DNA from: Daejeonella oryzae DSM 19973
GTDB lineage: Bacteria > Bacteroidota > Bacteroidia > Sphingobacteriales > Sphingobacteriaceae
Assembly (NCBI RefSeq): GCF_000422945.1
Contig: NZ_KE383964.1
Location: 124,001-188,000, forward strand
Direction: 5' to 3'
Length of the DNA: 64,000 nt
The position numbers and the translations under genes were made by a program. The notes beneath the pieces are model-generated. The model did no database searches, had not been told where the DNA came from, and saw only the letters and a program-made list of their open reading frames with translations. Below are positions 1 to 64,000 of this stretch, in pieces (within the stretch, counting starts at the first letter, position 1; each line of letters begins with the position of its first letter).

Positions 1-1
1 G

Positions 2-652
2 AAGATTCTAAATCATGCTCAAAAACCATTCACCGCAATTATGGGAGGCGCAAAAGTGTCTGATAAAATCGAGCTCATCGAAAAATTGTTGAATAAAGTT
101 GATAACCTCATCATTGGCGGAGGTATGGCCTATACTTTTGCGAAGGCACAGGGTGGTAAAATTGGTAAATCATTAGTAGAGGAAGATAAACTGGATCTGG
201 CAAAAAGCCTGATAGAAAAAGCGGCTAAGAAAAATGTAAAACTGATTTTGCCCGTTGATTCAATCATTGCAGATGCGTTTTCTAATGATGCCAAAACAGA
301 AGTTTCACCTAATAAATCTATAAAAGACAGCTGGATGGGTCTGGATATCGGTCCGGAATCAATCAAAGCTTTTACTGATGTAATTGCGGATTCTAAGACT
401 ATTTTATGGAATGGGCCCATGGGTGTTTTTGAAATGGAAACCTTTGAAAAAGGAACAAAAGCAGTAGCGGAAGCTGTTGTAAAAGCCACAAAAAATGGAG
501 CTTTTTCGCTTATCGGCGGAGGAGACTCTGCAGCAGCTGTAGCCAAGTTTGGTTTTAATGATGATGTGAGTTATGTTTCAACAGGCGGTGGTGCCCTGCT
601 TGAATATATGGAAGGAAAGGAATTGCCGGGAGTGAAGGCAATTAACGATTAA
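2..652 (+). CDS. pgk: Phosphoglycerate kinase, C-terminal part (5' end outside window)
   Basis: This is the 3' part of the glycolytic enzyme that transfers phosphate from 1,3-bisphosphoglycerate to ADP. The frame is open from base 2, so the ATG at 41 is an internal methionine and not the start. Visible family signatures are the segment [12 protein letters not shown], the IGGGMAYTF strand, the nucleotide-loop region WNGPMGVFE, and the glycine-rich end GGGDSAAAV followed by [18 protein letters not shown]. About 216 residues are present, roughly half of the usual 400-residue protein. A hairpin terminator follows at 729-770, so this gene probably ends its own transcript. pfkA and gapA lie about 57 kb away and are not linked to it in an operon. 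Confidence 0.95.
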
Positions 653-728
653 ATCTTTAAACCTTACTTGAAGCTTTCCAATAATTATCATTCCCATTTT
701 TCTGATTTTTAAGTTTAAAATATTCCGT

Positions 729-770
729 AAAGCCCTGGTCTGAAATTCTTTAGATCAGGGCTTTGATTTT
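729..770 (+). terminator. Rho-independent terminator after pgk
   Basis: Nine-base arms AAAGCCCTG (729-737) and CAGGGCTTT (756-764) form a stem that ends in a T-rich stretch. It lies 77 bp after the pgk stop codon. Confidence 0.7.
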
Positions 771-1004
771 AAGTCCCGGAATTCCTCCTGAATAGATATT
801 TGACATTTCGTTTTACAAATCCCATCACTGAAAACCCATAATAAGAACATTCAATGAGGGGTTAAATTTGAATAATTGCTTATTTCCGGATTGCAAAAGA
901 CAGCTTTAAAACTGTTTTCAAAATTATTGACAAGCCGGAAATTTAAGTCGTTAAGTTTCTATTTAACCCGGAATGAGGATTATAAAACTTGTGGAAAACT
1001 TTTG

Positions 1005-1029
1005 TGGGGCACAGTGGGAAAAAGTGGTA
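1005..1029 (+). promoter_or_regulatory. Three MraZ-box-like direct repeats upstream of mraZ
   Basis: TGGGG (1005), TGGGA (1015) and TGGTA (1025) are separated by exactly 5 bases, giving a 10-bp period, one per helical turn on one DNA face. A fourth weaker copy, TGGAA, lies at 992. In E. coli MraZ binds TGGGN direct repeats with 5-nt spacers in its own promoter. These sit 44-68 bp upstream of the mraZ ATG, where autoregulation of the cluster would be expected. Binding here is inferred. Confidence 0.6.
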
Positions 1030-1072
1030 TAAATTTCTACTTTTACTTTAGATAAAAAGGTAAAACGTAAAT

Positions 1073-1537
1073 ATGTCCCACTTTTTAGGAGAATTTGATT
1101 GTAAACTTGATGCTAAAGGAAGGATGGTAATCCCATCTAACCTGAAGAAACAGCTTCCCGAAGCTGAGCGTGAAGGACTTGTAGTCAATCGTGGCTTCGA
1201 AAAAAACCTGGTGGTTTACACTAAGCAGGAGTGGGACGTGATTGCCGGAGAGCTGGCAAAACTGAATCCTTACGAGCCTAAAAACAGAGAATTTATACGA
1301 TATTTTAATCGTGGTGCAACAGAATTGAATCTTGATTCGGCCAATCGTGTGCTGCTTCCTAAATCCTTAATGGATTATGCGGGCATAAAATCTGAAGTAA
1401 CATTGCTTTGTTTGTTCAATAAAATAGAGATCTGGGCCAAGGAGTCCTATGATTCTCATCTGGATAACGAACCTGAAAACTTTGCAAGCCTTGCCGCAGA
1501 GGTAATGGGAAATGCAGGAAGGAGGACGGATGTCTGA
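1073..1537 (+). CDS. mraZ: MraZ, transcriptional regulator of the division/cell-wall cluster
   Basis: MraZ is a ring-forming DNA-binding protein of the SpoVT/AbrB fold that in other bacteria represses its own dcw operon. The 154-residue product has the two expected half-domains, each with a DXXXR motif: DAKGR at residues 13-17 and DSANR at 88-92. Length is typical. It is the first gene of the cluster, and its 3' end overlaps the true rsmH start by 8 bases, which suggests translational coupling. TGGGN-type repeats directly upstream fit autoregulation. Identity is secure; the regulatory target is inferred from family knowledge. Confidence 0.95.
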   Translation: MSHFLGEFDCKLDAKGRMVIPSNLKKQLPEAEREGLVVNRGFEKNLVVYTKQEWDVIAGELAKLNPYEPKNREFIRYFNRGATELNLDSANRVLLPKSLMDYAGIKSEVTLLCLFNKIEIWAKESYDSHLDNEPENFASLAAEVMGNAGRRTDV

Positions 1538-2432
1538 ATATCACCAGCCCGTTATGCTTAATGAATGTATCGAAGGTTTAAATATCAAACCGGATGGTGT
1601 ATATGTAGACGTAACATTTGGTGGCGGCGGCCACTCACTCGAAATATTAAAACATTTAAATAAAAACGGGCGCCTGCTTGCATTCGATCAGGATGCAGAT
1701 GCGCAGAAGAATTTGCCAAAAGATGATCGGTTAACCTTTATTGATCAGAACTTCCGCTATTTGAAAAACAATTGCCGCTTACAGGGTGCCATGTCTGTAG
1801 ACGGTATTCTGGCTGATCTTGGTGTCTCATCACACCAGTTTGATCAGCCGGAACGGGGGTTCTCTATTCGCTTTGATGCCGATCTGGATATGCGGATGGA
1901 TCAGGGCACAAACCTGACAGCTAAAGAAGTTATCAATTCTTACAGCGAAGATAAACTGCATAAAATCTTCGGGATTTATGGTGAAATTAAAAATGCCCGA
2001 TCGCTGGCTAAGGAAATTGTAACTGTAAGGCTGAATGCGCCAATAGAAACAGTTTCTGAATTAAAGCTTGCCATATTAAAATTAACTCCGAAAGGAAAAG
2101 AGAATAAGTACCTGGCTCAGGTTTTCCAGGCTCTTCGAATTGAGGTGAATCAGGAACTTGAGGCTCTGCAGGAATTTCTGGAGCAATCTGTAGAGGTGTT
2201 AAAACCGGGTGGCAGATTGGTAGTAATGTCATACCATTCGCTGGAAGACAGACTGGTAAAAAACTTTATAGCCAAAGGGAAATTTAAAGGTGAAGTAGAG
2301 AAAGATTTTTTTGGAAATCAGTTAAAGCCGCTTGAAGCTGTTACCCGCAAGGCAGTAACAGCAACCGATGAAGAGATAAAATTAAATAACAGGGCCAGAA
2401 GTGCAAAACTTAGAATAGCAGAGAAAAAATGA
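1530..2432 (+). CDS. rsmH: 16S rRNA (cytosine-1402-N4)-methyltransferase RsmH (MraW)
   Basis: RsmH methylates N4 of C1402 in the decoding centre of 16S rRNA using S-adenosylmethionine. The SAM-binding glycine motif GGGGHS is at residues 31-36 and the conserved MSYHSLEDRLVKNF stretch lies near the C-terminus. I chose the ATG at 1530 (MSEYHQPVML, 300 residues). An in-frame ATG at 1512 is possible, but 1530 has a GGAGG ribosome site about 5 bases upstream and gives the N-terminus usual for the family. It overlaps mraZ by 8 bases and its TGA overlaps the ftsL ATG (ATGA junction). Confidence 0.95.
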   Translation: MSEYHQPVMLNECIEGLNIKPDGVYVDVTFGGGGHSLEILKHLNKNGRLLAFDQDADAQKNLPKDDRLTFIDQNFRYLKNNCRLQGAMSVDGILADLGVSSHQFDQPERGFSIRFDADLDMRMDQGTNLTAKEVINSYSEDKLHKIFGIYGEIKNARSLAKEIVTVRLNAPIETVSELKLAILKLTPKGKENKYLAQVFQALRIEVNQELEALQEFLEQSVEVLKPGGRLVVMSYHSLEDRLVKNFIAKGKFKGEVEKDFFGNQLKPLEAVTRKAVTATDEEIKLNNRARSAKLRIAEKK

Positions 2433-2836
2433 GCAATCATTTTAGACATATAGTAGAAGAGGGGGAAGTTGAACCGGAAGTTCAGGAGGAGCAGCAGGCT
2501 GAAAAATCTGAGCTTCCGCGAAACTTCTTAACGCAGTTTTTTACAGAAGGTATGTTGTCTAAGCAGGCAGCAACAGACATGCTCCCTTTTATTATTTATA
2601 TGGCTTTTCTGGGAATGATTTACATTGGTAACCGTCATTTTGCAGAGAATAATATCCGCGATATTGATAAGTTAAATAAAGAAGTTAAAGAGTTGAGCTG
2701 GGATTTTAAGTCTATCAAATCTGATCTCATGCTTAAAAGTACCCAAACCGAAGTAGGCCGAATGGTTGATACTTTAGGTTTAAAAGAGCCGGTTGCTCCC
2801 CCTATAAAAATTGTTATAACGAGTAATGAATATTAG
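2429..2836 (+). CDS. ftsL: FtsL-like cell division protein (Bacteroidota type)
   Basis: This 135-residue single-pass membrane protein sits where FtsL is always found, between rsmH and ftsI. Residues 1-40 are an acidic cytoplasmic tail, residues about 51-67 are a hydrophobic transmembrane helix, and residues about 74-105 are heptad-like and charged, consistent with the periplasmic coiled coil by which FtsL pairs with FtsB-type proteins. Sequence similarity to proteobacterial FtsL is not evident, so the name rests on position and topology. It overlaps rsmH by 4 bases and ftsI by 11. Confidence 0.85.
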   Translation: MSNHFRHIVEEGEVEPEVQEEQQAEKSELPRNFLTQFFTEGMLSKQAATDMLPFIIYMAFLGMIYIGNRHFAENNIRDIDKLNKEVKELSWDFKSIKSDLMLKSTQTEVGRMVDTLGLKEPVAPPIKIVITSNEY

Positions 2837-4928
2837 AACCGACATATTGATGCGTGTGTACATAGCTTTCGGGCTAATTGTACTGCTTGCTGGTGCGGTT
2901 CTGTTTAAGCTTTTTCATGTGCAGCTGGTGCAGGGAGATAAGTGGCGTGCAATGGCCGACAGTTTATCAATTCAGTATGTAAATGTGGAGGCAGCCAGAG
3001 GAAATATTTATTCTATTGACGGAAGCTTGCTGGCCACATCGATACCCGAGTATGAGTTGCGGATGGACATGCTTGCCGGAGGTGTGGAGAAAGAAGAAAT
3101 ATTTAATGAAAAGGTAGACTCACTTGCTGCTAAACTTTCAGCTTTTTTTGCGGATAAATCTCCGCGTCAATATTCAAGGATGCTGCGTGATGCCCGTCAG
3201 GACAGAGCCCGTTATGTTCTCCTGAAGCGAAATGTTTCCTACCAGGATCTTAAAAAAATCCGCAAATTCCCAATTTTTAACCTGGGAAAATATAAGGGTG
3301 GTTTAATCGCGGTTCAGCAAAACAAGCGGATTCTTCCTTTTAAAACTCTTGCAGCCAGAACTATCGGATACAAAAATGAAAATGTCCAGCCCGTAGGTTT
3401 GGAAGGTGCTTATGGAGATTATATTGATGGAGAAAGCGGTAAGCGTTTAATGCAGCGTATAGCCGGCGGAGTTTGGATGCCTGTTAATCAGGATATAGAA
3501 ATTGCCCCCAAAGATGGAGCTGATATCATTGCTACCATTGATATCAATATGCAGGATCTGGCACAAAGAGCCCTGAAAAAACAGTTAATAGCCAGCAATG
3601 CCGATCATGGTTGTGTGATTTTGATGGAAGTAGCAACAGGCGAAATAAGAGCTATTGCCAATTTCTCCAAAGTTGGCGATGGAGAGTATAAGGAGAAGTT
3701 TAACTACGCCATCGCTGGTAATCAGGATCCGGGTTCTACTTTTAAAGTTGCTTCATACATGGCTTTGCTTGAAGACAAACTAATTGATACCAATACACTG
3801 GTAAATACCGGAAATTATAAAATTCCGGGTCATCTCATTAAAGATTCACATGGTAGCATAGGTGTTGTAACCGTTAAAAAAGCTTTTGAAGAATCATCTA
3901 ATGCAGCCATTGCAGAGCTCGTAAATACCAAATACCGTGAAAACCAGTCGCAGTTTACAGATCATTTGTATGACTGGCATTTGAATGAAAAAATGGGACT
4001 TCAGATACCGGGTGAAGCGCAGCCGGTAGTAAAAAATCCGGGGAATAAAAGCTGGAATAAAAATATGACTTTGCCACAAATGGCTTACGGTTATGAGATG
4101 CAGTTAACCCCGCTTAAAATGCTTTCCTTTTATAATGCGATTGCTAATAACGGGAAATATGTAGCGCCTATTTTTGTAAATGAGATCAGAAAATTAGGGA
4201 ATACCATTGAACGGTTTGAGTCAAGGGTAATCAATGATAAAATCTGTTCTGATGAAACTCTCAACAAAATGCAGGCAATGCTTGAGGGCGTTATCACCGA
4301 AGGAACAGGTAAAAATATTATTTATAATCCGCTGTATAAAATTGCCGGTAAAACAGGTACGGCACAAGTTGCAGATGCCAACAAAGGCTATCGGGCTAAA
4401 AAACAATATCAGGCTTCTTTCTGCGGATATTTTCCTGCAGATAAACCCAAGTATTCTCTAATTGTGGTTATTAATGATCCTAAGAACGGATATTATGGTG
4501 CTCAGGTTGCCGGCCCGCCGTTCAGGGAAATTGCCGACAGGGTTTATGCCAATGATATGGAAATGTATGATGCGCTTCAGGATCAGAAGCGTACGCTGGT
4601 TTCCAATTCCAAGCCTGCTACAAAAGCCGGAAAGAAAAAATCTACCCAGCAGGTATTTAAAGCCTTCGGAATTCCATCCATGCGGATTTCCAACAGCGAA
4701 TATGTAAGTTCTTCAGATAGCAATACCGGAGTTCAGGACAGTCCACTCAAAGTTGATGAAGGCACAGTGCCTGATGTTAAAGGGATGGGTTTAAAAGACG
4801 CATTGTATGTAGTGGGGAATTCCGGTTTGAAGGTTCATGTTAAGGGTAGCGGAAAAGTAGTAAAGCAATCTTTGGATGCAGGTGAACGTGTAGCCAGAGG
4901 CGCCTTTATTTTATTGGAATTGAATTAA
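2826..4928 (+). CDS. ftsI: Septal peptidoglycan transpeptidase FtsI (class B PBP) with C-terminal PASTA domain
   Basis: This is the membrane-anchored D,D-transpeptidase that crosslinks septal peptidoglycan with FtsW. One N-terminal helix (residues about 8-28) is followed by the dimerisation domain and the transpeptidase domain. All three active-site motifs are present: STFK at 304-307 (acylated serine S304), SSN at 357-359 and KTGT at 509-512. The last 50 residues, beginning VPDVKGMGLKDAL, form one PASTA domain, a module known for binding peptidoglycan or beta-lactams. Length, 700 residues, is typical for Bacteroidota. It overlaps ftsL by 11 bases and murE by one. Confidence 0.95.
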   Translation: MNIRTDILMRVYIAFGLIVLLAGAVLFKLFHVQLVQGDKWRAMADSLSIQYVNVEAARGNIYSIDGSLLATSIPEYELRMDMLAGGVEKEEIFNEKVDSLAAKLSAFFADKSPRQYSRMLRDARQDRARYVLLKRNVSYQDLKKIRKFPIFNLGKYKGGLIAVQQNKRILPFKTLAARTIGYKNENVQPVGLEGAYGDYIDGESGKRLMQRIAGGVWMPVNQDIEIAPKDGADIIATIDINMQDLAQRALKKQLIASNADHGCVILMEVATGEIRAIANFSKVGDGEYKEKFNYAIAGNQDPGSTFKVASYMALLEDKLIDTNTLVNTGNYKIPGHLIKDSHGSIGVVTVKKAFEESSNAAIAELVNTKYRENQSQFTDHLYDWHLNEKMGLQIPGEAQPVVKNPGNKSWNKNMTLPQMAYGYEMQLTPLKMLSFYNAIANNGKYVAPIFVNEIRKLGNTIERFESRVINDKICSDETLNKMQAMLEGVITEGTGKNIIYNPLYKIAGKTGTAQVADANKGYRAKKQYQASFCGYFPADKPKYSLIVVINDPKNGYYGAQVAGPPFREIADRVYANDMEMYDALQDQKRTLVSNSKPATKAGKKKSTQQVFKAFGIPSMRISNSEYVSSSDSNTGVQDSPLKVDEGTVPDVKGMGLKDALYVVGNSGLKVHVKGSGKVVKQSLDAGERVARGAFILLELN

Positions 4929-6388
4929 TGAAATTATTAAAAGATATATTATATAAAGTAGCCCTTAAAAAGGTAATTGGTTCTACCGACGTGGAAGTAT
5001 CAGATCTGTGTTTTGATTCCCGCCTGGTAAAACCGGGAGTAGCATTTGTCGCCGTTACGGGAACTTCCTCTGACGGACATATTTTCATTTCACAGTCTGT
5101 AAAAGCGGGTGCAATCGCCGTTATCTGTGAAACTTTTCCAAACGATATTCAGGAAAACGTTACCTATATAGAAGTTGAAGACTCGGCAGCGGCCCTGGGT
5201 TTGATGGCGGCAAATTATTACGATCATCCTTCATCCAAATTAAAATTGGTAGGCATCACCGGTACAAACGGTAAAACTACGGTTGCTACGTTGCTTTACC
5301 AGCTTTTTCTGGAATTAGGTTATAAAGTAGGATTGTTATCCACCGTTCAAAATTATGTAAACAGAGAAGTAGTCCCGGCCACGCATACAACACCAGATCC
5401 GCTTGCATTAAACAGTTTACTGAATGATATGGTATCAACAGGATGTGATTTCTGCTTTATGGAAGTTAGTTCTCATGCCGTTGCCCAGCACCGGATAGAA
5501 GGCCTTCAGTTTTCAGGCGCTGTTTTTACAAATCTTACACATGATCATCTGGATTTCCATTTGACATTTGATTCTTACCTGAAAGCAAAAAAGGCATTTT
5601 TCGACGGATTAGATAAATCATCTTTTGCGTTAATCAATGTGGATGATAAACACGGGCGTGTGATGGTCCAAAATTCTCGGGCTCACCAAAAAACCTATGG
5701 ATTAAAAAATATTGCAGATTTTAAGGCCCGTTTAATTGAAAATCATTTCAGCGGATTATTGCTGAACATAGATAACCAGGAAGTCTGGTTTAAAATGGTG
5801 GGCGCTTTTAATGCTTACAACCTTTTGGCAGCTTACGGAACCGCATTGCTTTTGGATCAGGATAAAAATAAAGTCTTAACTGTTCTGAGCCGGTTAAATG
5901 GCGCAGAAGGCAGGTTTGATTATATCACATCTCCTAACGGGATAATCGGGATTGTGGATTATGCCCATACCCCTGATGCTGTGCAGAATGTATTAAGTAC
6001 AATTCAGGACATTCGTAAAGGTACAGAGCAGGTAATTACTGTTATCGGCTGCGGTGGCGATCGCGATAAAAGCAAAAGGCCGGTTATGGCTCAGGTGGCC
6101 TGCGACTGGAGTGATAAAGTAATCCTGACTTCAGATAATCCAAGAAGTGAAAATCCCGATCAGATAATTAAAGACATGGAAGAAGGAATAATGCCTTCAA
6201 ATAAAAGAAAAGCATTATCCATAGTTGATCGTAAAGAGGCCATCCGTACTGCGTGCCATTTAGCCAGACCCGGAGATATTATTCTGATAGCCGGAAAAGG
6301 GCATGAAAAATACCAGGAAATTAAGGGTGTAAAAAATCCTTTTGATGACAAGCAAATTTTGAAAGAACTTTTAAACCTGATGAGCTAA
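4928..6388 (+). CDS. murE: UDP-MurNAc-L-Ala-D-Glu:meso-diaminopimelate ligase MurE
   Basis: MurE adds the third residue to the peptidoglycan stem peptide with ATP. The P-loop GTNGKTT is at residues 112-118. The specificity motif DNPR is at 403-406; in this family DNPR marks use of meso-diaminopimelate rather than lysine, so the cell wall should be DAP type. dapA at 18.8-19.6 kb would supply the same pathway. The start codon overlaps the ftsI stop (TAATG), as at the next two junctions, a sign of tight translational coupling. Length, 486 residues, is normal. Confidence 0.96.
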
Positions 6389-7629
6389 TGCTGTATTACC
6401 TATTTACCTGGCTGGATCAGCAGTACAATTTCCCGGGTGCCGGTGTGTTTCAGTATATCTCTTTCCGTACCGGGATGTCTGTTATACTATCGCTTATACT
6501 TACAACTGTATATGGTAACAGACTGATCAGAATTTTAAGAGCCAAGCAGGTTGGTGAGACTGTTCGTAACCTTGGACTTGAAGGTCAGATGCAAAAGCAG
6601 GGAACTCCAACAATGGGAGGTTTAATTATTTTGCTTGGTATTTTGGTTCCAACTCTATTGTTTGCCAAACTGGAGAATATCTACATTATTTTAATGCTGG
6701 TTACCACCGTTTGGACAGGAGCCATTGGCTTTGTAGATGATTATATTAAAGTATTTAAAAAAGATAAAGAAGGTTTGGCAGGCCGGTTTAAAATAATGGG
6801 CCAGGTTGGTTTGGCGCTGATTATTGGCTGGACAATGTATTTTCATCCGGATATTGTAGTTCGTGAGCAGGTTACTTTGCCAACGTTCAATACAGCTCCA
6901 CTGGAAGTTCATAAGCAGGGAGATAAATATTATTACACCCAGGATGTGAAGTCAACCATGACTAATATTCCTTTTTATAAGAATAATGAGTTTGATTACG
7001 CCAAAGTTCTAACGGTTTTCGGAGATCAATATGAAAAATATTCCCTGCTGGTATTTTTGCTGGTAGTGATCATAATTATTACTGCCGTTTCTAACGGAGC
7101 TAATATGACCGATGGAATTGACGGTCTTGCTACGGGCACATCTGCTATTGTGGGTATTACACTGGCAATTTTGGCTTATGTATCTGGTAATACCATTTTT
7201 GCAGAATATCTCAATATTATATATATCCCCGAATCTGGTGAGCTGGTGGTATTTGCCGGTGCATTTGTTGGAGCCTGTATTGGATTCCTATGGTATAATT
7301 CCTATCCGGCACAGGTTTTTATGGGCGATACCGGAAGTTTAGCCATTGGCGGAATTATCGCAGCATTTGCTATAATGATTCGTAAAGAACTGCTTATTCC
7401 GGTTTTATGCGGCGTTTTCCTGATTGAGAATTTGTCTGTGATCATACAGGTTTCCTATTTTAAGTTCAGCAAAAAGAAATTTGGCGAAGGCAGACGTGTT
7501 TTTTTAATGGCTCCTTTGCATCATCATTACCAAAAAAAGGGCTACCATGAATCTAAGATCGTAACCCGGTTTTGGATCGTAGGTATTCTGCTGGCAATTT
7601 TAACTATTGTAACCCTTAAACTAAGATAA
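6388..7629 (+). CDS. mraY: Phospho-N-acetylmuramoyl-pentapeptide transferase MraY
   Basis: This polytopic inner-membrane enzyme transfers phospho-MurNAc-pentapeptide to undecaprenyl phosphate, forming lipid I. Conserved aspartates are visible in DDYIKV (D117, D118) and MTDGIDG (D242, D245), with [10 protein letters not shown] from about residue 313 and the histidine triplet PLHHHYQ (H378-H380). Hydrophobic segments fit about ten transmembrane helices. At 413 residues it is longer than E. coli MraY. The extra length is a hydrophilic insert around residues 160-210 between membrane segments, known in Bacteroidota. It overlaps its neighbours murE and murD by one base each. Confidence 0.96.
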
Positions 7630-8975
7630 TGGGAAACAGTAATTATATCGTTATTCTGGGAGCCGGTGAAAGCGGAGTGGGAGCAGCAATGCTTGCCCAA
7701 AAGCAGGGTTATGATGTTTTTGTTTCTGATGCAGGAAAAATTGCAGAGAAATACAAGCAGGAATTAATGCGCCTGGAGATTCATTTTGAAGAAGAGCAGC
7801 ATAGCGAGGAAAAAATTCTTGCCGCTTCAGAAATAGTTAAAAGCCCCGGTATTCCTGATAAGGCAGATATAATTAAAAAGCTATTGGCAAAAGGAACTCC
7901 CGTGATATCTGAAATTGAGTTCGCGGCCCGGTATACTAACGCAAAAATGATCTGCATTACCGGTTCAAATGGTAAGTCGACAACTTCTTTGCTTACGTAT
8001 CACATCTTAAAAAATCAGGGCCTGAATGTAGGCTTAGCCGGGAACATTGGTAAAAGCTTTGCTGCCCAGGTGGCAAGTGAAAATTTCGACTACTATGTTT
8101 TGGAGCTCAGCAGCTTTATGCTGGATAATATGTACAGTTTCAAAGCAGACATCGCAGTGTTGTTAAATATCACTCCTGATCATCTGGACAGATATGAGTA
8201 CAACATGGAAAATTACCGCAATTCCAAATTTAGAATTATTCAGAATCAGACAGAGGATAGCATATTTATCTATTGTGCTGATGATACTGAAACCATGACA
8301 GGTTTGCAGCAACATTCTATAAAAGCAAAAGCCTACCCGTTTTCAATTGAGAAAAAGATTGAGAATGGCGCCTGTTTAGAAAATAATAACATTTACATCC
8401 ATCTACAGAATACTCAACCATTTATTATGTCAATAAAAGATTTAGCACTTCAGGGCAAACACAATATCTACAATTCTATGGCTTCGGGCATTGTTGCCAA
8501 AGTTTTGGAATTGCGAAATGAGAGTATCCGCGAAAGCATGGGTGATTTCCGCAATATTGAACATCGCCTTGAGCATGTTGCAAAAATATCAGGAATCGAT
8601 TTTATAAATGATTCAAAAGCCACCAATGTAAATTCTACATGGTATGCTTTAGAGAGTATGCCTTCTAAAGTGGTTTTGATTTTAGGCGGAGTGGATAAAG
8701 GTAACGATTATAGCATGCTGAAGGATCTGGTTAAGAACAAGGTGAAAAGCATTGTTTGTCTGGGAAAGGATAATAAGCGCATTCATGATGCATTTGAGGA
8801 TGATGTGGAAGTAATTGTTAATACAACCACAGCACAGGAGGCGGTTCAGATAGCGTATCACCTGGCTCAAAAAGGCGATACGGTATTACTTTCACCGGCT
8901 TGTGCCAGTTTTGATTTGTTTAAGAATTACGAGGATCGTGGTGATCAGTTTAAACAGGCTGTTAAAGAATTATAA
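7629..8975 (+). CDS. murD: UDP-N-acetylmuramoyl-L-alanine:D-glutamate ligase MurD
   Basis: MurD is the cytoplasmic ATP-dependent ligase that adds D-glutamate to UDP-MurNAc-L-Ala. An N-terminal nucleotide-sugar binding fold begins with VILGAGESGVGAA. The P-loop GSNGKST is at residues 112-118, and the C-terminal domain carries NDSKATN and LSPACASFDLF, typical of MurD. Length is 448 residues. It starts on the last base of mraY. A 38-bp gap with a small CCTTC/GAAGG hairpin (about 8984-9000) separates it from ftsW. Confidence 0.96.
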   Translation: MGNSNYIVILGAGESGVGAAMLAQKQGYDVFVSDAGKIAEKYKQELMRLEIHFEEEQHSEEKILAASEIVKSPGIPDKADIIKKLLAKGTPVISEIEFAARYTNAKMICITGSNGKSTTSLLTYHILKNQGLNVGLAGNIGKSFAAQVASENFDYYVLELSSFMLDNMYSFKADIAVLLNITPDHLDRYEYNMENYRNSKFRIIQNQTEDSIFIYCADDTETMTGLQQHSIKAKAYPFSIEKKIENGACLENNNIYIHLQNTQPFIMSIKDLALQGKHNIYNSMASGIVAKVLELRNESIRESMGDFRNIEHRLEHVAKISGIDFINDSKATNVNSTWYALESMPSKVVLILGGVDKGNDYSMLKDLVKNKVKSIVCLGKDNKRIHDAFEDDVEVIVNTTTAQEAVQIAYHLAQKGDTVLLSPACASFDLFKNYEDRGDQFKQAVKEL

Positions 8976-9013
8976 ATCATAATCCTTCCTGTTCAGAAGG
9001 TTAGTATAAAAAA

Positions 9014-10186
9014 ATGGAAAGAATCATTAGTAAAACTAAAGGCGACCGTTGGATCTGGCTCATTGTGATCCTGCTTTCCGTATGGTCATTGCTTGCTGTA
9101 TACAGTGCAACAGGAACTTTAGCTTACAAAAAAGGAGTTGGAAGTGAGCAGTTTCTCATCAAGCACCTGGTGATGATTGTTGGCGGACTGGCTCTAATGT
9201 ATTTTTCGCATTTGCTGGATTACCGGTATTATGCCGGAATCTCGAAAATTTTAATGGTGATTACTGTTCCATTATTACTTTACACTTTAATTTTCGGTAC
9301 TAATGTAAATGATGCAAGTCGTTGGGTTACAATTCCGGTAATAAATCAAACTTTTCAAACCTCAGATTTAGCTAAACTGGCCCTGATTACATTTTTGGCC
9401 AGAACATTAACCAAAAAGCAGGAAAATATAAAGGATGTTCGTAAAGCGTTTATCCCGATAATGGGTTCTGTTTGCGGCATCTTTGTGCTGATTGCTCTGG
9501 CCAATCTTTCTACAGCCATTATGCTTTTTGGAGTAAGTATTTTATTGCTGATTATGGGGCGGATCAGTATTAAGCAAATATCCCTGGTTTGCCTTGGCGG
9601 ATTGATATTATTAAGCGGCGTAATGTTGCTTGGTCCACGACGTGCCACATATATTTCAAGGATCGAAACCTATATGCATCCCGAAAGAGTGGATCCTGAC
9701 AAATCATTCCAGTCTAATCATTCAAAAATAGCAATAGCAACAGGCGGAATTATTGGTAAAGGTCCGGGTAACAGCACAGAGCGTAATTTTCTGCCGCATC
9801 CATATTCCGACTTTGTATTTTCATTGATCATAGAAGAGTACGGATTGGTGGGAGGAGTGTTTCTGGTTTTCCTGTATCTTCTTTTTCTGTATCGGTGTGT
9901 ACTTATTGTCACCCAGAGCCCCAAAGCTTTTGGTGCTTTGCTTGCGGCAGGTTTAAGCTTCAGTTTAACTATTCAGGCATTTGCAAACATGGCAGTTTCT
10001 GTGGGATTGGGGCCGGTAACAGGGGTTCCTTTGCCTTTAGTAAGTATGGGAGGTACGTCCATTTTATTTACAAGTATTGCATTCGGAATTATTTTGAGTG
10101 TTAGCCGGGATAATGATGAAAAGAAAGCAAAAGATTTAAAAGATAAAGAAAAAGTAATTGTTGGAGAGATTTCTGTAGCATCATAA
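9014..10186 (+). CDS. ftsW: SEDS-family septal peptidoglycan glycosyltransferase FtsW
   Basis: FtsW polymerises lipid II at the septum together with FtsI. The 390-residue protein has about ten hydrophobic segments. It has the long periplasmic loop typical of SEDS proteins, containing SNHSKIAIATGGIIGKGPGN, then LPHPYSDFVFSLIIEEYG, and a final segment GGTSILFTSIAFGIILS. The position between murD and murG separates it from the RodA paralogue. It follows murD by 38 bp and precedes murG by 2 bp. Confidence 0.95.
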   Translation: MERIISKTKGDRWIWLIVILLSVWSLLAVYSATGTLAYKKGVGSEQFLIKHLVMIVGGLALMYFSHLLDYRYYAGISKILMVITVPLLLYTLIFGTNVNDASRWVTIPVINQTFQTSDLAKLALITFLARTLTKKQENIKDVRKAFIPIMGSVCGIFVLIALANLSTAIMLFGVSILLLIMGRISIKQISLVCLGGLILLSGVMLLGPRRATYISRIETYMHPERVDPDKSFQSNHSKIAIATGGIIGKGPGNSTERNFLPHPYSDFVFSLIIEEYGLVGGVFLVFLYLLFLYRCVLIVTQSPKAFGALLAAGLSFSLTIQAFANMAVSVGLGPVTGVPLPLVSMGGTSILFTSIAFGIILSVSRDNDEKKAKDLKDKEKVIVGEISVAS

Positions 10187-10188
10187 CC

Positions 10189-11298
10189 ATGAAGAAGGCA
10201 ATAAGAGTGATCATTAGTGGAGGCGGTACCGGCGGGCATATTTTCCCAGCGGTAGCAATTGCTAATGCACTTAAAAGAGCAGATCCTGACACAGAAATTT
10301 TATTTGTGGGAGCTACGGGCCGGATGGAAATGGAAAAAATTCCTGCTGCCGGGTACAAAATTATCGGCTTGGATATCCAGGGTTTTCAGCGCAATTCTTT
10401 ATTGAAAAATGTGTTCTTGCCTTTTAAACTTTTTAAAAGCGTTTTAAAAGCTCGTTCGATTATTAAAGATTTTAAGCCGGATGTAGTTGTTGGAGTTGGA
10501 GGTTATGCTTCGGGTCCTTTGCTGTATGCAGCAGGACAGATGAATATTCCATACCTGATACAGGAGCAGAATTCATACGCAGGCATTACCAATAAATGGC
10601 TGGGCAAAAAAGCCGAGCGTATTTGTGTTGCATTTGACGGGATGCAGAAATTTTTTCCGGCAGATAAGATCATTAAAACCGGAAACCCTATTCGCAGGGA
10701 GGCTGTGGAGATAGCAAACCTTCGTTTTTCTGCCGCCGAATTATTAAGCCTCTCTCCAAGAAAAAAAACAATATTAGTAACCGGCGGAAGTTTGGGAGCA
10801 GGCACGCTGAATAAAAGCATGCTGGCCGGAATTGATAAAATTATTAAGGCCGATGTTCAGCTGATCTGGCAAACCGGGAAATTCTATTATTCATTTGTAA
10901 AAGAGCAAATGGAGGGTAGAAATACCGAAAATATTAAGGTTCTTGAATTTTTATACCGCATGGAACTGGCTTACGCCGCTTCGGATGTTATTATATCAAG
11001 GGCAGGTGCAGGCACAATTGCAGAGTTATGTTTCATTAAAAAACCTGTGATCCTGGTGCCTTCACCAAATGTTGCAGAAGATCATCAGACTAAAAATGCC
11101 ATGGCTCTGGTTCAGAATGGAGCAGCAATTTTAGTTGCAGATACGATAGCAGAAAAAGAACTGGTTGACATCGCATTGAGTCTTGTTAACAATCCGGAAA
11201 AATGTAATGAATTAAGTGAAAATATCGGAAAGCTTGCATTAGCGAATGCCGACGAAATAATTGCCTCAGAAGTTTTTAAACTGGCAAATAAGAATTAG
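10189..11298 (+). CDS. murG: UDP-GlcNAc:undecaprenyl-PP-MurNAc-pentapeptide GlcNAc transferase MurG
   Basis: MurG is the peripheral membrane GT28 enzyme that converts lipid I to lipid II. The N-terminal GGTGGH loop is at residues 12-17. GVGGYASGP and QEQNSYAG follow, then the UDP-GlcNAc site with GGSLGA and the C-terminal SRAGAGTIAEL plus EDHQTKNA. Length is 369 residues. It lies 2 bp after ftsW and 6 bp before murC, so it is surely co-transcribed. Confidence 0.96.
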   Translation: MKKAIRVIISGGGTGGHIFPAVAIANALKRADPDTEILFVGATGRMEMEKIPAAGYKIIGLDIQGFQRNSLLKNVFLPFKLFKSVLKARSIIKDFKPDVVVGVGGYASGPLLYAAGQMNIPYLIQEQNSYAGITNKWLGKKAERICVAFDGMQKFFPADKIIKTGNPIRREAVEIANLRFSAAELLSLSPRKKTILVTGGSLGAGTLNKSMLAGIDKIIKADVQLIWQTGKFYYSFVKEQMEGRNTENIKVLEFLYRMELAYAASDVIISRAGAGTIAELCFIKKPVILVPSPNVAEDHQTKNAMALVQNGAAILVADTIAEKELVDIALSLVNNPEKCNELSENIGKLALANADEIIASEVFKLANKN

Positions 11299-11304
11299 AA
11301 TAAA

Positions 11305-12660
11305 ATGGAATTACAAAATATCAAACGTGTTTATTTAATTGGTATCGGAGGCATCGGAATGAGCGGCCTTGCACGTTACTTTAAAAAACGCGGCTGCGAT
11401 GTTTTTGGTTATGATAAAACCCAAACGGTTTTAACTTCTGCGCTTATTGAAGAAGGCATTCAGATTTCTTTTAACGATTCTGCTGAAGAAGTTCCGGCCA
11501 TGTTTAACCTGCCCGATCAACAGACGCTTGTTATTTATACTCCGGCTATTCCAAAGGATTCTAAAATTCTCAACTTTTTTCTACGGACTCATTTTACCTT
11601 AAAAAAGCGTTCAGAAGTTTTAGGGATCATCAGCAAAGGCATGTTTACCATCGCGGTAGCCGGAACTCATGGTAAGACAACTACTTCAAGTATTATTGCA
11701 CATATTTTAAAAGATAGCGGATATGATTGTTCTGCTTTTCTGGGTGGAATTGCAAGTAATTACAATTCTAATTTTCTGTTAGGAAATAACAATACCCTGG
11801 TTGTTGAAGCCGATGAATATGACCGTTCATTTTTAACGCTTCATCCCGATATCGCTATCGTAACTTCGATGGATGCTGATCACCTCGATATTTATGGAGA
11901 TAAAGACAGCCTTACCCGTTCTTTCCAATTGTTTGCTTCGCAGTTAAAGCAGGGCGGAACATTAATTTCTCGCAAAGGGATGGATTTAAAGGGCGGAATA
12001 TCCTACGCAGCGAATGAAAATGCCGATGTTCAGGCTTTGAACATTCAAATTAAGGATGGAAATTTCTGGTTTGATTTTAAAAATAGCTCCATAACGATAG
12101 AAAATATTCAATTCGGTTTGCCCGGACTCCACAACATAGAAAATTCGGTTGCAGCTATAGAGGTAGCTTTGATACTGGGAATTCCAGTTGATAAAATAAA
12201 AACTGCATTGGCCAATTTCAAAGGCGTGAAACGCCGTTTTGAATATGTTCTAAGAAATGAAAAGCATGTGTATATAGACGATTATGCGCATCATCCGGAA
12301 GAACTCAGAGCTTGTATCGGGGCTGTGAAAAGTCTTTATCCGCATAAAAAGCTAACTGTAATTTTTCAGCCTCATCTGTTTACACGTACGCAAGATTTTG
12401 CTGATGGGTTTGCGGAAGTACTTTCTGTTGCGGATCATTTGATCTTGCTGGATATTTATCCCGCAAGAGAACTTCCTATAGAAGGAGTTAATTCAGAGAT
12501 GATACTGAATAGAATTCCGGCCGGGAAAAAACAGATATGCAGCAAACAGGAAACTCTTGATCTGATACAGTCTGAAATGCCCGAACTAGTATTAACCGTG
12601 GGTGCGGGTGATATTGATACATTGGTTAAACCATTGAAAAATATTTTGGAAAATGCTTAA
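11305..12660 (+). CDS. murC: UDP-N-acetylmuramate:L-alanine ligase MurC
   Basis: MurC catalyses the first amino-acid addition to UDP-MurNAc. The N-terminal Rossmann motif GIGGIGMSGLA begins near residue 13. The ATP loop GTHGKT is at 120-125, VEADEYDRSF provides the central acidic motif, and the YIDDYAHHPEEL segment near residue 325 is characteristic of MurC. Length is 451 residues. Its 3' end overlaps ftsQ by 8 bases. Confidence 0.96.
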   Translation: MELQNIKRVYLIGIGGIGMSGLARYFKKRGCDVFGYDKTQTVLTSALIEEGIQISFNDSAEEVPAMFNLPDQQTLVIYTPAIPKDSKILNFFLRTHFTLKKRSEVLGIISKGMFTIAVAGTHGKTTTSSIIAHILKDSGYDCSAFLGGIASNYNSNFLLGNNNTLVVEADEYDRSFLTLHPDIAIVTSMDADHLDIYGDKDSLTRSFQLFASQLKQGGTLISRKGMDLKGGISYAANENADVQALNIQIKDGNFWFDFKNSSITIENIQFGLPGLHNIENSVAAIEVALILGIPVDKIKTALANFKGVKRRFEYVLRNEKHVYIDDYAHHPEELRACIGAVKSLYPHKKLTVIFQPHLFTRTQDFADGFAEVLSVADHLILLDIYPARELPIEGVNSEMILNRIPAGKKQICSKQETLDLIQSEMPELVLTVGAGDIDTLVKPLKNILENA

Positions 12661-13537
12661 GCGGATAAACTGGAAAGCGGTTTTTTATGTTTTTGCCTGG
12701 GTAATTTCCCTCAGTGGTTTGCTGGTGCTTATGAGTTTCATTGAAACCCAAAAAGTTAGTACGGTTTGTAAAGATATACGCATCATTATTCCCGGAAATC
12801 AAAATTTTATTGAACGTGCCGAAGTGAACGGTATTTTGAAGGTAAACGGAGGGCCGCTGATTGGCCGGCAGCTTAAAAATATTAATATTCAAAAGCTGGA
12901 AGCCGCATTAAAAGCAAATCCTTTTATAGAATTTGCAAAAGTTTATGCCGATATGGATGGCGTGATTCAGGTTCAGATCCGTCAGCGTGAGCCATTATTG
13001 CGTGTTTTTAATATGCAGAATCAGGATTTTTATATCGATTACAATGGATTTAAAATTCCTACATCTGATAATTTTACTGCAGATGTGTTAGTAGCCAATG
13101 GATTTATTCCTGAAAATTTTACCGGAAATGTAGATACATTAAAAAGTAAGCTGGTTAAAGATTTATTTCGCACAGCTAATTATATTGCCCGGGATACACT
13201 TTGGAGCCATCAGATCGAGCAGCTGTATGTTAATCAGCAAAGTGAAATTGAATTGGTGCCAAGGGTTGGAGATCATAAAATTATATTAGGAAATGCAGAT
13301 TCACTGGAAGTTAAATTCAGGAATTTGTATGTTTTCTATAAAAATGCGTTGCCAAAATTGGGATGGGAAACCTATAAAACCATTAATGTAAAGTACGCCA
13401 ATCAAATAGTTTGCGAAAAAAATATAATTGACAGCAATCAGCTTAAAAGTACCCTTGCAAGCCCGGTTATTGTTAGTTCAGTAATAAAAGACAGCACCAA
13501 AATACCTCAGGATACAACAAAAATTAACGCATTTTAA
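12653..13537 (+). CDS. ftsQ: Cell division protein FtsQ/DivIB family
   Basis: FtsQ is a bitopic division protein that recruits the FtsL/FtsB complex. The product has a short cytoplasmic start, a transmembrane segment at about residues 8-27, and a periplasmic part that begins with a POTRA-like region around residues 40-115 (ERAEVNGILKVNGG, then NPFIEFAKVYADMDG and VQIRQREPLLRV). Sequence conservation across phyla is low, so position between murC and ftsA is an important part of the call. It overlaps murC by 8 bases and ends one base before ftsA. Confidence 0.9.
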   Translation: MLKRINWKAVFYVFAWVISLSGLLVLMSFIETQKVSTVCKDIRIIIPGNQNFIERAEVNGILKVNGGPLIGRQLKNINIQKLEAALKANPFIEFAKVYADMDGVIQVQIRQREPLLRVFNMQNQDFYIDYNGFKIPTSDNFTADVLVANGFIPENFTGNVDTLKSKLVKDLFRTANYIARDTLWSHQIEQLYVNQQSEIELVPRVGDHKIILGNADSLEVKFRNLYVFYKNALPKLGWETYKTINVKYANQIVCEKNIIDSNQLKSTLASPVIVSSVIKDSTKIPQDTTKINAF

Positions 13538-13538
13538 T

Positions 13539-14888
13539 ATGGAAAAAAGCATCACTTCAACTAAAAATTCACCAATTGTAGTAGGATTAGATATCGGCAC
13601 TACCAAAATTTGCGTAACAGTAGGCCGTAGGAGCGATCATGGTAAAATAGAGATTCTGGGAATTGGTAAAGCCATATCGGCGGGAGTAACCCGCGGAGTA
13701 GTTTCTAATATTCAAAAAACGGTTCAGGGAATTTTACAGGCTGTAGAGGAAGCAGGTTCGCAATCTAATGTCGATGTTAAAATTGTGAACGTTGGTATTG
13801 CCGGCCAGCATATAAAAAGTCTGCAGCATCGCGGAATTTTAACCCGTAAAGAGTTAAATACTGAGATACAGCGCAAAGATATTGATAAGCTTATTGAGGA
13901 CATGTACAAATTGGTGATGCCTCCCGGAGAGGAAATTATCCATGTTCTTCCGCAGGAATTTACCGTTGATAATGAGCCCGGAATCAAAGATCCTATCGGG
14001 ATGGCCGGTGTTCGCCTGGAAGCAAATTTCCATATTATTTCAGGCCATGTCAGCGCCGTAAAAAATATATTAAAATGCGTTGGAAATGCCGGTTTAGAAA
14101 CTCAGGAATTAATTCTGGAACCATTGGCTTCATCGGAATCGGTTTTGAGCGACGAAGAAAAAGAAGCGGGCGTGGTATTGGTTGATATAGGTGGTGGTAC
14201 TACAGATCTGGCAATCTTCCATGAAGGAATTATTCGCCATACAGCAGTAATTCCTTTCGGCGGAAACAGTGTTACAGAAGATATTCGCGAAGGTTGTTCG
14301 GTGATGCGCAATCAGGCAGAATCTTTAAAAACCCGTTTCGGATCTGCTTTGGCAGAAGAAAATAAGGATAACGAAATCATTTGTGTACCGGGTTTGCGTG
14401 GCCGGGATCATAAAGAGATTTCTGTTAAAAATCTTGCTTTTGTGATCCAGGCACGGATGGAAGAAATAATTGAACACGTATATTACGAGATCAAATCTTC
14501 CGGGTACGAAAAGAAACTTATTGCCGGAATTGTAATTACCGGCGGTGGTGCGCAGTTGAAACATTTACCTCAGCTGGTTGAATATGTAACCGGACTCGAC
14601 GCACGTATCGGTTACCCTAATGAACATCTTGCAAAAAATGAGTTGCTCGCTAAAAACATTTATGATGAATTGAAAAGTCCTTTATTCGCTACCGGCATCG
14701 GATTACTGATTAAAGGAATTCAAAAGGCAGAGCAGCAGGAAGAAGCAAGTAAATACAGCAGTGTAGCTGCCGTAAAAATAGTGCCGGCCGAAAAGGCGAA
14801 AAAAGCTTTTGGTCTGTTTGATAAGCTGTTACAGTCGGGCGCTAAATTTATTAAGGACGATATTAAGGACGAAGATTATATCCGCTAA
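13539..14888 (+). CDS. ftsA: Cell division protein FtsA (actin-like FtsZ membrane anchor)
   Basis: FtsA is an actin-fold ATPase that tethers FtsZ to the membrane. The phosphate-1 motif GLDIGTTKICV starts at about residue 16, the phosphate-2 motif VLVDIGGGTTDLAIF lies near residue 212, and VITGGGAQLKHL forms the adenosine motif. The end (FGLFDKLLQSGAKFIKDD) is amphipathic and fits a membrane-targeting helix. Length is 449 residues. The TAA stop lies inside the left arm of a nested inverted repeat (14884-14953) before ftsZ, an unusual arrangement described separately. Confidence 0.95.
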   Translation: MEKSITSTKNSPIVVGLDIGTTKICVTVGRRSDHGKIEILGIGKAISAGVTRGVVSNIQKTVQGILQAVEEAGSQSNVDVKIVNVGIAGQHIKSLQHRGILTRKELNTEIQRKDIDKLIEDMYKLVMPPGEEIIHVLPQEFTVDNEPGIKDPIGMAGVRLEANFHIISGHVSAVKNILKCVGNAGLETQELILEPLASSESVLSDEEKEAGVVLVDIGGGTTDLAIFHEGIIRHTAVIPFGGNSVTEDIREGCSVMRNQAESLKTRFGSALAEENKDNEIICVPGLRGRDHKEISVKNLAFVIQARMEEIIEHVYYEIKSSGYEKKLIAGIVITGGGAQLKHLPQLVEYVTGLDARIGYPNEHLAKNELLAKNIYDELKSPLFATGIGLLIKGIQKAEQQEEASKYSSVAAVKIVPAEKAKKAFGLFDKLLQSGAKFIKDDIKDEDYIR

Positions 14889-14953
14889 TTTTCAACAAGA
14901 AAGAACTTTTCCACATACTTAACAATTGTGGAAAACTCCTGTTGAAAATTAGC
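14884..14953. repeat. Nested perfect inverted repeats in the ftsA-ftsZ gap, overlapping the ftsA stop
   Basis: Outer arms GCTAATTTTCAACA (14884-14897) and TGTTGAAAATTAGC (14940-14953) are perfect over 14 bases. Inner arms TTTTCCACA (14907-14915) and TGTGGAAAA (14927-14935) are perfect over 9. The inner arms match the general DnaA-box pattern TT(A/T)TNCACA in opposite orientations. The 12-mer TTGTGGAAAACT at 14926-14937 also occurs upstream of mraZ at 989-1000. No T-tract follows, so it is not a simple terminator. Role unknown: protein operator or RNA structure limiting ftsZ read-through are both possible. Confidence 0.7.
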
Positions 14954-15014
14954 TATAATTACAAAAAGAACTGCCTTAGGGTTGTTCTGATTTACCTAAC
15001 TGATTATTAAGCCT

Positions 15015-16676
15015 ATGCAGTTTGAAATGCTCAAAGAAAAATCATCAATCATCAAAGTGATTGGTGTTGGAGGTGGAGGTGGCAATGCCGTAAACCATAT
15101 GTACCGCCAGGGAATTACAGGTGTTGATTTCATAATATGTAATACCGATGCCCAGGCTTTGGAATTAAGTCCGATTCCAAACAAGGTTCAATTGGGCGCC
15201 AGTTTAACCGAAGGAATGGGGGCTGGTTCAATTCCCGAAGTAGGAAAAAACTCCGCTATAGAAAATATTGAAGATATTAAACAGATGCTTGGCAGCAACA
15301 CCAAAATGTTGTTCATTACGGCAGGAATGGGTGGAGGTACCGGAACTGGTGCCAGTCCGATTATTGCTAAAGCTGCTAAGGAACTTGATATTCTTACCGT
15401 TGGAATTATAACTACTCCGTTTTCTTTCGAAGGAAAACGTCGTAAAATTCAGGCTGAAGAAGGTTTGGATGAATTCAAAAAATATGTAGATTCTTACCTG
15501 GTTATTTCAAATGATCGCTTACGTGAGATCTTTGGAAACCTGACCCTAGGCTCTGCTTTTGCACAGGCGGATAATATTTTAACAACTGCAGCCAAAGGAA
15601 TTGCCGAGATAATCACCATTCCGGGTTATATAAACGTGGATTTTAAGGATGTGCGTACCGTAATGAAAGAGAGCGGTGTAGCCATCATGGGAAGTTACTC
15701 TGCAGAAGGTGAACACCGTGCTTTACGTGCTGTAGAAGGAGCTTTAGCTTCGCCATTATTAAAAGATAATGAAATTGAAGGTGCCCGCTATATTCTGTTA
15801 AATATCAGTTCTGGAACTAAGGAAGTGACAATGGATGAAGTAAGCATAATTACTGATTTCATTCAGCAGGAAGCAGGTTTGGCGGCAGACCTTATCTGGG
15901 GTAACTGTACAGATGAACTTCTGGGTGAGAAACTATCGGTTACAATTATTGCAACCGGATTTCAGACAATGGAAGAAAGACAGGTAGAGAAAAGTCAGCA
16001 GCGTAAAGTTTCTGTATTAACTCCTGATCATGCTCCATTAATTAAGCCTGTTAATACTAACTCTTTCATCGAGGTTAAAAAGGAAGAAGAAATTTCTGAG
16101 CCGGTTTTAAAAGTGAAAGAAGACAGTCAGGCAGATCTTTTTGCCGGGTATTTTCAGTCAGCAAAACAGGTAGAAGAAAAACAAAAAGCTCAGCCTGTAA
16201 ACAATGATACAGTTATACGCCATACACTTGGTGAGGAAATAGAACAGCCGGAACGTAATGTTACTACGTTCGAACTGGATATGAGTATCCGGGAAACAGA
16301 ATCTCAGTATTCTGAGCCTGTCCGTCCGGAACCTGTTGCCGTAAACGAAGCGCCAAAGCCAGAACAAACAGCTCCGGCTGTACCGCAGCCGCAGGCATAC
16401 AATCCTGATGAACATAAAACAGACGAATCTATCGAAGAGCAATTACGCAAATCGAAAGAGAGGATTCTACGTTTAAAAGATCTGAGTATGAAATTAAGAA
16501 CCAGTAATGGTCTTCAGGAACTCGAAAATGAACCTGCATACAAGCGTAAGCAGATGGCTCTACATCAGGTACCTCATTCATCCGAATCACAGATATCAAG
16601 ATTTACCTTGTCTTCTGATGAAAATGGGACAGAGATCAGGCCGAACAATTCTTTTTTGCATGACAATGTAGATTAA
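15015..16676 (+). CDS. ftsZ: Cell division GTPase FtsZ with long C-terminal linker
   Basis: FtsZ is the tubulin-like GTPase of the Z-ring. The N-terminal GVGGGGGNAVNHM loop begins near residue 17, the tubulin signature GGGTGTG is at residues 106-112, and the synergy-loop region NVDFKDVRTVM lies near 211. The core ends about residue 320. The remaining 230 residues form a charged, Gln/Pro/Glu-rich linker, so the 553-residue protein is much longer than the E. coli protein (383). The last part carries an ELENEPAYKRK segment and ends FLHDNVD. A 126-bp gap with a nested inverted repeat precedes it, and a strong terminator follows 18 bp after the stop. Confidence 0.97.
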   Translation: MQFEMLKEKSSIIKVIGVGGGGGNAVNHMYRQGITGVDFIICNTDAQALELSPIPNKVQLGASLTEGMGAGSIPEVGKNSAIENIEDIKQMLGSNTKMLFITAGMGGGTGTGASPIIAKAAKELDILTVGIITTPFSFEGKRRKIQAEEGLDEFKKYVDSYLVISNDRLREIFGNLTLGSAFAQADNILTTAAKGIAEIITIPGYINVDFKDVRTVMKESGVAIMGSYSAEGEHRALRAVEGALASPLLKDNEIEGARYILLNISSGTKEVTMDEVSIITDFIQQEAGLAADLIWGNCTDELLGEKLSVTIIATGFQTMEERQVEKSQQRKVSVLTPDHAPLIKPVNTNSFIEVKKEEEISEPVLKVKEDSQADLFAGYFQSAKQVEEKQKAQPVNNDTVIRHTLGEEIEQPERNVTTFELDMSIRETESQYSEPVRPEPVAVNEAPKPEQTAPAVPQPQAYNPDEHKTDESIEEQLRKSKERILRLKDLSMKLRTSNGLQELENEPAYKRKQMALHQVPHSSESQISRFTLSSDENGTEIRPNNSFLHDNVD

Positions 16677-16694
16677 GGATAATTGAAAACACTG

Positions 16695-16734
16695 AAAAGC
16701 CTTTATTCCCGACCAGGAATAAAGGCTTTTTGGT
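16695..16734 (+). terminator. Strong rho-independent terminator ending the dcw cluster
   Basis: A perfect 15-bp stem, AAAAGCCTTTATTCC (16695-16709) with GGAATAAAGGCTTTT (16716-16730), has a 6-base loop and ends in T residues. It starts 18 bp after the ftsZ stop. Confidence 0.9.
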
Positions 16735-16782
16735 TAAGTACAAAGTCTTTTTGAACCAATCTCAAAAATGGTATAATCCATA

Positions 16783-16813
16783 TTGATAATCAGCCGTCTA
16801 AAGGCTAACTTTG
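16783..16813 (+). promoter_or_regulatory. Bacteroidota-type promoter for the alpha-oxoamine synthase gene
   Basis: A TTG element at 16783-16785 is followed, after 20 bases, by TAACTTTG (16806-16813), a full match to the Bacteroidota -7 consensus TAnnTTTG. A start near 16820 would leave a leader of about 28 bases before the TTG start codon at 16848. Confidence 0.65.
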
Positions 16814-16847
16814 CCAATTGAAAATAAAACATTAAAAAAATATAGCA

Positions 16848-18089
16848 TTGGATTTATTTGATAAGATTTCGAAGAATATGGGCCCTCTGGGTCAGCATCA
16901 AAAGATGGCTCACGGTTATTTTGCCTTCCCGAAACTGGAAGGTGAGATTGGTCCTCATATGAAGTTCAGGGGTAAGGATCACCTGGTATGGAGTTTAAAT
17001 AATTATTTAGGGCTGGCAAATCATCCCGAAGTGCGTGAAGCTGATGCGAATGCAGCAGCTGAATTTGGAATGGCATATCCAATGGGAGCCCGCATGATGT
17101 CAGGAAATTCGAATCACCATGAAGCTTTAGAAAAGGATTTAGCAGAATTTGTTGGCAAACAGGACGCCTTTTTGCTTAATTATGGCTACCAGGGAATTAT
17201 GTCGGCCATTGATGCACTGGTAGACCGCCATGACGTAATTGTGTATGATGCTGAATCGCATGCATGTATCATTGATGGGGTTCGTTTGCACCAAGGTAAA
17301 CGTTTTGTTTACACGCATAATAACATCGATAACCTGGAAAAACAACTGGAACGGGCCACCCGCTGGGTTGAAAATACAGGAGGAGCTATTCTGGTAATAA
17401 CCGAAGGTGTATTTGGTATGTCAGGAGCTCAGGGAAAACTGAAAGAAATTACTGATCTGCGGGAAAAATTCAAATTTCGTTTGCTTATTGATGATGCACA
17501 CGGTTTTGGAACAATGGGAGATACAGGTGCCGGAACTCACGAAGCGCAGAATTGCATTGACGGTGTAGATATTTACTTTGGCACATTTGCTAAATCAATG
17601 GCCGGAATTGGTGCGTTTATTGCCTCAACAGAAGAAATTACAAACTTTCTACGCTACAATATGCGTTCACAAACCTTTGCTAAATCTTTGCCTATGCCAA
17701 TGGTTTTAGGTTTACGCAAGCGCTTAGAATTACTGAAAAACAAACCTGAACTCAGAGCTAAGCTTTGGGAAGTTGCTACAACTCTGCAAACAGGATTAAA
17801 AGAACGCGGATTTAATATTGGTATTACTAATACCATGGTTACTCCTGTATTTTTTGAGGGTGATTTAAATGAAGCAACTGCCATAACTATGGACCTTCGG
17901 GAGAACTATGCTATTTTCTGTTCTATAGTAATGTATCCCGTTATTCCTAAAGGATTAATCATGCTTCGTTTAATTCCAACAGCATTGCATAGCATGGATG
18001 ATGTTAAAAGGACTCTGGATGCTTACAGCGAAGTAGGTGCAAAACTTAAAAAAGGAGTTTATAAAGAAGTTAAGCTTGCAACAGCTTAA
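16848..18089 (+). CDS. PLP-dependent alpha-oxoamine synthase (serine palmitoyltransferase or cysteate acyltransferase type)
   Basis: This family condenses an acyl thioester with an amino acid and releases CO2. In Bacteroidota such enzymes make sphingoid bases from serine (serine palmitoyltransferase) or capnine from cysteate for sulfonolipids. The fold-type I core is clear: NNYLGLANHP near residue 46, MGARMMSGN near 84, DDAHGFGTMG for the cofactor aspartate, and Schiff-base lysine K249 in GTFAKSMAG. At 413 residues, length is normal. The frame starts at TTG (MDLFDKISKNMGPLG); no upstream ATG or GTG is in frame, and the next ATG would drop ten residues. Automatic labels such as 2-amino-3-ketobutyrate CoA ligase are less likely. 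It lies between two terminators, so it is probably monocistronic. Confidence 0.85.
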   Translation: MDLFDKISKNMGPLGQHQKMAHGYFAFPKLEGEIGPHMKFRGKDHLVWSLNNYLGLANHPEVREADANAAAEFGMAYPMGARMMSGNSNHHEALEKDLAEFVGKQDAFLLNYGYQGIMSAIDALVDRHDVIVYDAESHACIIDGVRLHQGKRFVYTHNNIDNLEKQLERATRWVENTGGAILVITEGVFGMSGAQGKLKEITDLREKFKFRLLIDDAHGFGTMGDTGAGTHEAQNCIDGVDIYFGTFAKSMAGIGAFIASTEEITNFLRYNMRSQTFAKSLPMPMVLGLRKRLELLKNKPELRAKLWEVATTLQTGLKERGFNIGITNTMVTPVFFEGDLNEATAITMDLRENYAIFCSIVMYPVIPKGLIMLRLIPTALHSMDDVKRTLDAYSEVGAKLKKGVYKEVKLATA

Positions 18090-18106
18090 AATTTTTTCTT
18101 ATGCGT

Positions 18107-18143
18107 AAAAAATGCCCTTCACTGCTTGTGAAGGGCATTTTTT
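18107..18143 (+). terminator. Rho-independent terminator after the alpha-oxoamine synthase gene
   Basis: A perfect 16-bp stem, AAAAAATGCCCTTCAC (18107-18122) with GTGAAGGGCATTTTTT (18128-18143), has a 5-base loop. It can work in both directions. Confidence 0.9.
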
Positions 18144-18345
18144 ATATTCTAAGAACTTGTAACTCGGTTATTATCAGAAAGTTGGTTGGGATTTGTTGAG
18201 ATTTAATGGTTCGAAACCCTGTAAATGTTGAAAAAAACATATGTAAACGCATAATTTTTATTTTTTCAAAAGTTTCTTTTTTAAAAAAAAGATTATACAT
18301 TAGTACTATTATAATCAATACAAACCCTCACAAAACTAAAAGAAA

Positions 18346-18543
18346 ATGAAAAAATTTACCGAAGCAAAAAATTTAATCGAGTCTTTAGAGGCTGATGCTG
18401 ATAAGTTTTATAACAAAGCTAACAGCGCTGCTGGAACTCGTGTAAGAAAAGGAATGCAGGACTTAAAAAACTTAGCACAGGCTATCCGTCTTGAAGTTCA
18501 GGACATGAAAAATAAAGAAGCTGAAAAAGCTGCAAAGAAATAA
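18346..18543 (+). CDS. Histone H1-like protein (Hc1 type), small basic DNA-binding protein
   Basis: This 65-residue lysine-rich protein (MKKFTEAKNLIESLEADADK) resembles the short histone H1/Hc1-like proteins common in Bacteroidota. The middle GTRVRKGMQDLKNLAQAIRLEVQDMK is predicted helical, and the tail is EAEKAAKK. Such proteins are thought to compact or coat DNA in the nucleoid; that role is family knowledge and not shown here. It is monocistronic: a terminator precedes it and a hairpin terminator follows 18 bp after the stop. The 200-bp AT-rich upstream region contains no clear -7 box. Confidence 0.8.
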   Translation: MKKFTEAKNLIESLEADADKFYNKANSAAGTRVRKGMQDLKNLAQAIRLEVQDMKNKEAEKAAKK

Positions 18544-18561
18544 TTTTCTTTAATAAAACTT

Positions 18562-18597
18562 AAAAGCCCGGTATGATAATCATAGCGGGCTTTTTTA
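18562..18597 (+). terminator. Rho-independent terminator after the histone H1-like gene
   Basis: Arms AAAAGCCCG (18562-18570) and CGGGCTTTT (18586-18594) are joined by an inner TATGA/TCATA pairing and followed by T residues. Confidence 0.85.
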
Positions 18598-18759
18598 TTT
18601 TAATTAAGCCAGGATTCTTGACTTGAACCTGCCGGGATAAGCAGGCATCTGTTTATTATTGCTCAAAATCTGCTTTTAATAAATTTTCAGCTGCATTTCT
18701 ATCTAAATATCAACTGAAAATAAGTGTTGATCAATTTGAATATGACATTTTACCCCCGG

Positions 18760-19647
18760 TTAATCAATCAAATGTAGTGCTATTAACTCCTGTTCAATTT
18801 TAGAAAAGGTAGTTTTGCTGATGCTCACAAGAGGTAACCGAACTTCATCGCCGCAAATATCCAATAGTTTTAGTGCCGCTTTTACACCTCCCGGATTTCC
18901 TTCGGTAAAAAACAAATTAGTAATATCGATCATGCTGTAATGCAATGGTTGGGCTTCGATGAATTTGCCATCCAGGCACATTCTTACCATAGTGGAGAAC
19001 ATCCCCGGAAGCGCATTGCCAACAACCGAAATAACTCCTGCGGCACCCATCGAAATCAATGGCAGGGTTATCGGATCATCTCCGGATATAAACAAAAATC
19101 CTTCGGGTTTATCTTTAATTATTTGGTTAAACTGATCAAAATTCCCTGAAGCTTCTTTAACTGCAATAATATTCTCAAAATCGTGAGCTAATCGCAAAAT
19201 GGTTTCGGCATTCATGTTACTGCCTGTACGACCGGGTACATTATAAAGTATAATCGGAAGAGCCGACGCTTCGGATACCAATTTGTAATGCTGGTATATT
19301 CCTTCCTGCGTTGGTTTATTGTAATACGGACTTACAGAAAGAATGGCATCAAATCCAGTTGTGTTAAAATTCTTAATGGTTTCAACAACTTCCATGGTAT
19401 TGTTTCCACCAATACCGGCAACAAGCGGAACTCTGCCATTTACATACTCAACAGTATATTCCCAAACTTTTTTCTTTTCGTCATTACTTAAAGTAGCTGT
19501 TTCACCTGTTGTTCCCAAAGAAACCAGGTATTCTACACCTCCGCTGATAATGTGGTCGATAAGATTTTTAAGTCCTGTGTAATCTACAGAACGGTCAGAG
19601 TTGAATGGTGTTACAAGCGCAACACCTGTACCGTGAAATTTATTCAT
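18760..19647 (-). CDS. dapA: 4-hydroxy-tetrahydrodipicolinate synthase DapA
   Basis: DapA condenses pyruvate with aspartate semialdehyde, the first committed step to diaminopimelate and lysine. The 295-residue TIM barrel has the Schiff-base lysine K164 in IAVKEASGN, the catalytic tyrosine Y135 in LYNVPGRTG, and the GTTGET motif at residues 45-50. It is monocistronic on the minus strand, with its promoter apparently inside the 3' end of ligA. Its product feeds the DAP-type cell wall predicted from the MurE motif. Confidence 0.95.
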   Translation of the reverse strand: MNKFHGTGVALVTPFNSDRSVDYTGLKNLIDHIISGGVEYLVSLGTTGETATLSNDEKKKVWEYTVEYVNGRVPLVAGIGGNNTMEVVETIKNFNTTGFDAILSVSPYYNKPTQEGIYQHYKLVSEASALPIILYNVPGRTGSNMNAETILRLAHDFENIIAVKEASGNFDQFNQIIKDKPEGFLFISGDDPITLPLISMGAAGVISVVGNALPGMFSTMVRMCLDGKFIEAQPLHYSMIDITNLFFTEGNPGGVKAALKLLDICGDEVRLPLVSISKTTFSKIEQELIALHLID

Positions 19648-19682
19648 ATATACTTTTAATGCTTTAAATTCTGAACAAAATA

Positions 19683-22472
<2,790 letters not shown>

Positions 22473-22530
22473 ATAGTTTATTCTTCATTGGTTTTAATTT
22501 AGAAAGTTACAGAAAATTTGCTGAAATGCT

Positions 22531-23091
22531 TTAAATGAGGTTATAAAGCAGAATATGCTGTATTAATATGATTGTTTTTGCGTCTTTAAAATCGCCTGCC
22601 ACTAATTTTGCTTTAAGCTCTTCCGCGGTAAATTCAATAATTTGAATGTACTCACCTTCCTCTTCTTTGCCGCCACCGCGGCTCTTTTTCATTGCAGGAG
22701 AATATTCTGCAATGAATAAATGTCCTTTCTCCGTTAATGCAGCGGGAGAATAATAAGCTTCTGCAATTTTTGTAACTTCTGTAACCTGGTAACCCATTTC
22801 TTCTTCTATTTCTCTGAGCATACATTCCCGGGGTGTTTCACCTTTTTCAATCATTCCGGCGCAGCATTCAAATAATTCTTCCCCATCTCCATTCAGAAAT
22901 ACAGGTAATCTGAATTGCTGAGTTAGCAGCGCAGTTTTTCGATTTTTATCTATCAGCAGGGCAGCGCAACTTTCTTTCCGGTGATAAACCTCACGGCTTA
23001 TAAGTGCGCCTTTTATCTCGTAAGAAATGAGCTCCAAAAGGTATTTCTTATCAGAAAGAATATCTTTTCTAAAGATCTTAACGTTAGCCAT
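22531..23091 (-). CDS. NUDIX hydrolase (NudK-like nucleoside-diphosphate-sugar pyrophosphatase)
   Basis: The complete Nudix box runs from G79 to Y101 with G79, E85, R93-E94, E97-E98 and G100 in the GX5EX7REUXEEXGU pattern, so it should be catalytically active. The upstream strand ALLTQQFRLPVF and the general layout resemble GDP-mannose/ADP-ribose pyrophosphatases of the NudK/NudF group. Length is 186 residues. Substrate cannot be fixed from sequence. It is transcribed toward the ACP-phosphodiesterase-like gene and divergently from tyrS. Confidence 0.85.
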   Translation of the reverse strand: MANVKIFRKDILSDKKYLLELISYEIKGALISREVYHRKESCAALLIDKNRKTALLTQQFRLPVFLNGDGEELFECCAGMIEKGETPRECMLREIEEEMGYQVTEVTKIAEAYYSPAALTEKGHLFIAEYSPAMKKSRGGGKEEEGEYIQIIEFTAEELKAKLVAGDFKDAKTIILIQHILLYNLI

Positions 23092-23207
23092 ATCTCCTCA
23101 TTTAAATTGTAAAAGTTAATGTTCAGGGCCAATCATAACAGTTTCCCGAGGTAAGTTAATCAATTTCCTGTAGCATTGACTTGTTGCAGGGCTCAGCAAA
23201 ATGCTGT

Positions 23208-23235
23208 TTTGAATTTACTAATTCTATTATCTTTG
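23208..23235 (+). promoter_or_regulatory. Candidate promoter of tyrS
   Basis: TATCTTTG (23228-23235) is a full match to the TAnnTTTG -7 consensus. TTTG at 23208-23211 lies 16 bases upstream, somewhat closer than usual. The start codon is 25 bp downstream. Confidence 0.45.
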
Positions 23236-23260
23236 CAATCCTTATTAAAAATCTTTCGAT

Positions 23261-24544
23261 ATGAATTTTGTAGAAGAATTACGCTGGCGTGGCATGTTAC
23301 ACGATATAATGCCTGGTACCGAAGAAGAATTAAATAAAAATGTGACCTCGGGTTATATTGGCTTCGATCCAACAGCAGATTCTTTACATGTTGGTCACCT
23401 GACTCAAATCATGACACTGATCCATTTTCAGCGGGCCGGACATAAACCTTTTGCGCTGGTAGGCGGAGCAACCGGCATGGTGGGTGATCCTTCGGGCAAG
23501 TCGGCAGAACGCAATTTGTTGTCAGAAGATATTTTGAATCATAATGTAAAATGCCTCGAAAATCAGCTGAGTAAATTCCTCGATTTCGATTGCGGAGAAA
23601 ATAGCGCAGAGATGGTGAACAATTACGATTGGTTCAAGAACTTTAGTTTCCTGGATTTTATCCGTGATGTGGGAAAGCACATAACGGTTAATTATATGAT
23701 GGCTAAAGATTCTGTCCGGAAGCGTTTGGAAGGTGAAACCGGTATGTCTTTTACAGAATTCAGCTATCAGCTGGTTCAGGGATATGATTTTTATTATCTC
23801 TGGAAAGAAAAGAACTGCCAGGTTCAAATGGGCGGATCAGATCAATGGGGGAATATTGTTACGGGCACTGAACTTATCCGCCGTAAAGGCAGCGGAAGTG
23901 CGTTTGCAATCACTACCAAGTTGATTAAAAAGGCAGATGGTACAAAATTTGGCAAAACAGAAAGTGGTGCCATTTGGCTGGATGCGGCAAAAACATCTCC
24001 TTACCGTTTTTACCAGTTCTGGTTAAATACAAGTGATGATGATGCAAAAAGCTGGATCAGGATATTTACCCTTAAATCTAAGCAGGATATTGAGCAACTG
24101 GAGCAGGAACATTCTGCAGCTCCGCATCTGCGAATTCTTCAAAAAGCGTTGGCCGAGGAAATTACTGTTCGTACACACAATCAGGAAGCATTGCAAACTG
24201 CTCTAAAAACATCCGATTTTCTCTTTGGAAACGGATCATTGGAGTTTTTGAATAATTTAAGTAATGATGAAATTCTGGATGTTTTTGAAGGCATTCCCCG
24301 GTTCTCTGTTTCTAAAGAAGAACTTACTTCAGGCATCAGTGCACTGGATTTATTTGCTGGACATTCTTCCATCTTTCCATCTAAAGGCGAAGCAAGAAAA
24401 ATGATTCAGGGTGGGGGAGTTTCGGTGAACAAAGAAAAAATGACTGATTCATTAAAAGTTCTTAATTCTGAAAATTTACTGAATCATAAATATATTGTGG
24501 TTCAAAAAGGAAAGAAAAACTATTTTCTTATTATGGCAGAATAA
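23261..24544 (+). CDS. tyrS: Tyrosyl-tRNA synthetase
   Basis: This class I aminoacyl-tRNA synthetase charges tRNA-Tyr. The HIGH-type motif HVGH is at residues 43-46, the KMSKS-type loop reads KFGKT at 229-233 (the TyrS-typical form), and an S4 RNA-binding domain occupies the C-terminus from about residue 360 ([19 protein letters not shown]). Length is 427 residues. No tRNA-like leader or T-box was seen upstream, as expected outside Firmicutes. Confidence 0.97.
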
Positions 24545-24691
24545 TTTTAAAATCCGTTCGAATTAGTAAGTTGTCTTTCGTGTTTTATTGCTATTTTTCA
24601 ATTTGAAAATAAATAGGAAGAAGTGAAATTCATGCTCCGGTTTGTTTTTATTATGTTTTAAATATTTTATGAATCTTAAAAATCAATAAGA

Positions 24692-25570
24692 ATGACAACC
24701 AGACGGACTTTTATTCAGCAGGCAGGAGTATTATCTGCGGCAGCTTTACTTTTCAATTCCTGCTCTGTTTTATCCTCGCAACGGGAAAAACTTTTGGGGA
24801 TACAGCTTTACACTTTGCGAAATCAACTTTTTAAAGATGCAAAGGACACTATAATAAAGATTGCTGCCGCCGGGTATAATGATGTAGAGACGTTTGGATA
24901 CGACAGAAAAAATCACTTTTTCGGATTAACTCCTAAAGAGTTTAAAATGCTGCTAAGCGATAATAATTTGATTTCTTCCTGTGGTCATTATAATTCAAAT
25001 GATTTTATAAGAAGTAATAGCGATGATGAGATAAAAATGGCTATTGAAGCAGCCAACGCAATTAATCAGAAGTGTGTAATTGTTCCTTATTTGGTGGCCG
25101 ACCTTAGAGACAGCGAAGATGATTACAAACGTATTGCAGAAAAATTAAACAGGGCAGCCTTGCTTTGCAAAGACGCTAATCTGGAGCTGGCATATCATAA
25201 TCATGATTTTGAATTCACTCAATTTGGCTCTAAAACCGGTTATGATATTTTGCTGGATGAAACAGAGGCTGCTAACGTAAAAATGGAATTAGATCTGTAC
25301 TGGATTACACGTGCCGGCAAAGATCCTTTAGCCTATTTTGAGAAATATCCCGGACGATTTATTTCTTTCCACATTAAAGACATGGGTAAGGATAAAGTTC
25401 AAAATACGAATATCGGTGAAGGAATCATTGATTTTAAAACCATTCTGAGTCGCTCAAAACAAGCAGGAGCAAAGTATTATTTCGTAGAATATGATGAGCT
25501 GCCTAAAGAGGCTGATCCGTTTGAAAGTATTGCTAAAAGCAATAAATATGTAAGAGCTAATTTATTATAA
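24692..25570 (+). CDS. Exported sugar phosphate isomerase/epimerase family lipoprotein (xylose-isomerase-like TIM barrel)
   Basis: This 292-residue TIM-barrel protein has motifs of the AP-endonuclease-2/xylose-isomerase superfamily: GIQLYTLRNQ near residue 36, YHNHDFEF, MELDLYWITRAG and SFHIKDMG, which carry metal-binding Glu/His/Asp residues. The N-terminus MTTRRTFIQQAG has twin arginines and a hydrophobic stretch ending in a lipobox, LFNSC (C24), so it is probably a lipoprotein, possibly Tat-exported. It converges on the DUF1080/cytochrome operon. Exported members of this family act on sugars or 3-keto-sugars rather than sugar phosphates; the exact reaction is unknown. Confidence 0.75.
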   Translation: MTTRRTFIQQAGVLSAAALLFNSCSVLSSQREKLLGIQLYTLRNQLFKDAKDTIIKIAAAGYNDVETFGYDRKNHFFGLTPKEFKMLLSDNNLISSCGHYNSNDFIRSNSDDEIKMAIEAANAINQKCVIVPYLVADLRDSEDDYKRIAEKLNRAALLCKDANLELAYHNHDFEFTQFGSKTGYDILLDETEAANVKMELDLYWITRAGKDPLAYFEKYPGRFISFHIKDMGKDKVQNTNIGEGIIDFKTILSRSKQAGAKYYFVEYDELPKEADPFESIAKSNKYVRANLL

Positions 25571-25576
25571 TATTAT

Positions 25577-25609
25577 ATACCCGTCATCCTTTTGCAGGAT
25601 GACGGGTAT
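25577..25609. terminator. Bidirectional terminator hairpin between convergent genes
   Basis: Perfect 13-bp arms ATACCCGTCATCC (25577-25589) and GGATGACGGGTAT (25597-25609) lie between two convergent coding regions, 6 bp after one stop and 3 bp from the other. The GTCATCC core recurs in the hairpin at 54262-54298. Confidence 0.8.
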
Positions 25610-25612
25610 TCA

Positions 25613-26362
25613 TTAAAGGCGTTTAATCATTATATTTTTGAACCACACATTATCGCCGTGATCCTGTAAAGCTATATGTCCTGACTTATAAGTTCCGAAA
25701 CCGGGCATAGTGGCAAATTTACTTCCTGCAACCAGGCTCTTCCACTGATCATCCCATAAAGTTGTTGAAACCACATTGGTTCCGTTAAGGTAAAAATCAA
25801 GTTTACCTTTATTGGATATAATTTCTACCTGATTCCATTCACCTGCAGGCTTAACGGTTTCTTTGCTGCTCGGAATTAAATCATATAAATCACCCGCCCT
25901 GTGTTTATGGATTTTAGCATCCGGATGACCGTTATTATCCAAAACCTGCATTTCGGGACCTGTATTCCAGGGATATTTATATTGAGTTGTGTCTTCGTGG
26001 ATATAAAATATAATTCCGCTGTTTCCATTGGCGGCAATTTTCCATTCCATCTTTAAATGAAAGTTATCATATTCTTCGTCTGTTAGAATATCCCCTCCAT
26101 CCTGTACCTGCCAGTTTGATTTATTGCTGGCATCGAGATGGATGGCTCCATCGTCTACTTTCCATGCAGCACCTGCAGAACTTTTGCCGTAAGTATGCCA
26201 GTTATCTAAACTTTTTCCATCAAATAAAGAAATCCAGCCTTCTTCCTGAGAAGTTTGGTTTGTGTTTCCTGTAGAACCTGAGGTCATAGTTCCTGTGTTT
26301 TTAGTTATTCCGCAGCTGCTAAGAACTGATGAAACTGCAATTAGAATTAAGATATTCCGCAT
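25613..26362 (-). CDS. DUF1080 lipoprotein, 3-keto-disaccharide hydrolase family
   Basis: The 249-residue product has a lipoprotein signal (lipobox ending C17 in SSCG) and one DUF1080 domain (residues about 42-248): GWISLFDGKSLDNWH, then NGNSGIIFYIHED and PAGEWNQVEIISNKGKLDFYLNG. DUF1080 (PF06439) is a concanavalin-like fold now named 3-keto-disaccharide hydrolase. It lies 1 bp behind a cytochrome c lipoprotein and is the last gene of the leftward operon. The likely role is periplasmic or surface cleavage of 3-keto-glycosides made by the oxidoreductases nearby. The family assignment is firm; substrate is inferred. Confidence 0.85.
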   Translation of the reverse strand: MRNILILIAVSSVLSSCGITKNTGTMTSGSTGNTNQTSQEEGWISLFDGKSLDNWHTYGKSSAGAAWKVDDGAIHLDASNKSNWQVQDGGDILTDEEYDNFHLKMEWKIAANGNSGIIFYIHEDTTQYKYPWNTGPEMQVLDNNGHPDAKIHKHRAGDLYDLIPSSKETVKPAGEWNQVEIISNKGKLDFYLNGTNVVSTTLWDDQWKSLVAGSKFATMPGFGTYKSGHIALQDHGDNVWFKNIMIKRL

Positions 26363-26363
26363 A

Positions 26364-26813
26364 TTAATTAGTTTTTAAAGACATTATGTAATTAACCATT
26401 TCTCTTGCATCCTCTTTAGAAATAGTAGGATGTGCCGCCATCGGAATTTCTCCCCAAACCCCGGAACCCCCGTTGATGATTTTACTAACCAAAAGTTCCT
26501 TATTTGCTTCGGTGGCTGGATATTTGGCCGCTACTTCCATATAGGAAGGTCCGACCAGCTTTTCATTAACCTTGTGGCAGCCTAAACAATCTGAATTTGA
26601 GATTAGAACTTCTCCTTTAGATTTGCCTCCGGTTTCGGGCCCGGTGCCTATTTTATTGATATTAGTATCAACACTGGATTGCTGTGCAGTTGCACTTTGG
26701 TTTTCGCCTGCAGAAACTGTGTCATTTGCAGCACTAGTAGTTCCAGATTTATTTTCCTGACTGCAGGAAATAATTGACAGGCTTAGGGTAAGAATGATCA
26801 GCGATTTTTTCAT
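26364..26813 (-). CDS. Class I cytochrome c lipoprotein
   Basis: A 149-residue lipoprotein (lipobox ISC, C17) carries a Ser/Thr/Gln-rich linker (residues 18-65) and then a single haem c domain with CLGCH at residues 76-80. M125 in the PMAAHP motif is the probable second axial ligand. The domain resembles small electron-carrier cytochromes found beside GMC sugar dehydrogenases and DUF1080 proteins. It is 1 bp upstream of the DUF1080 gene. The most economical inference is that it accepts electrons from the GMC flavoprotein encoded at 31707-33386 in the divergent operon. Confidence 0.85.
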   Translation of the reverse strand: MKKSLIILTLSLSIISCSQENKSGTTSAANDTVSAGENQSATAQQSSVDTNINKIGTGPETGGKSKGEVLISNSDCLGCHKVNEKLVGPSYMEVAAKYPATEANKELLVSKIINGGSGVWGEIPMAAHPTISKEDAREMVNYIMSLKTN

Positions 26814-26891
26814 CAGGATAATTGGTTTTTTAAAATGGTTATTTTAATACGGATTTTATCAGAACAGTATAATTCAAATTAAAGTTTGAAA

Positions 26892-27947
26892 TTAAATTCC
26901 CAAAATTTTACGATTCAGTTTCTCATCACTATCTACTTTAGCAAAATCATCAAAAGCTTTTTCGGTAACCCGTATTATGTGATTTTTAATAAATTCAGCG
27001 CCTTCACGGGCTCCATCTTCAGGATGTTTTAAAGAGCATTCCCATTCCATTACTGCCCAGCCTTTGAAATCATATTCGGTAAGTTTGCTGAATATCCGTT
27101 TAAAATCAACCTGTCCATCGCCTGGTGAGCGATATCTCCCCGCACGCTTGAGCCAGCTTTGGTAGCCCCCGAATGTTCCCTGCTTGCCGGTAGAATGGAA
27201 TTCTGAATCCTTCACATGGAATGCCTTAATGCGCTCATAATAATGATCAATATATTGAACGTAATCCAGGCATTGAAGTACAAAGTGTGAGGGATCATAT
27301 AATAAACATGCTCTGGGGTGGTTGTTTACCTTTTCCAGGAACATCTCATAAGTAATACCATCAAAGAGATCTTCACCCGGATGAATTTCATAACAAACAT
27401 CTACACCATGCTCGTCAAAATGATTTAATATTGGAGTCCATCTTCTGGCAAGTTCTGTAAATCCGGCTTCAACTAATCCTTCGGGGCGTTGCGGCCAGGG
27501 ATGAAATGTATGCCACATCAGCGAACCGCTAAAAGTGGCGTGCGCCGTTAATCCTAAATTACGGGAAGCCTGCGCACCGTATTTTAATTGCTGGATTGCC
27601 CATTCTGTTCGGGCTTTAGGATTTCCTCTTAACTCCGCAGGGGCAAATGCATCAAACAAATCATCAAATGCCGGATTGACAGCAACTAATTGTCCCTGTA
27701 AATGTGTAGAAAGTTCGGTAATCTCTAAACCGCATTCATTAACTGTTCCTTTAATTTCATCTGCATAGGTTTTACTTTCGGCTGCTTTTTGCAGATCGAT
27801 AAATCGGGGATCTAATGTTGGAATCTGTACCCCTTCAAACCCTAAACCTTTGGCCCATTCGCAAATAGATTTCAAGTTATTAAAAGGCGCTTGATCGCTT
27901 ATAAACTGGGCAAGAAAAATGGCTGGTCCTTTTATCGTTGTCATGGT
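26892..27947 (-). CDS. Sugar phosphate isomerase/epimerase family protein (cytoplasmic TIM barrel)
   Basis: A xylose-isomerase-like TIM barrel of 351 residues with the metal-ligand segments ELSTHLQGQLV, CYEIHPGEDLFDG, LLYDPSHFVLQ and AFHVKDSEFH, ending GWAVMEWECSLKHPEDG. I use the ATG at 27947 (MTTIKGPAIFLAQ), the N-terminus typical of this family; a GTG at 27971 would add eight residues and overlap the upstream gene. No signal peptide is present, unlike the two other TIM-barrel enzymes of this island. It lies 20 bp downstream of the Gfo/Idh/MocA gene; in related genomes this pair is standard. Reaction unknown, probably epimerisation or isomerisation of an oxidised sugar. Confidence 0.8.
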   Translation of the reverse strand, partial: TMTTIKGPAIFLAQFISDQAPFNNLKSICEWAKGLGFEGVQIPTLDPRFIDLQKAAESKTYADEIKGTVNECGLEITELSTHLQGQLVAVNPAFDDLFDAFAPAELRGNPKARTEWAIQQLKYGAQASRNLGLTAHATFSGSLMWHTFHPWPQRPEGLVEAGFTELARRWTPILNHFDEHGVDVCYEIHPGEDLFDGITYEMFLEKVNNHPRACLLYDPSHFVLQCLDYVQYIDHYYERIKAFHVKDSEFHSTGKQGTFGGYQSWLKRAGRYRSPGDGQVDFKRIFSKLTEYDFKGWAVMEWECSLKHPEDGAREGAEFIKNHIIRVTEKAFDDFAKVDSDEKLNRKILGI

Positions 27948-27967
27948 GTTTAAGATTTGTTTGGTGA

Positions 27968-29134
27968 TCACATTTCGAAATCAGTCCATTTTTCTGTACT
28001 GAGACTACTTTTAACTACGCTGTCAATAAAAGCCATACCACGTATTCCATCATCAACAGACGGAAAGTCGAGTGCTTCTTTGGATGGTTCTGTATTATCT
28101 AATCTTGCAGAAAGAGTGAGGGCAAAATTGCGGTACAGATTTCCAAACGCTTCCAGATAACCCTCGGGATGACCTCCGGGAGTACGGCAATTATGAGTTG
28201 CGTAAGTTGACAGTACTCCGGTGTAATTTGATCCGGCTCTCAAAATCTGAGCAGGTTGGTCAAGCCATTTTACCATTAAAGTATTGGGTTCGTGCTGTGC
28301 CCATTCCAGTCCTCCTTTTTCTCCGTATAAACGGATTCGAAGAGCATTTTCTTCGCCTGCAGCTACCTGCGAAGCCATTAATACCCCATTGGCCCCATTG
28401 TCAAATTTCAGCAACACATTTCCATCATCATCCAGATTTCTGCCTTCTACCACAATATTGAGGTCAGCGCACAATTTGGTTATTTTTAATCCGGATATAT
28501 ATTCGGCAAGATGGGCGGCATGCGTTCCAATGTCTCCCATGCTTCCGCTTTTACCGGATTTTTTGGGATCTGTTCTCCAGGCCGCCTGGGCATTTCCTTC
28601 CCGTTCAGAAAGTTTGCTCAGCCATCCCTGAGGATATTCTACATAAATTTTGCGGATTTTTCCAAATACCTGATCTTTAACCATGGCTTTTGCCTGCTTA
28701 ACCATCGGGTATCCTGAGTAGGTATGAGTCAGCAATAAAATTTTCCCTGTTTCTTCTACTTTTTGCTTCAGCTGTTTCGCTTCTTCCAGATTAAAGGCAA
28801 TTGGTTTTTCAATCACCACATGAAATCCTTTTTCAAGAGCGAGCATTGCCGGTGCAAAATGAGCAAAGTTGGGTGTAACAATGGTTACGAAATCCATTTT
28901 TTCTCCTTCGGGAAGTTTGCTTTCTTTCTCTATCATTTCTTCAAAATTGAGATAGGTTCTTTCCGGTGATAGAAATAACATTTCGCCGCTTTCTTTAGCA
29001 ACATCGGGATTAATGCTCAGCGCTCCGCAAACCAATTCTACAAGGCCGTCCATATTGGCAGCTATACGATGAATGGCACCAATAAAGGCGTCTTTACCTC
29101 CGCCAACCATGCCCATCCGTAATTTTCTTTTCAT
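27968..29134 (-). CDS. Gfo/Idh/MocA family oxidoreductase
   Basis: A 388-residue NAD(P)-dependent sugar dehydrogenase. The Rossmann start is GMVGGGKDAF (residues 8-17) and the family EKP motif is at 109-111, followed by the beta-sheet substrate domain with GDIGTHAAHLAEYI. No export signal is visible, so it is probably cytoplasmic. It is the first gene of the leftward operon with the TIM-barrel isomerase, cytochrome c and DUF1080 genes. A 273-bp divergent region separates it from the transporter. Family members oxidise or reduce sugars at C1, C2 or C3; the island context favours 3-keto-sugar chemistry. Confidence 0.85.
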   Translation of the reverse strand: MKRKLRMGMVGGGKDAFIGAIHRIAANMDGLVELVCGALSINPDVAKESGEMLFLSPERTYLNFEEMIEKESKLPEGEKMDFVTIVTPNFAHFAPAMLALEKGFHVVIEKPIAFNLEEAKQLKQKVEETGKILLLTHTYSGYPMVKQAKAMVKDQVFGKIRKIYVEYPQGWLSKLSEREGNAQAAWRTDPKKSGKSGSMGDIGTHAAHLAEYISGLKITKLCADLNIVVEGRNLDDDGNVLLKFDNGANGVLMASQVAAGEENALRIRLYGEKGGLEWAQHEPNTLMVKWLDQPAQILRAGSNYTGVLSTYATHNCRTPGGHPEGYLEAFGNLYRNFALTLSARLDNTEPSKEALDFPSVDDGIRGMAFIDSVVKSSLSTEKWTDFEM

Positions 29135-29199
29135 ATAATTTCTATTGAATGATTATTGAATATGATTTTTAAAAATAAAAATTTACATTTAGTTAATAG

Positions 29200-29221
29200 T
29201 ACTAATCTAAATAATACTAAT
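29200..29221. repeat. Short direct repeat in the divergent control region of the sugar-oxidation island
   Basis: TACTAAT occurs at 29200-29206 and 29215-29221, 15 bp apart, in the region between the two divergent operons. It is a possible operator; nothing else identifiable is seen in 29135-29407 and no clear promoter was found. Confidence 0.3.
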
Positions 29222-29407
29222 GAAATCAGCTATTTACTTGAAGTTTTTCGAAAATATCAATGCCTGTTGGTGTATAAACAACACTTTATTTTTGAATATA
29301 ACTAATTCACCTTCAGGTAAGTTTTCAAAATAGCTTAATCTTCCTTTAACCAATAGAATCTGTAATCTTAAATATTCTTATAATCTCTAACCAAATCCTT
29401 AAAATCT

Positions 29408-30670
29408 ATGATCTTTTCTATTCGCTTAAAGCTTTCATTAATGATGTTCCTTGAATTTTTTATCTGGGGAGCGTGGTTTGTAACCCTGGGAACTTTTTTA
29501 GGAAAAAATTTAGCAGCTTCCGGAACACAGATCGGCGCTGCTTTTTCTACACAATCATTAGGAGCCATTATTGCACCTTTTATTATAGGTTTAATTGCCG
29601 ACAGGTATTTTAACGCAGAGAAAATACTTGGTATTTTGCATCTTATTGGAGCATTCTTAATGTTTCAAATGTATAATTCAACTGATTTTGGATCGTTTTA
29701 TCCATATGTATTGGGATATATGATTATGTACATGCCAACTCTTGCTTTAGTGAATTCGGTATCTTTTAACCAGATGAAAGATCCTGAAAAGGAATTTTCT
29801 ACTATCAGAGTTTGGGGAACTATCGGATGGATTGTAGCAGGATTATTAATTAGCTTTTTATTTCATTGGGATTCTGCCGAAGGGATTTCTGAAGGGTTTT
29901 TAAGAAATACGTTCATGATGGCATCAATAGCTTCGCTGGTATTGGGCCTGTTCAGCTTTTTCCTTCCTAAAACTCCGCCAAAAGTTAGCAAAGATGAAAA
30001 AGTAAAACTTTCTGATATTGTAGGTTTGGATGCCTTAAAATTATTAAAGGATAAAAACTTTCTGGTATTCTTTATCTCCTCAATTCTTATTTGTATTCCC
30101 CTTGCGTTTTATTACCAGAATGCAAACCCCTTCCTTTCAGATAGTGGAATGGCCAATCCAACAGGTAAAATGACCATCGGCCAGGTTTCAGAAGTATTAT
30201 TTATGCTTCTTCTGCCAGTTTTCTTTAAGCGGTTTGGATTTAAAAGAACTATCCTGGTAGGTATGCTTGCCTGGGTAATCAGATATGTATTCTTTGCTTT
30301 CGGAAATGCAGATGAACTTAGCTTCATGCTGTTACTGGGAATTGCCCTTCACGGAATATGTTACGATTTCTTCTTTGTATCTGGTCAGATTTATACCAAT
30401 TCTAAAGCAGGCGAAAAATTTAAAAGTGCTGCCCAGGGATTAATAACATTAGCCACTTACGGCGTGGGGATGCTGATAGGTTTTTATGTAGCCGGTTTAA
30501 TTACAGACGCTTATAAACTATCTGATACAACTCACGACTGGCAAACAATCTGGTTAATTCCAGCAGCAATTGCCGGTGTGGTTACTATTTTGTTTCTGGT
30601 CTTTTTTAAAAATGAAAAGGAAAATAAGCCGATCGAAGTATTTAAAGAACCAACCATATTAGGTTCATAA
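29408..30670 (+). CDS. MFS transporter of the nucleoside:H+ symporter family
   Basis: This inner-membrane carrier has 420 residues and twelve hydrophobic segments. The start LSLMMFLEFFIWGAWFVTLG and the NSVSFNQMKDPEKEFSTIRVWGTIGWI region are hallmarks of the NupG/XapB-type nucleoside symporter family (PF03825). In Bacteroidota such proteins often lie beside Gfo/Idh/MocA and DUF1080 genes, where they may carry oxidised sugars or glycosides instead of nucleosides. It is the first gene of the rightward operon, divergent from the other oxidoreductase operon. Confidence 0.8.
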   Translation: MIFSIRLKLSLMMFLEFFIWGAWFVTLGTFLGKNLAASGTQIGAAFSTQSLGAIIAPFIIGLIADRYFNAEKILGILHLIGAFLMFQMYNSTDFGSFYPYVLGYMIMYMPTLALVNSVSFNQMKDPEKEFSTIRVWGTIGWIVAGLLISFLFHWDSAEGISEGFLRNTFMMASIASLVLGLFSFFLPKTPPKVSKDEKVKLSDIVGLDALKLLKDKNFLVFFISSILICIPLAFYYQNANPFLSDSGMANPTGKMTIGQVSEVLFMLLLPVFFKRFGFKRTILVGMLAWVIRYVFFAFGNADELSFMLLLGIALHGICYDFFFVSGQIYTNSKAGEKFKSAAQGLITLATYGVGMLIGFYVAGLITDAYKLSDTTHDWQTIWLIPAAIAGVVTILFLVFFKNEKENKPIEVFKEPTILGS

Positions 30671-30732
30671 TAAATGATCAATTGATGATAATAAATAAAG
30701 ATTTGAATCTTTATTGCTGATTAAAGTATTTA

Positions 30733-31629
30733 ATGAAGATGGCATTAAACCACGATCGCCGCAAGGCCATAAAAAACCTGATTGCCGGTACACTTACTGC
30801 GTCTGCAGCAGGCAGTCTAATGTCTTTTATGCCCGAAAAATCAGGTGTTCCGTTTAAAGAAAAGCTAAAAGGAAATATCAATCATTCGGTTTGCCGCTGG
30901 TGTTATAATTTTTTATCGATTGATGAGCTTTGTAATCTGGCAAATGAGATTGGCCTGAAAGGAATTGATCTGGTTGGTCCGGCCGACTGGCCCGTTTTAA
31001 AAAAATACGGTCTTGAATCTACCATGTGTAATGGCGCCGAAATTAACCTAGTTGACGGCTGGAATAATAAAAAGAATCATGCTCAATTAATAAAAAATTA
31101 TTCAGCAATGATTCCGCTGGTGGCTAAAGCAGGATATAAAAACCTGATCTGTTTTAGCGGAAACAGAAACGGCATGGATGATGAAACCGGAATGGAGAAC
31201 TGCAGGGTTGGATTACAGCAAATACTTCCGCTGGCCCTGAAGAATAATGTGGTGATTGTTATGGAACTCTTGAACAGTAAAATTGACCATCCGGATTATC
31301 AGGCTGACCATACAAAATGGGGCGTCGATCTGGCTAAAAAACTTGATTCAGAGAATTTTAAACTTCTTTACGATATTTATCATATGCAGATTGATGAGGG
31401 TGATGTGATCCGAACAATCAGAGAAAACAGTAAATATATCGCTCATTACCATACGGCGGGTGTTCCCGGAAGGCATGAAATTGACGAAACTCAGGAGCTG
31501 AATTATCCCGCCATAATGAAAGCGATTCTGGCGACCGGTTTTAAAGGAACAGTAGCTCAGGAATTTATTCCCGTAAACGAAAATAAAATTGAATCTCTTG
31601 AAAAAGCGGTTGCAATTTGTGATGTCTGA
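30733..31629 (+). CDS. Exported hydroxypyruvate isomerase-like TIM-barrel protein
   Basis: The 298-residue protein resembles hydroxypyruvate isomerase (Hyi) in its core: VCRWCYNFLSIDEL, MCNGAEINLV, VVIVMELLNSK, KLLYDIYHMQIDEG and IAHYHTAGVPGRHEID, with the expected Glu, Asp and His metal ligands. The N-terminus DRRKAIKNLIAGTLTASAAGS looks like a twin-arginine export signal, which true Hyi lacks, so a periplasmic sugar or keto-sugar substrate is more likely than hydroxypyruvate. It lies 62 bp after the transporter and 77 bp before the GMC gene. An alternative ATG at 30739 would shorten it by two residues. Confidence 0.75.
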   Translation: MKMALNHDRRKAIKNLIAGTLTASAAGSLMSFMPEKSGVPFKEKLKGNINHSVCRWCYNFLSIDELCNLANEIGLKGIDLVGPADWPVLKKYGLESTMCNGAEINLVDGWNNKKNHAQLIKNYSAMIPLVAKAGYKNLICFSGNRNGMDDETGMENCRVGLQQILPLALKNNVVIVMELLNSKIDHPDYQADHTKWGVDLAKKLDSENFKLLYDIYHMQIDEGDVIRTIRENSKYIAHYHTAGVPGRHEIDETQELNYPAIMKAILATGFKGTVAQEFIPVNENKIESLEKAVAICDV

Positions 31630-31706
31630 AATCATTAATTAGTATAAAATAACTATATTCAAAATTTAATTTAACCGATTATAAACGTCTAAACAGGATA
31701 ACAAAA

Positions 31707-33386
31707 ATGGCTGATAACACTTATGATGCAATTGTAATAGGATCTGGAATTAGCGGCGGATGGGCAGCTAAAGAACTTACCGAAAGAGGATTGAAAACAA
31801 TCATGCTTGAGCGTGGACGGGATGTTGAGCATATTAAAGATTATGTAAATGCGAATAAGCATCCATGGGATTTTCCCCATCGTGGCGGCCGTACGCAGGA
31901 AATGATCAAAAATTACCCGGTTTTAAAAAGAGATTATCCGCTGAACGAAACCAACCTTGAATTTTGGGCCAACGAAAAAGATAGCCCATATTCTGAAGTA
32001 AAACGGTTCGACTGGTTCAGAGGTTATCAGGTTGGCGGCAGATCATTAATGTGGGGCCGTCAAAGCTATCGCCTGGGTGATATCGATTTTGAAGCGAACG
32101 CAAAAGATGGGATTGCGGTTGACTGGCCAATTCGTTACAAAGATCTTGAAAAGTGGTACAGCCATGTTGAAAAATTTGCCGGCATCAGCGGTTCCCGTGA
32201 TGGAATTAAACATCTTCCGGATGGCGACTATTTGCCACCAATGGATATGAATGTGGTTGAGAAAGATGTGGCGGCCAGAATTAAAGCTCACTATAAAGGT
32301 GATCGCCATATGATTATGGGACGTGTAGCTAATATTACAAAGCCTTTGCAAAACAGAACAAACTGTCAGTATCGTAATAAATGCTGGCTGGGTTGTCCGT
32401 TCGGAGCATATTTTAGCACTCAGTCTTCTACCTTACCGGCTGCAGTTGCAACAGGCAATCTTACTTTAAGGCCTTTTTCTATTGTGACCCGAATCCTGTA
32501 TGATAAGGACACCAAAAAGGCAACAGGAGTTGAAGTTATGGATGCCGAGACAAATAAAACGTATGAATATTATGCAAAAGTAGTTTTTGTGTGTGCTTCT
32601 ACTTTAAACTCTACCTGGATTCTGATGAACTCGGCTACCGATGTATGGGATGGCGGATTAGGAAGCAGCAGCGGCGAATTGGGACATAACCTGATGGATC
32701 ACCATTTCAGGGCAGGAGCCTCAGGCGAAGCTGAAGGTTATGATGATAAATATTATTATGGCCGTCGCCCTAACGGGATTTATATTCCAAGATTTAGAAA
32801 TCTGGATGGAGAGAAGCGGGATTATATTCGTGGTTTTGGTTACCAGGGATCTGCCAGCCGGGATGGATGGGGTCGTGAAATAGCCGAAATGAATATTGGA
32901 GGTGATTTTAAAGATGCTTTATGTGAACCTGGTAATTGGAAAGTAGGAATTACCGGTTTTGGAGAAACGTTACCGTATCATGAGAATAAAATAACCCTTG
33001 ACAAAACTAAAAAAGATAAGTGGGGACTAAATATTTTATCTATCGATTGCGAAATAAAAGATAACGAATTGAAAATGCGCAAAGATATGATGAACGACGG
33101 GAAAGAAATGCTGGAAATTGCGGGATTAAAAAACGTAACCACTTACGATGCCGGATATACCATGGGCATGGGAATTCATGAAATGGGTACTGCACGTATG
33201 GGAAGAGATCCTAAAACTTCGGTATTGAATGGCAATAACCAGGTTTGGGATGCTACCAATGTGTATGTTACAGACGGCTCTGCAATGACTTCGGCTGCCT
33301 GTCAAAATCCTTCATTAACCTATATGGCCATGACTGCCAGGGCAGTAGATCATGCAGTTAATGAATTGAAAAAAGGAAATATTTAA
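31707..33386 (+). CDS. GMC family FAD-dependent sugar dehydrogenase, catalytic subunit with Fe-S cysteine motif
   Basis: A 559-residue flavoprotein. The FAD-binding motif GSGISG is at residues 12-17, and the catalytic pair is probably H491 (GIHEMGTARMG) and N534 (ACQNPSLTYMA). Three cysteines, C220, C226 and C230, have the C-x5-C-x3-C spacing of the [3Fe-4S] cluster of bacterial FAD glucose dehydrogenases. It has no signal of its own. The next gene encodes the small subunit with a Tat-like leader, so the complex is probably exported as a folded pair. Together with the cytochrome c of the divergent operon this matches the make-up of glucoside 3-dehydrogenases. Substrate is not proven; gluconate or glucose dehydrogenase is an alternative. 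Confidence 0.85.
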   Translation: MADNTYDAIVIGSGISGGWAAKELTERGLKTIMLERGRDVEHIKDYVNANKHPWDFPHRGGRTQEMIKNYPVLKRDYPLNETNLEFWANEKDSPYSEVKRFDWFRGYQVGGRSLMWGRQSYRLGDIDFEANAKDGIAVDWPIRYKDLEKWYSHVEKFAGISGSRDGIKHLPDGDYLPPMDMNVVEKDVAARIKAHYKGDRHMIMGRVANITKPLQNRTNCQYRNKCWLGCPFGAYFSTQSSTLPAAVATGNLTLRPFSIVTRILYDKDTKKATGVEVMDAETNKTYEYYAKVVFVCASTLNSTWILMNSATDVWDGGLGSSSGELGHNLMDHHFRAGASGEAEGYDDKYYYGRRPNGIYIPRFRNLDGEKRDYIRGFGYQGSASRDGWGREIAEMNIGGDFKDALCEPGNWKVGITGFGETLPYHENKITLDKTKKDKWGLNILSIDCEIKDNELKMRKDMMNDGKEMLEIAGLKNVTTYDAGYTMGMGIHEMGTARMGRDPKTSVLNGNNQVWDATNVYVTDGSAMTSAACQNPSLTYMAMTARAVDHAVNELKKGNI

Positions 33387-33416
33387 TACGAACCTAACAA
33401 GATTTGATATATTATC

Positions 33417-33992
33417 ATGGATAGAAGAGAAGCCATCACAAAAGTAGGCTGGTTACTTGGAGGTACCATAATTGGTGCCAACCTTTTTCTGGAAATTGGA
33501 TGTACGCCAACTCCGGAAAAAGTAAAAGTAAATGCCTTGTTTAACCAGGATCAGGTTACTTTATTAAATGAAATGGGCGAAACCATACTGCCCGCTACCA
33601 GTACTCCTGGTGCAAAAGAAGCAAATGTTGGAGCATTTATGGCCGTAATGGTTCAGGATTGCTATACCAAAAGAGATCAGAAGATTTTTCTGGAAGGTTT
33701 AGAAAGACTGGATGAGCAATGCCGTAAAGAAAACGGTAAAGCATTTATGGACTGCACGCCTGAGCAACGCACCTCATTTTTCACTAAAGTGGATATAAAA
33801 CAAAAAGCATACATGAAGAATAAAACTCCGGAACAACCTTCACATTATTTCCGGATGATTAAAGAATTAACGCTGTTAGGATTTTTTACATCTGAAGTAG
33901 GCGCCACCAAGGCACTACGTTACATTGCTATTCCAGGAAAATATGATGGAGATATGCCTTATAAAAAAGGCGATCATGCCTGGGCAACCTAA
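33417..33992 (+). CDS. Gluconate 2-dehydrogenase subunit 3 family protein (small subunit of GMC dehydrogenase)
   Basis: This 191-residue protein starts MDRREAITKVGWLLGG, a twin-arginine-like leader with a hydrophobic stretch and a cysteine at residue 29. The rest matches the gluconate_2-dehydrogenase subunit 3 family: LLNEMGETILPATSTPGAKEANVGAF near residue 50 and HYFRMIKELTLLGFFTSEVGATKAL near residue 140. In known systems this subunit is needed for maturation and Tat-dependent export of the GMC subunit. It follows that gene by 30 bp. The cysteine could be a lipid anchor, but the residue three before it is Glu, not ideal for a lipobox. Confidence 0.88.
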   Translation: MDRREAITKVGWLLGGTIIGANLFLEIGCTPTPEKVKVNALFNQDQVTLLNEMGETILPATSTPGAKEANVGAFMAVMVQDCYTKRDQKIFLEGLERLDEQCRKENGKAFMDCTPEQRTSFFTKVDIKQKAYMKNKTPEQPSHYFRMIKELTLLGFFTSEVGATKALRYIAIPGKYDGDMPYKKGDHAWAT

Positions 33993-34040
33993 AATTTTTG
34001 AAACTCATTTAAATAATTAATCACGACTAAACATTAGTAT

Positions 34041-35483
34041 ATGTCTGAAAATAAAACTTCAAGAAGAGATTTTGTTAAAACCGCAGCAATAGCCGCAGCA
34101 GGATTTATGATTGTTCCACGCCATGTTTTAGGCGGTAAAGGTTTTCTGGCTCCCAGCGATAAGCTGTATATAGCGGGAATTGGAGTAGGTGGTAAAGGAC
34201 AATCCGATCTGACAAGTTTTATGAAGGGAGGCAAGGCAAATATTTCAATGTTATGTGATGTGGATGACCGCCGTGCCGCTGCTTCCAGAAAGAATTTCCC
34301 TAAGGCTAAATATTACCAGGATTGGCGGGAACTTTTTGAAAAAGAATCGAAAAACTTCGATGCAGTTTCCATTGCTACCCCGGATCATAATCATGCTGTG
34401 ATTACTATGGCTGCCATGCAAATGGGAAAACACGTATATGTTCAGAAGCCTTTAACCCATGATATTTACGAAGCCCGTATGCTGACTGAAGGGGCAAAAA
34501 AATACAGGGTTGTAACACAAATGGGAAACCAGGGCGCTTCCGGCGATGGAGTAAGACAACTGAGAGAATGGTATAACAACGGGGTAATAGGAGATGTTCA
34601 TACGGTTTATTGCTGGACAGATCGGCCGGTTTGGCCACAGGGGATTCCGTGGCCAGCTAAAAAGGCCGAAATCCCGGCAGGATTGAACTGGGATTTATGG
34701 CTGGGAACAGCTCCTGAAAAAGATTACATTGATAAATTAGTACCCTTTAACTGGCGTGGCTGGTGGGATTACGGCACAGGTGCCCTGGGCGATATGGCAT
34801 GTCATTTAGTAGAAGCACCATTCAGAGTTTTAGGCTTGAATTATCCTACACAAGTTGAAGCAAGTGTTGGAAGCGTGTATGTGGATGAATTTAAAAGAGG
34901 ATATTTTCCAGAAAGTTGTCCTCCTTCTTCTCACGCAATTATGACCTTTGAAAGTAAAACTGCAGGTGGAAAGCCCATTAAGCTTCATTGGATGGATGGC
35001 GGAATACAGCCTGAAAGGCCCGAAGAACTAGGTCCGAATGAAAGAATGGGAGACGGCGGAAACGGCGTTATTTTCATCGGTACCAAAGGTAAAATGATGT
35101 GCAGTACGTATGGCCGCGATCCTAAATTGCTTCCATTATCCCGTACAAATGAGGTGAAATTTAAAGGCAGCATTCCCCTTGTTCCGGGTGGCGAAGATGG
35201 CCATTATACCGAATGGGTAGAGGCTGCAATTGCCGGATATGGAAAAAAGGAATTAAGTTCTGATTTCTCTATTGCAGGCCCGCTCACCGAAACAGTTTTA
35301 ATGGGTAATCTTGCTATTCGCGGATTTGATATACGCAAAGCAAATAGCGGAAACGGATTCTCTTATCCCGGCCGATATATTCAATTATTGTGGGATGGAC
35401 CGAATATGAAAGTGACGAATTTTGATGACGCTAACCAATTTGTAAAACGGGAATACAGAAAAGGCTGGAGCCTGGGAGTTTAA
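34041..35483 (+). CDS. Tat-exported Gfo/Idh/MocA family oxidoreductase
   Basis: A 480-residue protein with an excellent twin-arginine signal, SRRDFVK at residues 7-13, followed by an Ala-rich hydrophobic core. Then comes a Rossmann fold (GIGVGGKGQSD near 46), the QKP version of the family EKP motif at 135-137, and a long C-terminal domain (WWDYGTGALGDMACHL). Tat export implies folding with tightly bound NAD(P) before transport, as in periplasmic glucose-fructose oxidoreductase. In Bacteroidota, proteins of this class take part in periplasmic glycoside oxidation at C3. It is the last gene of the rightward operon and is followed by a terminator. Confidence 0.85.
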   Translation: MSENKTSRRDFVKTAAIAAAGFMIVPRHVLGGKGFLAPSDKLYIAGIGVGGKGQSDLTSFMKGGKANISMLCDVDDRRAAASRKNFPKAKYYQDWRELFEKESKNFDAVSIATPDHNHAVITMAAMQMGKHVYVQKPLTHDIYEARMLTEGAKKYRVVTQMGNQGASGDGVRQLREWYNNGVIGDVHTVYCWTDRPVWPQGIPWPAKKAEIPAGLNWDLWLGTAPEKDYIDKLVPFNWRGWWDYGTGALGDMACHLVEAPFRVLGLNYPTQVEASVGSVYVDEFKRGYFPESCPPSSHAIMTFESKTAGGKPIKLHWMDGGIQPERPEELGPNERMGDGGNGVIFIGTKGKMMCSTYGRDPKLLPLSRTNEVKFKGSIPLVPGGEDGHYTEWVEAAIAGYGKKELSSDFSIAGPLTETVLMGNLAIRGFDIRKANSGNGFSYPGRYIQLLWDGPNMKVTNFDDANQFVKREYRKGWSLGV

Positions 35484-35500
35484 ACTATGATAGCAATGAT

Positions 35501-35550
35501 GCTGACTTTGTCTGATTTAATAAAAATCTGATTTAGTCAGCGTTTTTTTT
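35501..35550 (+). terminator. Rho-independent terminator after the sugar-oxidation operon
   Basis: GCTGACT (35501-35507) pairs with AGTCAGC (35535-35541) and a run of eight T residues follows. A TCTGATTT repeat lies inside the loop. Confidence 0.75.
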
Positions 35551-35567
35551 GAACTGAACTATAAAAC

Positions 35568-36554
35568 TTATTGAACCAGTAAGTTACAGCCCCTTATGTC
35601 GCTGTTATCAAAGCGTCCTAAAATTTCAAAAGTTCCGTCGGGTAAAAGCTTGCCCAGATCCTGCGTGGCAATAAATGAACAGGAATTAAGATTGGCCAGA
35701 TCAATTATATTGATTCCTCCCGTTTGTTCGTATTTTAATAACTCAAGCGGATCATTTGTATCACGAACTAAAACCTGCATCCATGGCGGACAATGGAAAA
35801 TTCCACCTCCTTTTGAATAAGCCTGTGAAAGTAGCTCCGTCATGCCGTATTCCGAATGAATTGAAGGAACGCCAAATCCGTTGCACAAAATTTCGTGAAG
35901 TTCTTCCCTGATCATCTCCTTGCGTTTTCCTTTCATTCCTCCGGTTTCCATTACAATTAACTCAGGGAATTCCAGATAGTGACTTTCAGCAAAATCAAGC
36001 AATGCGTACGTAACCCCGATTAATAATGTCCGGGTTCTGGTTGATTTAAATTCAAATAAAGTTTCTGCAAGTTTTTGGTGATCGTAAAGAAAATACCCGC
36101 TTTTTGGATGACCGCTTTGTTGGATCAGATCATCAACCATAAAAATTAAAGATGATCCTTCACGCTCCTGATATGAGGGTAGCAATGCCAGTATAACATA
36201 CTCCTCTATATTCCCATAAAAAGATTCGAAAGCTTTTAAATAGCTGTTTCTATAGATGGAAAGGTTTGTTACATGATGATTGCTTTGAACAGAACCCGTA
36301 GTTCCTGAACTGCTGAAAGTACATTCAATTTGTTCGAGATTTGAAAGAATAGTATGCGTTTTGAAGAATTCTATTGGCAAAAAAGGGATTTCAGAAACTG
36401 AATGAATCTCTTCAGGATTGATGCCCAGATTTTTTACAAAATCTGAATAAATCTGACAATGAACAGCCTGAAATTTAAAAACTTCAAGAGCCAATTGCCC
36501 AAATTGCTCGTTATTTGAAATTGAAAAAAGTCGATCTGAAGAAATTCCGTTCAC
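35568..36554 (-). CDS. LuxE/PaaK-like acyl-activating protein
   Basis: The 328-residue product has the adenylate-forming loop SSSGTTGS at residues 81-88 and the LuxE-like surroundings IPFLPIEFFKTH and SEYGMTELLSQAYSKGG. LuxE proteins activate fatty acids with ATP and hold them as a thioester. No luciferase or reductase gene lies nearby, so a role in acylating a lipid, polysaccharide or protein is more likely; such orphan LuxE proteins are common in Bacteroidota. The end GRFDNSDIRGCNLLVQ contains one Cys near the C-terminus, which may be the acyl site. It is followed by a short hypothetical membrane protein upstream at 36588. Confidence 0.8.
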   Translation of the reverse strand: MNGISSDRLFSISNNEQFGQLALEVFKFQAVHCQIYSDFVKNLGINPEEIHSVSEIPFLPIEFFKTHTILSNLEQIECTFSSSGTTGSVQSNHHVTNLSIYRNSYLKAFESFYGNIEEYVILALLPSYQEREGSSLIFMVDDLIQQSGHPKSGYFLYDHQKLAETLFEFKSTRTRTLLIGVTYALLDFAESHYLEFPELIVMETGGMKGKRKEMIREELHEILCNGFGVPSIHSEYGMTELLSQAYSKGGGIFHCPPWMQVLVRDTNDPLELLKYEQTGGINIIDLANLNSCSFIATQDLGKLLPDGTFEILGRFDNSDIRGCNLLVQ

Positions 36555-36587
36555 GCTCTAAAGATACAATTCCGGTTTTAGCAATAT

Positions 36588-36947
36588 TTAAATTGTTGAC
36601 GGTTTTATAAAAGCAAGTCGTAAATAATATCCCGAAAGAGCAGAGAACCCCGCTGCTAAACCGCCAATGATTCCTGTAATCAGTAAAACAATAATCCAGT
36701 TAAAAGATGATTGCGGAAGCATTAGTAACTGGCCCACACGGTTAGCCAGCAGATTTTCATTAGGGATGCTTTCTAATAATCCCATTAAAATCCATAAAAG
36801 AAAAATGGCGCCGAATGCGGATGTAAACGCATTGCGTCCGCTGGTTGCTTTCCAGTAAGACATACCTATTGCAATTGGTGCAATAATCCACCATGGAAGA
36901 AAGAATTGCAAAACAAGTGAAATGATGAAAATGAGTATAAAAAGCAT
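36588..36947 (-). CDS. Small integral membrane protein of unknown function
   Basis: I do not recognise a family. The 119-residue product is very hydrophobic with about four predicted membrane segments: residues 1-18, 19-35, 40-62 and 84-110, the last glycine-rich (GIIGGLAAGFSALSG). A single short polar loop, ESIPNENLLANRVGQ, lies between the third and fourth. It sits between penicillin acylase and LuxE-like genes on the same strand, 33 bp upstream of the latter, so the two may be co-transcribed. Confidence 0.65.
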   Translation of the reverse strand: MLFILIFIISLVLQFFLPWWIIAPIAIGMSYWKATSGRNAFTSAFGAIFLLWILMGLLESIPNENLLANRVGQLLMLPQSSFNWIIVLLITGIIGGLAAGFSALSGYYLRLAFIKPSTI

Positions 36948-37018
36948 GGAATGTAATATTAAAGGATTCGTTTAATGATTGCTTGCTGTTAAGGTATTTT
37001 ATTTATTATAAATCAATG

Positions 37019-39463
37019 CTATTCTTTCTCCATTTTCCAGGTTGAAATAATTCTGTTTGAATTTTCATTTTTTGATTTTAAGTAGAGCAGTTCATTTAAT
37101 TTGCCATTTCCCCAGGTGCTGATCATATCATCATAATAAAAACTTCCCGGATTTCCTGATTCGCCTCCCGGATATACTCCGTAAGCTTTTACGTTTTTAC
37201 CCAGTGCAACAATCATTCTCCAGGATGGTCCGTTGGTTTCATTCATGGCATTTACAGAAGTTTTAGAACCGCCGTTGTTTATGAAAGCTGAATTAAAACC
37301 TGCAATTTTTGCCAGATGAGGTACATAACTATGTTTTACATTTCCCCACTGCCAGTCTTTATCCATCGGCCCAAATTTTCTCTCCAGGCTGTCAACCGCA
37401 AATTTAAATGAAGCTAAAATCACATCTTCACGAGTTTCTTTAGAGGGTGTATTGATATTGTCAAACCATTTGGAATTGGGTTCATTTAATAATATTTCTA
37501 CCGTACGGTCGCGGGATGGATAACGCATCGGTACATTTTCTACAGTAAAATCATCACTCCATATCTGATTGATCAGTTCTTTCTGCCAGATTTCGAAAAT
37601 ACTTGCTCCTATTTGATCTGCATCGAAAAATTTATTCCATTTACTAACGATGTCGAAGCTTTGCTGCTGGCTTGCATTTAACTTTTGGGTATTAACCGAG
37701 CTCGACAATAGAGGTAAAATATTCTCTGCCAGAATGCTGTAGTTATCATTTTGTAAACTTCTTAAACTATCTACTGTAGCGTTTGTCATAACCGTGAGCC
37801 TGCTGTTAATACGTTTAGAGCGCTCATATCCGCTGAATTCCCAATTGATGTAATACGGATAAGATGGATCTGTAGAAAACTGGTTGGCGGAACTAACAAA
37901 ATTTCTCGGCGGATTTTTTACAGTAGGATTTTGCTCGGCAGGAATGCGACCGTTCCAGTCATTTACCGGATCGCTTCCATCCATCAAAAATTTGCCGTGA
38001 TTTTTCCATTTTAAAGGGAAGTAACCATTTGCGGTAATGCCAATATCACCTTCCATACTTGCAAAAACAAAGTTTTGTGCAGGTGCGGTATAATACTTTA
38101 ACGCCTGGCGGTAGTCGTCGTAATTTTTAGCCCTGTTAAGCATGTAAAATGTTCGCGTGTCATTTGAAGCATCATGAGCAATCCATCTTAAAGCATGTCC
38201 TGCCGGGATGTTTGAAGCCTTTCCAAATTTTTCAGGTTTCTGGTTATCCAGGTAAACTACCGGCCCGTGATGTGTGTAATATACCGTATCAATAATATTT
38301 TTTGAACCACTTACCGCGATATTTTCAATTCTGATTTTTACCGGATTCCACTTGTTATTATACCAGTATTCTTTTTTAGAATCGTCCTTAAACTTAATTT
38401 GATACCAATCCAGAACATCAGCTCCTACATTCGTTACTCCCCATGCTACCTGCTGATTAAATCCGATAATTACTCCGGGTGCTCCCGGAATAGAAACTCC
38501 GCAAACATTCATGTCATTTGAAATAAGCTGAATCTGATACCAGATAGCCGGTAAAGTTAAATCAAGATGCGGATCATTGGCCAGCATAGGAGAACCTGTA
38601 GAAGTTTTTGATCCGGCTAAGGCCCAGTTATTACTTCCGATACCTTCTTTAATCTGACGGGTTTTAATATTATATGAGATTTTAGGATTAACAGTTACAG
38701 CCGGTTGCTGTTGAACGGCTACAGGCTTAAAATTCCATTTTGTTCCCTGAGGGATTATGGGGCTTTCGCGAAATGGATAATCAGGAAATAAGTCATTAAC
38801 AACCTCCGGACCGAATTTATTAAGGATGTTGCTCATGTAAAATTCATTAGATCCGCCTGCAAGTGTTGCCGACATTAATTTTAAAAGCAATGCAGAATTA
38901 ACCGGATTCCAGTTCTCCGGCTTATAATTCAGAAGTTTAAATTCTATGGGATAATCTTCAGGATTTAATGAGGCGATATATGCATTTACACCTGCAGTAT
39001 AGGCATCCATCGTTTCCTGGATCTGCTTATCTTTCTTCATTTCCCTGACCATATTTTCTGCACCAAACATCATTCCCATACGTCTTTGATACCGGTCCAG
39101 TTCAATAGCTTTCGGACCCACTACTTCAGAAAGTCTCCCAGAGGCAAAACGGGTTTGAAAATCCATTTGCCACAAACGGTCTTTGGCGGTCATATATCCC
39201 TGCGCATAATACAGATCGTAATTATTATCAGCAAAAATATGCGGGATCATCTGATCATCGAACCTGATTTCTACATTTCCTTTTAAACCCGATAGAGTGA
39301 TGTCTTTTTGCTTGTCAACTTTTTTCTCTTCCGCGTTTTTCCAGAATCCATGGAAAGGATCAAGAAATTTTCCGAGAGGAGGGATGTCGCCCAGTTTAAT
39401 ATTTAAGGTAATAACTAAAGCCAGGGCAAACAGCAGAGAAAAAATTGCTTTAAAAAATTTCAT
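37019..39463 (-). CDS. Penicillin acylase family protein (Ntn hydrolase)
   Basis: An 814-residue precursor with an N-terminal membrane or signal segment (residues 4-24) and the features of periplasmic Ntn-hydrolase acylases: alpha-chain start IRFDDQMIPHIFADN, the spacer, and the autoprocessing site at G276-S277 in GIGSNNWAL, which frees the nucleophilic serine of the beta chain. AGSKTSTGSPMLANDPHL follows as usual. Natural substrates of this family include acyl-homoserine lactones and other N-acyl amines; penicillin use is not implied. It is divergent from a TonB-dependent receptor with 230 bp between them. Function cannot be narrowed from sequence. Confidence 0.88.
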   Translation of the reverse strand: MKFFKAIFSLLFALALVITLNIKLGDIPPLGKFLDPFHGFWKNAEEKKVDKQKDITLSGLKGNVEIRFDDQMIPHIFADNNYDLYYAQGYMTAKDRLWQMDFQTRFASGRLSEVVGPKAIELDRYQRRMGMMFGAENMVREMKKDKQIQETMDAYTAGVNAYIASLNPEDYPIEFKLLNYKPENWNPVNSALLLKLMSATLAGGSNEFYMSNILNKFGPEVVNDLFPDYPFRESPIIPQGTKWNFKPVAVQQQPAVTVNPKISYNIKTRQIKEGIGSNNWALAGSKTSTGSPMLANDPHLDLTLPAIWYQIQLISNDMNVCGVSIPGAPGVIIGFNQQVAWGVTNVGADVLDWYQIKFKDDSKKEYWYNNKWNPVKIRIENIAVSGSKNIIDTVYYTHHGPVVYLDNQKPEKFGKASNIPAGHALRWIAHDASNDTRTFYMLNRAKNYDDYRQALKYYTAPAQNFVFASMEGDIGITANGYFPLKWKNHGKFLMDGSDPVNDWNGRIPAEQNPTVKNPPRNFVSSANQFSTDPSYPYYINWEFSGYERSKRINSRLTVMTNATVDSLRSLQNDNYSILAENILPLLSSSVNTQKLNASQQQSFDIVSKWNKFFDADQIGASIFEIWQKELINQIWSDDFTVENVPMRYPSRDRTVEILLNEPNSKWFDNINTPSKETREDVILASFKFAVDSLERKFGPMDKDWQWGNVKHSYVPHLAKIAGFNSAFINNGGSKTSVNAMNETNGPSWRMIVALGKNVKAYGVYPGGESGNPGSFYYDDMISTWGNGKLNELLYLKSKNENSNRIISTWKMEKE

Positions 39464-39615
39464 CGGTGTAATTATATCAGGGTCTAAATATGTAAAAATT
39501 CATGGCCTTCCCCAAATGTTGTTTGTGAGAATTGAAGATATGGAACAGTTAATTTGCTCAAATGAAGTTTATTTTACTTCAAATTTTATTATGCATGCAT
39601 TAAATTAAAAATCAC

Positions 39616-39646
39616 TTTGCTTAAAATAAAATTAATACTAAGTTTA
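39616..39646 (+). promoter_or_regulatory. Candidate promoter of the TonB-dependent receptor gene
   Basis: TTTG (39616-39619), a 19-base spacer, then TAAGTTTA (39639-39646), one mismatch to TAnnTTTG. The leader of about 40 bases contains TTAACCAACTAA (39672-39683), also found before the maltose transporter. Confidence 0.55.
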
Positions 39647-39693
39647 TGACATAAAAATCACAGTAACCACCTTAACCAACTAAAATCGAATTT

Positions 39694-42591
39694 ATGTGTA
39701 AAATTTTTACCCGTTTAGCCAGTATTCTGCTCGTTATCCTCTTATCAGGATCAATGGTGTTTGCGCAAACAACCATTTCGGGTACAGTCACAGATCAGGC
39801 TACAAAAGAGAGTCTGGCGGGCGTTGCCATCACAGTGAAAGGTAAATCTATAGGAACTTCTACTAATGAAAACGGCAGGTTTTCATTTACGACCTCAGAA
39901 AAAACTCCTTTTACAATTGTTGTAAGTTATTTAGGATATAAATCTGTTGAGCAATTGGTAACAGGTTCAGCCTCAAACCTGGCAATCTCTTTAGAAAGCC
40001 AGTCTATTTTAGGGCAGGAAGTGGTAGTTGCAGCGTCACGTACTCCGGAGAGAATATTAGAATCGCCGGTTTCTATTGAGCGTGTTGGAGCACAGGCTGT
40101 TCGCGAATCTGCGGCCCCGTCATTTTATGATGGTTTAACAAACTTAAAAGGTGTTGAAACCAGTGCCCAGAGTTTAACATTCAGATCTATTAACACCCGT
40201 GGTTTTAACGCAAACGGAAACGTTCGTTTCAATCAGTATGTTGACGGTATGGACAATCAGGCTCCTGGTTTGAACTTTGCCGTTGGTAACATTGTAGGTA
40301 TTTCAGACCTTGATGTTGAAAGTGCCGAATTATTACCGGGTGCTTCCTCTGCCTTATACGGTGCGGGTGGTACAAACGGTACTTTGATATTAACCTCAAA
40401 AAGTCCATTCACTTATCCTGGTTTAAGCATGAGCTTCAAACAGGGTTTAAATCATGTGGATGACTACCAACGGAATCAGACCGGATTTGAAGATATGTCA
40501 TTCCGTTATGCCAAATCATGGAACAATAAATTTGCATTCAAAGTAAACGTTTCTTACCTGCAAGCAAAAGATTGGGAAGGACAGGATTATTCTAATTTTA
40601 ACCGTGCCGCAAATACTGCAAAAGCAGGTGACCGTGCATCAGATCCAAGATATGATGGCGTAAACGTTTATGGTGATGAACCGAACGCAGCTTATCCTAC
40701 TTTAAGTAATGTTGCTCAGCAAGTTCAGGCTCAAACCCGTGCTGGAATTTTAGCCGCAACATCAAATACAGTGGATATTGTTGCCGCTTTAAATGCTTTT
40801 TTACCTGCAAATGCAAGTGCAGCGCAAATTGGGGCATTCGTCGGTAGTTTACCAGCGCAACTGAGACCCACAGTAACTAATTTGATTCCGTTCTATTTTG
40901 GATTAAGAAATAATGTTTTGCCAAACCAGTCTGTAACCCGTACTGGATATGCAGAAAAAGATCTGGTTGATTACAATACTCAATCGTTTAAAACATTAAG
41001 TTCTGTTCATTATAAATTTAACGATAAAGTTGAAGCCGTTTTGCAGGCAAACTGGGGTGCAGGAACTTCTGTTTATACAGGTTCTGACCGCTACTCACTG
41101 CGTAATTTCAACTTAGGGCAATATAAAGCTGAGATTAAAGGAAGTGATTTCTTTTTAAGGGCTTACACAACTCAGGAGCGTTCCGGAGAAGCATACAATG
41201 CTACTTTACTGGGTACTTATATTAATGAGTATACTAATCCATCAACCCCATCTGCAGCCGGGCCAGGCTGGTTTGCAGAATATACCGCGGTATATTCACA
41301 AGCACGTTTATCAGGAGCTACAGAAGATCAGGCTAATGTTGCAGCCCGTCAGTATGCTGACAGAAACCGTGCTTTGCCGGGAACGCAGAGATTCGAAGCT
41401 GTTAAAAAAGATGTTGCTTCAAGAACTATCGGTCCTGCCGGCGGAGCCAAATTCAATGATAAAACCAATATGAATCATTTTGAAGGAATGTATAATTTAT
41501 CCAATGCATTCAATAATGTGGTTGAGTTTCAGGTAGGAAGTTCTTACCGTCGTTATGATCTTCGTTCTGACGGAACCATATTTGACGATCTTGGTAAAAA
41601 ATTAACTATTGATGAATACGGTGGTTTTGCTCAGTTAGGCAAGAAATTGCTTAATGACAAATTAAAATTAACTACAGCGGTACGTTATGATAAGAATGAA
41701 AACTTCGAAGGTCGTTTTACTCCAAGAATTTCGGGAGTATTTACTGTAGCACCAAACAATAACATTCGTGCATCTTACCAAAGCGGATTCAGAAATCCAA
41801 CTACACAAAACCAATACATTGATCTTTTAGTTGGAGGTAGCAGTGGTACCCGTTTAATTGGAGGCCTGCCATCATTACTGGATAAATACAACCTGAAATC
41901 AAATCCGGGTTACACATTGGCAAGCGTGCGTGCCGGAGCTCCTGAGAAATATGCATTTGAGCGTGATTTCAGACCGGAAAGTGTAAACGCTTATGAAGTA
42001 GGTTATAAAGGTTTATTGGGAAGTAATTTACTTCTTGATGCTTATTATTACTTTAATACGTACAAGGATTTTATTTCTTCTATTATTATTCTTCAAACAG
42101 AGAACGGACAGTTGCCAAGTGCAAGCAATCCGGCAAAAACATTCTCTACTACTGTGAATAATCCTGAGGAAGTTAAATCTCAGGGAGCTGCTTTAGGTTT
42201 AGATTATGTTTATGGTAAATTTAACCTGAGCGGTAACGTTTCTTATAATAAATTACAGGAAAATAACAGCGCTTTAGAAAGCGAATTCAACACTCCTGAA
42301 TACCGTTTCAATATCGGCTTATCTAATCGTGAAGTAATTAAAAATGTAGGTTTTAATGCGGTTTACAGATGGCAGGATAAATTTATGTGGTCTTCAACTT
42401 TTGCAGCCGGCGAAGTGCCTGCTTTCGGAACTGTTGATGCACAGGTTAGTGTTAAAATCCCGACGTATAAATCAACCTTAAAAGTTGGTGGTTCTAACCT
42501 TTTAAATAAGTATTACAGAACTTCTTTCGGTAACCCACAGATAGGCGGGATGTATTACGTTTCAATTCTGTTTGATCAGTTTATGAGATAG
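39694..42591 (+). CDS. TonB-dependent outer-membrane receptor with N-terminal carboxypeptidase-regulatory-like domain
   Basis: A 965-residue outer-membrane transporter. A signal peptide (residues 1-25, ending VFAQ) is followed by a carboxypeptidase-D-like domain (TISGTVTDQATKESLAGVAI), a TonB box EVVVAASRTPE near residue 110, a plug domain (NTRGFNANGNVRF, DVESAELLPGASSALYGAGG) and a beta-barrel ending in an aromatic-rich strand (YYVSILFDQFMR). It is not a SusC: the SusC-type VVVIGYG motif and a SusD partner are absent. Substrate unknown. A terminator follows, so it is monocistronic, and the neighbouring alpha-glucan genes have their own start. Confidence 0.93.
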   Translation: MCKIFTRLASILLVILLSGSMVFAQTTISGTVTDQATKESLAGVAITVKGKSIGTSTNENGRFSFTTSEKTPFTIVVSYLGYKSVEQLVTGSASNLAISLESQSILGQEVVVAASRTPERILESPVSIERVGAQAVRESAAPSFYDGLTNLKGVETSAQSLTFRSINTRGFNANGNVRFNQYVDGMDNQAPGLNFAVGNIVGISDLDVESAELLPGASSALYGAGGTNGTLILTSKSPFTYPGLSMSFKQGLNHVDDYQRNQTGFEDMSFRYAKSWNNKFAFKVNVSYLQAKDWEGQDYSNFNRAANTAKAGDRASDPRYDGVNVYGDEPNAAYPTLSNVAQQVQAQTRAGILAATSNTVDIVAALNAFLPANASAAQIGAFVGSLPAQLRPTVTNLIPFYFGLRNNVLPNQSVTRTGYAEKDLVDYNTQSFKTLSSVHYKFNDKVEAVLQANWGAGTSVYTGSDRYSLRNFNLGQYKAEIKGSDFFLRAYTTQERSGEAYNATLLGTYINEYTNPSTPSAAGPGWFAEYTAVYSQARLSGATEDQANVAARQYADRNRALPGTQRFEAVKKDVASRTIGPAGGAKFNDKTNMNHFEGMYNLSNAFNNVVEFQVGSSYRRYDLRSDGTIFDDLGKKLTIDEYGGFAQLGKKLLNDKLKLTTAVRYDKNENFEGRFTPRISGVFTVAPNNNIRASYQSGFRNPTTQNQYIDLLVGGSSGTRLIGGLPSLLDKYNLKSNPGYTLASVRAGAPEKYAFERDFRPESVNAYEVGYKGLLGSNLLLDAYYYFNTYKDFISSIIILQTENGQLPSASNPAKTFSTTVNNPEEVKSQGAALGLDYVYGKFNLSGNVSYNKLQENNSALESEFNTPEYRFNIGLSNREVIKNVGFNAVYRWQDKFMWSSTFAAGEVPAFGTVDAQVSVKIPTYKSTLKVGGSNLLNKYYRTSFGNPQIGGMYYVSILFDQFMR

Positions 42592-42614
42592 AATATCTTA
42601 AATAATTTGTTTAG

Positions 42615-42652
42615 ATGTCCCGTTCTTCAAAAAAGAGCGGGACATTTTTTTT
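42615..42652 (+). terminator. Rho-independent terminator after the TonB-dependent receptor gene
   Basis: ATGTCCCGTTCTT (42615-42627) pairs with AAGAGCGGGACAT (42633-42645) with one G-T pair, followed by eight T residues. Confidence 0.85.
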
Positions 42653-42765
42653 AATTTCTTCTCCTGTTTATTTATAGTAATATTCTTTACCTCTTTAAAA
42701 ATTCAAATTATAATTTCGCATTCTTTAATATAAGGCTAACTTAGTGTTTATTTAACACCTTATTG

Positions 42766-44619
42766 ATGAGATTAAAGACCATTTTATTTGCCATTTTTTG
42801 TGTTTTTTTTATTAATACAATTTCTGCTCAAATTCCTGAATTAGAGCGCATAGAGCCTGCCAACTGGTGGGTCGGAATGAAAAATCCAAAGCTTCAGCTG
42901 ATTGTTCACGGAAACCGGATTTCTGACAGATCCGTTACCTTGAATTATCCCGGTGTTCGTTTGCTTGAAGTTCATAAAGTCGAAAACCCTAATTATTTAT
43001 TCCTGGATCTGGAAATTAGTTCTGAAACAGTTCCGGGAACGTTCTCGATACTCTTTGAAAAGAAAAAATCAAAGACCTTGAAATATAAATATGAACTAAA
43101 AGCAAGAGAGCAATCAGATTGTAAATTTCAGGGCGTAACCAATAAAGATTTTATCTATTTGATTATGCCGGATCGTTTTTCTAACGGCGACAAATCCAAT
43201 GATGTGGTTGCAGGGATGAAAGAAACTTCATTGAACCGAGACTCCATGTATCTTCGTCATGGCGGAGATTTAAAAGGAATTATTAACAACCTGGATTATC
43301 TGCAGGAACTTGGAGTTACAACCCTATGGTTAAATCCCGTTTTGGAAAATGATCAGCCAAAAACTTCCTATCATGGCTATGCCAACACAGAAAATTATAA
43401 GATCGACCGTCGATATGGTACAAACGCCTTATATAAAGAATTGGTAGATAAACTCCATCAACGTGGAATGAAAATGATAAAGGATCTGGTTCACAATCAT
43501 GTTGGAAGTGAGCACTGGACCATAAAGGATCTGCCTTCAAAAAACTGGATACACCAATGGCCTGAGTTTACCCGTACCACTTATAAAGATCAGGTACTTT
43601 TTGATCCATACGCTTCAAAAAAAGATCGGTTAAGAATGACCGACGGATGGTTTGATCTCCATATGCCCGATGTAGATCAGTCTAATTTGTTCGTTCAGAA
43701 CTATTTTACCCAAAGTCATATCTGGTGGATCGAATATGCCGGATTAGATGGATTCCGTTTAGATACCTATGCTTATAATGATCCTGCTTACATGGCAGAT
43801 TGGGCAAAAGCCATTACATTAGAATATCCGAAATTTACATTCTTTGGTGAGACCTGGGTTCAGGGTTTGCCAAATCAAGCTTTCTTTACAGAAGGAAAAA
43901 CGATCAATCAGGGATTTGATTCCGGCTTACAATCTGTAACTGATTTTCAGGCATTGTGGGGAATTAATGAAGCTCTTAACGGAAAGTTTGGATGGAATGA
44001 TGGAGTAAATAAGCTCTATACAACAATTGCGAGTGATTTCATTTATAAAGATCCGACTAAATTAGTAGTGTTTTTAGATAACCATGATCTAGCCCGTTTC
44101 TATTCGGTTGTAGGTGAAGATTTCAATAAGTATAAATCCGGCATTGCCTGGCTATTAACTACACGCGGTATTCCCCAATTTTATTATGGTGATGAAATTC
44201 TGATGAAAGGATTTACAAATCCGGATGGTTTGGTGCGTTTAGATTTTAAAGGTGGCTGGTCTGGAGATAAAGAAAATAAATTCACAGCTGCCGGAAGAAC
44301 AGAGCAGGAGAATGAAGCGTTTAATTATGTTAAGAAATTAGCAAATTACCGCAAAAACTCTACGGCCCTGCAAACCGGAAAATTAATGCAGTTTGTTCCC
44401 GAAGATGGAACTTATGTTTATTTCAGATATGATTCTTCTAAAACGGTTATGGTTGTGATGAACAGCAATGATAAAGAAATCAATTTGGCTGCAGACCGTT
44501 TTACTGAGCGACTTCAGGGTTTCTCAAAAGCAATAAATGTAATTACCGGTGAATCATTAAATACAATCAATAACTTTAAAGTTCCGGCAAAAACAACATC
44601 GGTTTTCGAATTAAAATAG
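42766..44619 (+). CDS. Periplasmic GH13 alpha-amylase family protein (neopullulanase/cyclomaltodextrinase, SusA-like)
   Basis: A 617-residue secreted glycoside hydrolase that should cleave alpha-1,4-glucans to maltose and short dextrins. A signal peptide ends near residue 21 (TISAQ). An N-terminal beta-sandwich (to about 120) is typical of neopullulanases. The GH13 barrel has nucleophile D333 (GFRLDTYA), acid/base E362 (FGETW) and D441 (LDNHD), plus VHNHVG and the DRFSNGD calcium or loop region. I start at the ATG (42766); a TTG three bases earlier is in frame but needless. It is first in the maltose locus and lies 130 bp before the next gene. Confidence 0.9.
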   Translation: MRLKTILFAIFCVFFINTISAQIPELERIEPANWWVGMKNPKLQLIVHGNRISDRSVTLNYPGVRLLEVHKVENPNYLFLDLEISSETVPGTFSILFEKKKSKTLKYKYELKAREQSDCKFQGVTNKDFIYLIMPDRFSNGDKSNDVVAGMKETSLNRDSMYLRHGGDLKGIINNLDYLQELGVTTLWLNPVLENDQPKTSYHGYANTENYKIDRRYGTNALYKELVDKLHQRGMKMIKDLVHNHVGSEHWTIKDLPSKNWIHQWPEFTRTTYKDQVLFDPYASKKDRLRMTDGWFDLHMPDVDQSNLFVQNYFTQSHIWWIEYAGLDGFRLDTYAYNDPAYMADWAKAITLEYPKFTFFGETWVQGLPNQAFFTEGKTINQGFDSGLQSVTDFQALWGINEALNGKFGWNDGVNKLYTTIASDFIYKDPTKLVVFLDNHDLARFYSVVGEDFNKYKSGIAWLLTTRGIPQFYYGDEILMKGFTNPDGLVRLDFKGGWSGDKENKFTAAGRTEQENEAFNYVKKLANYRKNSTALQTGKLMQFVPEDGTYVYFRYDSSKTVMVVMNSNDKEINLAADRFTERLQGFSKAINVITGESLNTINNFKVPAKTTSVFELK

Positions 44620-44657
44620 AGAAGTATTTAATTTTATAGATCTCATTCTGTGGAAAT

Positions 44658-44716
44658 GCTTAATCATATCAAATGATTAAGCAAAATCTGCACCTTATCC
44701 GGAGGATACGCCGGAT
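44658..44716 (+). other. Two hairpins between the GH13 gene and beta-phosphoglucomutase gene
   Basis: A perfect 10-bp stem, GCTTAATCAT (44658-44667) with ATGATTAAGC (44673-44682), lacks a T-tract. A second, ATCCGG/CCGGAT (44697-44716), is followed by only three more T residues. They may trim or attenuate the transcript inside the operon; a full terminator is doubtful. Confidence 0.45.
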
Positions 44717-44748
44717 TTTGTAAATACATAATCGTTAACAATAATTTT

Positions 44749-45399
44749 ATGTCTCATATTAAAGCCTGCATTTTTGACCTTGACGGGGTTATCGTAGATA
44801 CAGCAGTATACCATTTTAAAGCCTGGAAAAGACTGGCCAACGAGTTAGGTTTTGACTTTACAGAAGAGGATAACGAAAAGTTGAAAGGAATCAGCCGCAC
44901 GCAGTCTTTAGAATTAATTTTAGGTTGGGGCGGAGTCTCCAAAACTGACGAACATAAATTGGAATTGGCCACGCTCAAAAATAAATGGTATGTAGAGATG
45001 ATTGATGAGATGCATCCGGAAGAAATTTTGCCGGGCACCCGCGAATTTCTTGAATCAGTAAGGGATGCAGGTTATAAAACCGCTCTTGGTTCAGCCAGTA
45101 AAAATTCTGTTAAAATTCTGGAGAAAGTAAATCTCATTAATTTGTTCGATGTAATTGTAGACGGCAATGAGGTTACCGCGTCTAAACCTGATCCGCAGGT
45201 GTTTTTAGAAGGAGCCAGGGGATTAAATGTAAATCCGGATGAATGTGTAGTTTTTGAAGATGCCATTGCAGGCGTGGAAGCTGCTTTAGCAGCCGGAATG
45301 AAAGTGGTTGGCATTGGTTCGGCAGAAACATTAACAGGAGCTGATCTGGTAGTTAGCGGATTGGACAAGGTGAACTTAGAAACATTAAAAGGATTATAA
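44749..45399 (+). CDS. pgmB: Beta-phosphoglucomutase (HAD superfamily)
   Basis: This enzyme converts beta-glucose 1-phosphate, the product of maltose phosphorylase, to glucose 6-phosphate. The HAD nucleophile and acid/base are D10 and D12 in FDLDGVIVDT; the cap domain has the GISRTQSLELIL segment with the Arg that contacts the substrate phosphate. GSASKNS and FEDAIAGVEAA complete the HAD motifs. Length, 216 residues, is typical. Its place directly upstream of the GH65 phosphorylase strongly supports the specific call over other HAD sugar phosphatases. Confidence 0.92.
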   Translation: MSHIKACIFDLDGVIVDTAVYHFKAWKRLANELGFDFTEEDNEKLKGISRTQSLELILGWGGVSKTDEHKLELATLKNKWYVEMIDEMHPEEILPGTREFLESVRDAGYKTALGSASKNSVKILEKVNLINLFDVIVDGNEVTASKPDPQVFLEGARGLNVNPDECVVFEDAIAGVEAALAAGMKVVGIGSAETLTGADLVVSGLDKVNLETLKGL

Positions 45400-45489
45400 A
45401 AAGTGCTAATCAATCTTGAGAATCTGAATTTCAATTTATCAGATTTGCTCAAAAGCTGGAAGGCCAATATTTAAATACTATTTTTTTAA

Positions 45490-47811
45490 ATGAAAGATTA
45501 TATAAAAATTGACGAGTGGAATATTATAGAAGAAGGATTTGATCCGCATCTGAATAAGATTTCTGAAAGTATATTCAGCCTTGGTAATGGCCGCATGGGC
45601 CAACGGGCAAATTTTGAAGAAACATATACTGGAGAAACTCTGCCCGGAAATTACGTAGCCGGGGTTTATTACCCCGACAAAACCCGTGTGGGATGGTGGA
45701 AAAATGGATATCCGGAATATTTTGCCAAAGTTTTAAATGCAGCAAACTGGGTTGGCATCGATGTTAAAATCGATTATGAAACTCTGGATCTGAATCATTG
45801 TAAAGTGATCGGGTTTAAGCGGATTCTGAATATGAAAGAAGGATATCTGGAGCGTTCTTTTACTGCTGAATTAAAAAGTGGAAAACAGGTATTAATTAAT
45901 GCACGTCGTTTTTGCAGCATTGTGGATGATGAAGCCGGAGCGATTCGATACAGCATAACGCCTTTAAATTTTTCGGGGACTTTAAGCATAACTTCCTCTA
46001 TTGACGGCGATGTAAAAAATCAGGACGCAAATTATGACGAGAAGTTTTGGGATGAAGTAAATAAAGAAACTCATCATGGGAATGCATTTTTAACTATGCG
46101 TACCAAGAAAACCGGCTTTCATGTATGTACAGGCATGAAAATGAGTATTCAGCAGGATGGCGAGCCTGTTGAATTTTCATCAACGCCGGTTGAAAAAGAA
46201 AAATACGTTGCTAATAAGATATCTCTGGAAGTTAAAGAGAGCCAGGAAACCGTGATTTTTAAGTTTGCAGCAAACCTTTCTTCAGAAAATCACGATAAAG
46301 AAAATCTGGTCCAAAATTGTAAAGAGCTTATCGAGAGGATTTCGGCTAAAGGTTTCGCTTTAATGATGCAGGAGCAGGCTCAGGCATGGGCTGATAAATG
46401 GGTTGAAAGCGATATTGTTATTGAAGGAGATGTCTCTGCTCAGCAGGCTATCCGCTTTAATATTTTCCAGTTAAATCAAACGTACACAGGTGAAGATGCC
46501 CGTTTAAACATTGGTCCGAAAGGATTTACCGGTGAAAAATACGGGGGTTCTACCTATTGGGATACAGAGGCGTATTGTGTGCCGTTTTATCTGGCTACGG
46601 CCGATGAACAGGTAACAAAAAACCTATTGATTTACCGGTACAAGCAATTGGATAAAGCTATTGAAAATGCTGAAAAGCTAGGATTTTCCAATGGTGCGGC
46701 ATTATACCCGATGGTTACCATGAATGGGGAAGAATGCCATAATGAATGGGAAATTACTTTCGAAGAAATTCATAGAAATGGTGCAATAGCTTTTGCAATC
46801 TTTAATTACATCCGGTACACCGGTGATGAAAGCTATTTAAATGATTACGGACTCGAGGTTTTAATTGCCATTGCTCGTTTTTGGGCACAACGCGTTAACT
46901 GGAGCGAAGAGCGTAAGCAGTATGTAATGCTTGGTGTTACAGGCCCTAATGAATACGAAAATAATGTAAATAATAACTGGTACACCAATACTATTGCCAG
47001 CTGGAGCATCCAGTACGCTGTAAAAGCTATGGAAATAGTTCAGAAAAATGCACCTGAAAAATATAGCTCCATTCTTAAAAAAGTGAATTTTAATGTGGAA
47101 TCTGAATCATCCAAATGGAAGCATATAATTTCAAATATGTATTACCCTCAGGATAGAGACCTCGGTATTTTCCTGCAGCAGGATGGATATTTAGACAAGG
47201 AGCAAATCCTGGTTAAAGATCTTCCTGCTTCTGCCCGTCCATTAAATCAGAAATGGAGCTGGGACCGTATTCTTCGGTCATGCTATATAAAACAGGCAGA
47301 TGTTTTACAGGGATTGTATTTCTTTGAAGAGAACTACGACATTGAAACTCTACGTCGGAATTTTGACTTTTACGAGCCGCGTACAGTTCATGAAAGTTCC
47401 TTGTCGCCATGTGTTCATTCTATTTTAGCTGCCAAATTGGGCGACCACGAGCGGGCATACGAATTTTATGTTCGAACCGCCCGTTTAGATTTGGATGATT
47501 ATAATAATGATACAGAAGATGGTTGTCACATAACCTCCATGGCCGGAACATGGATGAGTGTTGTGGAAGGCTTCGGCGGAATGAGGGTTCAAAATAATCA
47601 GCTGGTATTTAATCCCTTTCTGCCTAAACAATGGAAATCGTTTTCATTTAAAGTCGGCTTCCGCGGAGCATTATTAACCATCAAAGTGGATAAAGAAGGA
47701 GTTCAAATCAGCAATCAGTCAAAGCAGGATATACAAGTCCTGGTTTACAACAAGCATTTTGAAATAAGCGCACATACACAAATCCTGGCATTTAATGAGT
47801 CTCAAAAATAA
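45490..47811 (+). CDS. malP: GH65 maltose phosphorylase
   Basis: GH65 enzymes split maltose or a related alpha-glucobiose with phosphate to beta-glucose 1-phosphate and glucose. The 773-residue protein has the N-terminal super-sandwich domain, an (alpha/alpha)6 barrel with the signature CHNEWEITFEEIHRNG, in which E419 or E421 is the general acid, and a C-terminal sheet domain. VTGPNEYENNVNNN and HESSLSPCVHS are also typical. The neighbouring pgmB fits beta-G1P as product. Kojibiose, nigerose or trehalose phosphorylase cannot be excluded from sequence, but the starch-type context favours maltose. Its end overlaps the next gene by 17 bases. Confidence 0.9.
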   Translation: MKDYIKIDEWNIIEEGFDPHLNKISESIFSLGNGRMGQRANFEETYTGETLPGNYVAGVYYPDKTRVGWWKNGYPEYFAKVLNAANWVGIDVKIDYETLDLNHCKVIGFKRILNMKEGYLERSFTAELKSGKQVLINARRFCSIVDDEAGAIRYSITPLNFSGTLSITSSIDGDVKNQDANYDEKFWDEVNKETHHGNAFLTMRTKKTGFHVCTGMKMSIQQDGEPVEFSSTPVEKEKYVANKISLEVKESQETVIFKFAANLSSENHDKENLVQNCKELIERISAKGFALMMQEQAQAWADKWVESDIVIEGDVSAQQAIRFNIFQLNQTYTGEDARLNIGPKGFTGEKYGGSTYWDTEAYCVPFYLATADEQVTKNLLIYRYKQLDKAIENAEKLGFSNGAALYPMVTMNGEECHNEWEITFEEIHRNGAIAFAIFNYIRYTGDESYLNDYGLEVLIAIARFWAQRVNWSEERKQYVMLGVTGPNEYENNVNNNWYTNTIASWSIQYAVKAMEIVQKNAPEKYSSILKKVNFNVESESSKWKHIISNMYYPQDRDLGIFLQQDGYLDKEQILVKDLPASARPLNQKWSWDRILRSCYIKQADVLQGLYFFEENYDIETLRRNFDFYEPRTVHESSLSPCVHSILAAKLGDHERAYEFYVRTARLDLDDYNNDTEDGCHITSMAGTWMSVVEGFGGMRVQNNQLVFNPFLPKQWKSFSFKVGFRGALLTIKVDKEGVQISNQSKQDIQVLVYNKHFEISAHTQILAFNESQK

Positions 47812-48511
47812 AATTGCAATCATTACCGGAGCTTCCAGAGGTATTGGCAAAGCCATTGCTCAAAATCTGGCAAAGGATGGCGTGCATGTTATTCTAACAG
47901 CCCGCAATCAGCAGGATTTAAATGAAGCTGTTGAATCAATTGGCCGCGAAGGTGGTAAAGCCACGGCATTTTCTTTGGATATAAGTGATGAAAAAGCTGT
48001 AGGAAATTTCATTGATCAAATAAAAAAGATTACTGATTCCGTGGATATACTGATCAATAATGCCGGAATTGGAAGTTTTGCCCCGGTTACAGAAACGGAA
48101 ACTCAGTTTTGGGATCAGGTAATGGATGTGAATGTAAAAGGTACTTTTTTAATGTGCAAGCATTTAGTGCCTGTTATGCAAAAACAAAAGCATGGCCACA
48201 TTGTAAACATTGCTTCGGATGTTGCTAAAAGAACATTTGCAGAAGGAGCAATGTATTGTGCTAGTAAATATGCACAGGATGCATTCTCATCTGCTTTAAG
48301 AAAAGAAGTTCGCCAGAATAATATAAAAGTGAGTGTAGTTTATCCCGGGAAGGTAGAAACCTATTTTAATAATAGTATTCCGGGTGTTAATGAAGATCAT
48401 CACCGTCTGCATCCGGATGACATAGCTGGTTCAGTAAATTATATTTTATCAGCTCCCTTGCATGTTGTAATTGATGAATTAATGATTCATCCAATCTCAC
48501 AGGATTATTAA
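47795..48511 (+). CDS. Short-chain dehydrogenase/reductase (classical SDR)
   Basis: A 238-residue NAD(P)-binding oxidoreductase with TGASRGIG at residues 11-18, NNAGIGSF for the adenine-ring pocket, and the catalytic YxxxK pair Y154 and K158. Substrate is unknown; classical SDRs cover sugars, steroids, ketones and acyl-ACPs. It starts inside the GH65 gene (17-base overlap) and ends 10 bp before the second amylase, so it is co-translated with the maltose genes. That location is unusual for a general housekeeping SDR. Confidence 0.85.
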   Translation: MSLKNKIAIITGASRGIGKAIAQNLAKDGVHVILTARNQQDLNEAVESIGREGGKATAFSLDISDEKAVGNFIDQIKKITDSVDILINNAGIGSFAPVTETETQFWDQVMDVNVKGTFLMCKHLVPVMQKQKHGHIVNIASDVAKRTFAEGAMYCASKYAQDAFSSALRKEVRQNNIKVSVVYPGKVETYFNNSIPGVNEDHHRLHPDDIAGSVNYILSAPLHVVIDELMIHPISQDY

Positions 48512-48521
48512 TTCAGCTTTT

Positions 48522-50336
48522 ATGAAGAAAAAATTTTACCCATACATATTATCAACTATGCTGGTAGCGGGATCATGTTCTCCTATCGTGCAGAAGAATA
48601 CAACAATGGACACAACTACTACTAAAGAAGAAATCACGGATCATAAACTGGTAATTTACCAGATGATGGTTCGTCTTTTTGGCAATAAAAATACAAACAA
48701 TAAATTTTACGGTTCCCGTGATGAAAACGGTGTTGGTAAATTTAATGATGTAACTGATAAAGCCTTAGATGAATTAAAGAAACTGGGAATCTCGCATGTG
48801 TGGTACACGGGTATTTTAGAACATGCTACCATGACCGATTATACTTCATTCGGAATAAAAATGGACGATCCGGATATTGTCAAAGGCATTGCCGGTTCAC
48901 CGTATGCAATTAAGGATTACTATGATGTAGATCCGGATCTGGCTGTGAGCGTTCCAAACCGGATGACCGAATTTGAGTCTCTGGTTTCCAGAACGCATAA
49001 TCACGGAATGAAATTATTGATCGATTTTATTCCAAATCATGTGGCACGTACCTACAATTCAGATTCAAAGCCCGCTGGTGTTGCTGATTTTGGTGAAAAC
49101 GATGATAAGAGTAAAGCGTTCGATCCTATGAACGATTTTTACTATCTGCCCGGAAAGGCATTTGTAGTTCCTCAGGGAACCAATGCTGGTGGTGATGGCT
49201 TTAATCACCCGATGAAAGATGGACGTTTCGATGAAAATCCTGCACGTGTTACAGGTAATAATGTTTTTTCGGAATCTCCATCATTAAATGACTGGTCAGA
49301 AACCATCAAATTAAATTACGGGGTAGATAATCAGGGAAACCAGAATCATTTTGATCCAATTCCTCCGGTTTGGAATAAAATGCGTGATATTTTAATTTTC
49401 TGGGCCAATAAAAATGTAGATGGGTTTCGCTGTGATGTTGCCGAAATGGTTCCGGTAGAATTTTGGAACTGGGTAATTCCCGAAGTAAAAAAAGTAAAAC
49501 CGGAGATTATTTTTATTGCAGAAGCGTATAATCCGCAGGAATATCAAAAGTTTCTGACAGTTGGAAAATTTGATTATCTGTATGATAAAGTTGGATTATA
49601 TGATGGTTTAAAACGCTTAATCAAGAATGAAGATCATGCAGATGTTAAAGACATTACGCATGTATGGAGCGTAGAAAGTAAGGGATTCTCTTCAAGAATG
49701 GTTCGGTTTCTTGAAAATCACGACGAGGAAAGAATTGCTTCCACCGGATTTGCTCAAAATCCATGGCTGGCTAAACCTGCAATGGTAATAAGCGCCACTT
49801 TATCAAGCAGTCCGGTCATGATTTATTTCGGCCAGGAAGTTGGTGAACCTGCACATCAGGCAGAAGGTTTTGGCGGAGAAGATAACCGCACTACAATTTT
49901 TGATTACTGGGGAGTTCCCAATCATCAAAAATGGATGAACAATGGCGCTTTTGACGGAGCTGGTTTAAATTCAGATCAAAATGAACTCAGGAATTTTTAT
50001 AAAACCCTGTTGAATATTATCCGGATAGATAATCCTCTAAGAACGGGTGAGTTTTTAGAATTAACTGACCAGCAGAATTTTTCCAATCGCAATTATGCAT
50101 ACCTCCGCTTTACAAATAATCAACAAACCCTAGTAATTGCAAACTTTGACCGGGAAAAGATACTGGATACCACGATCAGTTTTCCGGATGAGTTTCTAAT
50201 ACGTATGAAAGGGATTAAGACTAATAATTTTCAATTCCGTAATTTGTTAACCGGAGAAACATTTACAATCAGAGATCTTTCAAGAGGAATTCCGGTGATG
50301 GTAAAACCATCTGATGCATGGATTTTAAGTTTTTAA
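48522..50336 (+). CDS. GH13 alpha-amylase family lipoprotein
   Basis: A 604-residue lipoprotein (lipobox VAGSC, C19) with a GH13 barrel. D305 (GFRCDVAEM) is the nucleophile, E334 (FIAEAYNP) the acid/base and D401 (ENHDEER) the third acidic residue. FIPNHVAR supplies the conserved region I. The insert between residues 160 and 270 is long and Asn/Asp-rich. It is anchored in the envelope, so it would act on dextrins in the periplasm or at the surface. It is distinct from the first GH13 enzyme, which has a plain signal peptide. Specificity cannot be read from the motifs alone. Confidence 0.9.
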   Translation: MKKKFYPYILSTMLVAGSCSPIVQKNTTMDTTTTKEEITDHKLVIYQMMVRLFGNKNTNNKFYGSRDENGVGKFNDVTDKALDELKKLGISHVWYTGILEHATMTDYTSFGIKMDDPDIVKGIAGSPYAIKDYYDVDPDLAVSVPNRMTEFESLVSRTHNHGMKLLIDFIPNHVARTYNSDSKPAGVADFGENDDKSKAFDPMNDFYYLPGKAFVVPQGTNAGGDGFNHPMKDGRFDENPARVTGNNVFSESPSLNDWSETIKLNYGVDNQGNQNHFDPIPPVWNKMRDILIFWANKNVDGFRCDVAEMVPVEFWNWVIPEVKKVKPEIIFIAEAYNPQEYQKFLTVGKFDYLYDKVGLYDGLKRLIKNEDHADVKDITHVWSVESKGFSSRMVRFLENHDEERIASTGFAQNPWLAKPAMVISATLSSSPVMIYFGQEVGEPAHQAEGFGGEDNRTTIFDYWGVPNHQKWMNNGAFDGAGLNSDQNELRNFYKTLLNIIRIDNPLRTGEFLELTDQQNFSNRNYAYLRFTNNQQTLVIANFDREKILDTTISFPDEFLIRMKGIKTNNFQFRNLLTGETFTIRDLSRGIPVMVKPSDAWILSF

Positions 50337-50386
50337 TAATACATTAAACTAATTTTAACCAACTAACCTTAACCCGAAACCAATTT

Positions 50387-51736
50387 ATGAGTAATTTTTT
50401 TAAGCCAAAGCTTTCCTTTTGGCAACTATGGAATATGAGCTTTGGATTTTTCGGAATCCAGTTTGGTTTTGCTCTTCAAAATGCAAATACCAGCCGTATA
50501 TTTTCAACTCTGGGTGCATCCCCGGATGATTTGCCGCTTTTCTGGCTGGCTGCTCCGGTTACCGGCTTATTGGTTCAACCTATTGTTGGTTATTTAAGTG
50601 ATAATACATGGCATCCTTTCTGGGGTCGCCGCCGTCCTTTCTTCTTTATTGGAGCTGTATTAGCCGCTATTGCATTATTTTTGATGCCTAATTCCACTGT
50701 TTTATGGATGGCTGTTGCCGTGCTTTGGTTAATGGACGCATCGATAAATATTTCTATGGAACCCTTCAGAGCTTTTGTTGGTGATAAATTAAATCCCGGA
50801 CAGCAAACCGCAGGTTTTGCTATGCAAACTTTTTTTATAGGATGCGGCGCTGTAATCGCATCATTACTTCCCACCATATTTTCAGAAGGATTTGGAGTAA
50901 GTAATTCAGCAGCAGATGGAACAATTCCGGACTCTGTGAGGTATTCATTTTATATTGGTGGTCTGATTTTTCTGCTTTCTGTTATGTGGACAGTATTTAC
51001 AACTGATGAATTTCCGCCTGAGAATTTAGAAAAATTTAAAGAAGAGCGTAAAAATTCCGGTGGAATTGGTAAAGCCTTTTCTGAAATTATAGGCGGTTTT
51101 GGCAAAATGCCAAAAACTATGATTCAGCTGGCTTTTGTTCAGTTTTTTACCTGGGTTGCCTTGTTTTCTATGTGGATCTACACAACTTCGGCTGTAGCCG
51201 ATAATGTTTTCAATACAACCGATGCGCAATCTCCGGCCTATCAGGAAGCGGGTAACTGGGTGGGAACCATGTTTGCAGTTTATAATGGGGTTTCAGCTTT
51301 GGCAGCATTTCTGCTTCCGGTAATTGCCAGATCAACCAGCAGGAAATTTGTGCACCTTATTTGTTTGATTATTGGCGGTTTAAGTTTAGCCAGTATTTTC
51401 ATGATTACTCAAAAAGAGTTATTGATCATTCCGATGATTGGGGTAGGAATTGCCTGGGCAAGTGTATTAACAATGCCTTATTCCATTTTAGCAGGAGCCT
51501 TGCCTTCTAATAAGATGGGCTATTACATGGGTGTTTTCAATTTCTTTATTGTAATTCCTCAAATTGTAAGCGGATTATTACTGGGATTTTTAACCCAGCA
51601 TTTTTTTGCCGGGCACACCGTTAAAACAATAATGCTGGGCGGTTTTTGTATGGTATTGGCAGGTATATTAACCCTGTTTGTTAAAGATGAGCATGGTGTT
51701 GCAGAAAAAGTGGTGCCGGCTCCCACAGTAATTTAA
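50387..51736 (+). CDS. MFS maltose/sugar transporter (MalT/SLC45-like)
   Basis: A 449-residue inner-membrane carrier with about twelve hydrophobic segments. Typical marks of the sucrose/maltose symporter group are FGIQFGFALQNANTSRIF near the start, LLVQPIVGYLSDNTWHPFWGRRRPFFFIG with an R-rich loop, and the conserved MPYSILAGALP. It would import maltose produced by the exported amylases for the phosphorylase. A shared leader 12-mer TTAACCAACTAA (50355-50366) precedes it. It lies 50 bp after the GH13 lipoprotein gene and 5 bp before the GH31 gene. Confidence 0.88.
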   Translation: MSNFFKPKLSFWQLWNMSFGFFGIQFGFALQNANTSRIFSTLGASPDDLPLFWLAAPVTGLLVQPIVGYLSDNTWHPFWGRRRPFFFIGAVLAAIALFLMPNSTVLWMAVAVLWLMDASINISMEPFRAFVGDKLNPGQQTAGFAMQTFFIGCGAVIASLLPTIFSEGFGVSNSAADGTIPDSVRYSFYIGGLIFLLSVMWTVFTTDEFPPENLEKFKEERKNSGGIGKAFSEIIGGFGKMPKTMIQLAFVQFFTWVALFSMWIYTTSAVADNVFNTTDAQSPAYQEAGNWVGTMFAVYNGVSALAAFLLPVIARSTSRKFVHLICLIIGGLSLASIFMITQKELLIIPMIGVGIAWASVLTMPYSILAGALPSNKMGYYMGVFNFFIVIPQIVSGLLLGFLTQHFFAGHTVKTIMLGGFCMVLAGILTLFVKDEHGVAEKVVPAPTVI

Positions 51737-51741
51737 AATGT

Positions 51742-54198
51742 ATGGAAGGGAATAAACCTCTGGTGACAGATGATGTGAATATTGAAAAATTGGAAGAGGC
51801 AGTTCAGCACCTGAATAACCCTGTTCTCAATCTGCAGCCAATTGTAAAGAAATATTTAACCCGTGTTACAGAAGTAAAACAGGATCAGAATAATTTTTAT
51901 TTTTCGGATGGAGATGCTAAGGTAGAAGTACGTGTAGTAAGTGATGAGATCATCCGTATTAAACTTGCTCCGCATGGAGTGTTTTTAGAGGAATTTTCTT
52001 ACGCAGTTGTTCAACCCGAACTTAGAGTCACTGTTTTTAAGCTGACCGAAACAGAGGATACTTATCAGGTCTCAACCAATATGGTTACCTGTATTATTCA
52101 GAAAAAGGATTTTTTAATCTCCTTTGCGGATAATGAAGATCGCTTAATTAACGAAGATTTAACTCCCATGCATTGGGAAGAGAATACAGAATTTGGTGGT
52201 TATTATGTTTATTCTACCAAATCCTGTCATGCTTCAGAAAACTTTTTCGGACTTGGAGATAAGGCAACTGAATTCAACATCCGCGGAAAGCGGTTTACCA
52301 ACTGGAATACAGATGCCTATTCCTTTTCTAAAGGTCAGGATCCATTATATCGCACAATCCCTTTTTATATTGGGATTCGGGAAGGAGTAAGCTACGGGAT
52401 TTTCTTTGATAATACCTTCCGTTCTCATTTTGATTTTGCCCACCAGGAGAATAATAAAACAAGTTTTTGGGCCGATGGTGGAGAAATGCAATATTATTAT
52501 ATCCACGGTCCTCATATGATGGATGTGGTTAAACGCTATCATACATTAACCGGAACCCATCCAATGCCTGCAAAGTGGGCTTTGGGTTATCATCAGTGCC
52601 GTTGGAGTTATTACCCCGAAGTTAAAGTAAAGGACGTTGCCCGTAATTTCCGCGAACGCAAAATTCCTTGTGATGCTTTATATCTGGATATTGATTACAT
52701 GGACGGATACCGCTGTTTTACCTGGAACAAAAAGCATTTTCCTGATCCAAAGCGGATGATCAAAGAGTTAGCCGATGATGGGTTTAAAACTGTTGTAATT
52801 ATTGACCCGGGAATTCGGGTGGATGATAACTACTGGGTTTTTAAAGAAGGTAAGGCTAATAATTATTTTTGCCGCCGTTGCGATGATTACTTTATGGAAG
52901 GTCATGTATGGCCCGGACGCTGTCAGTTTCCGGATTTTACGAACCCAAAAGTACGCGAATGGTGGGGAGGATTATTTAAGGAACTGGTAGAAGTTGGCGT
53001 GGCTGGAGTTTGGAACGACATGAATGAGCCTGCTGTTTTTGGTTCAGGAACTTTCCCGGATGATGTCCGCCATAACTATGATGGTTTTCGCGGTTCACAC
53101 CGCAAAGCGCATAATATATACGGAATGCAAATGGTGCGTTCAACGTACGACGGCTTAAAAAAGCATCAGAAAAATAAACGTCCTTTTACAATTACCCGTG
53201 CAGGATATTCAGGAATGCAGCGGTACACCTCTGTTTGGACCGGTGATAACGTGGCCTCATGGGAGCATTTAAAGCTGGGAAATATTCAGTGCCAGCGTCT
53301 TTCTATTTCAGGGGTTTCTTTTTGCGGAACAGATATAGGTGGTTTCAGCGGCGAGCCGGATGCAGAATTGTTTACCCGCTGGATTCAATTGGGTGTATTT
53401 TCTCCATTTATGCGGGCGCATTCTGCGGGAGATACAAAAGAACGTGAACCATGGAGTTTCGGACCTGAATTTGAAATTATAAACCGCAAGTTTATTGAGC
53501 TCAGGTACCGGCTGATGCCATATATTTACTCTGCTTTCTGGGAGCATCACCGTTACGGATTCCCTATTTTAAGACCCGTAGTGATGCATGAGCAGGAAAA
53601 TATTTCCAATCATTACAGAGAAGACGAATTTAGTTTCGGAGATAAGATTTTGGTTGCGCCGGTTATGGAACCCGGATCAGAATCTAAGAACGTGTATCTT
53701 CCTCCGGGTAAATGGTATCATTTCTGGACTCACCAGTTACTCGATGGCGGTAAAGAACATCACATTCATGCGCCTATTGATAGCATGCCCGTTTTTGTGA
53801 AAGCCGGGTCAGTTCTGCCAGAGTATCCTGTTATGCAGTATGTAAATGAGATTGAGATAACCGAAGTTTGGTTAAATATTTACTATTCTGATTATGAAGT
53901 TAACTCATTCTTGTATGAAGATCATGGAGATACATTTGCTTACGAACAGGACATTTACCTTGAAAAGAAGTTTATCGTTCGCGGTGATTCGAAATCGCTG
54001 GTGTTAAAGCAGAGTATTGAAGGCATGTTTACTCCTCAATATGAATCTTATGATTATAATGTAATAGGTCTGCCGTTTCAGGTGAGCCGCATTACTGTTG
54101 ATGGTCATGAAATCAACGATTTTCATATAGATGAAAAAGGTTGCCTACGATTTAAGTCGAATAAAAATTTTAAGAGAATCCAGATTTTTGCCTCATAG
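51742..54198 (+). CDS. GH31 alpha-glucosidase
   Basis: An 818-residue family 31 glycoside hydrolase. The signature WNDMNEP is at residues 424-430, with nucleophile D426, and the acid/base is D502 in WTGDNVASWEHL. RLMPYIYSAFWEH and the C-terminal beta-domains are also typical. No signal peptide is visible, so it probably acts in the cytoplasm on imported maltose and maltodextrins, in parallel to the phosphorylase. It follows the transporter by 5 bp. Activity on isomaltose or xylosides is possible in principle, but the genes around it favour alpha-glucosidase. Confidence 0.92.
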   Translation: MEGNKPLVTDDVNIEKLEEAVQHLNNPVLNLQPIVKKYLTRVTEVKQDQNNFYFSDGDAKVEVRVVSDEIIRIKLAPHGVFLEEFSYAVVQPELRVTVFKLTETEDTYQVSTNMVTCIIQKKDFLISFADNEDRLINEDLTPMHWEENTEFGGYYVYSTKSCHASENFFGLGDKATEFNIRGKRFTNWNTDAYSFSKGQDPLYRTIPFYIGIREGVSYGIFFDNTFRSHFDFAHQENNKTSFWADGGEMQYYYIHGPHMMDVVKRYHTLTGTHPMPAKWALGYHQCRWSYYPEVKVKDVARNFRERKIPCDALYLDIDYMDGYRCFTWNKKHFPDPKRMIKELADDGFKTVVIIDPGIRVDDNYWVFKEGKANNYFCRRCDDYFMEGHVWPGRCQFPDFTNPKVREWWGGLFKELVEVGVAGVWNDMNEPAVFGSGTFPDDVRHNYDGFRGSHRKAHNIYGMQMVRSTYDGLKKHQKNKRPFTITRAGYSGMQRYTSVWTGDNVASWEHLKLGNIQCQRLSISGVSFCGTDIGGFSGEPDAELFTRWIQLGVFSPFMRAHSAGDTKEREPWSFGPEFEIINRKFIELRYRLMPYIYSAFWEHHRYGFPILRPVVMHEQENISNHYREDEFSFGDKILVAPVMEPGSESKNVYLPPGKWYHFWTHQLLDGGKEHHIHAPIDSMPVFVKAGSVLPEYPVMQYVNEIEITEVWLNIYYSDYEVNSFLYEDHGDTFAYEQDIYLEKKFIVRGDSKSLVLKQSIEGMFTPQYESYDYNVIGLPFQVSRITVDGHEINDFHIDEKGCLRFKSNKNFKRIQIFAS

Positions 54199-54261
54199 TC
54201 TGATCTTTTGCATAAAACTTTAAACCTTCAAATAATTAGGTTAACTTAATCACAGTTATCG

Positions 54262-54298
54262 TCATCCTGAGTTATTTCCTTAATTTAACTCAGGATGA
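54262..54298. terminator. Large hairpin between GH31 and glgB
   Basis: Perfect 13-bp arms TCATCCTGAGTTA (54262-54274) and TAACTCAGGATGA (54286-54298) with an 11-base loop. The T-tract is weak, so it may end or reduce transcription before glgB. It shares its GTCATCC end with the hairpin at 25577-25609. Confidence 0.6.
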
Positions 54299-54329
54299 TT
54301 ATAAGTGAAAATGGTTAAGACCCAATTAT

Positions 54330-56291
54330 ATGGCTAAAAAAGTTAATCCTGCAAAGTCCAATCCAGCAACAGCTACTCCAGAAGAAAGGGAGTTAAGCTA
54401 TTACACCCGCTTTACCGATTTCGATATAAACCTGTTTAAGGCTGGAAAGCATTACAAACTGTATGAAAAATTAGGATCTCATGTTGTTGAACATGAAGGT
54501 GCAAAGGGAACTTATTTTGCTGTTTGGGCACCTAATGCCCGGTCAGTAAATTTAATGGCAGGTTTCAATGGCTGGGATCGCAACTCCCTGCCTATGAAAG
54601 TCCGCTGGGATGGCTCCGGTATCTGGGAGATATTTGTTCCGCATACTGGAAATGGCGATCTCTATAAATATTTCATTATTCCTCATGATGGAGATGAGCT
54701 GGAAAAAGGAGATCCTTTTGCCCTGAGATGGGAAGAGCCGCCTCTCACTGCATCAATGGTTTGGGATACCTGGTATGAGTGGAATGATCAGAAATGGATG
54801 AAAAACCGGTTCGAGAAAAACGGACTGAACAAACCGTTTTCGGTGTACGAAATTCATTTTGGTTCCTGGGCCCGCGGACTTGAATCTCCGGATGAGTTTT
54901 TAAGTTACAGGGATATGGCAGCAAAGCTGATTCCGTATATGGAAGAAATGAATTTTACTCATGTAGAATTTATGCCCATTATGGAACACCCGTTTTCCCC
55001 CTCCTGGGGATACCAGGTAACCGGTTATTTTTCACCATCCTCACGCTTCGGGACACCTCAGGATTTTATGTTTCTGATAGAATCTCTCCACAATCATGGC
55101 ATAGGAGTTATTCTTGACTGGGTTCCATCGCATTTTCCGGGCGATGCACATGGCTTGTATCGCTTTGATGGAAGCCATTTATTCGAACATGCAGATATGC
55201 GCAAAGGCTTTCATCCGGATTGGAAATCGTATATTTTTAATTACGGAAGAAATGAAATACGGGCTTTTTTAATTAGCAATGCCATTTTTTGGTTAGACCG
55301 GTATCATGCCGACGGAATTCGGGTGGATGCGGTTGCCTCCATGCTCTATCTGGATTATTCACGTAAAGCAGGAGAGTGGGTTCCCAATGAAGAGGGCGGC
55401 AGGGAAAACCTCGAGGCAATAAGCTTTTTAAAAGAATTTAATGAAGTGGTCTACGCTAATTTTCCGGATGTTCAAACTATTGCCGAAGAATCAACTGCTT
55501 TTCCCGGTGTAAGCAAGCCAACCTTTTTGGGCGGACTGGGTTTTGGCATGAAATGGATGATGGGATGGATGAATGATACTATTAGCTATTTCGAGCAGGA
55601 TCCATATTTCAGAAGATATTATCATTCAAAAATAACTTTTAGTACTGAGTATGCTTTTACGGAAAACTTTATGCTTCCGCTTTCTCATGATGAGGTAGTT
55701 CATGGAAAAGGTTCCCTTTTAAATAAAATGCCGGGTGATGAATGGCAGAAATTTGCAAATCTTCGCTTGCTTTACTTATATATGTTCACTCATCCGGGAA
55801 CGAAATTATTATTCATGGGGAATGAAATCGGGCAAAGCAAAGAGTGGACCCATGACCATTCCATAGACTGGCATTTGCTAGAGCATGCTCCTCACCAGGG
55901 TTTAAAAGAATTTGTTAAAAACTTAAATAAAGTTTACCGGGATCAGCCTGGTTTATATCAAAAAAGTTTTACTTCAGATGGATTTGAGTGGATTGAAAAT
56001 ACTGATGCAGAAGCCTCTGTACTTGTTTATCTGAGAAAGGGAAACCTGGTTGAAGATGAATTGCTCATTGTCCTGAATATGACACCTGTTCCGAGGGATG
56101 GCTATCGCGTAGGCGCACCGTTAAAAGGAAAATGGCAAGTTATTTTAAATTCGGATATGTTATCGTTCTACGGTAGCGGAATTTATCAGGATGAAATTTA
56201 TACCACAGAGGCAATTGCCTGGCAGGGTAAACCGCAGTCTATCGTTCTAAATTTGCCTCCTTTATCCGGACTTATTTTAAAACAAGTTTAA
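54330..56291 (+). CDS. glgB: 1,4-alpha-glucan branching enzyme GlgB
   Basis: GlgB makes the alpha-1,6 branches of glycogen. The 653-residue enzyme has an N-terminal CBM48 domain (GTYFAVWAPNARSVNLMAGFNGWD, from about residue 55) and a GH13 subfamily 9 barrel with D333 (GIRVDAVASMLYLDY), E386 (IAEEST) and D454 (LSHDEVVHGKGS), all at their usual places. It follows the maltose genes by 131 bp across a strong hairpin. No glgA, glgC or glgP lies in the window, so glycogen synthesis genes must be elsewhere. Confidence 0.95.
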   Translation: MAKKVNPAKSNPATATPEERELSYYTRFTDFDINLFKAGKHYKLYEKLGSHVVEHEGAKGTYFAVWAPNARSVNLMAGFNGWDRNSLPMKVRWDGSGIWEIFVPHTGNGDLYKYFIIPHDGDELEKGDPFALRWEEPPLTASMVWDTWYEWNDQKWMKNRFEKNGLNKPFSVYEIHFGSWARGLESPDEFLSYRDMAAKLIPYMEEMNFTHVEFMPIMEHPFSPSWGYQVTGYFSPSSRFGTPQDFMFLIESLHNHGIGVILDWVPSHFPGDAHGLYRFDGSHLFEHADMRKGFHPDWKSYIFNYGRNEIRAFLISNAIFWLDRYHADGIRVDAVASMLYLDYSRKAGEWVPNEEGGRENLEAISFLKEFNEVVYANFPDVQTIAEESTAFPGVSKPTFLGGLGFGMKWMMGWMNDTISYFEQDPYFRRYYHSKITFSTEYAFTENFMLPLSHDEVVHGKGSLLNKMPGDEWQKFANLRLLYLYMFTHPGTKLLFMGNEIGQSKEWTHDHSIDWHLLEHAPHQGLKEFVKNLNKVYRDQPGLYQKSFTSDGFEWIENTDAEASVLVYLRKGNLVEDELLIVLNMTPVPRDGYRVGAPLKGKWQVILNSDMLSFYGSGIYQDEIYTTEAIAWQGKPQSIVLNLPPLSGLILKQV

Positions 56292-56365
56292 TTATAACCA
56301 TAAAACGAATAACCTATTTAAGTTTTAGAACCTGCTTTATTATTCACAGCTTAAATTTTATTACG

Positions 56366-57391
56366 ATGAAATATTTGTTAGTGCTATTATGCTCGATTTT
56401 AATGATTACATCCTGTAAACAGAAAACAGAAATGTCTTTGCAGGAATATTTTTTATCTGCTGATAGTGGAGTACAGAGTGGTGGGGTAAAAATGGTTGAA
56501 GTAAAAACGCCAAAAGGAAATTTTAAAGTATGGACAAAACGGATCGGCAATAATCCACGGATAAAGGTTTTGCTGTTGCATGGTGGTCCGGCCATGACGC
56601 ATGAATATATGGAATGTTTTGAAAGCTTCTTTCCCCAACAGGGTTTCGAACTGATAGAGTATGATCAGTTAGGATCTTATTACAGTGATCAGCCCCAGGA
56701 CAGTACTTTGTGGACTACAGAAAGATTTGTTGAAGAAGTGGAGCAGGTTCGCCAGGCCTTAAACATGAACAAAGAGAATTTTTATCTTTTAGGAAATTCG
56801 TGGGGCGGGATTCTGGCAATGGAGTATGCATTAAAATACCAGGAAAACTTAAAAGGCATGATCATTTGCAATATGATGGCAAGTATCCCAGATTATGAAA
56901 AATATAATGGTGTTTTGCGAAAGCAGATGAGGGCTTCCCTGGTCGATTCCCTTCAGTCATATGAAGACCGTAACATGTATAAAGATTCCACCTACCAGTC
57001 GCTTATTTTCAGTGAATATTACAGTAAGCATATTTGTCGTTTGCCTGTTTGGCCCGATCCGGTAATGCGGAGTTTTAAACATTTAAATGAAGAAATATAC
57101 GTCATGATGCAGGGGCCAAGTGAATTTAAAACCGGAGGCCGGTTAATTAAGTGGGATCGAAAATCTGATTTGAATAAGATTAAAATTCCCACCTTAACGG
57201 TAGGAGCAAAATATGATTCTATGGATCCGGAACATATGAAATGGATGAGTACTCAAGTTGAAAACGGTCGTTATTTATATTGTCCCAACGGTAGCCATTT
57301 AGCCATGTGGGATGATCAGCAAACGTTTATGAATGGTGTAATTAAATTTATTAAAGATGTTGATGATGGGAGTTTTAAAAAGGAAAATTAG
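56366..57391 (+). CDS. Alpha/beta-hydrolase lipoprotein of the proline iminopeptidase (S33) family
   Basis: A 341-residue lipoprotein (lipobox ITSC, C17) with an alpha/beta-hydrolase fold of the prolyl iminopeptidase type. HGGPAM for the oxyanion hole begins at residue 72, the nucleophile elbow is GNSWGG with S145, an Asp follows in GAKYDSMDP, and the catalytic His lies in NGSHLAMW. Proline iminopeptidases release N-terminal proline; lipid-anchored members could handle peptides in the periplasm. It lies 74 bp after glgB and converges on gapA across a terminator. Confidence 0.82.
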   Translation: MKYLLVLLCSILMITSCKQKTEMSLQEYFLSADSGVQSGGVKMVEVKTPKGNFKVWTKRIGNNPRIKVLLLHGGPAMTHEYMECFESFFPQQGFELIEYDQLGSYYSDQPQDSTLWTTERFVEEVEQVRQALNMNKENFYLLGNSWGGILAMEYALKYQENLKGMIICNMMASIPDYEKYNGVLRKQMRASLVDSLQSYEDRNMYKDSTYQSLIFSEYYSKHICRLPVWPDPVMRSFKHLNEEIYVMMQGPSEFKTGGRLIKWDRKSDLNKIKIPTLTVGAKYDSMDPEHMKWMSTQVENGRYLYCPNGSHLAMWDDQQTFMNGVIKFIKDVDDGSFKKEN

Positions 57392-57453
57392 AATCTGATT
57401 TACACTGTTATTAATTTAGTTGTTGAAATATCCTGATCTAAATTAAATTGCAT

Positions 57454-57487
57454 AAAAAGCCGTTCATCTGTTAAGATAAACGGCTTT
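57454..57487. terminator. Bidirectional terminator between the S33 hydrolase gene and gapA
   Basis: AAAGCCGTT and AACGGCTTT arms enclose an inner ATCT/AGAT pairing (57454-57487). A-rich and T-rich flanks allow function on both strands. Confidence 0.8.
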
Positions 57488-57502
57488 GTGTTTTAACAAA
57501 AA

Positions 57503-59351
<1,849 letters not shown>

Positions 59352-59352
59352 A

Positions 59353-60336
59353 TTAAATGGATAAAATAGTTGAAAGTTCCATTAAATCTTCCTCAAGTTT
59401 AAATTCGTGTAAATTTAGAGCCTCGTGTAAATCAGTTAACGCTATAGAATTGCCTCTAATTCCCACAATTTTTCTAGTATCTCCATTTATCAAAGCTTTA
59501 ACTGCGGCATATCCAAAACGACATGCCAATACCCGGTCAAAGCTGCTGGGACTTCCACCACGCTGCAGATGTCCTAGGATAGTAACCTTGGCATCATAAA
59601 AATCAAACTTTTCTTTTACCCGTTTGGCAACGTCATATGCACCGCCGTTTTTATCACCTTCGGCAACAATTACAATACTGGATGATTTTTTATTTTTTGC
59701 ACCGGTTTCCAGTTTTTTAATCAGTTCATCAATCGCAGTGTCTCGTTCTGGAAGTAAAATGGCCTCTGCCCCGCCTGCAATTCCAGATCTGAGTGCAATA
59801 CATCCTGAATCTCTACCCATTACCTCAATAAAAAACAAGCGATCGTGTGATGCTGCTGTATCTCTTATTTTATCAATCGCTTCAATAACAGTGTTATTAG
59901 CGGTATCAAAACCCAGAGTAAAATCAGTTCCGTATAAATCATTATCAATTGTGCCCGGAATACAGATTACAGGGATGTCATATTTTTCGGAAAAAATTTC
60001 TGCCCCGGTGGCTGTTCCATCACCGCCGATAGCAATGAGCGAATCAATACCATGAGAACGAAGATTTTTATACGCTTTTTCTCTGCCTTCGGGAGTTAAA
60101 AATTCCATGCACCGGGCAGTTTTAAGAATGGTTCCTCCAAGGTGGATTATGTTACTAACCGACCGGGCGTCCATATCCCAAAAATTTTTATTTATCATTC
60201 CCTGATATCCCTGGCGGATACCAACCACTTCTTTTCCTAAGTATATACCAGAGCGAACCACGGCTCTAATACAGGCGTTCATTCCAGGAGCGTCGCCACC
60301 CGAAGTAAATACACCGATTTTATTTATAGCTGCCAA
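59353..60336 (-). CDS. pfkA: 6-phosphofructokinase
   Basis: ATP-dependent phosphofructokinase, 327 residues. The ATP motif GGDGT is at 104-108, the catalytic loop PGTIDND at 127-133, and MGRDSG at 173-178. G104 in the GGDGT motif, with Gly rather than Asp, fits an ATP rather than pyrophosphate enzyme. It is the first gene of the pfkA-kinase-gapA operon. The 117-bp divergent region to the NUDIX regulator contains a perfect palindrome (60364-60378). Confidence 0.96.
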   Translation of the reverse strand: MAAINKIGVFTSGGDAPGMNACIRAVVRSGIYLGKEVVGIRQGYQGMINKNFWDMDARSVSNIIHLGGTILKTARCMEFLTPEGREKAYKNLRSHGIDSLIAIGGDGTATGAEIFSEKYDIPVICIPGTIDNDLYGTDFTLGFDTANNTVIEAIDKIRDTAASHDRLFFIEVMGRDSGCIALRSGIAGGAEAILLPERDTAIDELIKKLETGAKNKKSSSIVIVAEGDKNGGAYDVAKRVKEKFDFYDAKVTILGHLQRGGSPSSFDRVLACRFGYAAVKALINGDTRKIVGIRGNSIALTDLHEALNLHEFKLEEDLMELSTILSI

Positions 60337-60363
60337 TAATTTTTTTTTAAGTACGAATATAAG

Positions 60364-60378
60364 GTGTAATTATTACAC
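60364..60378. promoter_or_regulatory. Perfect palindrome, candidate operator between pfkA and the NUDIX regulator
   Basis: GTGTAATTATTACAC is a perfect 7-1-7 palindrome. It lies 28 bp upstream of the pfkA start and 76 bp upstream of the regulator start. The extended half-site GGTGTAATTA (60363-60372) recurs at 61391-61400 and 39465-39474. Binding by the adjacent regulator is inferred. Confidence 0.5.
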
Positions 60379-60453
60379 TAAGTAGTTTTTGTAAAAAATT
60401 TCTCCCATATTAGTAATCCGTTATATATTTAACGATTAAAACCCTAATGAATT

Positions 60454-61149
60454 TTGGAAACTATATTACCTAAATTTGATTCTGTATTTTCTATTGACTG
60501 TGTAATTTTCGGCTTTGATGAAGGAGAGTTAAAAATACTATTAATTGAGCGTAATGTAGAACCTTTTATAGATTGGTGGGCATTGCCGGGTTATTTGGTC
60601 GAAGAAAATGAAAGTTTAGATCATGCTGCCGAACGGATATTATATGAATTAACTGGCTTACGGGATATTTATATGGATCAGTTTTATACTTTCGGTGATG
60701 TTGACAGACATCCTCAGGGTCGTGTAGTAACTGTTGCATATTATGCAATGTTAAGGCTTAATGGTCCGAAAGAATTAAAACCTGTTACTTCTTACGCACG
60801 CCGGGCAGTTTGGATTCCAATAAAAGACCTTCCTAAATTAGCTTTTGATCATGCAAAGATTTTTGAACGTGGATTTTTAAAGATCAGAAATAAAATCACC
60901 TACCAGCCAATCGCTTTTGAATTACTTCCAGAAAAATTTACTCTAACCCAGCTCCAGCATTTGTATGAAGTTATTTTGAATAAAAGTTTAGATAAAAGAA
61001 ACTTTCGAAAGAAAATGCTCAATTACGGCATTTTAAAAGAACTTGATGAGAAACAAAAAGGCGTGTCGTACAGGGCTGCTAAATTATACAAGTTTGATAA
61101 AAGAAAGTATGCACGGCTTTTTCAGAAGGAACTTACTTTTGGTAAATAA
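60454..61149 (+). CDS. NUDIX-domain transcriptional regulator (NrtR/AraR-like)
   Basis: The 231-residue product joins an N-terminal NUDIX domain (residues about 10-140) to a C-terminal winged-helix-like domain (ELLPEKFTLTQLQHLYEVIL and LDKRNFRKKML). The Nudix box G46-L69 is degenerate: the RE pair is R61-I62 and the EE pair is E65-L66, so catalysis is probably lost and the domain senses a nucleotide or sugar ligand. This layout is that of NrtR and of the Bacteroides arabinose regulator AraR. No ATG is in frame near the start; TTG at 60454 follows an in-frame stop at 60448 and is the likely start. It diverges from pfkA and is followed by a terminator and then a SusC gene. Confidence 0.85.
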   Translation: METILPKFDSVFSIDCVIFGFDEGELKILLIERNVEPFIDWWALPGYLVEENESLDHAAERILYELTGLRDIYMDQFYTFGDVDRHPQGRVVTVAYYAMLRLNGPKELKPVTSYARRAVWIPIKDLPKLAFDHAKIFERGFLKIRNKITYQPIAFELLPEKFTLTQLQHLYEVILNKSLDKRNFRKKMLNYGILKELDEKQKGVSYRAAKLYKFDKRKYARLFQKELTFGK

Positions 61150-61180
61150 CCATCTTTTCATAACCATTTAATTTTCTGAG

Positions 61181-61208
61181 AAAAGGCCTGAGTAATATCA
61201 GGCCTTTT
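61181..61208 (+). terminator. Rho-independent terminator after the NUDIX regulator
   Basis: Perfect 11-bp arms AAAAGGCCTGA (61181-61191) and TCAGGCCTTTT (61198-61208) with a 6-base loop. Confidence 0.9.
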
Positions 61209-61491
61209 ATATTATAACTAATTCTGCCATTATTATCAATTAATAGTTTTTGACATCTAAAGTCATTGGTTAAAATTATTTTTTCTTGATTTTTTGACAA
61301 AAGTTATGTGATTAATAAATTAGTTTTTATGTAACTTGAATTTATTAATTTTCTAACTCAGTTAAGTATAATCAAATCGAGATATACAGTGGTGTAATTA
61401 AATGGCTGATAAATAAAAATACTTGCGTTAAACTATTTAATAACGGTGAAAAAAAAGGCTTAAGACAGCGATAAAAAATTATTGTTTATTC

Positions 61492-61522
61492 TTTGTGTAA
61501 TAAGTACAATTACTTAACTTTA
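61492..61522 (+). promoter_or_regulatory. Candidate promoter of the SusC-like gene
   Basis: TTTG (61492-61495), a 19-base spacer, then TAACTTTA (61515-61522), one mismatch to TAnnTTTG. Same spacing and same mismatch as the other TonB receptor promoter at 39616-39646. The leader would be about 55 bases. Confidence 0.55.
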
Positions 61523-61584
61523 TATTAATGAGCATTTTGAAATAGTCCAACCTATAATTATTTTACCCTAAACACTAACCTATT

Positions 61585-64000
61585 ATGAACTTAAAATTTT
61601 TACTATCGAGGTCTCTCTTTGGTATAGTTCTAATTCTGCTGGTAAATTCTGTATTTGCACAGAATGTTACTATCTCCGGATTAGTAACTGACAGCAAGGA
61701 TAAGGAACCCTTAATTGGAGTATCTGTTAAAGTTAAAGGAACTCCCAGCGGCACCAGTACAGGTGCTGATGGAACTTTCCGGCTTTCTGTGCCCGATAAT
61801 TCTGCTACACTGGTTTTTTCCTATTTGGGATATAATAATCTGGAAGTGGCAATTAGCGGTAGAACAACTATTAATGTATCGCTTGACCCCAGCAGCACTT
61901 CGTTAAGCGAGGTGGTTGTAATAGGTTACGGCACTCAAAAAGTAAAAGATGCAACAGGATCCGTATCCTCAATTGGAACAAAAGAATTCAATAAAGGAGT
62001 TATTGCTTCACCTGAGCAATTGTTACAAGGTAGAGTGGCGGGTGTTCAGGTAACGCCGGCAAGTGGTGAACCCGGATCCGGAGCGACTATTAATATACGT
62101 GGAACCAGCTCTATTCGTGCGGGAAATGGTCCATTGTATGTTGTGGATGGGGTTCCTTTAGATGGTGGTGGTACATCCGGCGGACTAGATGCTGGTGCGG
62201 GTACTTCTTCAGCAAGAAATCCTTTGTCATTTATTAATCCTAGTGATATTGAGAATATCAGTATTTTGAAAGATGCGTCAGCATCTGCTATTTACGGATC
62301 AAGGGGAGCTAACGGGGTAGTGTTAATTACTACCCGAAAAGGCTCGTCTTCTCAGGGAATTCAATTTGGGGCAAATACCAGTATTTCAACAGTAGCCAAA
62401 AGATACGACTTATTAAATGCGGGTCAGTTCTTACCTGCAGTAGCTGCTACTGGCGCAGATGCAACTGCTGTTAATTTTGGTGGTGAAACAAACTGGCAGG
62501 ATGAAATTTTCAGAACAGGAGTTTCCCAGAATTATAATTTAGGATTCGGAGGTGCAAAAGGTGCCTCATCATATCGTGCCTCTTTTAGCTATGATAATCA
62601 AAACGGAACAATTAAAAATTCCGGGTTACAGCGTTTGACAGGACGTTTAAATGCCTCTCAGATGTTATTAAGCGATAAAATTAAGTTAGATCTCCAGTTT
62701 ACTGCATCTAATATCAAAAATGATTTTGCTCCTATATCAGACAATGCAGGTTTTGAAGGTAGTTTAATTGGTGCAGTTCTTCAGGCTAATCCAACAGTAC
62801 CTGTCAGAAATCCGAACGGAACCTTCTTCGATACAAAAGCCGGAGGTTTCAGAAATCCGGTTGCTATGCTTGAATTGATTGACGATACGGATAATATAAA
62901 CAGATACCTTGGTAATTTTAGTGCCTCTTATACTTTTGTGAAAAATCTTACTTATAAAGGTACAATTGGTATTGATGAATCAAAAGCCGTAAGAACAACC
63001 TACCTTGATCCAAACCTCACCGGATATACTGGTGGTCAGAATATTAGAGGAATAAATATTAATCAGGTTACAGGTAACGGACGCGGAATTGTTCAAAATT
63101 TGCAACTTTCCTCTTACATTACAGAGCACACACTAAACTATGATAAGCAATTAAGTAATAGCAGTTCTTTAAATATTTTAGGAGGATTTTCTTATCAGCA
63201 ATTCAAAACTAATCCATTAAATGAAGTAGCGTATACGACTTCAACTCCCAATGTATTAGTTAAGGATATGAATTCTTTTACGAACAGATTGCCACTTTTC
63301 GGAGATAGCACCAAATCAGAGTTGCAATCTTTCTTCGGACGTGCTAACTACAATCTGAACGATAAGTATTTATTTACAGCAACTGTACGTACGGATGGTT
63401 CCTCTAAATTTGGAGAAAATAATAAATACGCCACTTTTCCAGCATTCGCTGTTAAATGGAAAATTATGAATGAAAGTTTTGCACCAAAAGAATCTTTTGA
63501 TGATCTGAGCCTTCGATTAAATTTTGGTATAACCGGTAACCAGGAATTTCCTGCATATGCTTCATTAGCTATTAAACAAGCTAATTTTAACGGTAGTTCT
63601 AATACTATAACCGCTGCCAGTCCTGATTTGAAATGGGAAACTACTACTCAGTATGGTGCGGGTATAGATTTCGCCATTTTGAAAAACAAATTGTCTGGAA
63701 CTCTGGATTATTTTAATAAATCAACAGAAGATCTATTATTCCTACAGGATTATGCACAGCCTGCAGCAATCCCCAGAAGATGGGTAAACTTACCTGGTAA
63801 AGTAATTAACTCAGGTCTGGAACTTGGTTTGAATCTTGATGCTGTAAGAAATTCCGGTTTCTCATGGGAAGTAATGTATAACATGACGATTCTTAAAAAC
63901 GAAGTAAAAGACTTTGGTAATAGAAACGTGATCACGGGTAATATCGACGGACAGGGATTATCTGGTGCATATGCGCAGATAATCACAAACGGTCAGCCTC
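61585..64000 (+). CDS. SusC/RagA-family TonB-linked outer-membrane protein (3' end outside window)
   Basis: The first 805 residues of a SusC-type receptor that imports glycans or other large nutrients with a SusD partner. A signal peptide ends near VFAQ (residues 1-26). A carboxypeptidase-D-like domain follows (TISGLVTDSKDKEPLIGVS), then the SusC signature SLSEVVVIGYGTQ, a plug (LLQGRVAGVQV, NIRGTSSIRAG, LYVVDGVP, ILKDASASAIYGSRGANG) and beta-barrel strands. The frame is open to the last base. A susD gene would be expected just beyond the window. The locus lies beside the NUDIX regulator, so the substrate may be the regulator's ligand source. Confidence 0.95.
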   Translation, partial: MNLKFLLSRSLFGIVLILLVNSVFAQNVTISGLVTDSKDKEPLIGVSVKVKGTPSGTSTGADGTFRLSVPDNSATLVFSYLGYNNLEVAISGRTTINVSLDPSSTSLSEVVVIGYGTQKVKDATGSVSSIGTKEFNKGVIASPEQLLQGRVAGVQVTPASGEPGSGATINIRGTSSIRAGNGPLYVVDGVPLDGGGTSGGLDAGAGTSSARNPLSFINPSDIENISILKDASASAIYGSRGANGVVLITTRKGSSSQGIQFGANTSISTVAKRYDLLNAGQFLPAVAATGADATAVNFGGETNWQDEIFRTGVSQNYNLGFGGAKGASSYRASFSYDNQNGTIKNSGLQRLTGRLNASQMLLSDKIKLDLQFTASNIKNDFAPISDNAGFEGSLIGAVLQANPTVPVRNPNGTFFDTKAGGFRNPVAMLELIDDTDNINRYLGNFSASYTFVKNLTYKGTIGIDESKAVRTTYLDPNLTGYTGGQNIRGININQVTGNGRGIVQNLQLSSYITEHTLNYDKQLSNSSSLNILGGFSYQQFKTNPLNEVAYTTSTPNVLVKDMNSFTNRLPLFGDSTKSELQSFFGRANYNLNDKYLFTATVRTDGSSKFGENNKYATFPAFAVKWKIMNESFAPKESFDDLSLRLNFGITGNQEFPAYASLAIKQANFNGSSNTITAASPDLKWETTTQYGAGIDFAILKNKLSGTLDYFNKSTEDLLFLQDYAQPAAIPRRWVNLPGKVINSGLELGLNLDAVRNSGFSWEVMYNMTILKNEVKDFGNRNVITGNIDGQGLSGAYAQIITNGQP

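Follow-up and report, generated by a model that had tools for sequence, protein, structure and literature searches.

A perfect 15-bp palindrome, GTGTAATTATTACAC, centred on a T and of the form GTGT-N7-ACAC, is predicted to be the operator of an adjacent NrtR-family regulator that probably controls a glycolysis regulon in the Sphingobacteriaceae. It is located in the window, which is the whole stretch of 64,000 nucleotides analysed from Daejeonella oryzae DSM 19973, in a gap of 117 nt between pfkA (minus strand) and a NUDIX-type gene (plus strand). What was observed, and what this prediction builds on, is the set of sites and how well they are conserved, where they lie with respect to -7-like boxes, the family to which the protein belongs and a recognition helix identical to that of the crystallised regulator BtAraR. 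A preliminary description of this DNA had reported a perfect palindrome between pfkA and the NUDIX regulator; the palindrome is real, but it starts at 60364, and base 60363 lies outside its symmetry. Its proposal that the NUDIX regulator may control glycolysis through the palindrome is strongly supported by comparative genomics and extends to pyk, eno, gdh and pdhA. The string GTGTAATNATTACAC is present as a single exact copy in the whole 3.45-Mb genome.

Table 1. Features of the 64,000-nt window that bear on the predicted operator
Feature	Position	Strand	Remarks
Presumed pfkA -7 box TATATTCG	60354..60361	-	2 nt after operator; consensus match
Predicted operator GTGTAATTATTACAC	60364..60378		Starts 42 nt before the minus-strand pfkA start; from sequence and conservation
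pfkA, 6-phosphofructokinase	59353..60336	-	TIGR02482 409 bits, cut-off 371; main predicted target
Kinase-like gene, pfkA operon	58503..59351	-	Weakly like N-acetylglucosamine kinase
gapA, glyceraldehyde-3-phosphate dehydrogenase	57503..58501	-	TIGR01534 460 bits, cut-off 367
NrtR-family regulator	60454..61149	+	Nudix-like domain and winged helix
Weak candidate site GTGTAATAAGTACAA, 7/8	61495..61509	+	90 nt before SusC; overlaps possible -33 element
SusC-like TonB receptor, 3' of regulator	61585..64000, past window end	+	ORF of 993 aa (L044); doubtful target
Exact site GTGTATAAACAACAC	29270..29284	+	Precedes nucleoside/sugar-type MFS symporter (29408+); TATTTTTG box 2 nt downstream
Exact site GTGTTTATTTAACAC	42744..42758	+	Immediately before cyclomaltodextrinase gene (42763+)

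Domain searches with the regulator gave 48 bits for PF00293, 101.6 bits for PF21906 and 58.9 bits for PF19368, all above the respective cut-offs, which is the domain composition of the NrtR family. Active Nudix enzymes are described as having the motif REUXEEXGU (PMC4666351), and at this position the regulator has RILYELTGL, an impaired signature in which two glutamates are replaced. The best match among solved structures was BtAraR (BT0354 of Bacteroides thetaiotaomicron; E 3e-56, 44% identity), which shares with the window protein the combination of a Nudix-like domain with a winged helix. The DNA in the BtAraR crystal is given as GTGT-N7-ACAC, which is the spacing of the window palindrome (Table 2, PMC4666351), and the recognition helix DKRNFRK is the same in BtAraR, in the window protein and in 34/34 aligned orthologues. 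When the DNA-contact residues of BtAraR (Lys179, Arg180, Asn181, Lys184, Lys204 and Arg205) were compared, five of the six were identical in the window protein, the wing residue Lys204 being a Tyr. Arg34, Arg86 and His131 of the sugar pocket are kept, whereas positions 36, 48 and 49 differ from BtAraR. The two proteins also differ in their targets, which are araMPRDAB for BtAraR and, by prediction, glycolysis genes in the present case, and in their place in a 77-protein tree, where the pfkA-linked proteins stood as a clade by themselves (98/89) and BtAraR was joined (100/100) by all but one of the 15 labelled paralogues. A paralogue in genome G020 (L297) adjoins araB, araD and araA, whereas the neighbours of the window regulator are pfkA, the kinase-like gene, gapA and SusCD, and thus do not form an arabinose gene context. 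By its separate position in the tree, the window protein is assigned to a clade distinct from AraR. It was the only family member found in its own genome, so no AraR-type paralogue competes for sites there. Another NrtR-family sugar-pathway regulator is BtXylR (BT0791), with xylose use as its published target (PMC3878776, PMC4666351). SoNrtR, the Shewanella NrtR of NAD metabolism (3gz5/3gz6), has the same two-domain plan, but is 31% identical to BtAraR and has a different helix. Regulators of this NAD branch control NAD genes, with ADP-ribose as ligand; no NAD genes were among the 13 own-genome site neighbours scanned, and none were recognised by eye among the remainder. Distant relatives, 37-45% identical to the regulator, are also encoded on six contigs classed as viral (L492-L497).

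A homologue of the regulator was found in each of the 36 relatives searched within the family, in 34 cases with at least 54% identity. Upstream of the regulator's own gene, within 350 nt of its start, an exact GTGT-N7-ACAC with a variable middle was found at 28 of 30 loci (own locus included); the two loci that lack it (G005 and G024) are without a divergent pfkA, and G014 also has neither the site nor a divergent pfkA. Among fetched loci with a linked pfkA, 17 of 18 have the exact site, the exception being G023 with 7/8 of the GTGT/ACAC letters, and the linked pfkA of G026 reaches 6/8 letters; the lack of an exact site in these two genomes counts against the main reading. The 43 named records that matched best (64-90% identity) come from Pedobacter, Mucilaginibacter, Parapedobacter, Olivibacter, Arcticibacter and MAGs, and the set overlaps the G-numbered genomes, in part consisting of the same genomes. 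A divergent pfkA is present in 39 of the 43, and in all 39 an exact site begins 37-66 nt before pfkA. The distance from site to regulator ranges in these records from 60 to 403 nt, and such a narrow range of distances to pfkA, with a wide one to the regulator, indicates that the site is primarily that of pfkA. Of 266 upstream regions in the surroundings of the regulator, 33 carry a site, and 31 of these are the regions of pfkA or of the regulator itself. The kinase-like gene (NF046058 23.5 bits, cut-off 370; no match in Pfam) keeps its place between pfkA and gapA at 17 of the 18 loci with a linked pfkA. A second kinase-like gene of the own genome (L045:15367-16221), also without a Pfam match, has homologues directly after the regulator in many relatives, with an exact site upstream in G032 (L114). 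A second pfkA copy (about 60% identity) was discarded as a target, there being no exact site in the family copies examined and 7/8 letters in three (G014, G026 and G029).

Twelve class-level genomes without the regulator showed no pfkA site, their 13 pfkA copies reaching at most 6/8 letters, a comparison in which the regulator-free genomes all lie outside the family, as every family genome searched has a homologue. Outside the family, six genomes hold both a more distant homologue and pfkA, and an exact pfkA site is present only in G038, where both genes are neighbours; its absence in the other five counts against the main reading. More distant homologues from other orders and phyla, with no pfkA alongside, have an exact upstream site in 16 of 36 cases (0.11 expected), which links the operator with the regulator's protein family more than with pfkA. 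GTGT-N7-ACAC also precedes distant homologues from Verrucomicrobiota, Planctomycetota and Cyanobacteriota (e.g., L466 and L474), and L466 lies near a nadR-like gene.

In the own genome, the loose pattern GTGT-N7-ACAC occurred at 18 places, compared to 14 for a reversed control, and is thus barely enriched, so that a good part of these sites may be due to chance. Six of them are exact sites before pfkA/regulator, pyk, eno, pdhA, pdhB and gdh, two are exact sites in a starch-type locus and two are those at 29270 and 42744 in the window, whereas the other eight fall within ORFs, at ORF ends or next to genes whose relevance is unclear. When the strict pattern GTGTAWNNNWTACAC was used instead, matches in 20 genomes of the genus numbered 49, compared to 5 with the reversed control, and those in 16 other family genomes 56 compared to 4, in contrast to 22 versus 23 in 23 genomes outside the family. 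The strict-pattern loci off the regulator locus (34, together with L045 and L046) include sites at pyk (3), eno (4), gdh (2) and PDH E1-beta (1), and four relatives' sites inside ORFs. Among the matches listed in a second neighbour set (45 loci, leaving out at least one G035 site) were pyk (6), eno (2), gapA (1) and gdh (1), with six sites inside ORFs. Many sites of the relatives face no glycolysis gene, which does not fit the main reading; their other neighbours, named by eye, include putative genes for galactokinase, AdhE, GOGAT, transaldolase, ThuA and GH3.

As the genes beside the strict sites pointed to glycolysis, upstream regions were tested gene by gene within 250 nt. An exact site was found before pyruvate kinase (pyk) in 26 of 30 genomes (shuffle expectation 0.00) and before enolase (eno) at 20 of 30 loci, one of them a paralogue (0.02), in both cases at steady distances. 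For glutamate dehydrogenase (gdh) exact sites were found in 7 of 29 cases, and sites with at least 7/8 letters in 14 of 29 (1.53 expected). The gene for PDH E1-alpha (pdhA) has an exact site in 6 and a site with at least 7/8 letters in 10 of 30 genomes (0.13 and 1.93 expected). The corresponding numbers for PDH E1-beta (pdhB) are 2 and 3 of 30 (0.07 and 1.80 expected), and pdhB was therefore dropped as a conserved target, its exact site being confined to the own genome and G013. Upstream of eno in L232, L233 and L237, the operator forms the core of a longer inverted repeat, GTCTTA-GTGT...ACAC-TAAGAC.

The starch-type locus of the own genome lies outside the window (G000:C3:215-226 kb) and comprises SusC, SusD, SusE, a GH13 enzyme and a LacI-type gene. 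Its two exact sites are at C3:215427 (L045:12427) and C3:225326 (L046:3326), and its TonB receptor is preceded by an exact site at a distance of 246 nt. Exact sites are likewise present at the homologues of the SusC/LacI pair in G015 and G032 and of the GH13 gene in G029. The exact window sites at 29270 and 42744 had been overlooked in the preliminary description; in the relative genome G018, a gene 80% identical to that of the symporter after 29270 is likewise preceded by an exact site, at 97 nt.

Bacteroidota promoters have a -33 element. The flavobacterial -7 element has the shape TAnnTT[TC]G (PMC9723704), and the promoter assignments given here are consensus matches with presumed start sites. 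A -7-like box was located exactly 2 nt past the operator at 20/20 of the relatives' exact pfkA sites and at 35 of 39 named ones, so the operator would fill the core promoter of pfkA, where a repressor would sit. At 13 of 21 eno sites, the -7-like box ends 12-17 nt ahead of the operator, and for pyk no box position dominates. For pdhA, the box starts 30-31 nt after the operator in 6/6 cases, a geometry which by position would be more usual for activation and counts against the main reading. Likewise, the gdh site (L375-L403) lies well before the coding sequence and upstream of TTTG-like boxes, which is more usual for activation than for repression.

According to the mechanism that we propose, a dimer of the regulator would read GTGT-N7-ACAC with its two winged helices. 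The conserved core of targets would consist of pfkA-kinase-gapA, pyk and eno, and part of the family would add gdh, pdhA and alpha-glucan uptake genes. As the pfkA site lies between -33 and -7 and the eno site just past the presumed start, the free protein most likely represses at these positions, and pfkA and eno are thus probably repressed. Cra/FruR, CggR and HexR are examples of one glycolysis regulator acting over several central carbon operons; the similarity is one of working only, as they belong to unrelated protein families, and no homology is claimed. The regulator would be released when a sugar, or a ligand derived from one, occupies the Nudix-like pocket, in the way that L-arabinose releases BtAraR from DNA (PMC4666351). 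More tentatively, the protein might be a global carbon regulator of the Sphingobacteriaceae that stems from the NrtR/AraR family of sugar sensors. Its signal would be an intermediate of glycolysis or a sugar of the glucose type, and it would set the whole route that begins with starch uptake, runs via pfkA, gapA, eno and pyk and ends at pyruvate dehydrogenase. Some promoters would be repressed and others, with the site upstream, activated, which would make it a Bacteroidota counterpart of Cra built on an unrelated protein; we regard this wider role as possible but doubtful.

It is unlikely that the GTGT-N7-ACAC sites serve another transcription factor, such as the LacI-type protein of the starch locus, and that the NUDIX gene is a mere neighbour. 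Such a factor would account for a site position that tracks pfkA (37-66 nt) and not the regulator gene (60-403 nt), and a LacI-type gene does adjoin one exact site, but the spacing and the DNA-reading helix agree with those of BtAraR, enrichment of the motif is seen within the regulator-bearing family and not in the 23 genomes outside it, and the upstream motif is found for 16 of the 36 distant homologues, which have no pfkA nearby. That the regulator controls only pfkA and itself, with the other sites being coincidental or belonging to other family members, seems very unlikely: the 18 loose matches against 14 in the control, the poor conservation at pdhB and the AraR-type paralogues with a similar helix in some relatives agree with it, whereas the frequencies at pyk (26/30) and eno (20/30), at steady distances and with 0.00 and 0.02 in shuffled sequences, and the exact pyk and eno sites in the own genome, which has a single family member, do not.

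An orthologue of AraR whose sites serve arabinose control, as might be suspected from the 44% identity to BtAraR, the same helix and the retained Arg34, Arg86 and His131, is highly improbable given a tree that sets BtAraR with 14/15 paralogues (100/100) and the pfkA-linked proteins apart (98/89), one paralogue confirmed beside araB, araD and araA, the differences at pocket positions 36, 48 and 49, and the lack of arabinose genes among the own-genome site neighbours scanned. There is only a minimal probability that the palindrome is a product of chance or an RNA hairpin and no protein site at all. The intergenic DNA is AT-rich, and the eno site lies in a presumed leader with a longer inverted repeat in some genomes, but the site is conserved around a variable middle. 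A chance origin was rejected on the basis of pyk and eno in comparison to shuffles and of the 16/36 distant homologues versus 0.11 expected, and a hairpin is rejected for pfkA and pdhA, as sites before the -7-like box would not be transcribed from it.

A search of a collection of open-access articles, with subscription papers and regulon databases outside its scope, found AraR and XylR, but for the Bacteroidota no transcriptional regulator dedicated to core glycolysis genes. Such a glycolysis circuit has no earlier description that we found in this literature. If correct, the prediction names a regulator, an operator and targets for a large set of bacteria that degrade polysaccharides, among them Pedobacter, Mucilaginibacter, Parapedobacter and Olivibacter, and would take the NrtR family beyond NAD and pentoses to central carbon metabolism.

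The preliminary description had also noted four copies of a 10-base half, with less than one expected by chance. The window indeed holds exactly four copies of the 10-mer GGTGTAATTA (39465, 57335, 60363 and 61391), always on the plus strand, compared to 0.19 copies expected, a comparison made after the string had been chosen. As stated there, the copy at 57335 lies inside a coding region (ORF 56366-57391); that at 39465 adjoins a gene ending at 39463, a putative penicillin acylase, and that at 61391 is without a partner half. Counted as near-palindromes with at most three mismatches, three matches were obtained versus 2.19 expected, a number reached in 37 of 100 shuffles, and such a chance-level count does not confirm the GGTGTAATTA copies as operators. 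The half-sites at 61391, 39465 and 57335 were rejected as operators, each having fewer than 7/8 of the GTGT/ACAC letters, and the proposed link from the regulator to two TonB receptors through 61391 and 39465 is not supported.

A SusC gene beside the regulator was dismissed as a conserved arrangement for most of the family: among the 20 loci L099-L118, SusC is nearby only in G034, in the other orientation; in G006 it is directly downstream. Control of the window SusC was likewise not borne out at 61391, and what is left of it is the weak site at 61495, where GTGTAAT is present as described and which is among the ten window positions with at least 7/8 of the GTGT/ACAC letters. A similar site was found in 2 of 6 SusC homologues and not in the other four (0.73 of 7 expected), in a search that scored up to 32 candidates per genome and kept those with E <= 1e-200, so that homologues may be missed. 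The overlap with the possible -33 element could explain part of this likeness. The 7/8 sites before the two homologues are placed at -90 (G013) and -94 (G006) in otherwise diverged DNA, and 61495 as a SusC site is suggestive by sequence.
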